Made by a program: the position numbers and the translations under genes | Source of the DNA: an uncultured Acidimicrobiales bacterium | GTDB lineage: Bacteria; Actinomycetota; Acidimicrobiia; Acidimicrobiales; SHLQ01 | Reading direction: 5' to 3' | Length of the DNA: 38,752 nucleotides | Assembly: GCA_938002955.1 (NCBI GenBank) | Contig: CALLAA010000203.1 | Span: 1 to 38,752 of the forward strand | Notes under the pieces: model-generated | Seen by the model: only the letters and a program-made list of their open reading frames with translations | What the model was told of the DNA's origin: nothing | The model's database searches: none | Shown here: positions 1-38,752 of the stretch, in pieces | How the letters are laid out: every line of letters starts with the position of its first letter | Position numbering within the stretch: position 1 is the stretch's first letter

Positions 1-141
1 CTTCCGCTCGCCGGTCGCGACGATCTCGTCGCTGCCCATATCGTGGTGAAGCGGGCCAACCTGTGGACCAAGCTCGGCGAGTTGCGCGAAATGGGTGCAA
101 CCGGAATCGTCGCGCTCAACACCGACGCAATCGTCAACTAG
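1..141 (+). CDS. hisG: ATP phosphoribosyltransferase, C-terminal end (partial)
   Basis: Reading frame 1 is open from the window edge to the TAG at 139-141, giving the last 46 residues of a protein. The segment has a PLAG block, then VAAHIVV, an LW.KLGELREMGA block and a hydrophobic IVAL strand. This is the pattern of the regulatory C-terminal domain of long-form HisG, which catalyses the first step of histidine synthesis (ATP plus PRPP) and binds histidine through this domain. In mycobacteria hisE-hisG lies beside riboflavin genes, which agrees with ribD being the next gene here. The catalytic part is outside the window, so the call rests on a short stretch. Another ACT-like C-terminal domain is the main alternative. 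Confidence 0.7.
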   Translation, partial: LPLAGRDDLVAAHIVVKRANLWTKLGELREMGATGIVALNTDAIVN

Positions 142-171
142 GGCAAGCGCCGCCAACGAGACAGAACTGAA

Positions 172-1227
172 CTACTCGGCGCGGTAACGGATACGAATGT
201 CGTCGCCGAGTAGCACGACGTCGACAAACCGACCTCGCTGAATATCGGCCATCGTCGGCGCGCCATCGCCCGAGAACGCATTCCGACCATCTCCCCCACC
301 GAGTAACGCGGGCGCCATGTACAGCCAGTATTCGTCGACCAGTCCGCTGCGATGAAAGGACCCAGCGACCGCAGCGCCGCCCTCGACCATGACCTGTAGC
401 TTGCCTCGCGAGCCCAGCTCGTCGAGTAGGGACTCGATGCCCTGATCCCACGACTCAAACGGTGCGGTCTTGGCTTCGGCCTCGAGATCCGCAGCCGTCG
501 TCCCAAGCACAATGCGCCACGGATCGAGGGGCGGAAGGGTGTCGTCGGTGGCTGGCGGGGTGAAGTCTCGAACGGTCAGCGATGGATCGTCGGCTTTCAC
601 GGTCCCGCTGCCGACGATGATCGCATCGGACTCGGCTCGAAGGCGATGCACATCTTTGCGGGCCTCGGCGCCGGTGATCCACTGACTCGTGCCGTCGGGC
701 GCTGCGATGAACCCGTCGAGGGTCATGGCGAGCTTGAGAATCACTCGGGGCCTACCCGTCGACCGATGAGTGATGTAGGGAGCGAGTTGCTCGGCCACGG
801 CATCGGCCTCCACCCCGGCGATCACGTCGATACCAGCGTCGCGTAACGCCGCAATTCCTCGACCTCGAACGTGGCGGTCAGGGTCTTCGATCCCAACGAC
901 TACTCGATCGACACCGGCGTCGACAATTGCGTTCGTGCACGGCCCGGTTCGGCCGGTGTGGCTACACGGCTCGAGCGTTGTGAACAACGTTGCTCCCCGG
1001 GCAGCCTCGCCAGCGGCTGCGAGCGCTTCTCGCTCAGCATGCATACCCCCGGGCCGTTGGGTGGCACCGTCGTAGACAACGCCATACCCATCGACCAAAA
1101 CTGCTCCCACCCATGGGTTCGGCGCCGAGCGGAGTCGCGCTGTCGACGCGTTGGCGATCGCCCGCCGCATCATCGAGTCGCGGTACGACGACGTATCGAT
1201 CGGGCCGGTGAGATGATCCGCTGCCAT
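172..1227 (-). CDS. ribD: Bifunctional riboflavin deaminase-reductase RibD
   Basis: 351 residues. The N-terminal cytidine-deaminase-like domain (about 15-150) has the zinc site: HAE at 63-65 and PCSHTGRTGPC at 87-97, giving His63, Cys88 and Cys97 as ligands and Glu65 as the proton shuttle. The C-terminal domain (about 155-350) is the RibD_C/DHFR-like reductase, with KLAMTLDG and IVGSGTV blocks. The protein deaminates and then reduces the GTP-derived pyrimidine in riboflavin synthesis, in the cytoplasm. Its ATG overlaps the TAA of the upstream MoaB-like gene by one base (TAATG), so the two are probably translationally coupled. It is convergent with hisG, 30 bases away. The length is normal and both active sites look intact. 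Confidence 0.95.
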   Translation of the reverse strand: MAADHLTGPIDTSSYRDSMMRRAIANASTARLRSAPNPWVGAVLVDGYGVVYDGATQRPGGMHAEREALAAAGEAARGATLFTTLEPCSHTGRTGPCTNAIVDAGVDRVVVGIEDPDRHVRGRGIAALRDAGIDVIAGVEADAVAEQLAPYITHRSTGRPRVILKLAMTLDGFIAAPDGTSQWITGAEARKDVHRLRAESDAIIVGSGTVKADDPSLTVRDFTPPATDDTLPPLDPWRIVLGTTAADLEAEAKTAPFESWDQGIESLLDELGSRGKLQVMVEGGAAVAGSFHRSGLVDEYWLYMAPALLGGGDGRNAFSGDGAPTMADIQRGRFVDVVLLGDDIRIRYRAE

Positions 1228-1751
1228 TAGCCGTGCGCCGGATCCGATGGCGTCTCGGCATGAGGGTGCTGGTCTTTGTTGTCGACCATCAACCGAACCG
1301 CGTGCGGGATGACGTCAGCGATTGCATCGAACGTCTCCACACAGCCCTTCGTGGAACCCGGAGTGTTGATCACCAGAGCGGTCCCCACCGTGCCGCAAAT
1401 GCCACGACTCAAGCGCCCTAACGGGTTGACCAGACGCATTGCTTCGGCAAGCCCGGGTGCTTCGCGTTCGATCGCTGCCCTCGTGCCCTCGGGGGTGAGG
1501 TCGCGTGGACCAAACCCCGTGCCGCCAGTCGTGATGATGACACCGTTGAATCCGGCGGCGAGCTCGATCAGCTTGTCTCGGACCGCGTCGCTGCCGTCCT
1601 CGGTGAGCGCTCGCTCGACGACCTCGTAACCGACCGACGAAAGATGGGCCTGGAGGGTGGCCCCGGAACGGTCTTCGCGGGTCCCGTACCTCACACCATC
1701 GGAAACGGTCAGGATCTTGGCCTGTGTCGGCGTATGTTCGTGCTCGCTCAT
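1227..1751 (-). CDS. MoaB/Mog-type molybdopterin-binding protein
   Basis: 174 residues from the ATG at 1751. The frame stays open to 1859, but that extension overlaps the divergent chorismate mutase gene and has no family similarity, so it is rejected. The protein has the MoCF fold signature: a TVSDG start to the first strand, the GGTG..PRDLTPE loop, a LSRG segment and a PGSTKG turn. MogA/MoaB proteins adenylylate or bind molybdopterin during molybdenum cofactor synthesis, and some actinobacterial MoaB-like proteins are of unsettled function. A molybdopterin enzyme is encoded at 21418-23478, so the genome does use the cofactor. The gene is the first of a two-gene unit with ribD. No other Mo-cofactor gene is adjacent, so MogA versus MoaB cannot be decided here. 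Confidence 0.88.
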   Translation of the reverse strand: MSEHEHTPTQAKILTVSDGVRYGTREDRSGATLQAHLSSVGYEVVERALTEDGSDAVRDKLIELAAGFNGVIITTGGTGFGPRDLTPEGTRAAIEREAPGLAEAMRLVNPLGRLSRGICGTVGTALVINTPGSTKGCVETFDAIADVIPHAVRLMVDNKDQHPHAETPSDPAHG

Positions 1752-1762
1752 CTCGGCCCAAC

Positions 1763-1780
1763 GTAGCGCGGCAGCGCTAC
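1763..1780. promoter_or_regulatory. Inverted repeat between divergent moaB-like and aroQ genes
   Basis: GTAGCGC (1763-1769) and its exact reverse complement GCGCTAC (1774-1780) flank a GGCA spacer. The repeat lies in the 30-base gap between two divergent start codons (1751 minus, 1782 plus). It could be an operator serving both genes, or a hairpin next to the aroQ start. The 7-base arms are perfect, but no family motif is recognised, so the function is inferred from position only. Confidence 0.4.
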
Positions 1781-1781
1781 G

Positions 1782-2072
1782 ATGCCAGCCGTGGATGACG
1801 ACCAAGTACTTCGTGAATGCCGAGACAGCATCGACAACATCGATGCGGCCCTGATCCACCTACTGGCCGAACGTTTCAAGATCACCAAGCGGGTTGGCGA
1901 GCACAAAGCAAAGGTCGGCTTTGCACCTGCAGACCCAGATCGCGAAGCCGTACAAATCGCCAGACTGCGGTCCCTGGCTGACAACGCCGGACTCGACCCG
2001 ACGTTCAGCGAGAAGTTCCTGCGGTTCATCGTGGACGAAGTCATTCGCCACCACAATCAACACAAGGCGTAA
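1782..2072 (+). CDS. Chorismate mutase, AroQ class
   Basis: 96 residues, the usual size of a stand-alone AroQ-type (all-helical) chorismate mutase. The family pattern is visible: R..ID.ID..L..LLAERF in helix 1, then K..VGEHKAK and a PDRE motif, and a long C-terminal helix. The enzyme converts chorismate to prephenate in phenylalanine and tyrosine synthesis, in the cytoplasm as a dimer. No signal peptide is seen. The ATG at 1782 lies just after the inverted repeat; a GTG three codons in (1791) is a possible alternative start. It is transcribed away from the moaB-like gene. The next gene (lipoprotein, same strand) is 41 bases downstream but functionally unrelated. Related helical CM_2 domains occur in other enzymes, but none is fused here. 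Confidence 0.88.
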   Translation: MPAVDDDQVLRECRDSIDNIDAALIHLLAERFKITKRVGEHKAKVGFAPADPDREAVQIARLRSLADNAGLDPTFSEKFLRFIVDEVIRHHNQHKA

Positions 2073-2089
2073 CGCCAGCTTCAGATTCG

Positions 2090-2101
2090 GGCGAATTCGC
2101 C
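2090..2101. promoter_or_regulatory. 12-base perfect palindrome upstream of the lipoprotein gene
   Basis: GGCGAATTCGCC is a perfect palindrome 12 bases before the GTG at 2114. With one bulged G it extends to TTC...GAA arms (2086-2104). It has no loop and no following T-run, so it looks more like a protein-binding site than a terminator for the chorismate mutase gene. Function is inferred from position. Confidence 0.35.
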
Positions 2102-2113
2102 GAAGAGTTATGG

Positions 2114-4309
2114 GTGCGCACACCCCACCGCTTGGCCTCGATTGTGGTGGCTTCTTCACTGCTCGCTGCAGCGTGCACCTCAAGTTCGGGGCCTGACGCG
2201 CTTGCGTTCGAGAGCGCAACGTCGACCGTACCGGCGGCCAGCGCTCAACCCCTGACCGCACGCAACGCCATCGAGGTTCCATCAGTTCCGTTGAGAGCAG
2301 CTGCACTAACGGTCGACGGCGACCGTTTCGCCCTCGAGACGCCCGCTGGGACCCACGACTTCCTGAACGGCATCAACCTTGGAGCGACGGTCCCGGGGCA
2401 TCAGCCGGGCGAACTTGCACCTACCGCCGACGACATTGGACGTTGGCTTGCCGAAATCTCCGAGTTCGGATTCGACGTGATCCGGGTCTACACCATTCAG
2501 CAGCCGCATTTCTACGACGAGCTGCTCGCCTTCAACGAGGCCAACCCAGAATCCCCGCTCTACGTCATGCACGGGGTCTGGATACCCGAGGCCGACTTCT
2601 TCGCAACCGAAGACCTCTTCGCTGACGCTGTGCGCAACGCAATGCGAGACGAGATCGGCGATGCAGTTGCCGCTGTCCATGGCGATGTCGAACTTCCGGA
2701 GCGACGAGGACATGCCTCGGGACTATTCACGAGCGATGTCAGCGACTGGCTTGCTGGATGGATCCTCGGCGTCGAGATGGACCCTCTGACGACCCACACC
2801 TCGAACCTGTCGAACGCCGGTCGATCGGCATACAGTGGCACGTTTTTCTCGTCGTCGGCGGACGCGAATCCGACCGAGGTGTGGTTCGCAGAGATGCTCG
2901 ATGTACTCGCGACCGAGATGGATAACCGACACCTGCACGTTCCGGTCGCATTCACGAACTGGCCGACGACCGACCCACTCGTCCACCCCGACGAGCCCGT
3001 CGAGAGCGAGGACCTGGTCCAGCTCGATGCGAACCAAGTCCAGCCCACGAGCTTGTGGGAAGGCGGCTATTTCGCGAGCTATCACGCCTATCCGTACTAT
3101 CCCGACTTCCAACGTTACGAAGCGGGAATCGTCGACTACGTCGCCGCAAATGGCGAGGTCGATAGCTACGCCGGTTACCTACACAAGCTTCGTTCACACC
3201 ACGAGACCATGCCGGTGCTCATCTCAGAGTTTGGTGTTCCGAGCGGCTCGGCGCATGCCCACGCCGGTCCCCAAGACCGCAATCAGGGCGATTTCAGCGA
3301 GCAGGAGCAAGGTGAGGTTAACGCCGACCTCCTGCGTGTGATCCATGACGAAGGCCTCGCCGGAGCGATGCTCTTTGAGTGGACCGACGAGTGGTTCAAG
3401 TTCACCTGGAACACCTCCGAGCTCGAACTGCCCGCTGAGCGTCGAGGCATGTGGACGAGCCCGTGGACGAACGAAGCGCATTTTGGCTTGGTAGCCGTCG
3501 AACCGGGTCTCGCTCCCCCGGTCCTGATCGATGGTGACCCAGCGGAGTGGGCTGCGAACGAGTCTCAGTACATTGCGGAGGCACCAGAGGGTGTCTATTC
3601 CGTGCAGGCCGTCAAAGACGAGGCCTACCTGTATCTGAACCTGACGTTGGAGGAGTCCTTCGGCGACGATGACACCTTGATCATCGGGGTCGATGTGTTG
3701 GCCGAAGATGGTGGCGGGCTTCCCGGAACTGACGGCGCTGCACCGAACGCCGACTACGCGATCGTCCTCGAAGGCCCAACGACCGGAACGGCACTCGTCG
3801 CCTCCTACAACAACCCGACTCGAATACTCGCTGGCACACGAGGCTGGATCGACGACTGGAGCGCGGGCGAACTCGCCCCCGGCCAATCGCTGTGGCATAC
3901 CCAACAGCTCATCACGAACCGACCCCTCGTCGTCCCAACAACCGGGCAACAGATGCCGATTGAGCTGATCGAGCCAGGCCGGCTGCTCGCTGGCACTTCG
4001 GACCCAGCGAACCCGGACTTCGATGCCCGCACTACCTTCGCCGTCAACGGAACCACGATCGAGATCCGGCTTCCGTACACGATGATCGGCCTCGCCGACC
4101 CGTCATCTCTACAGGCCTACCGTATTGGTGACGACGGGTCGGCATCGACCAGGCCGATCGAGCGCATTGGACTGGACGTGGTTATCAACAACCTCACCAT
4201 TCCAACCAACGGCTATGCGTGGGACCCGTGGCAATCGGTCACATGGCACGAGCGCCTCAAGGTGGGCGCCGAGCGCTATGCCGAGGCCATGGCGGCCACC
4301 GAGCAGTAG
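2114..4309 (+). CDS. Secreted lipoprotein with glycosidase-like barrel and CBM9/DOMON-like domain
   Basis: 731 residues from a GTG start. A short charged N-terminus and a hydrophobic segment end in LAAAC, so Cys21 is the likely lipidated residue and the protein probably sits on the outer face of the membrane. Residues about 65-460 resemble clan GH-A glycoside hydrolases: FLNGINLG near the start, a possible acid/base Glu221 in GVEMD, the aromatic YHAYPYYP at 323-330, a possible nucleophile Glu372 in ISEFG, and an FEWTDEW strand. Residues about 468-720 begin LIDGDPAEW and contain a DEAYLYLNL strand, typical of CBM9/DOMON-like sugar-binding sandwiches. The gene is convergent with the glycosyltransferase operon, with 12 bases between them, suggesting action on the same polysaccharide. 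The glycoside hydrolase family and substrate cannot be assigned by eye, and hydrolytic activity is inferred. Confidence 0.72.
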   Translation: MRTPHRLASIVVASSLLAAACTSSSGPDALAFESATSTVPAASAQPLTARNAIEVPSVPLRAAALTVDGDRFALETPAGTHDFLNGINLGATVPGHQPGELAPTADDIGRWLAEISEFGFDVIRVYTIQQPHFYDELLAFNEANPESPLYVMHGVWIPEADFFATEDLFADAVRNAMRDEIGDAVAAVHGDVELPERRGHASGLFTSDVSDWLAGWILGVEMDPLTTHTSNLSNAGRSAYSGTFFSSSADANPTEVWFAEMLDVLATEMDNRHLHVPVAFTNWPTTDPLVHPDEPVESEDLVQLDANQVQPTSLWEGGYFASYHAYPYYPDFQRYEAGIVDYVAANGEVDSYAGYLHKLRSHHETMPVLISEFGVPSGSAHAHAGPQDRNQGDFSEQEQGEVNADLLRVIHDEGLAGAMLFEWTDEWFKFTWNTSELELPAERRGMWTSPWTNEAHFGLVAVEPGLAPPVLIDGDPAEWAANESQYIAEAPEGVYSVQAVKDEAYLYLNLTLEESFGDDDTLIIGVDVLAEDGGGLPGTDGAAPNADYAIVLEGPTTGTALVASYNNPTRILAGTRGWIDDWSAGELAPGQSLWHTQQLITNRPLVVPTTGQQMPIELIEPGRLLAGTSDPANPDFDARTTFAVNGTTIEIRLPYTMIGLADPSSLQAYRIGDDGSASTRPIERIGLDVVINNLTIPTNGYAWDPWQSVTWHERLKVGAERYAEAMAATEQ

Positions 4310-4321
4310 GTCGACATCGGG

Positions 4322-5716
4322 TTAGGTCGTCGTGAGACCCTTGCGCTCCTGGACGCCCCAGTTATGGTCGCCTCGAATGAACAGCCAGACACCCCACATG
4401 CGCCACACCAACGTTGCGGGGCGCATAACGAACATCTCGTAGATAACGAAACCGACCATGCGGATTCGGGACATGAAGCCGCTGTGCGTTTGATACACCA
4501 TGTCGCTCAGCGCCAGAATGCCAGCTGTTCGAGCAACGCCAAAGGCATAGGCGGCAGCGAGGATCCCGAGCTGGGTGTGCCCGATGTTCCCGGTGGCGAC
4601 ACCGACGGCGACGAGGATTAAACCCAACGCTTCGACGAATGGAGCGATCGCTTCGACCAGCAGGAAGTACGGGATTGCGACCATGCCCGCCGAGCCGTAC
4701 TTCGGGTTGAACCACATGCGGCGGTGACGGACGAGCACATCGAGCAATCCGCGGAACCATCGGTTTCGTTGCCGAGCCAGCGTTCGCCAGGACGCGGGTG
4801 CCTCGGTCCAGGCAATCGGGTTCGGCGCAAACACGACCCGAGCGAATCGCCCATCTTCATAGGCATGTCGGCGCAGGCGTACGACGAGCTCCATGTCCTC
4901 GCCGATCGACGCCCGGTTATAGCCATCGATGTCGAGCATGGCTTGGCGATCGAACAATCCAAAGGCGCCGCTAATGACGAGCGCACCACCGAGCGGATTC
5001 CAACCGAGTCGCCCGACGAGAAATGCGCGGACGTACTCGACGACCTGAGCGCCGAGCATGAAACTCTTTGGAGCCGAGTCGAGCTGCTTTTCGTCGTCGG
5101 GCACCCGGCCGTCGACAAGACGAATGGTTCCACCCACGGCGACGGTGTCCTGTTGAGCCAAGAACGGCTCGACCAGCTGCTGCAACGCATCGGCGCTCAC
5201 GATGGTGTCGGCGTCGATCGCACACACAAGTTCTCCCGACGCAATATTTAGGCCGACGTTCAACGCGTCGGCCTTGCCACCGTTGTCCTTATCGACGACC
5301 ACGAGATTGGGCTCGAGTCTTGATCGTTGAATCGAACGGACGTGGGAGGTTTCGAGGCGCCGCTGGTAAATGGGCAGAATGTGGGTCAGCTGGAACGTTT
5401 CTTCGAGCTGCTCCATCGTGCCATCGGAGGAACCATCGTTGATCACGATTACTTCGAGGTCCGGATACCGCAGCGCCAAGGTACGGGCGACCGACGTAGA
5501 GATCCACACCTCCTCGTTGTAAGCGGGCATCAGCACGCTGATCTTGGGCACGAGCGGCGATGCGATCACGCGTCGCCACATCTGATGCTGGTTTCGGAGC
5601 CGGTTGCGGCGCATCTCGACGACGGCGAACAGGTACAGGACTACCTCGAACAGAATCGATCCAAAGACGACCACGGCAAGAGCGATCGGCAAAATCGAGA
5701 AGAAGCCCCCCATCAT
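4322..5716 (-). CDS. Processive family 2 glycosyltransferase, membrane protein
   Basis: 464 residues. An N-terminal membrane segment (about 7-33) is followed by a cytoplasmic GT-A domain: MPAYNEE at 63-69, the INDGSSDGT nucleotide-binding loop, NGGKADALN at 145-153, DAD at 168-170, GED at 272-274 and QRNRW (the Q..RW motif) at 316-320. Two or more C-terminal membrane helices follow (about 345-430). This is the layout of polymerising synthases such as PgaC, hyaluronan synthase and BcsA, which extend a polysaccharide and move it across the membrane. All catalytic motifs are intact; the sugar is not predictable. The start ATG overlaps the stop of the HEAT-repeat gene by 4 bases (5713-5716), so it is the last gene of a coupled three-gene operon. 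There is no PilZ domain. Confidence 0.9.
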   Translation of the reverse strand: MMGGFFSILPIALAVVVFGSILFEVVLYLFAVVEMRRNRLRNQHQMWRRVIASPLVPKISVLMPAYNEEVWISTSVARTLALRYPDLEVIVINDGSSDGTMEQLEETFQLTHILPIYQRRLETSHVRSIQRSRLEPNLVVVDKDNGGKADALNVGLNIASGELVCAIDADTIVSADALQQLVEPFLAQQDTVAVGGTIRLVDGRVPDDEKQLDSAPKSFMLGAQVVEYVRAFLVGRLGWNPLGGALVISGAFGLFDRQAMLDIDGYNRASIGEDMELVVRLRRHAYEDGRFARVVFAPNPIAWTEAPASWRTLARQRNRWFRGLLDVLVRHRRMWFNPKYGSAGMVAIPYFLLVEAIAPFVEALGLILVAVGVATGNIGHTQLGILAAAYAFGVARTAGILALSDMVYQTHSGFMSRIRMVGFVIYEMFVMRPATLVWRMWGVWLFIRGDHNWGVQERKGLTTT

Positions 5717-6801
5717 GCTGCACCGACCCAGTCGGTTAACGAGTCGAGTTCGATGGCTGCCGGTCGAAGCTCAGCGGCGTCGACCCGACCGTCCATAACC
5801 AACCCGTCGAGCACTTGCTGGGCCATATCGCGGGCGAAGGCATCATCGCCTTCGAGCGTGTTTCGCAGAACGAGCAGACCAATTGCGCCCAGTTGGGCGA
5901 GGCAGATTCCGGCAGCACGCCGGACCTCATAGGAACGGTCGCGAAGTGCTGCACCGATTCGACCAGCGAGCCATTCGGCTTGCACTCGAGCAACGGCCTC
6001 GACTGCTGCGACCCGAACGAGTGGTTCCTCATCGCTCAACAACGCCACGAAGAACGCGAACTCATATTCGGCGACACCGAACGGCGTTGCCTGTGCGACG
6101 AGTTGGCGTACCTGAGGGTCCTCGGATTCTGCGTGGACCTTGACCGCTTCGAGGAGCCGAGGGTCGCCCAGGTTCGAGGCAACCTCGAGACCGCGGACAA
6201 TCAGTTCGGGAGCCAAGTTCGGAAGGGCCTCTCGCACAGGCTCGACCAAGCGTCCATCACCGCGCAGGAGCGCCTGCTGTGCGACGAAGCGCACCGACAT
6301 GCTGCGATCCTCGAGCGCTTCGAAAAGTTCCGGCGCGAAGCGCGTGATCTGATCGACACCAAACGACTCGATCGTGGCGGCCCGAACCGATGAGCTCGAG
6401 TCGCAGAGCAGCTTCTCCATGAGTTCCTCGCCATTTGGCACGATGTGCGCAAGGCGGCTGGCAATCACTCGCCGAGGCCAGAACCGGCTTCGAGCGAGGC
6501 GCTTTACCTTGCGGCGGGCGGCGGTATTCCCGATGACATCGAGGAGGCGACGCGACAGTTGGTCGTCGAAGTGCAACGGGATATGCATGGCGATCGAAAA
6601 CAGGACGCGATTCGAAATCGCCTGCAGCTCGTTGAGCAGCGGACCAAGGCTCGCGTGGTCTGCGTAGAGCGCCTTCGAGAGAATCTTCATGGCTCGGCTC
6701 TCGTGGCGCTTACGGCGATTCTCGAGGACATCGATGAGCGTTCCCACGCACACATACAGCACCAGCGAGGACGCGATGATCAGCAGTGACCATCTGATCA
6801 T
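5713..6801 (-). CDS. Membrane-anchored HEAT-repeat protein
   Basis: 362 residues. Residues 3-25 form one hydrophobic membrane segment, followed by a basic stretch (ENRRKRHESR) that predicts a cytoplasmic body. From about residue 40 to the end the sequence is helical pairs of HEAT type, for example SSSVRAATIESFG, RSMSVRFVAQQAL, DPQVRQLVAQAT, EPLVRVAAVEAVA and RSYEVRRAAGICLA, each about 30-40 residues apart. HEAT solenoids are protein-binding scaffolds and no enzyme motif is seen. The gene overlaps both neighbours by 4 bases (6798-6801 with the signalling protein, 5713-5716 with the glycosyltransferase). The likely role, inferred from this position, is to connect the signalling protein to the membrane synthase. 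Confidence 0.82.
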   Translation of the reverse strand: MIRWSLLIIASSLVLYVCVGTLIDVLENRRKRHESRAMKILSKALYADHASLGPLLNELQAISNRVLFSIAMHIPLHFDDQLSRRLLDVIGNTAARRKVKRLARSRFWPRRVIASRLAHIVPNGEELMEKLLCDSSSSVRAATIESFGVDQITRFAPELFEALEDRSMSVRFVAQQALLRGDGRLVEPVREALPNLAPELIVRGLEVASNLGDPRLLEAVKVHAESEDPQVRQLVAQATPFGVAEYEFAFFVALLSDEEPLVRVAAVEAVARVQAEWLAGRIGAALRDRSYEVRRAAGICLAQLGAIGLLVLRNTLEGDDAFARDMAQQVLDGLVMDGRVDAAELRPAAIELDSLTDWVGAA

Positions 6802-8699
6802 GGGGCCGCCAAGATGTTGGCGAGGCGGTTGCTGAGAACAACGGCGCTGAACGGCTTGGGAATCACGTCGGCGGCACCGAGCTCGAAGGCCTCTCGTAGC
6901 TCACCATCACGGATCCGCGAGCACGTAACGACGACCTTCATCTTGCCGAGGACCTGTTGACGTGCGAGGGAACGCAGCACCATAAGCCCGTCGGCTCCCA
7001 TGGCGTCCAGTTCGAGTAGCAGCAACCGTGGGGTCGGAAGCGGATCGATGCCGGTGAGGGCATTGATTGCATCGGACCCGGTCATGACATGGCGACTGGT
7101 TAGGCCCATTCGATCGAGAAGTTGGCCGAGCACCGTGGAGAGCGTGAGGTCGGACTCAACGAGCATGACGTCGACTCGACCTGAACCGGCGTCCATCCAG
7201 TCACTCGAAACGACCGGTGGACCATTGGTCTCCATGCTCTTCTTCATCAGTCGCTGCGCTCCATCGAGCAGGTTCCCGAGGCCGAGTCCCTCGCTTGGAA
7301 ATTCGACCACGGCAGCGCGACCAGGGGTGTGTGCGAGCTGCAGCCGCTGCACTGCTTTTTGAATGCGTGTGGTGGCAGCGGCGCGAGGAGCACCCTTGAG
7401 TAGGACGATGAGCTGCCCGTCAGCGGTTTCACCGATCAGGTCGTCGGTACGAAACTCGGTGGCGAGCCCCTCGTATAGCGCGGCCTTGCCGTCCTCGGTC
7501 AGTTCCGACTTGTCGATAAGCGCCAGCGACGCCACGCTGCTCGAACGGCCGAGCGCCGAGAGGGTGCGATCGAACAGCACTGCGGCGAGCGACCAGGGTT
7601 GAACGGTTGCGGTGAGAACCGGCGCGAATTCGGCCGTGTTGCGACGGTGGGTGAGCATGCCACGCAGGTGCAAGGCCCAACTGTCTGGATCATCGAAATC
7701 ATCGATCAGGAGGTCGGCTCCGAGCCGCCGGCATCGGGCCCGTTCGTTCGGGTCGACGGTAGCGACAGCGATAAGAACGTGCCGGGTTGCGGGCGTTGCT
7801 CGGACCAGCGAAACCACCGATGACGGGCCGCGAACATCGGGTCCGATGATCAATACCTGCGATGCGGTCGCCATGGTCCGCAATGCGTTGTCGATGTCTT
7901 CGACGATGAGCGCCTCGAAGCTGAATGGCCGGAGGTGCTTGTACAGGTCGTTGGCCCCGAGGAGCACGACACGGTGCAGCCAGTCGGGTTCGGGTTGTGA
8001 GATCGAGAAGATCTCGTCGGCGAGCTGCTTTGCCGGCGCCGAGTGGCAAAGAACCAGGTCGGCGTCGGTGGACACGGCTGCGAGATTTTCGCGCTGTACA
8101 CCGAGATCGTGAATCACGACCCTACGGGTGATTTCGGAACGACGCCCGACAGCGTTGAGCAGTCCCGATGCATCGCGAATGTTGGCCGGCGAATACACCA
8201 CGATGGCTGCGGCATTTTCCGGAGCGCTCATGAATGTCGGCGAGTGCGTCGTCAACGCGCCGCGCTGTTGAAGATGCCACATGACGGCATCGATGTTTGC
8301 GTCGATTGGGCTGACGAGATGGATGTGAAGCGATCCCTGTGGGGCGTCGTTCCAGTCATCTCCCGCAACGCGCAGGACCCGACGCAGCTCCTCAACTCGA
8401 GTGGCGAGGCCCGAGGCGGCACGACTGGAGAGCTTCGGGTCGCTGAACGCTTCTCCGAGCTCTCGCGCAAGACGTCCCGCGACGACGAGGTCCAGCGCGA
8501 ATAGCCATTGGGCCAGTAGCTCGATCTCTCGAGTACAGGAGTCTCTTTCGGCTGGTTGCAGGGGACGTCCCAGTAAAGCCACGACTCCCCGCTCAACAAT
8601 CGCCATTCGCTCTTCGATACGGTCGCTAATGCGCCGCCAAACAGCGTTTGGCTGATTCAGTCCTGACCTCGACCGATCATCCGATTGGATCGTTGCCAC
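6798..8699 (-). CDS. Multi-domain response-regulator-like protein with degenerate GGDEF and Glu-substituted receiver
   Basis: 633 residues from a GTG start with a weak ribosome site. Residues about 45-110 look like an HPt-type helical bundle, with Gln64 apparently where the phospho-His would be. Two alpha/beta segments (about 122-235 and 242-350) resemble receivers without an acidic pocket. About 365-490 resembles a GGDEF domain whose signature is lost (ETADGQL in place of R.GGDEF). About 508-630 is a clear receiver, but the phospho-acceptor Asp is Glu563 (LLLLELDAMGADG), while Thr592 and Lys615 of the active site remain. Glu can mimic a phosphorylated Asp, so the receiver may be locked on or work as a binding module. 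First gene of the operon with the HEAT protein and glycosyltransferase. No DNA-binding or membrane domain is seen. The boundaries are by eye; the C-terminal receiver is the firmest part. Confidence 0.78.
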   Translation of the reverse strand: MATIQSDDRSRSGLNQPNAVWRRISDRIEERMAIVERGVVALLGRPLQPAERDSCTREIELLAQWLFALDLVVAGRLARELGEAFSDPKLSSRAASGLATRVEELRRVLRVAGDDWNDAPQGSLHIHLVSPIDANIDAVMWHLQQRGALTTHSPTFMSAPENAAAIVVYSPANIRDASGLLNAVGRRSEITRRVVIHDLGVQRENLAAVSTDADLVLCHSAPAKQLADEIFSISQPEPDWLHRVVLLGANDLYKHLRPFSFEALIVEDIDNALRTMATASQVLIIGPDVRGPSSVVSLVRATPATRHVLIAVATVDPNERARCRRLGADLLIDDFDDPDSWALHLRGMLTHRRNTAEFAPVLTATVQPWSLAAVLFDRTLSALGRSSSVASLALIDKSELTEDGKAALYEGLATEFRTDDLIGETADGQLIVLLKGAPRAAATTRIQKAVQRLQLAHTPGRAAVVEFPSEGLGLGNLLDGAQRLMKKSMETNGPPVVSSDWMDAGSGRVDVMLVESDLTLSTVLGQLLDRMGLTSRHVMTGSDAINALTGIDPLPTPRLLLLELDAMGADGLMVLRSLARQQVLGKMKVVVTCSRIRDGELREAFELGAADVIPKPFSAVVLSNRLANILAAP

Positions 8700-8834
8700 A
8701 GTGGGTTTCTCGGCCTAGATCGGGCCAACGTTAAGGATCGGCTGGCAATGGGGTCATCTGGCCCAGACGCATCGAAAAGTCACCGAACTAGCAATTATGT
8801 TGGGATCACGTCCGAAATTCACCGGAGAACCATC

Positions 8835-8863
8835 TTGCCAACCTAACGATCGTTCGGTAGTCT
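8835..8863 (+). promoter_or_regulatory. Candidate promoter of the TetR-carboxylase operon
   Basis: TTGCCA (8835-8840, five of six matches to TTGACA), a 17-base spacer and TAGTCT (8858-8863) fit a sigma-70-type promoter whose transcript would start near 8870, about 20 bases before the ATG at 8890. The -10 is weak. The spacer is almost filled by a palindrome, which supports a repressor-controlled promoter. Confidence 0.5.
8841..8858. promoter_or_regulatory. Candidate autoregulatory TetR operator
   Basis: This 18-base near-perfect palindrome has the perfect core AACGATCGTT at 8845-8854 and outer arms ACCT/CGGT that differ at one base pair. It lies between the proposed -35 and -10 and ends 31 bases before the TetR start codon. 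Size, symmetry and position are typical of a TetR-dimer operator, so self-repression is the natural reading. Binding itself is inferred. Confidence 0.6.
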
Positions 8864-8889
8864 GCATTCGGTAGCCGCCAAGGACGTGT

Positions 8890-9504
8890 ATGGCAGTCGT
8901 TGAGAAGTCACCCATGCAAACAGAACACGGTCGAGACCGGATCCTGCGCGTCGCCGCCAACCTGTTCTTGACCAAGGGGTACGCCGAAACATCGCTGCGC
9001 ACCATTGCCGATGCAGCCGAAATGCGGCCCGCATCGATCTATCACCACTTCGATTCGAAGGATGCGCTCCTTAGCGAGATCCTCGACATCGGCATGCACG
9101 CGGTGACAACCGCCTTCACGGCGGCCCGAGAGGAACTCGGCAGCGAGGCAACCGGACGGCAACAGCTACAAGCACACGTTGCCGGACACCTGCGAGCCCT
9201 GTTTGCGAACCAAGCCTTCACCGCAGCACATGTGACCGTCTTTCCATTCGCCCCAGCAGACGTCCGAGCGGCCTCGGTCCCTCAACGCGACGAGTACGAG
9301 GCGCTATGGACCGACATGCTGTCCCACATCGCCCCTGGCCTTGGGAGCGACGCCCTCCGCCTCACCCGCCTTGCGCTCTTCGGTGCAATGAACTCAGCCG
9401 TGCAGTGGTTCGACCACACCGAAGGTTCGGTCGATGACCTCGCCGCCACCATCGTCGACACGTTGTGGCATGGCCTAGCGCCCCGTACCGGAGGTACCTC
9501 GTAA
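8890..9504 (+). CDS. TetR/AcrR-family transcriptional regulator
   Basis: 204 residues. The N-terminal helix-turn-helix domain spans about 17-65 with typical landmarks: AANLFLTKGYAETSLR, then IADAAEM, then IYHHFDSKDALL. The C-terminal part is the helical ligand and dimer domain. The start ATG follows AAGGA at 8880-8884 with a 5-base gap. The TAA stop overlaps the ATG of the carboxylase beta-subunit gene (TAATG), so regulator and enzymes are co-translated, and a palindrome sits in the promoter in front. By analogy with other TetR regulators of acyl-CoA catabolic operons it probably senses an acyl-CoA ester from the pathway and represses its own operon. The ligand is not predictable. It could also act on the divergent signalling gene, whose start is 190 bases away. 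Confidence 0.9.
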   Translation: MAVVEKSPMQTEHGRDRILRVAANLFLTKGYAETSLRTIADAAEMRPASIYHHFDSKDALLSEILDIGMHAVTTAFTAAREELGSEATGRQQLQAHVAGHLRALFANQAFTAAHVTVFPFAPADVRAASVPQRDEYEALWTDMLSHIAPGLGSDALRLTRLALFGAMNSAVQWFDHTEGSVDDLAATIVDTLWHGLAPRTGGTS

Positions 9505-11141
9505 TGCGCCCAATCACCAACACCATCGACCCCGCGAGCGCGCTGTTCGCCACGAACGCTGCTGCCTATCGGTCCGACCTCGACCGGTTGCGAGAGGCCA
9601 TGCAGTTCGCGATCGACGGTGGCAACCACCCCTCTCGTGCCGGCCGTCAGCGATCCATAGATCGCCACCACGGACGCGGCAAGGTCATGACCCGCGATCG
9701 GATCGACATGGTCATCGACGAAGGCAGCCCGTTTCTCGAACTGTCGACGCTGGCTGGTTATGGCCAGGCTGACGACGAGTTTCCTGGGGCGGGCATCGTC
9801 ACCGGTATCGGCATCGTCCATGGCGTGCCGTGGATGTTCATCGCCAATGACGCCACGGTGAAGGGCGGTTCGCTCTTTCCCGCTGGCATTAAGAAGCATG
9901 TGCGCGCACAAGACATCGCCCGCGAAAATGACCTTGGCTGTATCTACTTAGTGGATTCGGGCGGAGCGTTCCTGCCGATGCAAGATGAGGTCTTCCCCGA
10001 TCAAGACCACTTCGGTGGCACCTTCTACCGACAAGCACAAATGTCGGCTGCCGGACTTCCGCAGCTCTCGGTCGTACTCGGCGGCTGCACGGCAGGCGGT
10101 GCATACGTACCAGCGCTCAGCGACGAAGTCATTATGGTCGAGGGCATCGGCCGCATCTTCCTCGGCGGTCCCCCGATCGTGAAGGCCGCGCTCGGCGAGG
10201 TTGTCGATCCCGACGACCTCGGCGGAGCAGCGCTCCACACGAGAGAGTCCGGGGTCAGCGACTACATGGTTCAGACCGAAGCCGAGGCATACGGCCTGCT
10301 GCGCGAGATCTGTGCCAACACAAACCGTCGCTCCATCGCCGACCGCCAAGACTGGTACGACTGGATCGAGCCCGAAGCGCCAGCGCATCCCGCCGAAGAG
10401 ATTCTCGGAATCATCAACGACGACACTCGCATCCCCTACGACGCCCGCCAGATTATTGCGCGACTCGTCGATGGGAGTCGCTTCTCTGAGTTCAAACCAG
10501 AGTGGGGCAATTCGATCGTCGTTGGGTTTACCAGGATCTGGGGCCACCTGGTCGGCGTCATTGCGAACAATGGCATCATCTTTAGCGAAGACGCACTGAA
10601 GGCCACCCACTTCATCGAGCTGTGCAACCAGCGAAGCGTTCCACTGCTGTTCTTGCAGAACACGACCGGCTACATGGTCGGGCGCGATTCTGAGATCGGC
10701 GGCATCGCAAAGAACGGAGCCAAGATGGTGACCGCTGTCGCCAACGCTCGCGTCCCGAAGTTCACCGTGCTCATCGGCGGCTCATACGGTGCCGGCAACT
10801 ACGGCATGTGCGGTCGAGGCTTCGATCCCCGCTTCCTCTTCGCGTGGCCGAACAGCAGAATCGCGACGATGGCTGCCGACACCGCCGAGACCGTGCTCAC
10901 CGACATTCGCCTCGGTGGGATGAGAGGCGCCGAGACAACGAACGAAGAGATCGCTGAAATTCGATCATCGATTCGGGCGCAGTACGAGGAACAGTCAGAT
11001 CCGTATTACGCCACGTCCCGACTGTGGGATGACGGCCTCATCAGCCCACTCGACACGAGAGACGCACTTGGCCTCTGCCTCTCGCTCGCCGCACGACAAG
11101 ACGCTCCGGTCGCCGGCGACCGCATCGTGTACAGGATGTGA
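9504..11141 (+). CDS. Acyl-CoA carboxylase beta subunit (methylcrotonyl-CoA carboxylase type)
   Basis: 545 residues from the ATG at 9504. GGAGG at 9490-9494 lies 9 bases before it and decides this start over an in-frame ATG at 9465 inside the tetR gene. The carboxyltransferase fold shows IYLVDSGGAFLPMQ, the VFPDQDHFGG loop, GGCTAGGAYVPALSD and IFLGGPPIVKAA in the N-half, and FLQNTTGYMVG, GSYGAGNYGMCGR and the AWPNSRIA strand in the C-half. This pattern is closest to the beta subunits of 3-methylcrotonyl-CoA (LiuB/MccB) and geranyl-CoA (AtuC) carboxylases rather than propionyl- or acetyl-CoA carboxylases. It moves the carboxyl from biotin to the acyl-CoA and needs the alpha subunit encoded 4 bases downstream. 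Length is normal. Leucine breakdown is the default reading; acyclic terpenoid breakdown remains possible. Confidence 0.9.
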   Translation: MRPITNTIDPASALFATNAAAYRSDLDRLREAMQFAIDGGNHPSRAGRQRSIDRHHGRGKVMTRDRIDMVIDEGSPFLELSTLAGYGQADDEFPGAGIVTGIGIVHGVPWMFIANDATVKGGSLFPAGIKKHVRAQDIARENDLGCIYLVDSGGAFLPMQDEVFPDQDHFGGTFYRQAQMSAAGLPQLSVVLGGCTAGGAYVPALSDEVIMVEGIGRIFLGGPPIVKAALGEVVDPDDLGGAALHTRESGVSDYMVQTEAEAYGLLREICANTNRRSIADRQDWYDWIEPEAPAHPAEEILGIINDDTRIPYDARQIIARLVDGSRFSEFKPEWGNSIVVGFTRIWGHLVGVIANNGIIFSEDALKATHFIELCNQRSVPLLFLQNTTGYMVGRDSEIGGIAKNGAKMVTAVANARVPKFTVLIGGSYGAGNYGMCGRGFDPRFLFAWPNSRIATMAADTAETVLTDIRLGGMRGAETTNEEIAEIRSSIRAQYEEQSDPYYATSRLWDDGLISPLDTRDALGLCLSLAARQDAPVAGDRIVYRM

Positions 11142-11145
11142 CCAA

Positions 11146-12951
11146 ATGACGACCAACTCCGCAACCCCTTCGAACACCACGAGCATCCCGTGTCCAGACC
11201 CGGACATGGTCGTTCTCGTCGCTAATCGTGGCGAGATCGCACGACGTGTCATTCGCACCTGCGCGGCATGGGGCGTCAAGAGCGTCGCCGTATACGCAGA
11301 CCCAGACGAACACGCACCTCACGTCACCGAAGCCACAGCGTCCGAGCACATCGGCCCGGCCGCTCTTGCAGACTCCTACCTGTCGATCCCAGCAATTCTC
11401 GACGCCGCCAAGCGGTCTGGGGCAACGCACATCCACCCGGGCTACGGGTTCCTTTCGGAACGGACCGACTTCGCCGAAGCCGTGGTTGCCGCCGGGTTGA
11501 CCTGGGCCGGGCCAACACCTGCGTCGGTTGCCAGCATGGGTTCCAAGATCGAAGCCCGCAAGGTCGCCGAACGCGCCGGCGTGCCCGTCATTCCTGGCTT
11601 CAATGACAGCCAAGATCCCGATGCGCTCGCCGCAGCAGCGGACCGCATTGGCTATCCGATTCTCGTAAAGGCATCGGCCGGCGGTGGTGGCAAGGGCATT
11701 CGCATAGCGCACTCCCCCGACGAGTTCGACACCGCCTTGACCGACGCTCGCACCGAAGCAATGCGCTCGTTCGGCAACGACGACGTGATCGTCGAGCGCT
11801 ACATCACGCGCCCGCGCCACATCGAGGTCCAGGTCGTCGGAGACAAACATGGCGCGGCCATCGACCTCGGCACTCGGGAGTGCTCGGTACAACGGCGCTA
11901 CCAGAAAGTTGTCGAGGAAGCACCAGCGTCGAACCTCGATCCAGAGACCGAGGCGTCGATGCGCGCCGCAGCAGTCGCGCTTACAACGCGCATTGGGTAC
12001 GACTCAGTTGGCACGGTCGAATTCATCGTCGACGCCGCAAGCCACGAATTCTTCTTTCTCGAAATGAACACGCGGATACAGGTGGAGCACACGGTCACCG
12101 AGCAGGTCACGGGCGTGGATCTCATCGCCGTACAGCTCTCCGTCGCGACGGGCGAGCCGCTGACATTGTCCCCCGATCACTTCGACACAGCACTTGCCAC
12201 AAGCCCTGCCCATTCGATCGAGGCCCGAATCACCGCCGAGGACCCGTGGGGCGGACACATGCCCCAAACCGGCCTCGTGACGACCTTGCAGGTTCCCGAC
12301 GGCGACGATGTTCGTTGGGATGCAGCCATCGTCGAGGGCTCCGAGATCAGCCCGTTCTACGACTCGGTGATCGGCAAGCTCATCGTGACCGCCGGGTCAC
12401 GGCCGGACGCGATCGCGGCACTCGAAACTGCGCTGCAGTCGCTGTCGATCGATGGGTTGACCACAAACGTCGACTTCCACCGATGGCTGCTCCTTCAGCC
12501 CGAGATGCGCCTAGGCGACATGACGACGCGGTTCCTCGACGAAACACCACTCCCTCGATCAACACCATTCGTCGATATGGCGCACTCACCGTGGCAAACA
12601 CTGTCGGCTCGGCGCCTTACCCCACATCGCTCCGAGCTCGCCTTCGACAGCCCAAGCCGTGACGACCGTTGGCACGGATCAGCAAGAACTGGCGACGCTG
12701 GATCCCACATCGAATCGCCGTTCCCCGGCCTCATCACCGAGATCCTCGTCGACGTCGGCGACAGCGTTGCGGCGGGCCAGACGCTGCTCACGATCGAGGC
12801 GATGAAGATGCTGCACCCGCTCACCGCAGCGGGCCCGACGACCATTGCGTCCATCGACGTCTCCGCTGGACAGCAGGTTGAAACCGGCGACACCCTCATC
12901 ACCTTTACGCAAACCCCATCAGATATCGACACGACAGGATCCGCACAATGA
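11146..12951 (+). CDS. Biotin-dependent acyl-CoA carboxylase alpha subunit
   Basis: 601 residues from the ATG at 11146, 4 bases after the stop of the beta-subunit gene. The longer frame from 11029 lies inside that gene and is rejected. Domains in order: biotin carboxylase N-domain (VLVANRGEIARRV near residue 24), ATP-grasp (KASAGGGGKGIRI glycine loop; EMNTRIQVEHTVTE active-site strand), biotin-carboxylase C-domain, a linker of about 70-80 residues, and a biotinyl domain with EAMKM, where Lys554 should carry biotin. It carboxylates biotin with ATP and bicarbonate and hands it to the beta subunit. The linker between the carboxylase and biotinyl domains, which in this family holds the BT domain, is short. 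The 3' end overlaps the dehydrogenase gene by 4 bases. Substrate follows the beta subunit. Confidence 0.92.
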   Translation: MTTNSATPSNTTSIPCPDPDMVVLVANRGEIARRVIRTCAAWGVKSVAVYADPDEHAPHVTEATASEHIGPAALADSYLSIPAILDAAKRSGATHIHPGYGFLSERTDFAEAVVAAGLTWAGPTPASVASMGSKIEARKVAERAGVPVIPGFNDSQDPDALAAAADRIGYPILVKASAGGGGKGIRIAHSPDEFDTALTDARTEAMRSFGNDDVIVERYITRPRHIEVQVVGDKHGAAIDLGTRECSVQRRYQKVVEEAPASNLDPETEASMRAAAVALTTRIGYDSVGTVEFIVDAASHEFFFLEMNTRIQVEHTVTEQVTGVDLIAVQLSVATGEPLTLSPDHFDTALATSPAHSIEARITAEDPWGGHMPQTGLVTTLQVPDGDDVRWDAAIVEGSEISPFYDSVIGKLIVTAGSRPDAIAALETALQSLSIDGLTTNVDFHRWLLLQPEMRLGDMTTRFLDETPLPRSTPFVDMAHSPWQTLSARRLTPHRSELAFDSPSRDDRWHGSARTGDAGSHIESPFPGLITEILVDVGDSVAAGQTLLTIEAMKMLHPLTAAGPTTIASIDVSAGQQVETGDTLITFTQTPSDIDTTGSAQ

Positions 12952-14102
12952 CGCTCCGCAATGCATACATGACCGACGAACTCGAAGCGATCTACGACCA
13001 GACGGTCGACTTCGTCCGCAAAGAGGTCGTCCCTCACGGCGAGGCATGGGAAGAAGCGGGCAAGGTCCCCCGCGACGTGCTTGAGCAGATGGGTGGTCTC
13101 GGCATGTTCTCGTTGCGAGTACCCGAAGAGCACGGCGGCCTCGGCATGGGATACGTCGCAAGCGCAGTCTTCTCCGAGGCGTTGGGGTCGTCGACATTTG
13201 CTGGCTTCGACGTGACCGCACTTGTGCACACCGACATGGCCTCTCCTCACCTGATCAACTCTGGCAATCAGGAGCAGTTCGACCGGTATCTTCCTGGCAT
13301 CATGGCCGGCACGCACATCATGGCGATTGGCGTGAGCGAGCCAGACGCTGGCTCCGACGTTGCCGGCATGCGTACATCGGCGGTGAAAGATGGCGACGGG
13401 TGGCGTATCAACGGCACCAAGATGTTCATCACCAACGGCGTGTACGGTGACACGGTTATCGTCGCTGCTCGAACCGACACTGACAACAAGTACGGCATCT
13501 CGATGTTTCTCGTCGACCACGGGACCGAGGGCTTCTCTGTCGGCACCAAGCTGGACAAGCACGGCTGGCGATGCAGCGACACCGCTGAGCTCATCCTCGA
13601 AGACTGCTTTGTGCCCGACGAGAACTTGCTCGGGACGGTGCACCGCGGTTTTTACGAGACGATGAAGAACTTCCAGAACGAGCGCATGGTTCTGATTGGA
13701 ATGGGTGTGGGAGCTGCCCAGGCGGCGATCGACATGACGAACGAGTACTGCCAAGAGCGAGGTGCATTCGGAGGCAAGCTGTACGACCTCGGTGCCATCC
13801 GCCAGCGCATGGCGATGAACCAGGCAAAGGTCGACGCTGCTCGGGCATCGATGTACCACGCTGCATGGCTTGGTGATCAGGGCGAGGACAACGTCAAGGC
13901 CATGTCTGGAGCGAAGGCCTGGGGTTGCGAGATCGTTCAGGAAGTTATGTACGACTGCGTCCAGTTCCACGGCGGCATGGGCTACATGCGTGAGTCGGCA
14001 ATCGAGCGCATGTCTCGCGACGCACGCATTCTGCCGATCGGTGGTGGCGCCACAGAGGTCATGCTCGAAGAGGTCGCAAAGCGCAGTTACGCCGGGTCGT
14101 AG
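12948..14102 (+). CDS. Acyl-CoA dehydrogenase, isovaleryl/citronellyl-CoA type
   Basis: 384 residues, complete. The FAD and acyl-CoA binding landmarks are present: GVSEPDAGSDVAGM (129-141), INGTKMFITNG (154-164) and FHGGMGYMRES (340-350). The usual catalytic Glu near the C-terminus is absent: the IYEGT position reads IGGGA at 364-368. Instead Glu245 in NERMV matches the catalytic Glu of isovaleryl-CoA and long-chain acyl-CoA dehydrogenases, which lies on helix G. The enzyme should make the alpha-beta double bond that the neighbouring carboxylase needs: isovaleryl-CoA to methylcrotonyl-CoA, or citronellyl-CoA to geranyl-CoA. ATGA overlap with the alpha-subunit gene couples expression. It is the last gene of the operon; no enoyl-CoA hydratase or HMG-CoA lyase follows. 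Confidence 0.9.
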   Translation: MTLRNAYMTDELEAIYDQTVDFVRKEVVPHGEAWEEAGKVPRDVLEQMGGLGMFSLRVPEEHGGLGMGYVASAVFSEALGSSTFAGFDVTALVHTDMASPHLINSGNQEQFDRYLPGIMAGTHIMAIGVSEPDAGSDVAGMRTSAVKDGDGWRINGTKMFITNGVYGDTVIVAARTDTDNKYGISMFLVDHGTEGFSVGTKLDKHGWRCSDTAELILEDCFVPDENLLGTVHRGFYETMKNFQNERMVLIGMGVGAAQAAIDMTNEYCQERGAFGGKLYDLGAIRQRMAMNQAKVDAARASMYHAAWLGDQGEDNVKAMSGAKAWGCEIVQEVMYDCVQFHGGMGYMRESAIERMSRDARILPIGGGATEVMLEEVAKRSYAGS

Positions 14103-14108
14103 GCGATC

Positions 14109-14137
14109 TTGACGCAGGCGTCTCCCCTGCCGATACA
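14109..14137 (+). promoter_or_regulatory. Possible promoter of the O-antigen ligase-like gene
   Basis: TTGACG (14109-14114), 17 bases, then GATACA (14132-14137). The -35 is good and the -10 poor. The transcript would start only a few bases before the ATG at 14147, so it would be nearly leaderless. An internal GACGC/GCGTC inverted repeat lies within the -35 and spacer. Proposed from spacing only. Confidence 0.3.
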
Positions 14138-14146
14138 AAGAGGGTC

Positions 14147-15532
14147 ATGGCCACATCAGCGACCCAGAAGGCATCGGCCGAGGAGATCGACGGTGAGGAG
14201 CGTTTGCCCGTAGGGGCGATTCTCCTCTTTGGTGCGCTCGTCTTTGCCGTTCTGCGCCAGGGTGCGTATCACCAGTGGCAGCATCAGGTCTTCGCTGTGC
14301 TCGTCGGTCTGGCTGCGGCTGCACTCCTCGGCTCTCGCCAAACGCTCAACGCCCTACGTAGCGCGGCGCTGATCATTGCACCGATCGCTGCATCGACGAC
14401 GATCAGCATGGCGCTCTCCACCGATCGGTCCGACGCAGGGAGCACCGTGCTCGAAGTGGCGATGGTCGGGGTAGGAGTCGCGGTTGGACTTGCGATCCCG
14501 CGCAGCACCGTCGATGTCGCAATCAACGCCGTCCTCGTCATCGCACTTATCGTTGCGGCTACGGCCATCTGGGGAGTCGCCACGCAGACCACGCCGTGGG
14601 GCCGGGTCACCGAAGGTGTCTGGAGGGGGTCGAGCTCTCTGACATACGCAAACGCAGCCGCCAGCGTCTGTGGACCCTTGGCGCTGCTGACCTTTGCACG
14701 CTCAGCGCTGACCGACAGCAGGTCGCATGCCGTTGCGACGGTCGGACTCACGATTGGATTCGCCTCGACACAGAGCCGGGGCGGCGCCTTGGCGCTTGCC
14801 GCCGCTGGCCTCGGTGTCGTTGCCTACCTCGGTATTCGGCGCTCCTGCGTGTCGGGACTACCTATCGTCGCCGGCGTAGCACTAGGCGCACCGCTCTTGC
14901 TCCTTCGAGCCCCCACCGATGCGGCGCCGCAAACCGCCCTCGTCATCGGGGCCATCGCCGTCGGGTTGGCCGTGACCGCCTCGGCCTGGCCCTACCGGGA
15001 CCGGGTCCCGAAACCGACCGTGGTACTCGCAGCCATCGTGGCTGGAACCGTGGTGCTCGGGCTCGTGACCGGTGCAGCGGACCCGCTTACCGAACGCCTC
15101 ACCCTACGATCAGGCACGACGTCGCAAGGAGCCGACGCTGACGTTCTGTTCGGCGACCGTGCAAAGGAATGGTCCACCGCCTGGGGTGAGTTCACCGAAC
15201 GACCAATCGTTGGACATGGCCCCGGCGTCGTCGACCTTCGTTGGCAGGAGGACGGCCGAAGCTTTCGTGCACTATTCGTCCACAACGAATACCTCGAGTT
15301 CGCCGTGACACATGGGCTGCTCGGCATCACAGCCCTCGTTGCATCAGCGACCCTCGCGATACGAAACATACGTCCCACGGCAGACACCTGGCCGCTGCTC
15401 TTCGCCGTAATTGGCTTCTTGTTGCACTCGACCGTCGACTTCCTGTGGCATCTCCCGGCGCTCCCCGTGCTGTTCGCCGTGATCGTTGGTATCGCCCTGA
15501 GTCGAACAGACCTGATCGGCTCGGCTACCTAA
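14147..15532 (+). CDS. O-antigen ligase/polymerase-like membrane protein
   Basis: 461 residues with about ten or more hydrophobic membrane segments from residue 20 onward. Signatures of the Wzy_C/WaaL family are present: STQSRGG in the middle (a conserved arginine before small residues) and a long extracytoplasmic loop containing GDRAKEWSTAW, RPIVGHGPG and HNEYLEFAVTHGLLG, followed by final helices with an HSTVDFLWHLP segment. Such proteins join lipid-linked glycans to an acceptor or polymerise them on the outer face of the membrane. A monoderm has no lipid A, so the acceptor here may be a cell-wall polymer or a protein. The gene stands apart from the carboxylase operon (44-base gap) and is followed on the same strand by a secreted modular protein 65 bases away. 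A role in glycosylating that protein is speculative. Confidence 0.82.
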   Translation: MATSATQKASAEEIDGEERLPVGAILLFGALVFAVLRQGAYHQWQHQVFAVLVGLAAAALLGSRQTLNALRSAALIIAPIAASTTISMALSTDRSDAGSTVLEVAMVGVGVAVGLAIPRSTVDVAINAVLVIALIVAATAIWGVATQTTPWGRVTEGVWRGSSSLTYANAAASVCGPLALLTFARSALTDSRSHAVATVGLTIGFASTQSRGGALALAAAGLGVVAYLGIRRSCVSGLPIVAGVALGAPLLLLRAPTDAAPQTALVIGAIAVGLAVTASAWPYRDRVPKPTVVLAAIVAGTVVLGLVTGAADPLTERLTLRSGTTSQGADADVLFGDRAKEWSTAWGEFTERPIVGHGPGVVDLRWQEDGRSFRALFVHNEYLEFAVTHGLLGITALVASATLAIRNIRPTADTWPLLFAVIGFLLHSTVDFLWHLPALPVLFAVIVGIALSRTDLIGSAT

Positions 15533-15597
15533 AGCGCCGCTCTCTGCCTGCCGATTTGGGAACTGACAGTCATGTCACCCCTCAAACGGCGGAGAAC

Positions 15598-17544
15598 ATG
15601 TTCATACAACGTCAACGACGAAACACCCCGGTCATTCTGATCGCGATCATCGGCATCCTGACCAGCATCTTGGCTCCAGCCGGACTCGCTGCGGCCGGGT
15701 TCTCGAGCCCGGTGAGCGAAGACTCTTCTGTCGGTGGTGACAGCTCCGTAGGCAGCGATAGCTCGGTGGGTGGCGACAGTTCCGTGGGCGAGGACAGTTC
15801 CGTCGGAGAGACCGTCGACGACATCCCGGCCCGAATATCGAGCGTCGTCACGTTCGTCAAGGACAACGGCGCGACGTCGCACAATGGTGGCAAGCTCCTG
15901 GTCGATGGCGCACCGTTGCCCAGTGACTGGATGCATCCCGTTGCAGCCGGGCAGCGACTGGTAACCGCCGCTGCCGCAGACGGCTACGAGGTCACGAGCC
16001 TGTCCTGCAACGATGTCGACACCGGCTCGTCGATCCCGGTCGTGAACGGATACATCGACACCGGCCAGGGACAACACGTCATGTGTGAGGCCGTGTACGA
16101 CGACCTTCCCTCCGAGATCAAACTTGACGTCGTCATCGAAAACTCGGTCGGTTCGAACCTCACGCTCTCCGACATCGCCGTGACACTCGACGGACAGACC
16201 AGCCCAATCGGGGCTTGGACGATCGTCGACGGGGGTGGCCACACCATCCAGTTCACCGACACGGCGACACATCTGGAATCGATCGCCTGCGAATCCAACG
16301 GCGAGGTCGAGGCCGTTCACGTCTACCTCTCCCAAGGCTATTTCGATGTGGAGAATGGCACCCAAACCACATGCACGGTCGTCTACAACGACTCCCCCAG
16401 CGAGATACGAGTTGAGACCATCCTCGTCAACGAGCTCGGCACGTTCGAATACGCCCCCGGCGGCCGTGTGGACAGCCTCCCGATATTCGACGGTCAGCCA
16501 TTCTTGGTGAACGCAGGCCCGCACCGAATTAGCCCAACGCTTGTGTACCAACACGAGCTTGTCGGAATCACCTGTACGAACGACATCACCGGTATCGACA
16601 TACCCGTCGTAGACGGAATCGTCGACATTGGCGTTGATGAGCTCGTTACCTGTGTAATCACGGTGACCAACCCGCCACACCTGCAGGTCAACAACGTCAT
16701 CTACTCCTCGACGACAGCTATCGACGACGAGGACCTCGATATTCGCGTCGACGGCCAGCAACTCGATGACGGCTCGGTGTTCTACGGCCCCGTGGAACCG
16801 GGATGGCACCGAATTTCGTTTACTCCATCAGCGGGTGACTTCCATTCGGTCTCCTGCACCCGTGGCGGCCATGACGAGTGGTCGCCACGCATCTGGAACA
16901 ATCGCACTCGCATCTTCGTGACGAGCGGCGACGACATCACGTGCGATGTCATCACCACCTCGCAGCCAGGAACAATCGAGCTGCAGACCGAGATCATCAA
17001 CGACCACGGCGGCATCGCCGTACCGGCCGATCCGGCACTGCGGGTTGATGGCCGCGAAGTCACGATGGGAGCGCCATCGCCCGTCGGCTCGGGCACACAC
17101 CGGGTATGGGCGGGCAGGTTGTTCGACTATTCGAGGACATCATTCACCTGCGAGGACGTCGATACGGGCGAATCGGTCGAGCGGCTCAACCAGCGGATCG
17201 AGGTCGCTGACGGACAGAACGTCCGTTGCACCGTCGTGTACAACGATCGTCCCGTGAAGGTCAGCTTCTCTACCGATATCACCAACGATGATGGCGGCAC
17301 GGCCCTGCAGACGACCCCAAGAATCGACTTTGGATCCAAGCGCACCCGACACGGACAATTCCGACGCTTGTCTGCTGGCAGCTACGAGCTTGGAGCAAAG
17401 GCCCTTCCTGGGTACGAGCTGATCGAGATCATCTGCGACCGGAACGGCACCAGCGTCGAAACGTATGCACCGGGCGACGTGCTCGTGGCATCCATTGGAG
17501 ACCGGGTGAGCTGTACGTATTCCTTCGATGACGTTGCGTCGTAA
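15598..17544 (+). CDS. Secreted protein with hexapeptide repeat and six cysteine-paired modules
   Basis: 648 residues from the ATG at 15598 (GGAG at 15591-15594). The frame is open from 15241 inside the preceding gene, but only this start gives a signal peptide: basic RQRR, a hydrophobic stretch about 11-33, then AAAG. Residues 41-70 are five xDSSVG hexapeptides. Residues about 79-645 are six modules of 90-95 residues. Each has a first Cys (137, 231, 326, 420, 518, 613) and a second Cys 26-29 residues later (163, 259, 352, 449, 544, 639) within a C.VVYND-like strand that ends the module. This resembles prealbumin-like/SpaA-type beta sandwiches of surface proteins. No catalytic motif, LPXTG anchor or C-terminal membrane segment is seen, so it is probably released or held by other cell-wall contacts. 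The function is unknown. Confidence 0.75.
   Translation: MFIQRQRRNTPVILIAIIGILTSILAPAGLAAAGFSSPVSEDSSVGGDSSVGSDSSVGGDSSVGEDSSVGETVDDIPARISSVVTFVKDNGATSHNGGKLLVDGAPLPSDWMHPVAAGQRLVTAAAADGYEVTSLSCNDVDTGSSIPVVNGYIDTGQGQHVMCEAVYDDLPSEIKLDVVIENSVGSNLTLSDIAVTLDGQTSPIGAWTIVDGGGHTIQFTDTATHLESIACESNGEVEAVHVYLSQGYFDVENGTQTTCTVVYNDSPSEIRVETILVNELGTFEYAPGGRVDSLPIFDGQPFLVNAGPHRISPTLVYQHELVGITCTNDITGIDIPVVDGIVDIGVDELVTCVITVTNPPHLQVNNVIYSSTTAIDDEDLDIRVDGQQLDDGSVFYGPVEPGWHRISFTPSAGDFHSVSCTRGGHDEWSPRIWNNRTRIFVTSGDDITCDVITTSQPGTIELQTEIINDHGGIAVPADPALRVDGREVTMGAPSPVGSGTHRVWAGRLFDYSRTSFTCEDVDTGESVERLNQRIEVADGQNVRCTVVYNDRPVKVSFSTDITNDDGGTALQTTPRIDFGSKRTRHGQFRRLSAGSYELGAKALPGYELIEIICDRNGTSVETYAPGDVLVASIGDRVSCTYSFDDVAS
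15718..15807 (+). repeat. Five tandem 18-base units encoding xDSSVG
   Basis: Five in-frame 18-base units encode E/G/S-D-S-S-V-G five times just after the signal peptide of the secreted modular protein. The amino acids are identical but the Ser, Val and Gly codons differ between units, so the peptide appears to be under selection. A sixth degenerate unit may begin at ETVDD. Confidence 0.85.
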
Positions 17545-17550
17545 CGAATG

Positions 17551-18705
17551 TCAGGCCCTCAGCCGATAGCTGAAGGCAGCCATGCCATCTCCAGCGAATG
17601 TGTCAGGCAGCAATCGACCACCTCGCCCCCATGGTTCCCACGGACCGCTTAGCTGCTGTGGTTCAAGCTGTGGGAGCTCGGTGGCGATTCGCTCATCCAC
17701 ATCGGTGGACTCAGATTTGGTGAGTGTGCAGACGGAGAACACGATCTGACCGCCCGGCTTCACGAGGCCGACAGCAGACTTCACCAAATCAAACTGCAGT
17801 CCGGAAAGCTCATCGACGTTTGACTGTGTGATGCGCCAGCGTGCATCTGCTCGTCGACGAAGCGACCCGAGACCCGAACACGGTGCGTCGATCAAGACAG
17901 CGTCGGCAGAACTTGCGCGGTAGGGCGGATTCGTTGCGTCAGCGACAACCGCGTGCACTGCGGTTCCGGTGTCTTGAGCAGCTTGGCGAATAAGTCCGGC
18001 CCGATGTTCGTGGAGATCCGAACCGATCACCACTCGTTCTTTGGTCGCCACCTCGCCAGCAATGTACGTCGCCTTGCCCCCGGGAGCTGCGCACAGATCG
18101 AAGATCAACCCTGACGCCTCGACAAGTTGGGACACCTCCTGGGAGGCGAGGTCCTGGCGGTAGCCGTCATCACGCGTGTGGGTCGTCGCAGCGGTGTTCA
18201 TTGCCCGGAGCACCCCGACCGACCGGTCGCCGAGATCGGCCTCGAGTCGCTTCAGAATCCAATCGGGGTAGCTGAGCTCGATACCCGGAGTCGGCCACTG
18301 GGTTTCGCTCTCGCCAGCCTTTGCCACCTTGCGGAGCACCGCGTTCACGAACCCACGGCCGCGCTTGGGCGTCGCGGCAACGGTCGAATCGACGGCAGCG
18401 TGCGCTGGGACCCGCATGAATTCAATCTGGTATGCCCCAACCCGCAACGCGGCTCGTACTCGAGAATCAACATCGTCACGATCGATGAATCGGTCAACCA
18501 GGTAATCGAGGGCACGCTTCATTCGAGTAGCCCCGTAGACCAGCTCGGTCACGAACCCACGATCTCGGGTATCGAGTCCCGACTCTTCGAGCAGCGTTGG
18601 GAGCAGCAGGTTTGCGTACGCCCCGTCCTTCTCGACGCGTTCGAGCGCCTCGATCGCGATGCGTCGAGCAGTGGCGCCGACCTCGCCCGATGGGGTGTCA
18701 GCCAT
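17551..18705 (-). CDS. rsmB: 16S rRNA (cytosine-967-C5)-methyltransferase RsmB, compacted
   Basis: 384 residues from the ATG at 18705. The frame is open to 19083 but that part lies across fmt and has no family similarity. Residues about 9-130 are the NusB-like RNA-binding domain (FVTELVYGATR, FVNAVLRKVA). The methyltransferase part has DLCAAPGGK at 203-211 for S-adenosylmethionine, DAPCSGLG with Cys276 (release) and FSVCTL with Cys326 (nucleophile). About 50 residues normally found between the linker and the GW..QD.ASQ motif are missing: RAMN at 167-170 runs almost directly into GYRQDLASQ at 181-189. The enzyme methylates C967 of 16S rRNA. The start overlaps the fmt stop by 8 bases, giving def-fmt-rsmB. 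Convergent with the secreted-protein gene, 6 bases apart. Confidence 0.92.
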   Translation of the reverse strand: MADTPSGEVGATARRIAIEALERVEKDGAYANLLLPTLLEESGLDTRDRGFVTELVYGATRMKRALDYLVDRFIDRDDVDSRVRAALRVGAYQIEFMRVPAHAAVDSTVAATPKRGRGFVNAVLRKVAKAGESETQWPTPGIELSYPDWILKRLEADLGDRSVGVLRAMNTAATTHTRDDGYRQDLASQEVSQLVEASGLIFDLCAAPGGKATYIAGEVATKERVVIGSDLHEHRAGLIRQAAQDTGTAVHAVVADATNPPYRASSADAVLIDAPCSGLGSLRRRADARWRITQSNVDELSGLQFDLVKSAVGLVKPGGQIVFSVCTLTKSESTDVDERIATELPQLEPQQLSGPWEPWGRGGRLLPDTFAGDGMAAFSYRLRA

Positions 18706-19618
18706 GCATCTCCTCGGTGGTGAAAGTCTTACCGTTCGGTTGTGCGCCGTTCGCCCAGGCCGCAGCATCCATACGGGGTTTGCCTGCGGGCTGCACGGTG
18801 ATGAGGCGAAGACCGCCGCTACTTGCGCCAACGACGAGGTCCTGGATCTGTCCCGGTGGCGGCCCGTTGGCGACCAGCTCGGCATCGTGAATTTTGAATC
18901 GCTCGCCGTCGAACGTCGTCCACGCATTTCCCACACGAATGATGCGGTGCAGTTCCTCGGCTGGCCGTTTCCAGTCGAGTTCGAGGTCTTCGGTGCGCAA
19001 CTTTCGTGCATACACCGTGTCTCCGACTTGTGGGGCCGCGTCCACAAAGCCTCCTCGTAGCGTCTCGACGAGTAGTTCCGCACCCCGGATGCTCATGTCG
19101 GACCACAGCGACAGCAGCGTGTCCGACGTTGTAATCGGGATCTCCACCTCGGCCCAGACATCGCCCTCGTCGAGACCTTCGACGACACTCATGATCGCAA
19201 TAGCCGTCGTTGGGTCACCGGCCAAGATCGCTCGTTCTACGGGGGCAGCGCCACGCCACCTCGGCAAGGCCGAGAAGTGGATGTTGACCATCGGAATCTG
19301 TTCGAGCACATGAGGCCGGATGATCTGTCCAAACGCGACGACGACCGCAAGATCGACTGGATTCTCGGCGTGAACCGCGAGCAGATCGTCGACGTCGGTG
19401 GCAACCGGCAGCCCTAGTTCGAGCGCCGACGCCTTCACCGGGGTTGGTGAAGTTCCCTTGCCTCGGCCACGACGCTTGTCCGCTCCCGAAACAACAAGCG
19501 GAATCTCAACGCCTGCTTCGTGCATAGCGACGAGGCTTGGTACAGCAATTTGTGGGGTGCCCAAAAACGCGACCCTGCGGATTGCGCCGGGATTACTCGG
19601 CGGGAGTGGCAGGCTCAT
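18698..19618 (-). CDS. fmt: Methionyl-tRNA formyltransferase
   Basis: 306 residues, normal length. The N-terminal Rossmann-like domain starts VAFLGTPQIAVPSL. Catalytic residues are seen as NIH at 112-114 (Asn112, His114) and Asp150 in GLDEGD, with the expected 38-residue spacing from Asn to Asp. The ALPRWRGAAPVERAI loop at about 117-131 is typical. The C-terminal OB-like tRNA-binding domain is present (about 205-300). The enzyme formylates Met on initiator tRNA with 10-formyl-tetrahydrofolate. The gene starts 6 bases after the def stop and overlaps rsmB by 8 bases, so formylation and deformylation are co-expressed. Confidence 0.96.
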   Translation of the reverse strand: MSLPLPPSNPGAIRRVAFLGTPQIAVPSLVAMHEAGVEIPLVVSGADKRRGRGKGTSPTPVKASALELGLPVATDVDDLLAVHAENPVDLAVVVAFGQIIRPHVLEQIPMVNIHFSALPRWRGAAPVERAILAGDPTTAIAIMSVVEGLDEGDVWAEVEIPITTSDTLLSLWSDMSIRGAELLVETLRGGFVDAAPQVGDTVYARKLRTEDLELDWKRPAEELHRIIRVGNAWTTFDGERFKIHDAELVANGPPPGQIQDLVVGASSGGLRLITVQPAGKPRMDAAAWANGAQPNGKTFTTEEMHG

Positions 19619-19624
19619 AGTGCC

Positions 19625-20206
19625 CTACGGCAGGGTCAAGCCGGAGGAGCCGGATGCACCCGGAAGCGTGAGGCCGAGTTCAGCGCTCATCGCTGCTGCC
19701 GAACCATCACCTATCTCGGCACGCTGGCGGAGAATTTTCTTCGCTTCGCGCTTCTGCTCATCGTCGAGGTGCTCGAGGAGCAACACGCCGTTGAGGTGAT
19801 CGAGTTCGTGCTGAAACAGACGAGCTTCGAGCTCGTCGGCCTCGATATTGACTTCGTTGCCATCGAGGTCGATACCTCGGATGTGGACGAGCTTTGGACG
19901 GGTAATTGCCCAGGAAAGGCCGGGGACCGAAAGGCACCCTTCCATGTATTCCCACTCTTCGTCGCTCTCAACGATCTCGGGGTTGATGAGCGCCTGCGGG
20001 TTCTCGCCCTCTTCGAGGTCGTACACGAAGAGACGCTTGCGAACGCCGACCTGCGGCGCAGCGAGCCCGAGCCCGGGCTCGTCGTACATGGTCTCGAGCA
20101 TGTCCTCGACCAATCGGACGAGCGCGCCGTCGATATCGGTGACATCTTTCGCGACCTGCTTAAGAACAGGGTCGCCGTAATGACGGATTCGGTACGGTGC
20201 GCTCAC
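19625..20206 (-). CDS. def: Peptide deformylase
   Basis: 193 residues from a GTG at 20206; no later in-frame start precedes the conserved region. All three deformylase motifs are intact: GLGLAAPQVG at 45-54, EGCLS with metal ligand Cys91, and QHELDHLNG with His133, Glu134 and His137. The enzyme removes the N-formyl group from new proteins at the ribosome. About 30 residues of Ala/Gly/Ser-rich tail follow the catalytic domain. First gene of def-fmt-rsmB. The 70-base gap to the divergent methyltransferase gene must hold both promoters. In related genomes priA is directly upstream; here three genes intervene. Confidence 0.96.
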   Translation of the reverse strand: MSAPYRIRHYGDPVLKQVAKDVTDIDGALVRLVEDMLETMYDEPGLGLAAPQVGVRKRLFVYDLEEGENPQALINPEIVESDEEWEYMEGCLSVPGLSWAITRPKLVHIRGIDLDGNEVNIEADELEARLFQHELDHLNGVLLLEHLDDEQKREAKKILRQRAEIGDGSAAAMSAELGLTLPGASGSSGLTLP

Positions 20207-20276
20207 GCCTTCAGGATACCGGGTTCACTTGTCCCTGACAGGCAGCGATACGGCCTTCGTTCGATAGCGTTGCGCT

Positions 20277-20903
20277 GTGGATCCACAACCCCAATACTTC
20301 GACGCCGAACCATCGGTCGCATCCAAGCAGCGATCGATCGAGCTCGTGCTGCCCGACGTGTTCCTGGCGCTGACGACCGATACCGGTGTCTTCTCCGGAA
20401 GCAAGGTGGACGGCGGATCCCGATATCTCCTGCAGGAGCATCCGCCGATCGCCGATGACGTGACGTCCATCCTCGACCTCGGCTGCGGGTATGGACCGAT
20501 CGGCCTCGTCGCAGCGAAGCGTGCCCCGAACGCCCACGTGTGGGGTATCGACATCAACGAACGTGCGATAGCGCTCGCGAACGTCAACGCCGAGGCGAAC
20601 GACATCGTGAATGCGACCTTCTGTACCGCCGCTGACCTCCCCGCGGACCTGCGCTTCGACCTCATCATCTCGAACCCGCCGATTCGCATTGGCAAGACAG
20701 CGCTACACGAACTGCTGACGACATGGCTCGACCGCCTCACCCCACAAGGAAGAGCGTGGATGGTCGTCCAAAAACACCTGGGAAGCGACTCACTGGCCAG
20801 TTGGATGTCCGATGTGGGCTGGGCGACCGAACGTCTCGGATCACGCAAGGGCTTTCGGATTCTCGAAGTCCTCGCTCGTGAACCGCAGGAGTCACCGTCA
20901 TGA
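20277..20903 (+). CDS. RsmC-like class I methyltransferase
   Basis: 208 residues from a GTG. The S-adenosylmethionine site is clear: ILDLGCGYGPIG near residue 65, then the acidic GIDINERA strand and a SNPPIR motif near 139-144. The NPP motif with this domain layout marks methyltransferases that modify an exocyclic amino group, and the TGVFS start and DLGCGYGPIG match the catalytic half of RsmC (16S rRNA G1207 N2). It lacks the extra N-terminal domain of E. coli RsmC, as in other short homologues. The 3' end overlaps the TrmH-family gene by 4 bases (20900-20903), so this is a two-gene RNA-modification unit. The exact target base is inferred. Confidence 0.85.
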   Translation: MDPQPQYFDAEPSVASKQRSIELVLPDVFLALTTDTGVFSGSKVDGGSRYLLQEHPPIADDVTSILDLGCGYGPIGLVAAKRAPNAHVWGIDINERAIALANVNAEANDIVNATFCTAADLPADLRFDLIISNPPIRIGKTALHELLTTWLDRLTPQGRAWMVVQKHLGSDSLASWMSDVGWATERLGSRKGFRILEVLAREPQESPS

Positions 20904-21421
20904 AGAACCTCGACCCCACGGGCCTCAAGCGCTTGCACCGAGACTGGCGTCGCAAGACGACACAGAAAATCTCGATGATTCTCGACAGCGTGCAAACGCC
21001 GTACAACGTCGGAACGATCATCCGCACTTCCGCCGCCTTGGGAGTGGAGCACCTTTGGCTCGTCGGCGCGACCGAGTCACCCAACCACAACAAGACCAAC
21101 AAGACCGCGCTCGGAACCCAGCGATATGTCACGTGGACGAACGTCGAGGAGCCGGCCGAAGCCGTCGCCGAGGCCAAGGCCGCCGGCTACACGATCGTTG
21201 GCATCGAGCTCGCCGACAACGCCCTTCCCCTGCACGAGCTCGACCTGTCGGGCCAGATCTGTCTGGTCGTCGGCCACGAAGACCGGGGCCTGAGCAAGGA
21301 CATCTTGCCGCTATGCGATGCCGTGGGGTACATCCCCCAGGTTGGCAAGGTCGGTTCGCTAAATGTCGGCGTCGCCGCATCGATTGCCGTGGCAGAAACC
21401 CGCAGGCAAGGCTGGAGCTAG
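20900..21421 (+). CDS. SpoU/TrmH-family RNA 2'-O-methyltransferase
   Basis: 173 residues with the three SPOUT motifs: NVGTIIRTSAALGV (motif 1, conserved Asn and Arg), LVVGHEDRGLS (motif 2) and PQVGKVGSLNVGVAASIAV (motif 3) forming the knotted cofactor site. Short SpoU proteins of this type add a 2'-O-methyl group to tRNA or rRNA riboses; the target is not evident from sequence. Co-expressed with the RsmC-like gene through an ATGA overlap. Its TAG shares the four bases CTAG with the TAG of the convergent molybdopterin gene. Confidence 0.9.
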   Translation: MKNLDPTGLKRLHRDWRRKTTQKISMILDSVQTPYNVGTIIRTSAALGVEHLWLVGATESPNHNKTNKTALGTQRYVTWTNVEEPAEAVAEAKAAGYTIVGIELADNALPLHELDLSGQICLVVGHEDRGLSKDILPLCDAVGYIPQVGKVGSLNVGVAASIAVAETRRQGWS

Positions 21422-23478
21422 ACGGGCTCGACCTGCACCAGCGTGTCTCCGTAGCTAGAGCCGGCGCCGAACTCGGTATCCGCGGCGTTTGTCAGATCGT
21501 TGGCTGAGCCAATGACATCGCCATAGGCCGAATCCACATATCCCCATGGAACGCTGACCACGCCTGGACGAAGGCGGTCCGTGATAGCGACGGGTAACAC
21601 GAGCGAAGCACGTTCGTTGAACACCCGAGCGGTGTCGCCTGCGCTCAAACCACGCGCCTCAGCATCGGCCTGATCGAGTTCCACATGCGGTTGTGTCTCA
21701 CGGTCGGCGTGAGCGGCGAGGTCGCTGTACGACGTGTTCAGGAAGCGGGTCGCCTTCTTTGGGGTCTGCAAGAACAGCGGAAAGGTGTCCATCTGCGGAC
21801 TTCCCGGGCCTTCCGCCACCGGAATCCACTCGGGCAGGTGGCTGACGCCGAGAGCACCGAAGGATTCGGCCACGAGTTCGGCCTTGCCCGACGGGGTGCG
21901 GAAACCTCCCTCTGCATACGGAAGGTGGTTCTCCGGGAAGCTGCTGACCCGAACGAAACCGTCTCGGCGCAGCGCATCGAGATCGACGTGATCGGCGACG
22001 GCGAGGCGCACCTGTTCCATGTCGGTCAGGTGCAGTTCGGGTTGGGAGAACCCAAAGGCAGTAGCCAGACGGCGGAACAGCTCCGTGTTCGAGACCGCAT
22101 CGCCGAGCGGAGCGGTCGCTGGCTCGTTCCAGCCAAGCCAGAGGTGTCCCCATGCAGGCATGGCATCGATCATCTCGGTCTCCATCGCTGCGGGCAGCAC
22201 AACGTCGGCATAGCGAGCGGTGTCGGTCATGAACTGCTCGCTGACGACGGTGAAGAGATCCTCTCGTTCCAGTCCCCGTCGCACCGCTGCGGACTCGGGC
22301 ATGCTCAGGATCGGATTGCCGTTCCAGATGAATACTGCGTGGATTGGATCGTCCTGCTCCGTCAGCGTCCGCCCAAGTGCGGGCTGACGGAAGGAGCGGC
22401 GCTGGCCGGCATCGGGCGCAACGACCGATGCCAGGCCGCTCACCGCGCCGGTGTCGACATCGTCGACCTCTGCCCAGGCGCCGACGCTACGTGCGAACCC
22501 GCCGCCAAGAACCTTGTGCGATCCGGTGAGGACGGGAATCATTGCACTCAGGCGGTACATGGTGGGCCCGCTGAAGTGATGCTCAACCCCGATCAGCCCC
22601 CGGATCATGGTCGCTGGGATCTGCCCGATTGAGCGAGCGAGCTCGCTGATCACGTTGGCATCGACACCACAGAGCGGAGCAGCCCACTCGGGAGTCTTGT
22701 CGGCGACGTGGGCAGCGAGCTCGTCGAACCCGAGCGCATGGGCAGCGATGTACTCGTGGTCGAGCAGGTCGTCGGCGATCAGGACGTTGATGATCGCCAG
22801 AAGCATCGCAACGTCGGTACCCGGCAGCGGCTGGATGTGCTGGTCGGCCTTGTCCGCCGTGATCGTCTTGATTGGATCGATAACGATGACCTTGGCACCA
22901 CGCTTCTGGGCGTCGTTGATCGTTGGCCATAGGTGTCGGTTGGTGAGGCGAGTGTTCGTACCCCACAGGATGATTTGATCGGAGTGCTCCGCCTGCAATG
23001 GATCGGTCCCAAGACCATGTCCGTACACGGTCGCCATGCCGATTCCCGACGCTGCACCGCACACGCTTCCGTACTGTGTGCTCGACCCGAGTAACGCAAA
23101 CAACGCATGGCTCGTACCTGCGTTCTGGATCAGACCCTGGGTACCCGCTGACCACCACGGCAGAATCGCTTCCCCACCATGGCTGTCGCGGACCCGCGTG
23201 AACTCTGCCACGATCTGCTCAAGCGCTTCATCCCACGTGGCCTCGCGAAACTCGCCGCTACCCTTCGGCCCGGTTCGAATCAGCGGTTTCAGGAGCCGAT
23301 CCTCGTGGTTCACACGGCCAACGAACTTGTTGACCTTCGGGCACAGCTCGCCCTTGGAGTATGGGTGCGCAGGGTTTCCCTTGACCGACGTCAGCACGCC
23401 GTCGACCGATGTGGCGATCCAACCGCAACTATCGGGGCAATCGTGGTGGCACGTTCCAAGGACCTCAAGCGTCGTCAT
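21418..23478 (-). CDS. Molybdopterin oxidoreductase with N-terminal 4Fe-4S site
   Basis: 686 residues, DMSO-reductase family. The N-terminus has Cys10, Cys14, Cys18 and Cys46 (CHHDCPDSC ... LCPK) for a 4Fe-4S cluster. The bis-MGD domains follow, with ILWGTNTRLTNRH and VIVIDPIKT strands near 170-205, and a C-terminal molydopterin-binding domain (PLFLQTPKKATRFLN, then GDTARVFNERA). Cys140 in YGSVCGAASG lies where the metal ligand is expected, so a Cys ligand is likely. There is no Tat signal, so the protein should be cytoplasmic. No electron-transfer or chaperone gene is adjacent, and the substrate cannot be assigned. The start has no clear Shine-Dalgarno sequence; a 79-base gap separates it from priA on the same strand. 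It sits inside an otherwise conserved translation/replication region. Confidence 0.88.
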   Translation of the reverse strand: MTTLEVLGTCHHDCPDSCGWIATSVDGVLTSVKGNPAHPYSKGELCPKVNKFVGRVNHEDRLLKPLIRTGPKGSGEFREATWDEALEQIVAEFTRVRDSHGGEAILPWWSAGTQGLIQNAGTSHALFALLGSSTQYGSVCGAASGIGMATVYGHGLGTDPLQAEHSDQIILWGTNTRLTNRHLWPTINDAQKRGAKVIVIDPIKTITADKADQHIQPLPGTDVAMLLAIINVLIADDLLDHEYIAAHALGFDELAAHVADKTPEWAAPLCGVDANVISELARSIGQIPATMIRGLIGVEHHFSGPTMYRLSAMIPVLTGSHKVLGGGFARSVGAWAEVDDVDTGAVSGLASVVAPDAGQRRSFRQPALGRTLTEQDDPIHAVFIWNGNPILSMPESAAVRRGLEREDLFTVVSEQFMTDTARYADVVLPAAMETEMIDAMPAWGHLWLGWNEPATAPLGDAVSNTELFRRLATAFGFSQPELHLTDMEQVRLAVADHVDLDALRRDGFVRVSSFPENHLPYAEGGFRTPSGKAELVAESFGALGVSHLPEWIPVAEGPGSPQMDTFPLFLQTPKKATRFLNTSYSDLAAHADRETQPHVELDQADAEARGLSAGDTARVFNERASLVLPVAITDRLRPGVVSVPWGYVDSAYGDVIGSANDLTNAADTEFGAGSSYGDTLVQVEPV

Positions 23479-23557
23479 GGATCAAACTCTAGGACTCACC
23501 GACCGGGTAGAGCAGGCACATTTCGGACATCCATGTCGAAACACCATCTCCGCGCAG

Positions 23558-25348
23558 CTACAGATCGAGGGGGTCGATCTCGATTCGGACGCGTTCCGCT
23601 GGGCGGTCTGTTGCGTTGATTGCTCCCAACAGGGTTTCGTGGTCCGCTGCAGCCACTCTCCACCGGTCACCCAGGCGGTTTATCTGCAACCCTGTTCCGT
23701 GAGGGCCAAGGTTCGAGATATACGCTTCGGCGCCAGCGCCGGAAACGAGCGCCCAGGCACCGTACGGAGGCTGACGGAACACCTTTCGGATATCGCGTTG
23801 CGCTGTCGCTACGCGTCCGGGGTCGCCGTTGACGGCGGCCTGCACGACGACATCGTCCGGCCGGTGCGTCTGAATGACTACCCGCCCGCCGGATGCCTTG
23901 GGCCCCACCCGTCGCGCCGCGAGGGCGAGTAGACCAAAGGCATCCTCTGCCGCTCGGTATCTGGGGACAGCAAGCTCCTGATCGAAGTCCAAAAAGATGA
24001 CGGCCCTGGCCGCTTCCATTCGGTGCAGCAGCGCCTCGGTCCCGATAAAGAGCTGGTTTCCACTTAGTTCACGAGGAGGCGTCTCGGCCGATACCTCCAC
24101 GACCGGGCGTTTCGCCAATGCGGCGAGATCCTCTGCCATTCGTGAGATTCCAAGCCGGAGCTGCTTCATATGCGTGCCGTTACATTCGTTGCACACCATT
24201 GGCCGAACCGTGTTGTCCCGAGCGCACACCAGCCGGCCGTCGTCGTCCTCGCGAAGCGCTCCCCCGCACTCCGTACACGCCGCAAGTGAGGAACAGGTTG
24301 CACACGCAAGCATGCGAGCGCGGCCTTTGCGGTTCAGAATGCACGCCACGGGTCCTTCGCCGCGAATGACGTCGACGATTCGCTCGGTCAGCAAGCCAGG
24401 GGTGTCTTGGACACGCAGGTCGACGACGTCGACGAGCGGCCACGAGTTCCGCTCGGCCGATCGCTCCGGCACAAGTGTGCGGTCGGCGGCATGCAGACCC
24501 TCCAACGACGGTGACGGTGATGCCAAAACGCAAGACGCTCCGGAACGTCGAGCTCGTTCGATCACAACATCGCGAGCGTTCCACGCCGGTGTCCGCTCTT
24601 CCTTGTAGGTCGAGTCGTGCTCGTCGAGAACGAGCACCGCATCGAGGTCGGTCATTGGCGCGAGCGCTGCCGTTCGGGTGCCGATGGTCGTCGCGCCCGA
24701 GGCCGAACGTTCCCACTGATCGTCGTATTCGGCGACGGCAACGCCGGCATCTCGAAGCCGACGTGCCAGCAACCGGCGATGAGCGATCGTCGGGACCAGG
24801 ATCAACGCACGTCCGCACGCTGCGGCAGCTATGGCGAGGTCGACTCCGAGGTCTCCCGGTGCCGTGCGGACCAGAGTTACGCCATCGACGAACGTCCCCG
24901 CTAACCCAGCGGGCATCGACACCGTCGCAGTTGGCGGCGCGTGTCGAACGAGCGGCACCATTCGGGGCGGCGACGCAGCTCGCAGAAAGTGCGGAACCCG
25001 TCCCGCCCATCGGACCGCGGCCCACGAAGCAATATCGAGCACGTCTTGGGGCGGGCCGAAGCTCGACCACTTCGCGAGCGGCCGGACCTCGACGGTGTCA
25101 TCGAATGGTACATCGACGGCGGTTACCCATCCGGCCGTTCGCCGTCCGCCAAAGTCGACGCGCACCAGCGAACCAACACGCACATTTGCCGCCCGGCCAT
25201 CCTTCTCCCACGCGACGGGCACTTCGTAGGTAAAGCTCTGGCGGACCGACGTGATATCGGGTTGCACCTGAACCAGCCGGCCGGCAGGACGCGCAACGAC
25301 CCGCTGCGGTGCAGCGGGTCGCTCAAATCCTGGCAGTGGTTCGGTCAC
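23558..25348 (-). CDS. priA: Primosomal protein N' (PriA), actinobacterial form without helicase motifs
   Basis: 596 residues from a GTG at 25348. The N-terminal DNA-binding domain includes SFTYEVP and VRVDFGGRRTAGWV (about 35-78). The position of Walker A (about 156-172) has no GxGKT, while the DEHD box (242-245) followed by STYKEERTPAWNARD is kept. The zinc region has seven cysteines (349, 352, 358, 361, 375, 386, 389); the partner of Cys375 is missing. The later ATPase motifs are also eroded. Actinobacterial PriA proteins are known to lack detectable helicase motifs, so this is a family trait rather than a broken gene. It probably keeps the fork-recognition and loader role in replication restart. 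It lies 51 bases after metK and is the last gene of the long operon. Confidence 0.92.
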   Translation of the reverse strand: MTEPLPGFERPAAPQRVVARPAGRLVQVQPDITSVRQSFTYEVPVAWEKDGRAANVRVGSLVRVDFGGRRTAGWVTAVDVPFDDTVEVRPLAKWSSFGPPQDVLDIASWAAVRWAGRVPHFLRAASPPRMVPLVRHAPPTATVSMPAGLAGTFVDGVTLVRTAPGDLGVDLAIAAAACGRALILVPTIAHRRLLARRLRDAGVAVAEYDDQWERSASGATTIGTRTAALAPMTDLDAVLVLDEHDSTYKEERTPAWNARDVVIERARRSGASCVLASPSPSLEGLHAADRTLVPERSAERNSWPLVDVVDLRVQDTPGLLTERIVDVIRGEGPVACILNRKGRARMLACATCSSLAACTECGGALREDDDGRLVCARDNTVRPMVCNECNGTHMKQLRLGISRMAEDLAALAKRPVVEVSAETPPRELSGNQLFIGTEALLHRMEAARAVIFLDFDQELAVPRYRAAEDAFGLLALAARRVGPKASGGRVVIQTHRPDDVVVQAAVNGDPGRVATAQRDIRKVFRQPPYGAWALVSGAGAEAYISNLGPHGTGLQINRLGDRWRVAAADHETLLGAINATDRPAERVRIEIDPLDL

Positions 25349-25399
25349 CAGACGAATCTAACGACCGACATCGCGACGGAGTCGCTAATCCCGTAAGGA

Positions 25400-26596
25400 T
25401 CAGAGGCCGAGGGCGCTCTTCAAATCGGCGGCGCGGTCGGTGTTCTCCCACGTAAAGCCGTCGCCGCTGCGACCAAAGTGGCCGTACGCCGCGGTTGGCT
25501 TGAAGATCGGGCGACGCAGATCGAGGTCACGAAGGATCGCTGCGGGACGCAGGTCAAAGACCTGATCGACCGCCTCGGCGATCTTTTGCGGATCGACGGT
25601 TTCGGTGCCGAACGTCTCTACCAGAACCGACATTGGACGGGCCATGCCGATCGCGTACGCGACCTGCACCTCGCATCGGCTGGCAGCACCAGAGGCGACA
25701 ACGTTCTTGGCGACCCAGCGGGTTGCGTATGCGGCGGAACGGTCGACCTTCGATGGATCCTTACCGGAGAAGGCACCGCCACCATGGCGGCCCATGCCGC
25801 CATAGGTGTCAACGATGATCTTGCGACCCGTGAGGCCCGCATCGCCAACAGGGCCGCCGATAACGAAGCGACCGGTCGGGTTCACGTGGACTTCGTAGTC
25901 GTCGTCGGCGAACTGCTCGGGGATAACCGGTTTGATGACGTTCTCGATGAGGTCCGGGCGGATCATCGAATCGCGGTCGATTCCATCGTTGTGCTGGGTA
26001 GAGACGAGCACGGTGCGTAGGCGAACGGGCTTGTTGTCTTCGTAATCGAAGGTGACCTGGGTCTTGCCGTCTGGACGAAGATACGGAACCGTGCCGCTCT
26101 TGCGGACTGCCGCCAGCTGTTCGGCCATGCGGTGAGCAACGTGGATCGGCATTGGCATGAGCACGTCGGTCTCGTCGGATGCGTAGCCGAACATCATGCC
26201 CTGATCGCCAGCGCCCTGCTTGTCCAGGTCGTCTTCTTCGGAAGCGCCGGAGCGAACCTCTTCGGAATCGTCGACACCCTGAGCAATATCGGGAGACTGC
26301 TCGTCGATAGACACCATGACGCCGCAGGTGTTGCCATCGAATCCAAAGGACTCGCGGTCATAGCCAATGCCGTTGATCGTGTCGCGAACGACCGACGGAA
26401 TATCGACGTAGGCCTTCGTGGTGATCTCGCCCGCCACCATTGCGAGTCCGGTCGTAACGAGCGTTTCGCATGCGACACGGCTCATCGGGTCTTGTTCGAG
26501 AATCGCGTCGAGGATGGAGTCAGAGATCTGATCTGCCATCTTGTCCGGATGACCCTCGGTCACCGATTCCGACGTGAAGCTGTAGTTGTTTGGCAC
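25400..26596 (-). CDS. metK: S-adenosylmethionine synthetase
   Basis: 398 residues from the GTG at 26596, chosen because AGGAG lies 6 bases upstream and [18 protein letters not shown] starts as in the family. An upstream in-frame ATG at 26635 adds 13 unrelated residues. Motifs: [12 protein letters not shown] (methionine and ATP site), [12 protein letters not shown], and the glycine-rich [16 protein letters not shown] phosphate loop. It makes S-adenosylmethionine from methionine and ATP. The 57-base gap to coaBC is too short for a SAM riboswitch, so control must come from operon transcription. A 6-base-arm inverted repeat lies in that gap. Confidence 0.97.
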
Positions 26597-26613
26597 GGCC
26601 TTCTCCTGAGTTC

Positions 26614-26634
26614 TGCCGCGAGTGTAGAGCGGCA
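26614..26634. promoter_or_regulatory. Inverted repeat in the coaBC-metK gap
   Basis: TGCCGC and GCGGCA (6-base perfect arms, 9-base loop) lie 18 bases upstream of the metK start. No T-run follows, so this is not a normal terminator. On the minus strand the loop contains TACACT, which could be a weak -10. It could be an RNA-processing hairpin or chance. Confidence 0.3.
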
Positions 26635-26653
26635 CCAGTTCGGTAGTGAGGAA

Positions 26654-27853
26654 TTACGGGAAGGTTCCTCGGACCCCAACGACAGCATCGAAAATCGCAT
26701 CTGCGACCACCCGCTTTGACCCGAGAGGAACATCGATTTCTTCTCCACTGCCAAGCACCAACGTCACCTTGTTGGTGTCGTGGGCAAACCCGGCATCGGG
26801 AGCGGAGACATCGTTGGCCACAATCAGATCGAGATTCTTACGCTCAAGCTTTCCACGAGCATTTTCCAGCAGATTCTCGGTTTCGGCGGCAAAGCCGACC
26901 AGAACCTGCCCATTCGGCTTCTGCTGACCGAGGTCGACGAGAAAGTCGTGGGTCTTCTCGAGCAGAATCTCGGGCACCTCGCCGGCACCCTTCTTGATCT
27001 TCTCGCCAGCCGGTGAAGCGGGACGGAAGTCGGCAACCGCCGCGGCCATCACGATGATGTCGGCATCGGCGACCGCCATGACTGCGTCTTGCATTTGGGA
27101 TGCACTTTCGACCGACACCACGGTGCAGCCGATCGGCGACTCACGATCGACCGTAGAGATGAGCGTGACGTCGGCGCCGCGCATCCACGCAGCCTCGGCG
27201 AGCGCATAGCCCTGCTTGCCCGTCGAGCGGTTCGAGATCACACGCACAGGGTCGATGGCTTCTCGCGTCCCTCCAGCGGTAATTACCACGTGCGTCCCCG
27301 ACAGGTCTCCCGAGGCAAGGACACGCTCGGCATGAGCGACCACGCTGCGAGGGGCAGCGAGGCGACCAAAGCCAATGTCGCCACCGGCGAGCCGACCAGG
27401 TTCAGGATCGACGACGTGGACACCACGGTCGCGCAGGACCGTCAGATTGTCCTGCACCGCTGGATGTTCCCACATCTCGGTATGCATGGCCGGAGCGATC
27501 ATCACCGGCGCACGGGTCGCGATAAGCGTCGCCGTCAACAGGTCGTCGGAACGACCCATTCGGTAGTCGGCGAGCAATCTGGCCGTCGCCGGCGCAACGA
27601 TGATGAGATCGGCGGTCTGGCCGAGCAACGTATGCGGAATTGGGCTGGTTTCGTCCCACAGCGTCGACTGAACCTTCTCCGATGCAAGAGCATCGAATGT
27701 CGTTCGTCCAACGAAATGCTCGGCACCTTCAGTCAGGATCGGAACAACATGCGCTCCGGCGTCGACGAGGCGACGGCAAATCTCGATGGCCTTGTATGCG
27801 GCGATACCGCCGGTGACCCCAAGGACTACCCGGGCACCATCGAGGTTGGTCAC
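26654..27853 (-). CDS. coaBC: Bifunctional phosphopantothenoylcysteine decarboxylase/synthetase
   Basis: 399 residues from the GTG at 27853, 10 bases after the rpoZ stop. The open frame reaches 28156 across rpoZ but has no similarity there. The CoaC half starts VVLGVTGGIAAYKA and has the flavin-binding and active-site segments IPHTLLGQTADLIIVAPATA and APAMHTEMW; the usual PxMNxxMW Asn is His here, as I recall for actinobacteria. The CoaB half has VITAGGTREAIDPVR, ISNRSTGKQG and AAAVADFRP followed by KIKK. Together they couple cysteine to phosphopantothenate (with CTP) and decarboxylate the product, two steps of coenzyme A synthesis. Neighbours rpoZ and metK match the usual actinobacterial order. 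Confidence 0.95.
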   Translation of the reverse strand: MTNLDGARVVLGVTGGIAAYKAIEICRRLVDAGAHVVPILTEGAEHFVGRTTFDALASEKVQSTLWDETSPIPHTLLGQTADLIIVAPATARLLADYRMGRSDDLLTATLIATRAPVMIAPAMHTEMWEHPAVQDNLTVLRDRGVHVVDPEPGRLAGGDIGFGRLAAPRSVVAHAERVLASGDLSGTHVVITAGGTREAIDPVRVISNRSTGKQGYALAEAAWMRGADVTLISTVDRESPIGCTVVSVESASQMQDAVMAVADADIIVMAAAVADFRPASPAGEKIKKGAGEVPEILLEKTHDFLVDLGQQKPNGQVLVGFAAETENLLENARGKLERKNLDLIVANDVSAPDAGFAHDTNKVTLVLGSGEEIDVPLGSKRVVADAIFDAVVGVRGTFP

Positions 27854-27863
27854 AGCTGTTTGC

Positions 27864-28190
27864 TCAGTCGTTTGACTTAGCGAGCTCGGCTTCGAGCGCT
27901 TCAGCGTCGGCCTTGGCCTGTGCCTCGGCGAGTGCCTCTGCCTCGAAGTCACGTTCGATCGGAACGATCTTCTCCGCTGCAATCTCTTCGAATGCGATCG
28001 AGAGCGGCTTGCGTGCCGTCGAGGTGACCTGCGGTGGAATGCTGGATCCGAGACCTTCACCAAGCTGGCCAAAGTATGCGTTGATCTGGCGAGCGCGACG
28101 GGCACCGAGGGTGACGAGACGGAACTTCGAACCCGATGCCTCAAGCAAGGTTTCAACCTGTGGTTCGATCATCGACGTATCTTCACTCAT
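27864..28190 (-). CDS. rpoZ: RNA polymerase omega subunit
   Basis: 108 residues. The omega signature is clear: SKFRLVTLGARRARQINAY, then LGEGLGSSIPP, then KPLSIAFEEIAAEKI. Omega helps assemble RNA polymerase by holding the beta-prime subunit. A charged Ala/Glu-rich C-terminal tail (about 80-108) is longer than the core and is helical. AGGAG lies about 10 bases before the ATG. The 90-base gap to gmk holds an imperfect inverted repeat and could carry an internal promoter. Confidence 0.95.
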   Translation of the reverse strand: MSEDTSMIEPQVETLLEASGSKFRLVTLGARRARQINAYFGQLGEGLGSSIPPQVTSTARKPLSIAFEEIAAEKIVPIERDFEAEALAEAQAKADAEALEAELAKSND

Positions 28191-28212
28191 GTGCGGAGAA
28201 CTCCTCGTACAA

Positions 28213-28233
28213 ACTGGCTCGTTGCCAACCAGT
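28213..28233. promoter_or_regulatory. Imperfect inverted repeat in the gmk-rpoZ gap
   Basis: ACTGGCT and AGCCAGT-type arms (six of seven bases matched) are separated by 7 bases, 23 bases upstream of the rpoZ start. It may be an RNA hairpin or operator. The evidence is position and symmetry only. Confidence 0.3.
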
Positions 28234-28280
28234 AATGGTACCAGCCCAAAGAGCGTGTACCGATGATGACTCGTGTCGAG

Positions 28281-28835
28281 TTACGAGCCGGCTTGCAGAC
28301 GCCGATAGTCAGCGATTAGTCCCGCAATCTCGTCGGTACAGCGTTGCACATCGTCGTTCACGACATACAGGTAGGGCATTGCTTCGGCCAGCTCGCGTTC
28401 GATCTGCCCCGCACGCAAGCGCTCGTCGACTTTCTCGAGGGAGTCGCCCCTACCGATCATTCGCTCGCGCTGCACCTCGATCGACGGCGTGTCGATGAAG
28501 ACGAACAGCGCATCGACGGGCCCTTCGTGGATAGATCGAGCACCGTTCACGTCGATCTCGAGGACGAGGTCGGCGTCGGTCGCCGCAGGGACCGGTGAGC
28601 CATAGTAATTCCCAAAGTGGTGATCCCATTCGAGGAACCCACCAGCGTCGATCGCCGTGGTGAACTCGTCCTCGGTCACGAAGTTGTAGGCATCGTCGGC
28701 CTCGCCGGGGCGCTGATCTCGTGTCGTCCAGGACTGTGACAATGCAAGACCCTGGTCTCGTGACACGAGCTCGGCGACGACCGTCCCCTTGCCCACCCCA
28801 CCGGGGCCGGAGATGACGATGACGAGCCCGGCCAT
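28281..28835 (-). CDS. gmk: Guanylate kinase
   Basis: 184 residues. P-loop GPGGVGKGT at 10-18, then the GMP-binding segment SWTTRDQRPGEADD with a YNFV strand, and the EWDHHFGNYYG motif. It phosphorylates GMP and dGMP to the diphosphates. The length is normal and the motifs are intact. The ATG overlaps the TAA of mihF by one base (TAATG), giving tight coupling of mihF and gmk as in other actinobacteria. Confidence 0.97.
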   Translation of the reverse strand: MAGLVIVISGPGGVGKGTVVAELVSRDQGLALSQSWTTRDQRPGEADDAYNFVTEDEFTTAIDAGGFLEWDHHFGNYYGSPVPAATDADLVLEIDVNGARSIHEGPVDALFVFIDTPSIEVQRERMIGRGDSLEKVDERLRAGQIERELAEAMPYLYVVNDDVQRCTDEIAGLIADYRRLQAGS

Positions 28836-29152
28836 TACAGCGCGTGCCGTTCGATCGCTGCGGGAAGCGCGGCAACGTCAGCCGCAGACACGTCACCAAT
28901 GAGACCGCCTTCGGAGATACCGAGCTCCTCGAACGCACGGCGAGTCTGCACTTTCCCGGCTTCGGGAAGGCCCTCGATCGCTGGAAGAACCTTCATCGAC
29001 GCAAGAACCGGATCGTCGGATGCGCGCTGAAAAACCGCTGCGAGCGGCACCGCTCCCGATTTGATCTCGGCCAAGAACGCAGCGCGGTGTTCGCGCACTG
29101 CCTCAGCATCGGCAAAAAGCGCCACATATCCGGGATCATCAAATGTCGTCAC
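28835..29152 (-). CDS. mihF: Integration host factor, actinobacterial type (mIHF)
   Basis: 105 residues from a GTG. The C-terminal half (about 48-105) has the mIHF pattern: ASMKVLPAIEGLPEAGKV, then RAFEELGIS and a GGLIGDVSAADVAAL helix. This is a helix-two-turn-helix DNA-binding region related to ribosomal S13. The N-terminal helix carries the HRAAFLAEIKSG segment. mIHF is a nucleoid-associated protein restricted to actinobacteria, so it supports the taxonomic call. Its place just before gmk is the standard one. It starts 18 bases after pyrF. Confidence 0.88.
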   Translation of the reverse strand: MTTFDDPGYVALFADAEAVREHRAAFLAEIKSGAVPLAAVFQRASDDPVLASMKVLPAIEGLPEAGKVQTRRAFEELGISEGGLIGDVSAADVAALPAAIERHAL

Positions 29153-29170
29153 CTGACGATCCTACTCGGA

Positions 29171-29866
29171 CTAGCTCAGGCAGGAATTAACGATGGCCTC
29201 TGCAGCTGCAGAGCGGTCATCGGCCAGCGTGACCGCACGCCCAATGACGAGCAGATCGGATCCGTTGTCGAGCGCAGCCTTTGGTGTTGCCACACGAACC
29301 TGGTCGTGGTGGTCGACACCCTCTGGGCGGATTCCGGGGGTGACGCCGAGAAGCCGTGGTGCGTATTGCTTTGCGTCCTTGACATCGTTTGGGCTGCACA
29401 CCAGGCCGGCCATTCCAGCTTCGACAGCGGACATCACGCGCTTTGGCATGATGTGTTCGGGAGCGTCCTTGTCCGAAGTAAGCACGGTGATCGCGAGGGG
29501 CTTGGGCTCGGGGAGTCCGGCATCGGATGCTCCAGCACGGAGACCTTCAGCGCCGGCTCGAAGCACGTCGAGACCACCCTGGGCGTGGTAGGTCGCATAG
29601 GTGACGCCGAGTGCACCGAGCACACGCGAGGCTTTCTCGACGGTCGTTGGGATGTCGTACATCTTGAGATCGAGGAACACGTCGTATCCCATGCCAATGA
29701 GCGTGCCGATCGCGTCGGTACCCGCTGCGGTGTAGAGCTCAAGACCAACCTTGGCTACGCCAAACCATGGCGATAGCTCCTTGGCGATACGCACAGCGCT
29801 GACCAAATCGTCCACGTCGAGTGCGACACACAGCTTGTTGCGAAGCTCGTCATCTACATCGTTCAT
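29171..29866 (-). CDS. pyrF: Orotidine 5'-phosphate decarboxylase, type 1
   Basis: 231 residues from the ATG at 29866. GAGGAG lies 6 bases upstream and decides against an in-frame ATG at 29887, which would place this site inside the gene. The catalytic set is visible: Lys39 in GVAKVGLEL and DLKMYDIP at 66-73 (Asp66, Lys68, Asp71). The VTPGIR strand and the IGRAVT phosphate loop lie near the C-terminus. It makes UMP, the last pathway step. Most mycobacteria and streptomycetes carry a longer type 2 PyrF; this protein is the shorter type 1. The gap to pyrD is 32 bases. Confidence 0.95.
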   Translation of the reverse strand: MNDVDDELRNKLCVALDVDDLVSAVRIAKELSPWFGVAKVGLELYTAAGTDAIGTLIGMGYDVFLDLKMYDIPTTVEKASRVLGALGVTYATYHAQGGLDVLRAGAEGLRAGASDAGLPEPKPLAITVLTSDKDAPEHIMPKRVMSAVEAGMAGLVCSPNDVKDAKQYAPRLLGVTPGIRPEGVDHHDQVRVATPKAALDNGSDLLVIGRAVTLADDRSAAAEAIVNSCLS

Positions 29867-29898
29867 TAGGGTCTCCTCTTTTTTCATCGCTAGAAAAT

Positions 29899-30828
29899 TT
29901 AGCGATCGTGTGCGGTGCCGATCAGGTCTCTCACCCGACTGACTCCTGCCTTCTTGCACCACGTCTGCAAATCGTTCGACACCCGAGCGGTAGCGCGCGG
30001 ATCAGCGAAGGTTGCTGTTCCAACTTGTACCGCTCTGGCACCGGCTCGAAGGTACTGCACGGCATCCTCTGCATTGGCGATACCCCCCACTCCAACAATG
30101 GGAAGGTCCGGATAGGCAGCGGCCACGTCAAACACCGCTCGCAGGGCGACCGGTCGCATTGCTGGACCAGAAACACCGCCACCGCCACCGCCGAGCACGG
30201 GCTTGCCCGTCGACGGGTCGAGTACCAGGCCGAGCAGAGTGTTCGTCAGCGTGACAGCGTCTGCGCCAGCGTCTCCCGCAGCACCAGCGATCTCGGCAAT
30301 ATCGGCGACATTCGGGCTGAGCTTGGCCCAGCGGGGCACCTCGAGAGATGCCGTCGCCGCAATGACAGCTGCCGCGCTTTCGCAGGAATGGGCGAACATC
30401 TTGCGACGGTCTTCGATGTTGGGGCACGACACGTTGATCTCGACCGCAGTGAGATCGTCTTGGACGCAAACGAGCGCCTCGGCTGCTTGGCGGTACTCCT
30501 CGATGGTGCGACCCCAAATACTCGCCACGATCCGAGCGCCGCTCGCCCGCAGCTCCGGGAGTTCGCCATCGATCCACCCCTGAACACCCGGACCTTGCAG
30601 GCCAACGCTGTTCATCATGCCGCCCGGAAGTTCGACGACCCGCGGCCCTGGATTTCCCTGCCATTCCATGATCGATAGCGACTTCACCACGAGTGCGCCG
30701 AGCGAATCGAGAGGCACATATCGGGCCAATTCGGCCCCGTGTCCGGCGGTTCCGGACGCGGTCATCACCGGCGACGGCAACTCGGTCGGGCCGACGGTGG
30801 TCGCCATGTCGACCGAGGCGAGGCGCAT
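29899..30828 (-). CDS. pyrD: Dihydroorotate dehydrogenase, class 1 (1B-like)
   Basis: 309 residues from the ATG at 30828, 5 bases after the carB stop; a longer in-frame start at 30897 would overlap carB by more than 60 bases. PVMTASGT at 20-27, Lys49 (VVKS) and INVSCPN with catalytic-base Cys135 mark class 1 enzymes, since class 2 uses Ser. The C-terminal FMN-phosphate loop reads VGVGGI then AGARAVQVGTA. The pattern after SCPN fits class 1B, which passes electrons to NAD through a PyrK subunit. No pyrK is present in this operon or window, so the electron route is open. Class 1A (fumarate) is the alternative. Confidence 0.93.
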   Translation of the reverse strand: MRLASVDMATTVGPTELPSPVMTASGTAGHGAELARYVPLDSLGALVVKSLSIMEWQGNPGPRVVELPGGMMNSVGLQGPGVQGWIDGELPELRASGARIVASIWGRTIEEYRQAAEALVCVQDDLTAVEINVSCPNIEDRRKMFAHSCESAAAVIAATASLEVPRWAKLSPNVADIAEIAGAAGDAGADAVTLTNTLLGLVLDPSTGKPVLGGGGGGVSGPAMRPVALRAVFDVAAAYPDLPIVGVGGIANAEDAVQYLRAGARAVQVGTATFADPRATARVSNDLQTWCKKAGVSRVRDLIGTAHDR

Positions 30829-30833
30829 GGCCA

Positions 30834-33800
30834 CTATTCGGCTGCCCCTGAGTGGTACTCCTGCAACGAGCGAACACGCATCGGCGATGCGAGCCACTCT
30901 TGCATGCCCCGAGCTGCGGCGATAGCCGCTGAGCCGGTGGTGAGCAGCGGAACGCTGTTCGCTCCAGCGGCCGCACGAATGTACGCACCATCAGCGCGTG
31001 GACCACGTCCACGCGGACTGTTGATCACGAGCTGAATCTCGTCGGCTTCGATGAGGTCGACAGCGGTCCGAGAGTCGACGTCTACCCCAGCATCTTCGGT
31101 GACCTTCGAAATTCGACGAGCGACGGGCACTCCGGCGTCTTCGAGTGCCTGCGCGGTTCCGTCTGTGGCGACGAGATCGAAGCCAAGTTCGGTAAAGCGT
31201 CGAGCCGCATCGATGCCGAGCGGCTTATCGCGATCAGCGAGCGAGAAAAAGATCGTGCCACTTTCAGGAAGCGTGCCGCCGGCGGCCATCTGGCTCTTCG
31301 TGAACGCAAGGCCGGTCGTGGCGTCGATTCCCATGACCTCACCCGTCGACCGCATCTCTGGGCCGAGCAGCGGATCGGCGTCGGGGAAGCGATTGAAGGG
31401 CAGCACAGCTTCCTTGACAGAAACATGGCCAGTGATGGGCTCGCGAACGAGACCCTCGGTGCGCAGCTCACCGATGGCTGCGCCGAGCATGACACGAGCA
31501 GCGATCTTGGCGAGTGGCACTCCGGTTGCCTTGGCAACAAAGGGAACGGTGCGAGACGCACGAGGGTTGGCCTCGATGACGTAGACGTCATCGCCCTTCA
31601 CAGCGAACTGCACGTTGATGAGCCCGACAACCTCGAGTTCGGTCGCGATCGTGGCGGCATACTTTTCAAGCGTGGCAATCGTTTCGGGGGTCAGGTACGG
31701 AGGCGGGATCACGCAGGCGCTGTCGCCGGAGTGCACACCGGCTTCTTCGACATGCTCCATGACGGCACCGATGATGACCTCACCGGAGCTGTCACGAATG
31801 GCGTCGACGTCAACCTCGGTCGCGTCTTCGAGGAACCGGTCGATAAGCACCGGACGTTCGGCGGACAAGCCACCTTCTCGCCCGAGCGATCCAAAGGACT
31901 CGAGCTCCTTCATTGCAGCTCGGAGGCCATTGTCGTCGTAGACGATCTCCATGCCCCGTCCGCCCAACACGTAGGAAGGCCGGACGAGCGCTGGGTAGCC
32001 AATGCCACCAATGATTTCAAGTGCGTCCTCTGCGGTTGTGGCGGTTCCACCCGGAGGCTGCGGAATCGAGAGCCGATCACACAGCGCGTTCCACTCTTCA
32101 CGATCCTCGGCGAGGTCGATCGACGTTGGCGAGGTTCCAGCGATCAACTCCGCCGGCAGCTCATTCGCCAACTTGAGCGGGGTTTGCCCACCCAACGACA
32201 CGATGATCCCCATTGGGTTCTCGGCTTCGATGATGTTCGTGACGTCTTCGTACGTCAGTGGCTCGAAGTACAACCGGTCACTGGTGTCATAGTCCGTCGA
32301 CACGGTCTCTGGATTGCAGTTGACCATGATGGTCTCGAAACCTGCATCGGCAAGTGCGAAGCTCGCATGCACACAGCAGTAGTCGAACTCGATGCCCTGA
32401 CCAATGCGGTTCGGACCCGAACCCAAGATCATGACCTTTGGACGATCCGACGGGGCGACCTCGGTGGTGTCTTCCCAGGTCGAGTAGTGGTACGGCGTCT
32501 TTGCTTCGAACTCGGCACCGCAGGTATCGACCGTTTTGTACGTGGGTTCGATCCCGGCAGCCTTTCGGGCTGCACGTACCTCGGGTTCGGGCACCGACCA
32601 CAGGTAGGCGAGCTGCGCGTCGGAGAAGCCCAATTGCTTGGCACGCTTCCATCCGCGACGGGTGAGGCCGCCCATGCCGGTCTCCTGTAGAAACGCTCGC
32701 TCCTCGGTGATCCGCATCATCTGGTCGAGGAACCACGGGTCGACCTTGGTGGCCTCGTGAACCTGTTCGACCGTCAGGCCCCGGCGCAACAGTGCTTCGA
32801 GCTTGAAGATCCGATCCGGGGTTGGGATATCAGCTTCGACGAGGAGCTGATCGAGGTCTATCTCGTCGTACGCGACCTCGCCAGGATCGCCGTTGAGGCC
32901 GAGCCGACCGAGCTCGAGGCTGCGAAGCCCCTTCTGCAACGACTCGGGGAACGTGCGACCGATGGCCATGGCCTCGCCCACGGACTGCATCTGCGTACCG
33001 AGCACACCGGACGTACCAGGAAACTTCTCGAACGCCCAACGAGGCACCTTGGTCACGACATAGTCGATCGACGGCTCGAAGCTCGCCGGGGTCTCTTTGG
33101 TGATGTCGTTCTCGATCTCGTCGAGGGTGTAGCCGACAGCGAGGCGTGCCGCGATCTTGGCAATCGGGAAGCCCGTGGCCTTCGACGCAAGTGCAGAAGA
33201 ACGAGATACCCGTGGGTTCATCTCGATGACGACCTGGCGACCGGTGGCCGGATCGACGGCGAACTGCACGTTCGAGCCGCCAGTCTCCACGCCAACGCGG
33301 CGCATCACCGCAAACGCTGAGTCTCGCATCTCCTGAATTTCGACGTCGCTCAGGGTCTGGATTGGAGCAACCGTGATCGAGTCGCCGGTGTGCACACCCA
33401 TTGGGTCGATGTTCTCGATCGAGCAGACGACGACCTGGTTGTCGGCGTGGTCACGCATGACCTCGAGTTCGTATTCCTTCCAGCCCTTGATCGACTCCTC
33501 GATGAGGATCTCGCCGATCGGACTGGCGTCGATGCCGACCGACGCAACATGTTCGAACTCTTCTGGAGTCTCGGCAATGCCGGTCCCCTTTCCACCGAGG
33601 ATGTACGCCGGGCGGATAATTACTGGAAGTCCGAGTTCACCGGCGATCTCGCGGGCACGCTCCATGTCGTGGGCAATACCGGACTTCGGGACGTCCAGAC
33701 CGATTTCGATCATGGCTTGCTTGAACTTGTCCCGGTTCTCCGCTGTATCGATGGCGACAGGATCGGCACCGATTACCTCGACGTCGTACTTGTCGACGAT

Positions 33801-34118
33801 CCCGGCTTCTACGAGTTCCATCGCCAGATTTAGCGCCGTCTGTCCGCCGAGCGTCGGCAGCAGAACATCGGGTCGTTCCTTCGCAATGATTGCCTCAAGG
33901 ACCGAAACGTCGAGCGGCTCGACGTAGGTCGCATCAGCGAAATCCGGATCGGTCATGATCGTCGCCGGGTTCGAGTTCGCGAGGATGACTCGGTACCCCT
34001 CCTCGCGCAGAACACGGCACGCCTGGGTGCCGGAATAGTCGAACTCACAGGCCTGACCAATGACGATCGGGCCTGACCCAATGACGAGAATCGAGTTGAT
34101 ATCGGTGCGTTTTGGCAT
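30834..34118 (-). CDS. carB: Carbamoyl-phosphate synthase large subunit
   Basis: 1094 residues, full length. Two homologous ATP-grasp halves are visible. The first starts [20 protein letters not shown] and has [12 protein letters not shown] and [18 protein letters not shown]. The second repeats it with [32 protein letters not shown] and [18 protein letters not shown]. The C-terminal MGS-like allosteric domain (about 950-1090) has [14 protein letters not shown] and [12 protein letters not shown]. It makes carbamoyl phosphate from bicarbonate, ATP and ammonia delivered by CarA. It starts 2 bases after the carA stop. Arginine synthesis draws on the same product, so operon control by pyrimidines alone would also affect that branch. 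Confidence 0.98.
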
Positions 34119-34120
34119 GA

Positions 34121-35236
34121 TTAGTTGCTCCCGTTTCCGGTGCTATTCGCAGCCATGAGCTGCTCGAAGTCGTCGAAGAGATACCGGCTGTCGTGTGGAC
34201 CTGGACCGGCTTCGGGGTGGTACTGGACGCTGAAGGCTGGAACCTCTGAGCACGACAACCCCTGAACGGTGTTGTCGTTGAGGTTGATATGGGTCAGGTC
34301 GGCCTTGACCTCGCTCGAGGTCAGTGACTCCTCGGTGACCGCATAGTTGTGGTTCTGCGAGGTGATCTCCACCTTGCCGTCCCGCAACCGCTTGACCGGC
34401 TGGTTTCCCCCGTGGTGGCCAAAGGCCAACTTGTAGGTCTCGGCGCCGAGCGTCGAGGCCAATAGTTGGTGTCCGAGGCAGATACCGAAGACTGGAACGT
34501 TGCCGAGCAGCTCACCGATCGTGTCTCGGATGTAGCCGAGCGGTTCGGGGTCGCCCGGGCCGTTGGAAAGGAAGACACCGTCGGGGTTGTGGGCCATGAT
34601 CTCGGCCGATGACGTCGATGCCGGTACCACCTCGATGGTTCCAAGGCGCTTGAGCTGATTGAGTATCGAGGTCTTGATTCCGAAGTCCATCGCGACGATC
34701 TTGCGAGGCCCGTCGGATGCCACCGTGTACGGCTCGTCGCAGGTCACGGTCGACACCAGGTCGAGCCCGTCGGTTCCTGGCTCGGCCTTCGCTGCGGCGA
34801 GCAAGGTGTCTTCATCGGCGGTGCCAAATGCTCCGGGCATCGCCCCGAGGTCGCGAATGTGACGCGTCAGACGCCGGGTATCGATGCCCGCGATGCCGGC
34901 GAGGTTGTTCGCCTTCAGAAAGTCGCTGAACTCGCCTTCGCTTCGGTAGTTGCTCGCCCGGCGGGCGGGATCTCGGATAATCACGCCGCGACAAAAGGCA
35001 GCCCGTGATTCGTGGTCCACCGAGTTCACGCCGTAGTTCCCGATATGGGGATACGTGAACGTGATGATCTGACCGGCATAGCTGGGGTCGGTGATGACCT
35101 CCTGATACCCCGACATCACCGTGTTGAAGACGACCTCGCCGGTACTGACACCCTTGGGTGCCTCGGCTCCGATCGCTTCACCTTCGAATATCGTTCCGTC
35201 ACGCAATACGAGCGCGGCTTCTCGAATCTGATTCAT
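34121..35236 (-). CDS. carA: Carbamoyl-phosphate synthase small subunit
   Basis: 371 residues. The N-terminal CPSase_sm domain (about 7-135) has [24 protein letters not shown]-type sequence. The class I glutamine amidotransferase domain (about 178-360) has SNGPGDP, nucleophile Cys253 in FGICLGHQ, and His340 and Glu342 in YHPE. It hydrolyses glutamine and channels ammonia to CarB. The start overlaps the pyrC stop by 4 bases. Complete and normal. Confidence 0.98.
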
Positions 35237-36534
35237 CGTGTTGCTACTCCGTCATCCACTGTTAGTTCTCCGTCGAGAACGGTGAAGCGAACCTTCCCCT
35301 TCACCGTCCGTCCTTCATATGGCGTGTTGTGACTTCTGCTCGCCATCGCCGTACCGCGAATGGTCCACTCGGACTCTGCGTCGACGACCACGAGATTGGC
35401 TCGTTGCCCAGCCTCGACCGGGTTGCCGTGCCGATCCCCAATGCCCGCAATGGCAGCGGGATTCGAGCTCATAAGTTCGCTCACCCGCTCGATCGGCAGA
35501 TCGAGCTCGGTGAGTGCGAGCGCAAGCGCACTTTCCAGTCCGAGCATGCCGGGCGGGGCTTGATCGAACGGGAACTCCTTGGTGTGGGGCTCGTGCGGTG
35601 CGTGGTCGGTGGCGATGCAATCGATGGTGCCGTCGGCCAGGCCCGCGCGGATTGCGTCCACATCGGCTGCGGTGCGAAGCGGAGGGTGCACTTTAAAGAC
35701 TGGGTCGTAGCTCGAGCAGGCTTCGTCGGTAAGCGTGAAGTGATGGGTGGTGACCTCGGCGGTGACCTTCACGCCGTCGGCCTTGGCCTGGCGAATGATC
35801 TCGACGCCTTCGCCGGTGGAAACGTGCTGGAAGTGGATGTGGGCTCCCGTGCGTCGGGCGAGCGCGATGTCACGAAGCATCATCAGCGTCTCGGATTCCG
35901 ATGGCTGACCACCGATTCCGAGGCGTGTCGACCACTCCCCTTCGTGCATATGGCCACCAGCGCTGAGCGCCTCGATCTCGCAATGCTGTGCAAGCACGAC
36001 CGGCGCTCCGCCGGTGATTGCCTCGAGCCCCGTTGCGTACTCCATGATCGAACGCATAAGGGCAGGGTCCTGCACGCCGCGTCCGTCATCGGTGAAGATC
36101 CGAACGCCCATGCGCGCCAGCTCGCCCATAGGGGTGAGCAGCTGCCCTTCGCGTCCAACGGTCATTGCCGCTGCGGGAACAACTTCGCACAGCGCCCCTT
36201 CCGCAATTGCCAACACGTCGCGTACCAGCGATGGCGAATCGATCGTCGGCGTGGTGTTCGGCATCGCGACGACGGCCGTGTAACCACCGAGGGCAGCCCC
36301 ACGGGCTCCGGTTTCGATCGTCTCGGCCTCTTCGGTACCTGGCTCGCGCAGATGTGCGTGCAGGTCGACGAGTCCGGGCATGACGTAGCAACCAGCGGCA
36401 TCGATGTGGCGAGCGTTGCCGGGTACGGGCAGGTCGAGTCCGGTACCGACGATCGAGGACCCGGTGACGAGAACGTCGGCACGTTCGACGCCGTTCGGCC
36501 CAAGAATCTGGCCGCCGTGAATGAATACGCTCAT
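35233..36534 (-). CDS. pyrC: Dihydroorotase, class I
   Basis: 433 residues. Metal-site residues are seen at His59 and His61 (DLHAHLREPG), Asp149/Asp150 in FTDDG, His184 (LAQHCE), His237 (FQHVST) and Asp310 (ATDHAPH). The length and the presence of an Asp rather than a carboxylated Lys between the metals fit class I bacterial enzymes. It closes carbamoyl aspartate to dihydroorotate. Overlaps pyrB and carA by 4 bases each, so translation is coupled. Confidence 0.97.
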   Translation of the reverse strand: MSVFIHGGQILGPNGVERADVLVTGSSIVGTGLDLPVPGNARHIDAAGCYVMPGLVDLHAHLREPGTEEAETIETGARGAALGGYTAVVAMPNTTPTIDSPSLVRDVLAIAEGALCEVVPAAAMTVGREGQLLTPMGELARMGVRIFTDDGRGVQDPALMRSIMEYATGLEAITGGAPVVLAQHCEIEALSAGGHMHEGEWSTRLGIGGQPSESETLMMLRDIALARRTGAHIHFQHVSTGEGVEIIRQAKADGVKVTAEVTTHHFTLTDEACSSYDPVFKVHPPLRTAADVDAIRAGLADGTIDCIATDHAPHEPHTKEFPFDQAPPGMLGLESALALALTELDLPIERVSELMSSNPAAIAGIGDRHGNPVEAGQRANLVVVDAESEWTIRGTAMASRSHNTPYEGRTVKGKVRFTVLDGELTVDDGVATR

Positions 36535-37460
36535 GACGCGCTCCGATCTGCGGCTGCCGAACCGAGCACGAGGTACAGCACGGCCATCCGGACGATGACG
36601 CCGTTGGTGACCTGGTTGAGAACCCGCACCCGCTCGTCATCGATGACCTCTGGCGAGATCTCAATACCCCGGTTCATTGGACCCGGATGCATGATGAGCG
36701 CTGATGATGGCAGCCGCTTGGCCCGGTCGAGCGTGAGTCCAAATGCCCGGTGGTATTCGCCGAGTGACGGCACGAGGGCTTGGTCCATACGTTCGTGTTG
36801 CATGCGCAGCAGATAGAGCACGTCGGTATTGGCAAGGACGGCATCGAGGTCGTGGGAGACGTGTGCGCCGAGCGCCTCGACGTGTGGGGGCAACAGGGTT
36901 GGCGGAGCGACGAGGGTGACTTCTGCGCCGAGGGTGCGAAACGCTTCGATATTGCTACGGGCTACCCGGCTATGGCTGATATCGCCGACGATGGCGATGC
37001 GGAGTCCGTCGAAGGTCCTGCCTTCCTCGCGAATCGTGTACACGTCGAGGAGCGACTGAGTTGGATGTGCGTGCCAACCGTCGCCGCCGTTGATGACCGA
37101 TGCGTTCGCCCAGCGCGAGATCTGTTCGGGAGCGCCAGATGACTTGTGCCGCACGATGATCGCGTCGACGCCCATGGCCTCGATGGTCTCGACGGTGTCT
37201 CGCAGCGACTCGCCTTTGTTGACCGACGAGGACGAGGCACTGAAGTTCATGACGTCGGCCGAGAGGCGCTTTGCTGCGGTCTCGAACGAGGTGCGGGTTC
37301 GGGTCGAGTCTTCAAAGAACATCGACGCAATGGTCTTGCCTCGAAGCGCCGGGACCTTTGGGATCGGCCGCTGGCAGACTTCGGCGAAGCTGTCGGCGGC
37401 ATGCATGATCTCCTGAATGCCGTCCGCGCCAAGGTCGCCAATGGTGAGGAGGTCTTTCAC
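36531..37460 (-). CDS. pyrB: Aspartate carbamoyltransferase catalytic subunit
   Basis: 309 residues from the GTG at 37460, preceded by GGGAGGGAG 4 bases upstream and overlapping the pyrR stop (GTGA). The frame is open to 37709 inside pyrR but has no similarity there. Carbamoyl-phosphate binding STRTRTS lies at 52-58, with HPTQSLLD in the middle and HPGPMNRG near 255-262. No pyrI regulatory subunit is found; in this operon type control is by PyrR. It carries out the first committed pyrimidine step. Confidence 0.97.
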   Translation of the reverse strand: MKDLLTIGDLGADGIQEIMHAADSFAEVCQRPIPKVPALRGKTIASMFFEDSTRTRTSFETAAKRLSADVMNFSASSSSVNKGESLRDTVETIEAMGVDAIIVRHKSSGAPEQISRWANASVINGGDGWHAHPTQSLLDVYTIREEGRTFDGLRIAIVGDISHSRVARSNIEAFRTLGAEVTLVAPPTLLPPHVEALGAHVSHDLDAVLANTDVLYLLRMQHERMDQALVPSLGEYHRAFGLTLDRAKRLPSSALIMHPGPMNRGIEISPEVIDDERVRVLNQVTNGVIVRMAVLYLVLGSAAADRSAS

Positions 37461-38068
37461 GAATCTCCCTCCCGGGTTCCGTTTTCGAGTGCTTCTCTGG
37501 TGCCGAGCTCGACGCCACCGAGCGAAACGCGAACGCTTTCGTCTCGTGAGGTCGGAAGGTTCTTGCCGATGTAGTCGGGCCGGATCGGGAGTTCCCGGTG
37601 GCCGCGATCGACGAGCACGGCGAGCTGGATCGTCTTGGGACGGCCAAAGTCGGTGACCGCATCGAGCGCAGCGCGGACCGTTCTGCCGGTGAAGAGAACG
37701 TCGTCGCACAGGATCACGTGTTTGTCGGTCACCGAGAACGGAATTCGGGTGACCTCGGGTAGCACGTGGGTGGTTGAAATGTCGTCTCGGTGGAAGCTGG
37801 CATCGACGGTTCCGACTTCGACGTCGCGTTCTTCGATTGCGGCGAGGGCGTCGCCGAGTGCGTGGGCGATTGGTACGCCGCCTCGTTCGAGGCCGATGAG
37901 CACAATGTCGTCGAGCCCGCTGTTGCGTTCGATGATCTCGTGGGCCATGCGCTTGAGCGCTCGAGCCACGTCATCTTCGCTGAGGACGGTGGTTTGTGGG
38001 ACAAATCGTGTGAGCCCGCCTCGTCCGAATGCGACTGCACGGGGGCGCCGAAGCTCTGCGTCTACCAC
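37457..38068 (-). CDS. pyrR: Pyrimidine operon regulator PyrR/uracil phosphoribosyltransferase
   Basis: 203 residues from the GTG at 38068. GGAGG at 38073-38077 lies 4 bases before it. An in-frame ATG at 38122 would add 18 residues not seen in the family and would place the PyrR-binding RNA element inside the coding region, so it is rejected. The PRPP-binding motif VILCDDVLFTGRT is at 118-130; LERGGVPIA near 60-68 and the ERN helix at 47-49 are typical. PyrR binds pyr mRNA when UMP is high and lowers expression; many also have uracil phosphoribosyltransferase activity. First gene of the operon. It is divergent from the phzF gene. Confidence 0.93.
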   Translation of the reverse strand: MVDAELRRPRAVAFGRGGLTRFVPQTTVLSEDDVARALKRMAHEIIERNSGLDDIVLIGLERGGVPIAHALGDALAAIEERDVEVGTVDASFHRDDISTTHVLPEVTRIPFSVTDKHVILCDDVLFTGRTVRAALDAVTDFGRPKTIQLAVLVDRGHRELPIRPDYIGKNLPTSRDESVRVSLGGVELGTREALENGTREGDS

Positions 38069-38078
38069 TGTTCCTCCA

Positions 38079-38113
38079 GCTCGTACGGGCCTCACGGGAC
38101 TCGTTTCACGAAC
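38079..38113 (-). promoter_or_regulatory. PyrR-binding RNA loop before the pyrR ribosome site
   Basis: On the minus strand AGTCCCGTGAGGCC (38088-38101) matches the known PyrR-binding consensus ARUCCNGNGAGGYU at 13 of 14 positions. A lower stem forms from GTTCGTG (38107-38113) and TACGAGC (38079-38085), 7 pairs with two G-U. The Shine-Dalgarno GGAGG begins 1 base after the stem, so PyrR binding should hide it. There is no room for a terminator, which fits the translational repression described for mycobacterial pyrR. Confidence 0.75.
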
Positions 38114-38159
38114 AAATTTCACCGTAGTGGTTTCGAACCCGACTCGCGCTGCCGCGGCC

Positions 38160-38180
38160 AGAGATTTTTGAAAAACCTCT
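38160..38180. promoter_or_regulatory. Inverted repeat between pyrR and phzF
   Basis: AGAGATTTTT and AAAAACCTCT (nine of ten positions paired) flank a single G. The repeat lies in the 127-base gap between divergent genes, 15 bases before the phzF ATG, and overlaps the proposed pyr -10. It may be an operator or an AT-rich promoter element. Confidence 0.4.
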
Positions 38181-38192
38181 TGCTAGCGTCAT
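38164..38192 (-). promoter_or_regulatory. Weak candidate promoter for the pyr operon
   Basis: On the minus strand ATGACG, 17 bases, AAAAAT: four of six matches in each box. Transcription would start near 38157, giving a leader of about 90 bases that contains the PyrR-binding loop. The boxes are weak and the proposal rests on spacing and on the need for a start upstream of the loop. Confidence 0.3.
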
Positions 38193-38195
38193 CGC

Positions 38196-38752
38196 ATGAG
38201 GACCTTCACCCAAGTCGACGTGTTCACCGCTACCCCGCTGCTCGGCAACCCCGTAGCGGTCGTGCTCGATGCCGACGGCATGAGCGATGCGGAGATGGCC
38301 CAATTCGCGAACTGGACGAACCTCTCCGAAACCACGTTCGTTCTTCCCCCAACGGACCCTGCTGCCGACTATCGCGTCCGCATCTTCACCCCCGACGTTG
38401 AGCTTCCGTTCGCTGGCCACCCAACGATCGGCACATGCCATGCGTGGCTCGAGGCGGGCGGCGTTCCAAAGACCGAGGGCACCATCATGCAGGAGTGCGG
38501 TGTCGGGCTCGTCACGCTGCGACATGCCGAGGGGCGCCTTGCATTCGCAGCACCGCCGTTGATCAAGGGCGGTCCGGTCGATGAGGAACTGCTGGCCCCG
38601 GTGTGCGCTGTCCTCGATATCGACCGGTCCGAGATCGTTGACGCCCAGTGGGCCGACAACGGGCCGGGTTGGATTGCGGTGATGTTGGAGAGCGCTGAAG
38701 CGGTCTTGGCGCTGAAGCCGGACTTTGGGGCCGTGGATAGTTACGACATTGG
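38196..38752 (+). CDS. PhzF-family isomerase/epimerase-like protein (3' end outside window)
   Basis: The frame is open from the ATG at 38196 to the window edge, 185 codons. The family start is clear: TFTQVDVFTATPLLGNPVAVV, with the conserved Glu in NLSETTF (about residues 46-52) that acts as general acid-base in PhzF, and the PFAGHPTIGT motif near 72-81. PhzF proteins are two-lobed diaminopimelate-epimerase-fold enzymes. Most homologues, including this one, have no phenazine genes nearby and no known substrate. The gene is divergent from pyrR and shares a 127-base intergenic region with it. The C-terminal lobe is cut off. Confidence 0.9.
   Translation, partial: MRTFTQVDVFTATPLLGNPVAVVLDADGMSDAEMAQFANWTNLSETTFVLPPTDPAADYRVRIFTPDVELPFAGHPTIGTCHAWLEAGGVPKTEGTIMQECGVGLVTLRHAEGRLAFAAPPLIKGGPVDEELLAPVCAVLDIDRSEIVDAQWADNGPGWIAVMLESAEAVLALKPDFGAVDSYDI

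Follow-up and report, generated by a model that had tools for sequence, protein, structure and literature searches.

The locus under study occupies positions 2114 to 8699 of the window, the whole stretch of 38,752 nucleotides, and comprises four genes. Three of them form an operon on the minus strand, beginning with a signalling protein of 633 aa (6798..8699) and continuing with a HEAT-repeat membrane protein of 362 aa, the candidate adaptor (5713..6801), and a PgaC/IcaA-like family-2 processive glycosyltransferase of 464 aa without PilZ domain (4322..5716). As a sequence-only reading of this DNA had stated, the three genes overlap by four bases at each junction, and both overlaps (6798-6801 and 5713-5716) are ATGA on the minus strand. 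The fourth gene encodes a secreted GH-A-barrel lipoprotein of 731 aa on the plus strand (2114..4309). It is convergent to the operon, and its stop codon is separated from that of the synthase gene by 12 bases (4310..4321), also as described before. Four-base gene overlaps by themselves are common in bacteria; the above-chance feature of the locus is the cross-phylum conservation of the gene set rather than the overlaps.

The HEAT protein is a near-obligate neighbour of the synthase

The HEAT protein matches the Pfam HEAT family (E 3.5e-17) and has a single hydrophobic segment, a predicted N-terminal transmembrane segment at residues 5-23 (6733..6789, minus strand), which agrees with its earlier description as a one-pass membrane protein. 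Most HEAT homologues, including those of Holophagaceae, Mesorhizobium, Paenibacillus and Salinirubellus, also have this segment. Conserved HEAT repeats lie towards the C-terminus (residues 263-327). Among the sampled genomes the synthase gene lies directly downstream of the HEAT gene in 73 of 76 HEAT loci (29/30, 18/20 and 26/26 in the individual sets). Conversely, HEAT is found upstream of the synthase in 28/30 synthase loci, both exceptions being contig ends. Overall, the pairing breaks down only at contig ends or where the HEAT protein is an unrelated one, and in one case (L066) HEAT protein and synthase are naturally fused in a single ORF. HEAT homologues are thus not regularly found without a glycosyltransferase, and the proposed grouping of the two genes stood. 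The HEAT protein is a near-obligate neighbour of the synthase.

The signalling protein resembles degenerate-GGDEF receptors

Judged from alignment and model, the signalling protein (P0004) is a decayed HPt-REC-REC-GGDEF-REC protein. It aligns over its full length with Pfam-recognised HPt/REC/GGDEF/REC proteins from the equivalent slot, and PleD structures were the top matches in a Foldseek search (E 1.6e-14). The likeness to PleD/WspR-type response regulators lies in the REC-REC-GGDEF fold, whereas the signalling protein lacks the active-site GGDEF and the phospho-Asp and has an extra HPt-like bundle and a C-terminal REC. The N-terminal helical bundle (residues 19-117; 8349..8645, minus strand, as all features of this protein), placed by alignment and model, is HPt-like without the phospho-His; the HPt motif A-H-K-L-A-G of L061 and L117 here reads A-Q-W-L-F-A. 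Model and fold matches place two receiver-like alpha/beta domains behind it (residues 124-234 and 243-345; 7665..8330). These are followed by a degenerate GGDEF domain (residues 369-503; 7191..7595), predicted from the model and a profile match (8e-07, and 1.1e-12 for homologue L022), and by a C-terminal receiver domain (residues 511-631; 6807..7169; Pfam Response_reg 4.8e-09, and model).

In the alignment the GGDEF motif position (7410..7424) reads ADGQL, so the catalytic motif GG(D/E)EF of active diguanylate cyclases is lost. Likewise, the phospho-Asp and acidic pair of phosphorylatable response regulators are replaced in the C-terminal receiver by Glu563 (7011..7013, from the alignment) and E515/S516. 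In 7/7 examined loci of the locus's own family the phospho-site is Glu, and over 60 other modules have Asp there. An RxxD (RTDD, residues 417-420; 7440..7451), a putative c-di-GMP I-site, precedes the lost GGDEF motif by five residues. RxxD is kept in all ten signalling-slot homologues, and the canonical GGDEF motif in none of them.

A lost catalytic motif with RxxD five residues upstream is the sequence pattern of degenerate-GGDEF receptors of the YdaK/PelD type. The Bacillus subtilis ydaJ-N operon is likewise a monoderm synthase-type EPS operon with a degenerate-GGDEF regulator in which RxxD stands five residues ahead of the lost motif, and this RxxD is required for YdaK-driven EPS (PMC5422440). 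Unlike the signalling protein, YdaK is of TM-GGDEF architecture and has no receiver domains. To our knowledge, the ydaJ-N operon has no HEAT adaptor. Since its GGDEF domain retains the RxxD I-site, the signalling protein most likely serves as a c-di-GMP receptor that works in the manner of YdaK/PelD, as far as sequence and analogy indicate. The Asp of RxxD is partly structural in GGDEF domains generally, and its retention is therefore only moderate evidence for c-di-GMP binding.

The upstream slot is variable and usually contains a REC, be it a stand-alone REC, HPt-REC-REC-GGDEF-REC or MshEN-REC. One family has a REC-GGDEF gene with intact GGEEF beside the module, and L095 is a GT-GGDEF fusion. 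No receiver gene was seen within the examined stretch of some modules (e.g. L067, L068, L070, L074 and L215). A synthase without PilZ does not mean that c-di-GMP input is absent, because the degenerate GGDEF of the locus keeps RxxD and GGDEF or MshEN domains are found in or beside the slot elsewhere.

Alternatively, the signalling protein might be a purely structural pseudo-signalling scaffold or a phosphomimetic (Asp to Glu) that receives no ligand input and leaves the synthase permanently active. The HPt His, the GGDEF motif and the phospho-Asp are all lost in the locus's family, and the signalling protein has among its fold matches a structure of PhoB D10A/D53E, a form that is described as constitutively active. 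We regard this explanation as rather unlikely, given that RxxD survives amid diverged neighbouring residues and that c-di-GMP-type domains recur in or beside the slot across unrelated lineages.

The synthase scores below the PgaC/IcaA and CelA model cut-offs

The synthase (P0002) carries the motifs of processive GT2 enzymes, DAD at residues 168-170, ED at 273-274 and QxxRW as QRNRW at 316-320 (4757..4771, minus strand), the key residues of which are conserved in 12 homologues. Together with predicted hydrophobic segments at residues 15-33, 343-374 and 383-401, these are the attributes of a processive GT2 polysaccharide synthase. Pfam gave no match to a PilZ domain in the synthase, so that its earlier assignment to the Q..RW-type processive glycosyltransferases without PilZ holds. 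The best named model is PgaC_IcaA (NCBIfam TIGR03937), at 134.8 bits versus a cut-off of 422.3. Homologues from Holophaga and Mesorhizobium score likewise low (132-146 bits across all three synthases tested). The CelA model gives 63 bits with a cut-off of 699. As these scores fall below the cut-offs, identity as a plain PNAG synthase or a cellulose synthase was rejected, the latter (BcsA) also on the missing PilZ match. BcsA/CelA share the processive GT2 with QxxRW and appear as low-scoring profile and PDB matches, but the locus synthase has no PilZ domain and a BcsB partner was not seen.

It is improbable that the locus represents a Pga/Ica system for poly-N-acetylglucosamine whose accessory set has diverged. 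The poly-beta-1,6-GlcNAc synthases PgaC and IcaA are the closest named synthase family. Moreover, Holophagaceae modules are accompanied by a polysaccharide deacetylase (gene in L016) and a TPR barrel, and the Halosolutus module by GlmS and a sugar nucleotidyltransferase. On the other hand, all three synthases score far under the cut-off, the region of the window that was read showed neither PgaB, PgaD or IcaB/IcaD-like genes nor a deacetylase gene, and the GH-A fold of the glycosidase is nearest to GH157/GH2. HEAT adaptor, receiver slot and GH-A enzyme belong to the module of the locus and are absent from Pga/Ica.

The lipoprotein is a predicted GH-A glycosidase tied to the synthase

The glycosidase has no family match in Pfam or NCBIfam; its lipobox, read by eye, is LLAAAC. 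Its AlphaFold2 model (pTM 0.83) has GH157 (E 1.4e-11) and GH2 enzymes of clan GH-A as best PDB matches in Foldseek and presents the clan-defining (beta/alpha)8 barrel, in which strands 4 and 7 carry the catalytic Glu. Glu221 (2774..2776, plus strand), the putative acid/base by its position in the GH-A fold, and Glu372 (3227..3229, plus strand), the putative nucleophile on a predicted strand, are invariant in 11 homologues. The strand-4 Glu is without the usual preceding Asn. By its model the glycosidase belongs to clan GH-A. GH157 is a structural match only (about 12% identity, TM-score up to 0.41), and the glycosidase is probably a family separate from GH157 and GH2 within the clan. The lipoprotein with a GH-A-like barrel was correctly anticipated, while the "sugar-binding domain" ascribed to it is, in the model, a beta-rich C-terminal region that has no Pfam name. 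Glycosidase rows from Holophaga contain TPR repeats.

Searches were done with a glycosidase profile built from the catalytic region. In Actinomycetota the glycosidase is confined to synthase-bearing genomes (20/20; Fisher p 2.7e-18). It co-occurs with HEAT in Actinomycetota (p 2.3e-10) and Acidobacteriota (p 6.9e-15), and in 34 of 43 cases from these two phyla (14/20 and 20/23) no more than 6 kb separates it from HEAT. Two single ORFs, L078 and L203, are GT-TM-GH fusions of synthase and glycosidase. Most HEAT/GT modules lack the glycosidase, and only 2 of the 7 trio-bearing loci of the locus's own family have it. That the glycosidase is an unrelated neighbour, a catabolic or cell-wall enzyme beside a unit of three genes only, is very improbable: its opposite strand, its own start and its absence from 5/7 related loci would fit, but the restriction to synthase-bearing genomes, the adjacency in most genomes of two phyla and in Deinococcus, Paenibacillus and Planococcus, and the two fusions argue against it. 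The glycosidase is functionally tied to the synthase, and would presumably act on its polymer.

Functional linkage of the module genes is strongly supported. Chance neighbourhood was rejected because of co-occurrence and gene fusions.

Proposed mechanism

The four-gene system is real and widely conserved in bacteria and archaea, and apparently undescribed. Searches of the open literature brought up no account of a REC-HEAT-GT module; subscription journals were largely outside coverage, so that a missing description does not prove novelty. We consider it reasonably likely that the locus encodes an exopolysaccharide system that depends on a synthase and belongs to a widespread type, apparently not yet described, in which a receiver or c-di-GMP receptor acts on the synthase via a HEAT adaptor and a glycosidase edits the polymer outside. 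The neighbouring signalling protein probably switches on the polymerising enzyme, and the controlled product would be a surface polysaccharide.

By analogy with its family, the GT2 enzyme would work in the cytoplasm, polymerising a sugar nucleotide, and the chain would exit through the synthase's own membrane part. The HEAT protein, anchored by its single N-terminal helix, may sit as a fixed adaptor on the synthase, a contact to which adjacency and fusion point. The protein of the upstream slot, usually a stand-alone phosphorylatable receiver, would pass the signal to the adaptor. At this locus the slot is filled by a multi-domain relative with decayed phosphorylation and cyclase chemistry that has kept the RxxD I-site and may thus respond to c-di-GMP. 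Outside, the GH-A lipoprotein may cut or hold the emerging polymer. The pathway of diderm relatives would be completed by a TPR/YaiO-type outer-membrane barrel, sometimes with a deacetylase. We infer the polymer as well as the control step, which would lead from the signal over the HEAT protein to the synthase.

Most synthase-dependent systems known so far are controlled by c-di-GMP receptors of the PilZ or GGDEF type that form part of the synthase or bind to it. If the proposed mechanism is true, a HEAT adaptor whose receiver partner can be exchanged represents a different wiring, and polysaccharide synthases could receive two-component signals directly rather than by way of transcription. 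Several genes now listed as "hypothetical", those of the glycosidase, the HEAT protein and orphan receivers, would become testable parts of a single pathway. It is also reasonably likely that the modules constitute a distinct, cross-domain class of synthase-dependent polysaccharide machines with an obligate membrane HEAT adaptor that couples interchangeable inputs (phospho-receiver, degenerate-GGDEF or MshEN c-di-GMP receptors) to a PgaC-like synthase and, in part of the class, with a dedicated new GH-A family that processes the product.

Distribution of the module

The HEAT-synthase pair is present in six or more phyla, among them haloarchaea, and a response-regulator receiver gene usually lies a short way upstream. 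The module is not the Actinobacterial oddity for which it might have been taken, as it occurs in Acidobacteriota, Deinococcota, Bacillota, Pseudomonadota and Halobacteria too. Holophagaceae and the "Bacillota" MAG L015 share one phylum sample and therefore add no independent phylum. Cultivable, harmless carriers of the module are Geothrix fermentans DSM 14018 and, for the GH-HEAT-GT form, Deinococcus radiophilus. Since the synthase is present in 48 of 297 sampled Actinomycetota genomes (about a sixth) and the HEAT profile matches 57 of 199 sampled Acidobacteriota (over a quarter), the module may make many uncharacterised environmental biofilm polymers. The gene order RR-HEAT-GT was found in Halobacteria and Alphaproteobacteria, and the order GH-HEAT-GT in Deinococcus, Planococcus and Paenibacillus.

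Gene organisation of the window

All four genes lie where the sequence-only reading had placed them (ORF starts are uncurated): a glycosidase at 2114-4309 (+), a synthase at 4322-5716 (-), a HEAT protein at 5713-6801 (-) and a signalling protein at 6798-8699 (-). The 4-base overlaps claimed for both operon junctions are present as ATGA (5713-5716 and 6798-6801), and the gap to the convergent glycosidase gene is indeed 12 bases (4310-4321). The synthase, of family GT2, carries the motifs DxD, ED and QRNRW and gave no PilZ match, in agreement with the reading of a Q..RW-type enzyme lacking PilZ. The HEAT protein has a single, N-terminal hydrophobic helix, in line with the proposed one-pass topology. 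By eye, a chorismate-mutase-like frame can be made out at 1791-2072 (+), roughly 40 bases ahead of the glycosidase gene.

Pairing of HEAT protein and synthase

The pairing of HEAT protein and synthase is near-obligate. A HEAT-protein profile was run against a sample of limited size, MAGs included: 297 genomes of Actinomycetota and 199 of Acidobacteriota. This neighbourhood search, suggested by the sequence-only reading, revealed the synthase directly downstream in 29 of the best 30 Actinomycetota HEAT loci (the exception stops at a contig edge), in 18 of the next 20 (the other two are partial matches to other HEAT proteins) and in all 26 Acidobacteriota loci. In one group of loci (L043-L045, L047, L048, L052) the adjoining GT2 is more distantly related (131-156 bits). 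In the reverse direction, HEAT was found in 28 of 30 synthase loci, the remaining two being contig ends; three synthase-positive genomes below the HEAT threshold (G097, G101, G107) contained HEAT once their loci were read out. Within the window's family, the trio occurs in 7 of 19 genomes searched, in constant order and with the synthase always adjoining HEAT. At L066:7982-10789 (-) both proteins share one reading frame of 935 codons.

Glycosidase

No Pfam or NCBIfam model matched the glycosidase. Its AlphaFold2 model (pTM 0.83) matches GH157 and GH2 structures, so that the GH-A-like barrel assigned to this lipoprotein is right. The glycosidase belongs to the HEAT/synthase module. Of the 297 Actinomycetota genomes, 20 have homologues: all 20 also have the synthase (p 2.7e-18), and 18 pass the HEAT threshold that was applied (Fisher p 2.3e-10). 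In Acidobacteriota, 23 of the 199 genomes have homologues, each of them together with HEAT (p 6.9e-15); these p-values overstate independence because the genomes share kinship. The glycosidase and HEAT genes are no more than 6 kb apart in 14/20 and 20/23 of these genomes, respectively. In two Actinomycetota families, synthase and glycosidase are joined in one frame (L078:2-3982 (-), L203:1456-4362 (+)) by a hydrophobic helix, an arrangement that puts the glycosidase on the outer side of the membrane. At L076:5653-7146 (-), in a module that also has the glycosidase, the gene before the receiver is weakly GH17-like.

Upstream signalling slot

The position before HEAT is usually occupied by a small stand-alone receiver (REC) with intact phospho-Asp (Asp in >60 modules), and by larger proteins in several lineages. 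These are of HPt-REC-REC-GGDEF-REC type at L061, L062, L073 and L115, with some domains unrecognised in some loci. At L071:9736-12033 (-) four MshEN domains, a domain type known for c-di-GMP binding, are fused to a REC whose phospho-Asp is Glu. A REC-GGDEF gene with intact GGEEF adjoins the module in one Actinomycetota family, and at L095:2670-5615 (-) a single frame of 981 codons joins a synthase of the module's protein family to a GGDEF domain at its C-terminus, where the motif reads IAGAEF and RxxD is retained.

The signalling protein of the window aligns lengthwise with the HPt-REC-REC-GGDEF-REC type. The predicted structure agrees in domain order, at a low pTM of 0.45 that makes relative domain placement unreliable; the best structural match is PleD. 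In the window's family the domains have decayed while RxxD was retained: the HPt His and GGDEF motif are lost and phospho-Asp is Glu in 7/7 loci, and RxxD survives throughout, five residues ahead of where the GGDEF motif stood, as it does in 10/10 degenerate GGDEFs of this slot. Bacillus subtilis YdaK has RxxD at the same spacing before its degenerate SDERI, and requires it for EPS production (PMC5422440).

Proposed mechanism and relation to known systems

We propose that the slot protein would act on HEAT, and that HEAT, with 11 of its 23 invariant residues within the stretch 263-327, would contact the synthase. Given the retained RxxD, c-di-GMP is the probable ligand of the signalling protein; given the lost motifs, this protein might alternatively be a scaffold without ligand. 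The synthase would extrude a polymer that the glycosidase may trim or hold. By curated cut-offs the synthase counts as neither a PNAG nor a cellulose synthase; in its proposed working the system resembles YdaK-type EPS operons. Among open-licence papers we found no named system of this composition, and within that literature the system provisionally belongs to none, its novelty being provisional likewise.

The module in other phyla

Searching plasmids with the synthase (tblastn) extended the module beyond Actinomycetota and Acidobacteriota. The gene order is response regulator (RR)-HEAT-GT in the haloarchaea Salinirubellus and Halosolutus, HK-RR-RR-YaiO-HEAT-GT-Hpt in Mesorhizobium ciceri, RR-TPR-HEAT-GT in Erythrobacter, TPR-GH-HEAT-GT in Deinococcus radiophilus and GH-HEAT-GT in Planococcus and Paenibacillus. 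Legionella adelaidensis has YaiO-HEAT-GT plus sugar-nucleotide genes. In Emticicia (Bacteroidota), RR, hypothetical protein and GT adjoin a YaiO gene, and the profile recognised no HEAT at this locus. Haloarchaea, Mesorhizobium and Legionella share the 4-base HEAT/GT overlap. The Holophagaceae order is deacetylase, TPR-GH, TPR/barrel, receiver, HEAT, GT; a MAG in the same phylum sample (L015) is titled 'Bacillota bacterium', probably wrongly.

Beside the module lie GlmS and nucleotidyltransferase genes in Halosolutus (L182:8570-11544), and nucleotide sugar dehydrogenase and epimerase genes in Legionella (L184:1865-4066), which may point to different polymers in different hosts. CotH kinase, encoded upstream in Planococcus (L181:687-2813), with polyphosphate-polymerase-type and DUF4956 genes, and in genome G107 (L215:9977-11533), is possibly a second recurring partner. 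The Planococcus plasmid module also adjoins genes annotated as a Qat anti-phage system (L181:9587-13086).
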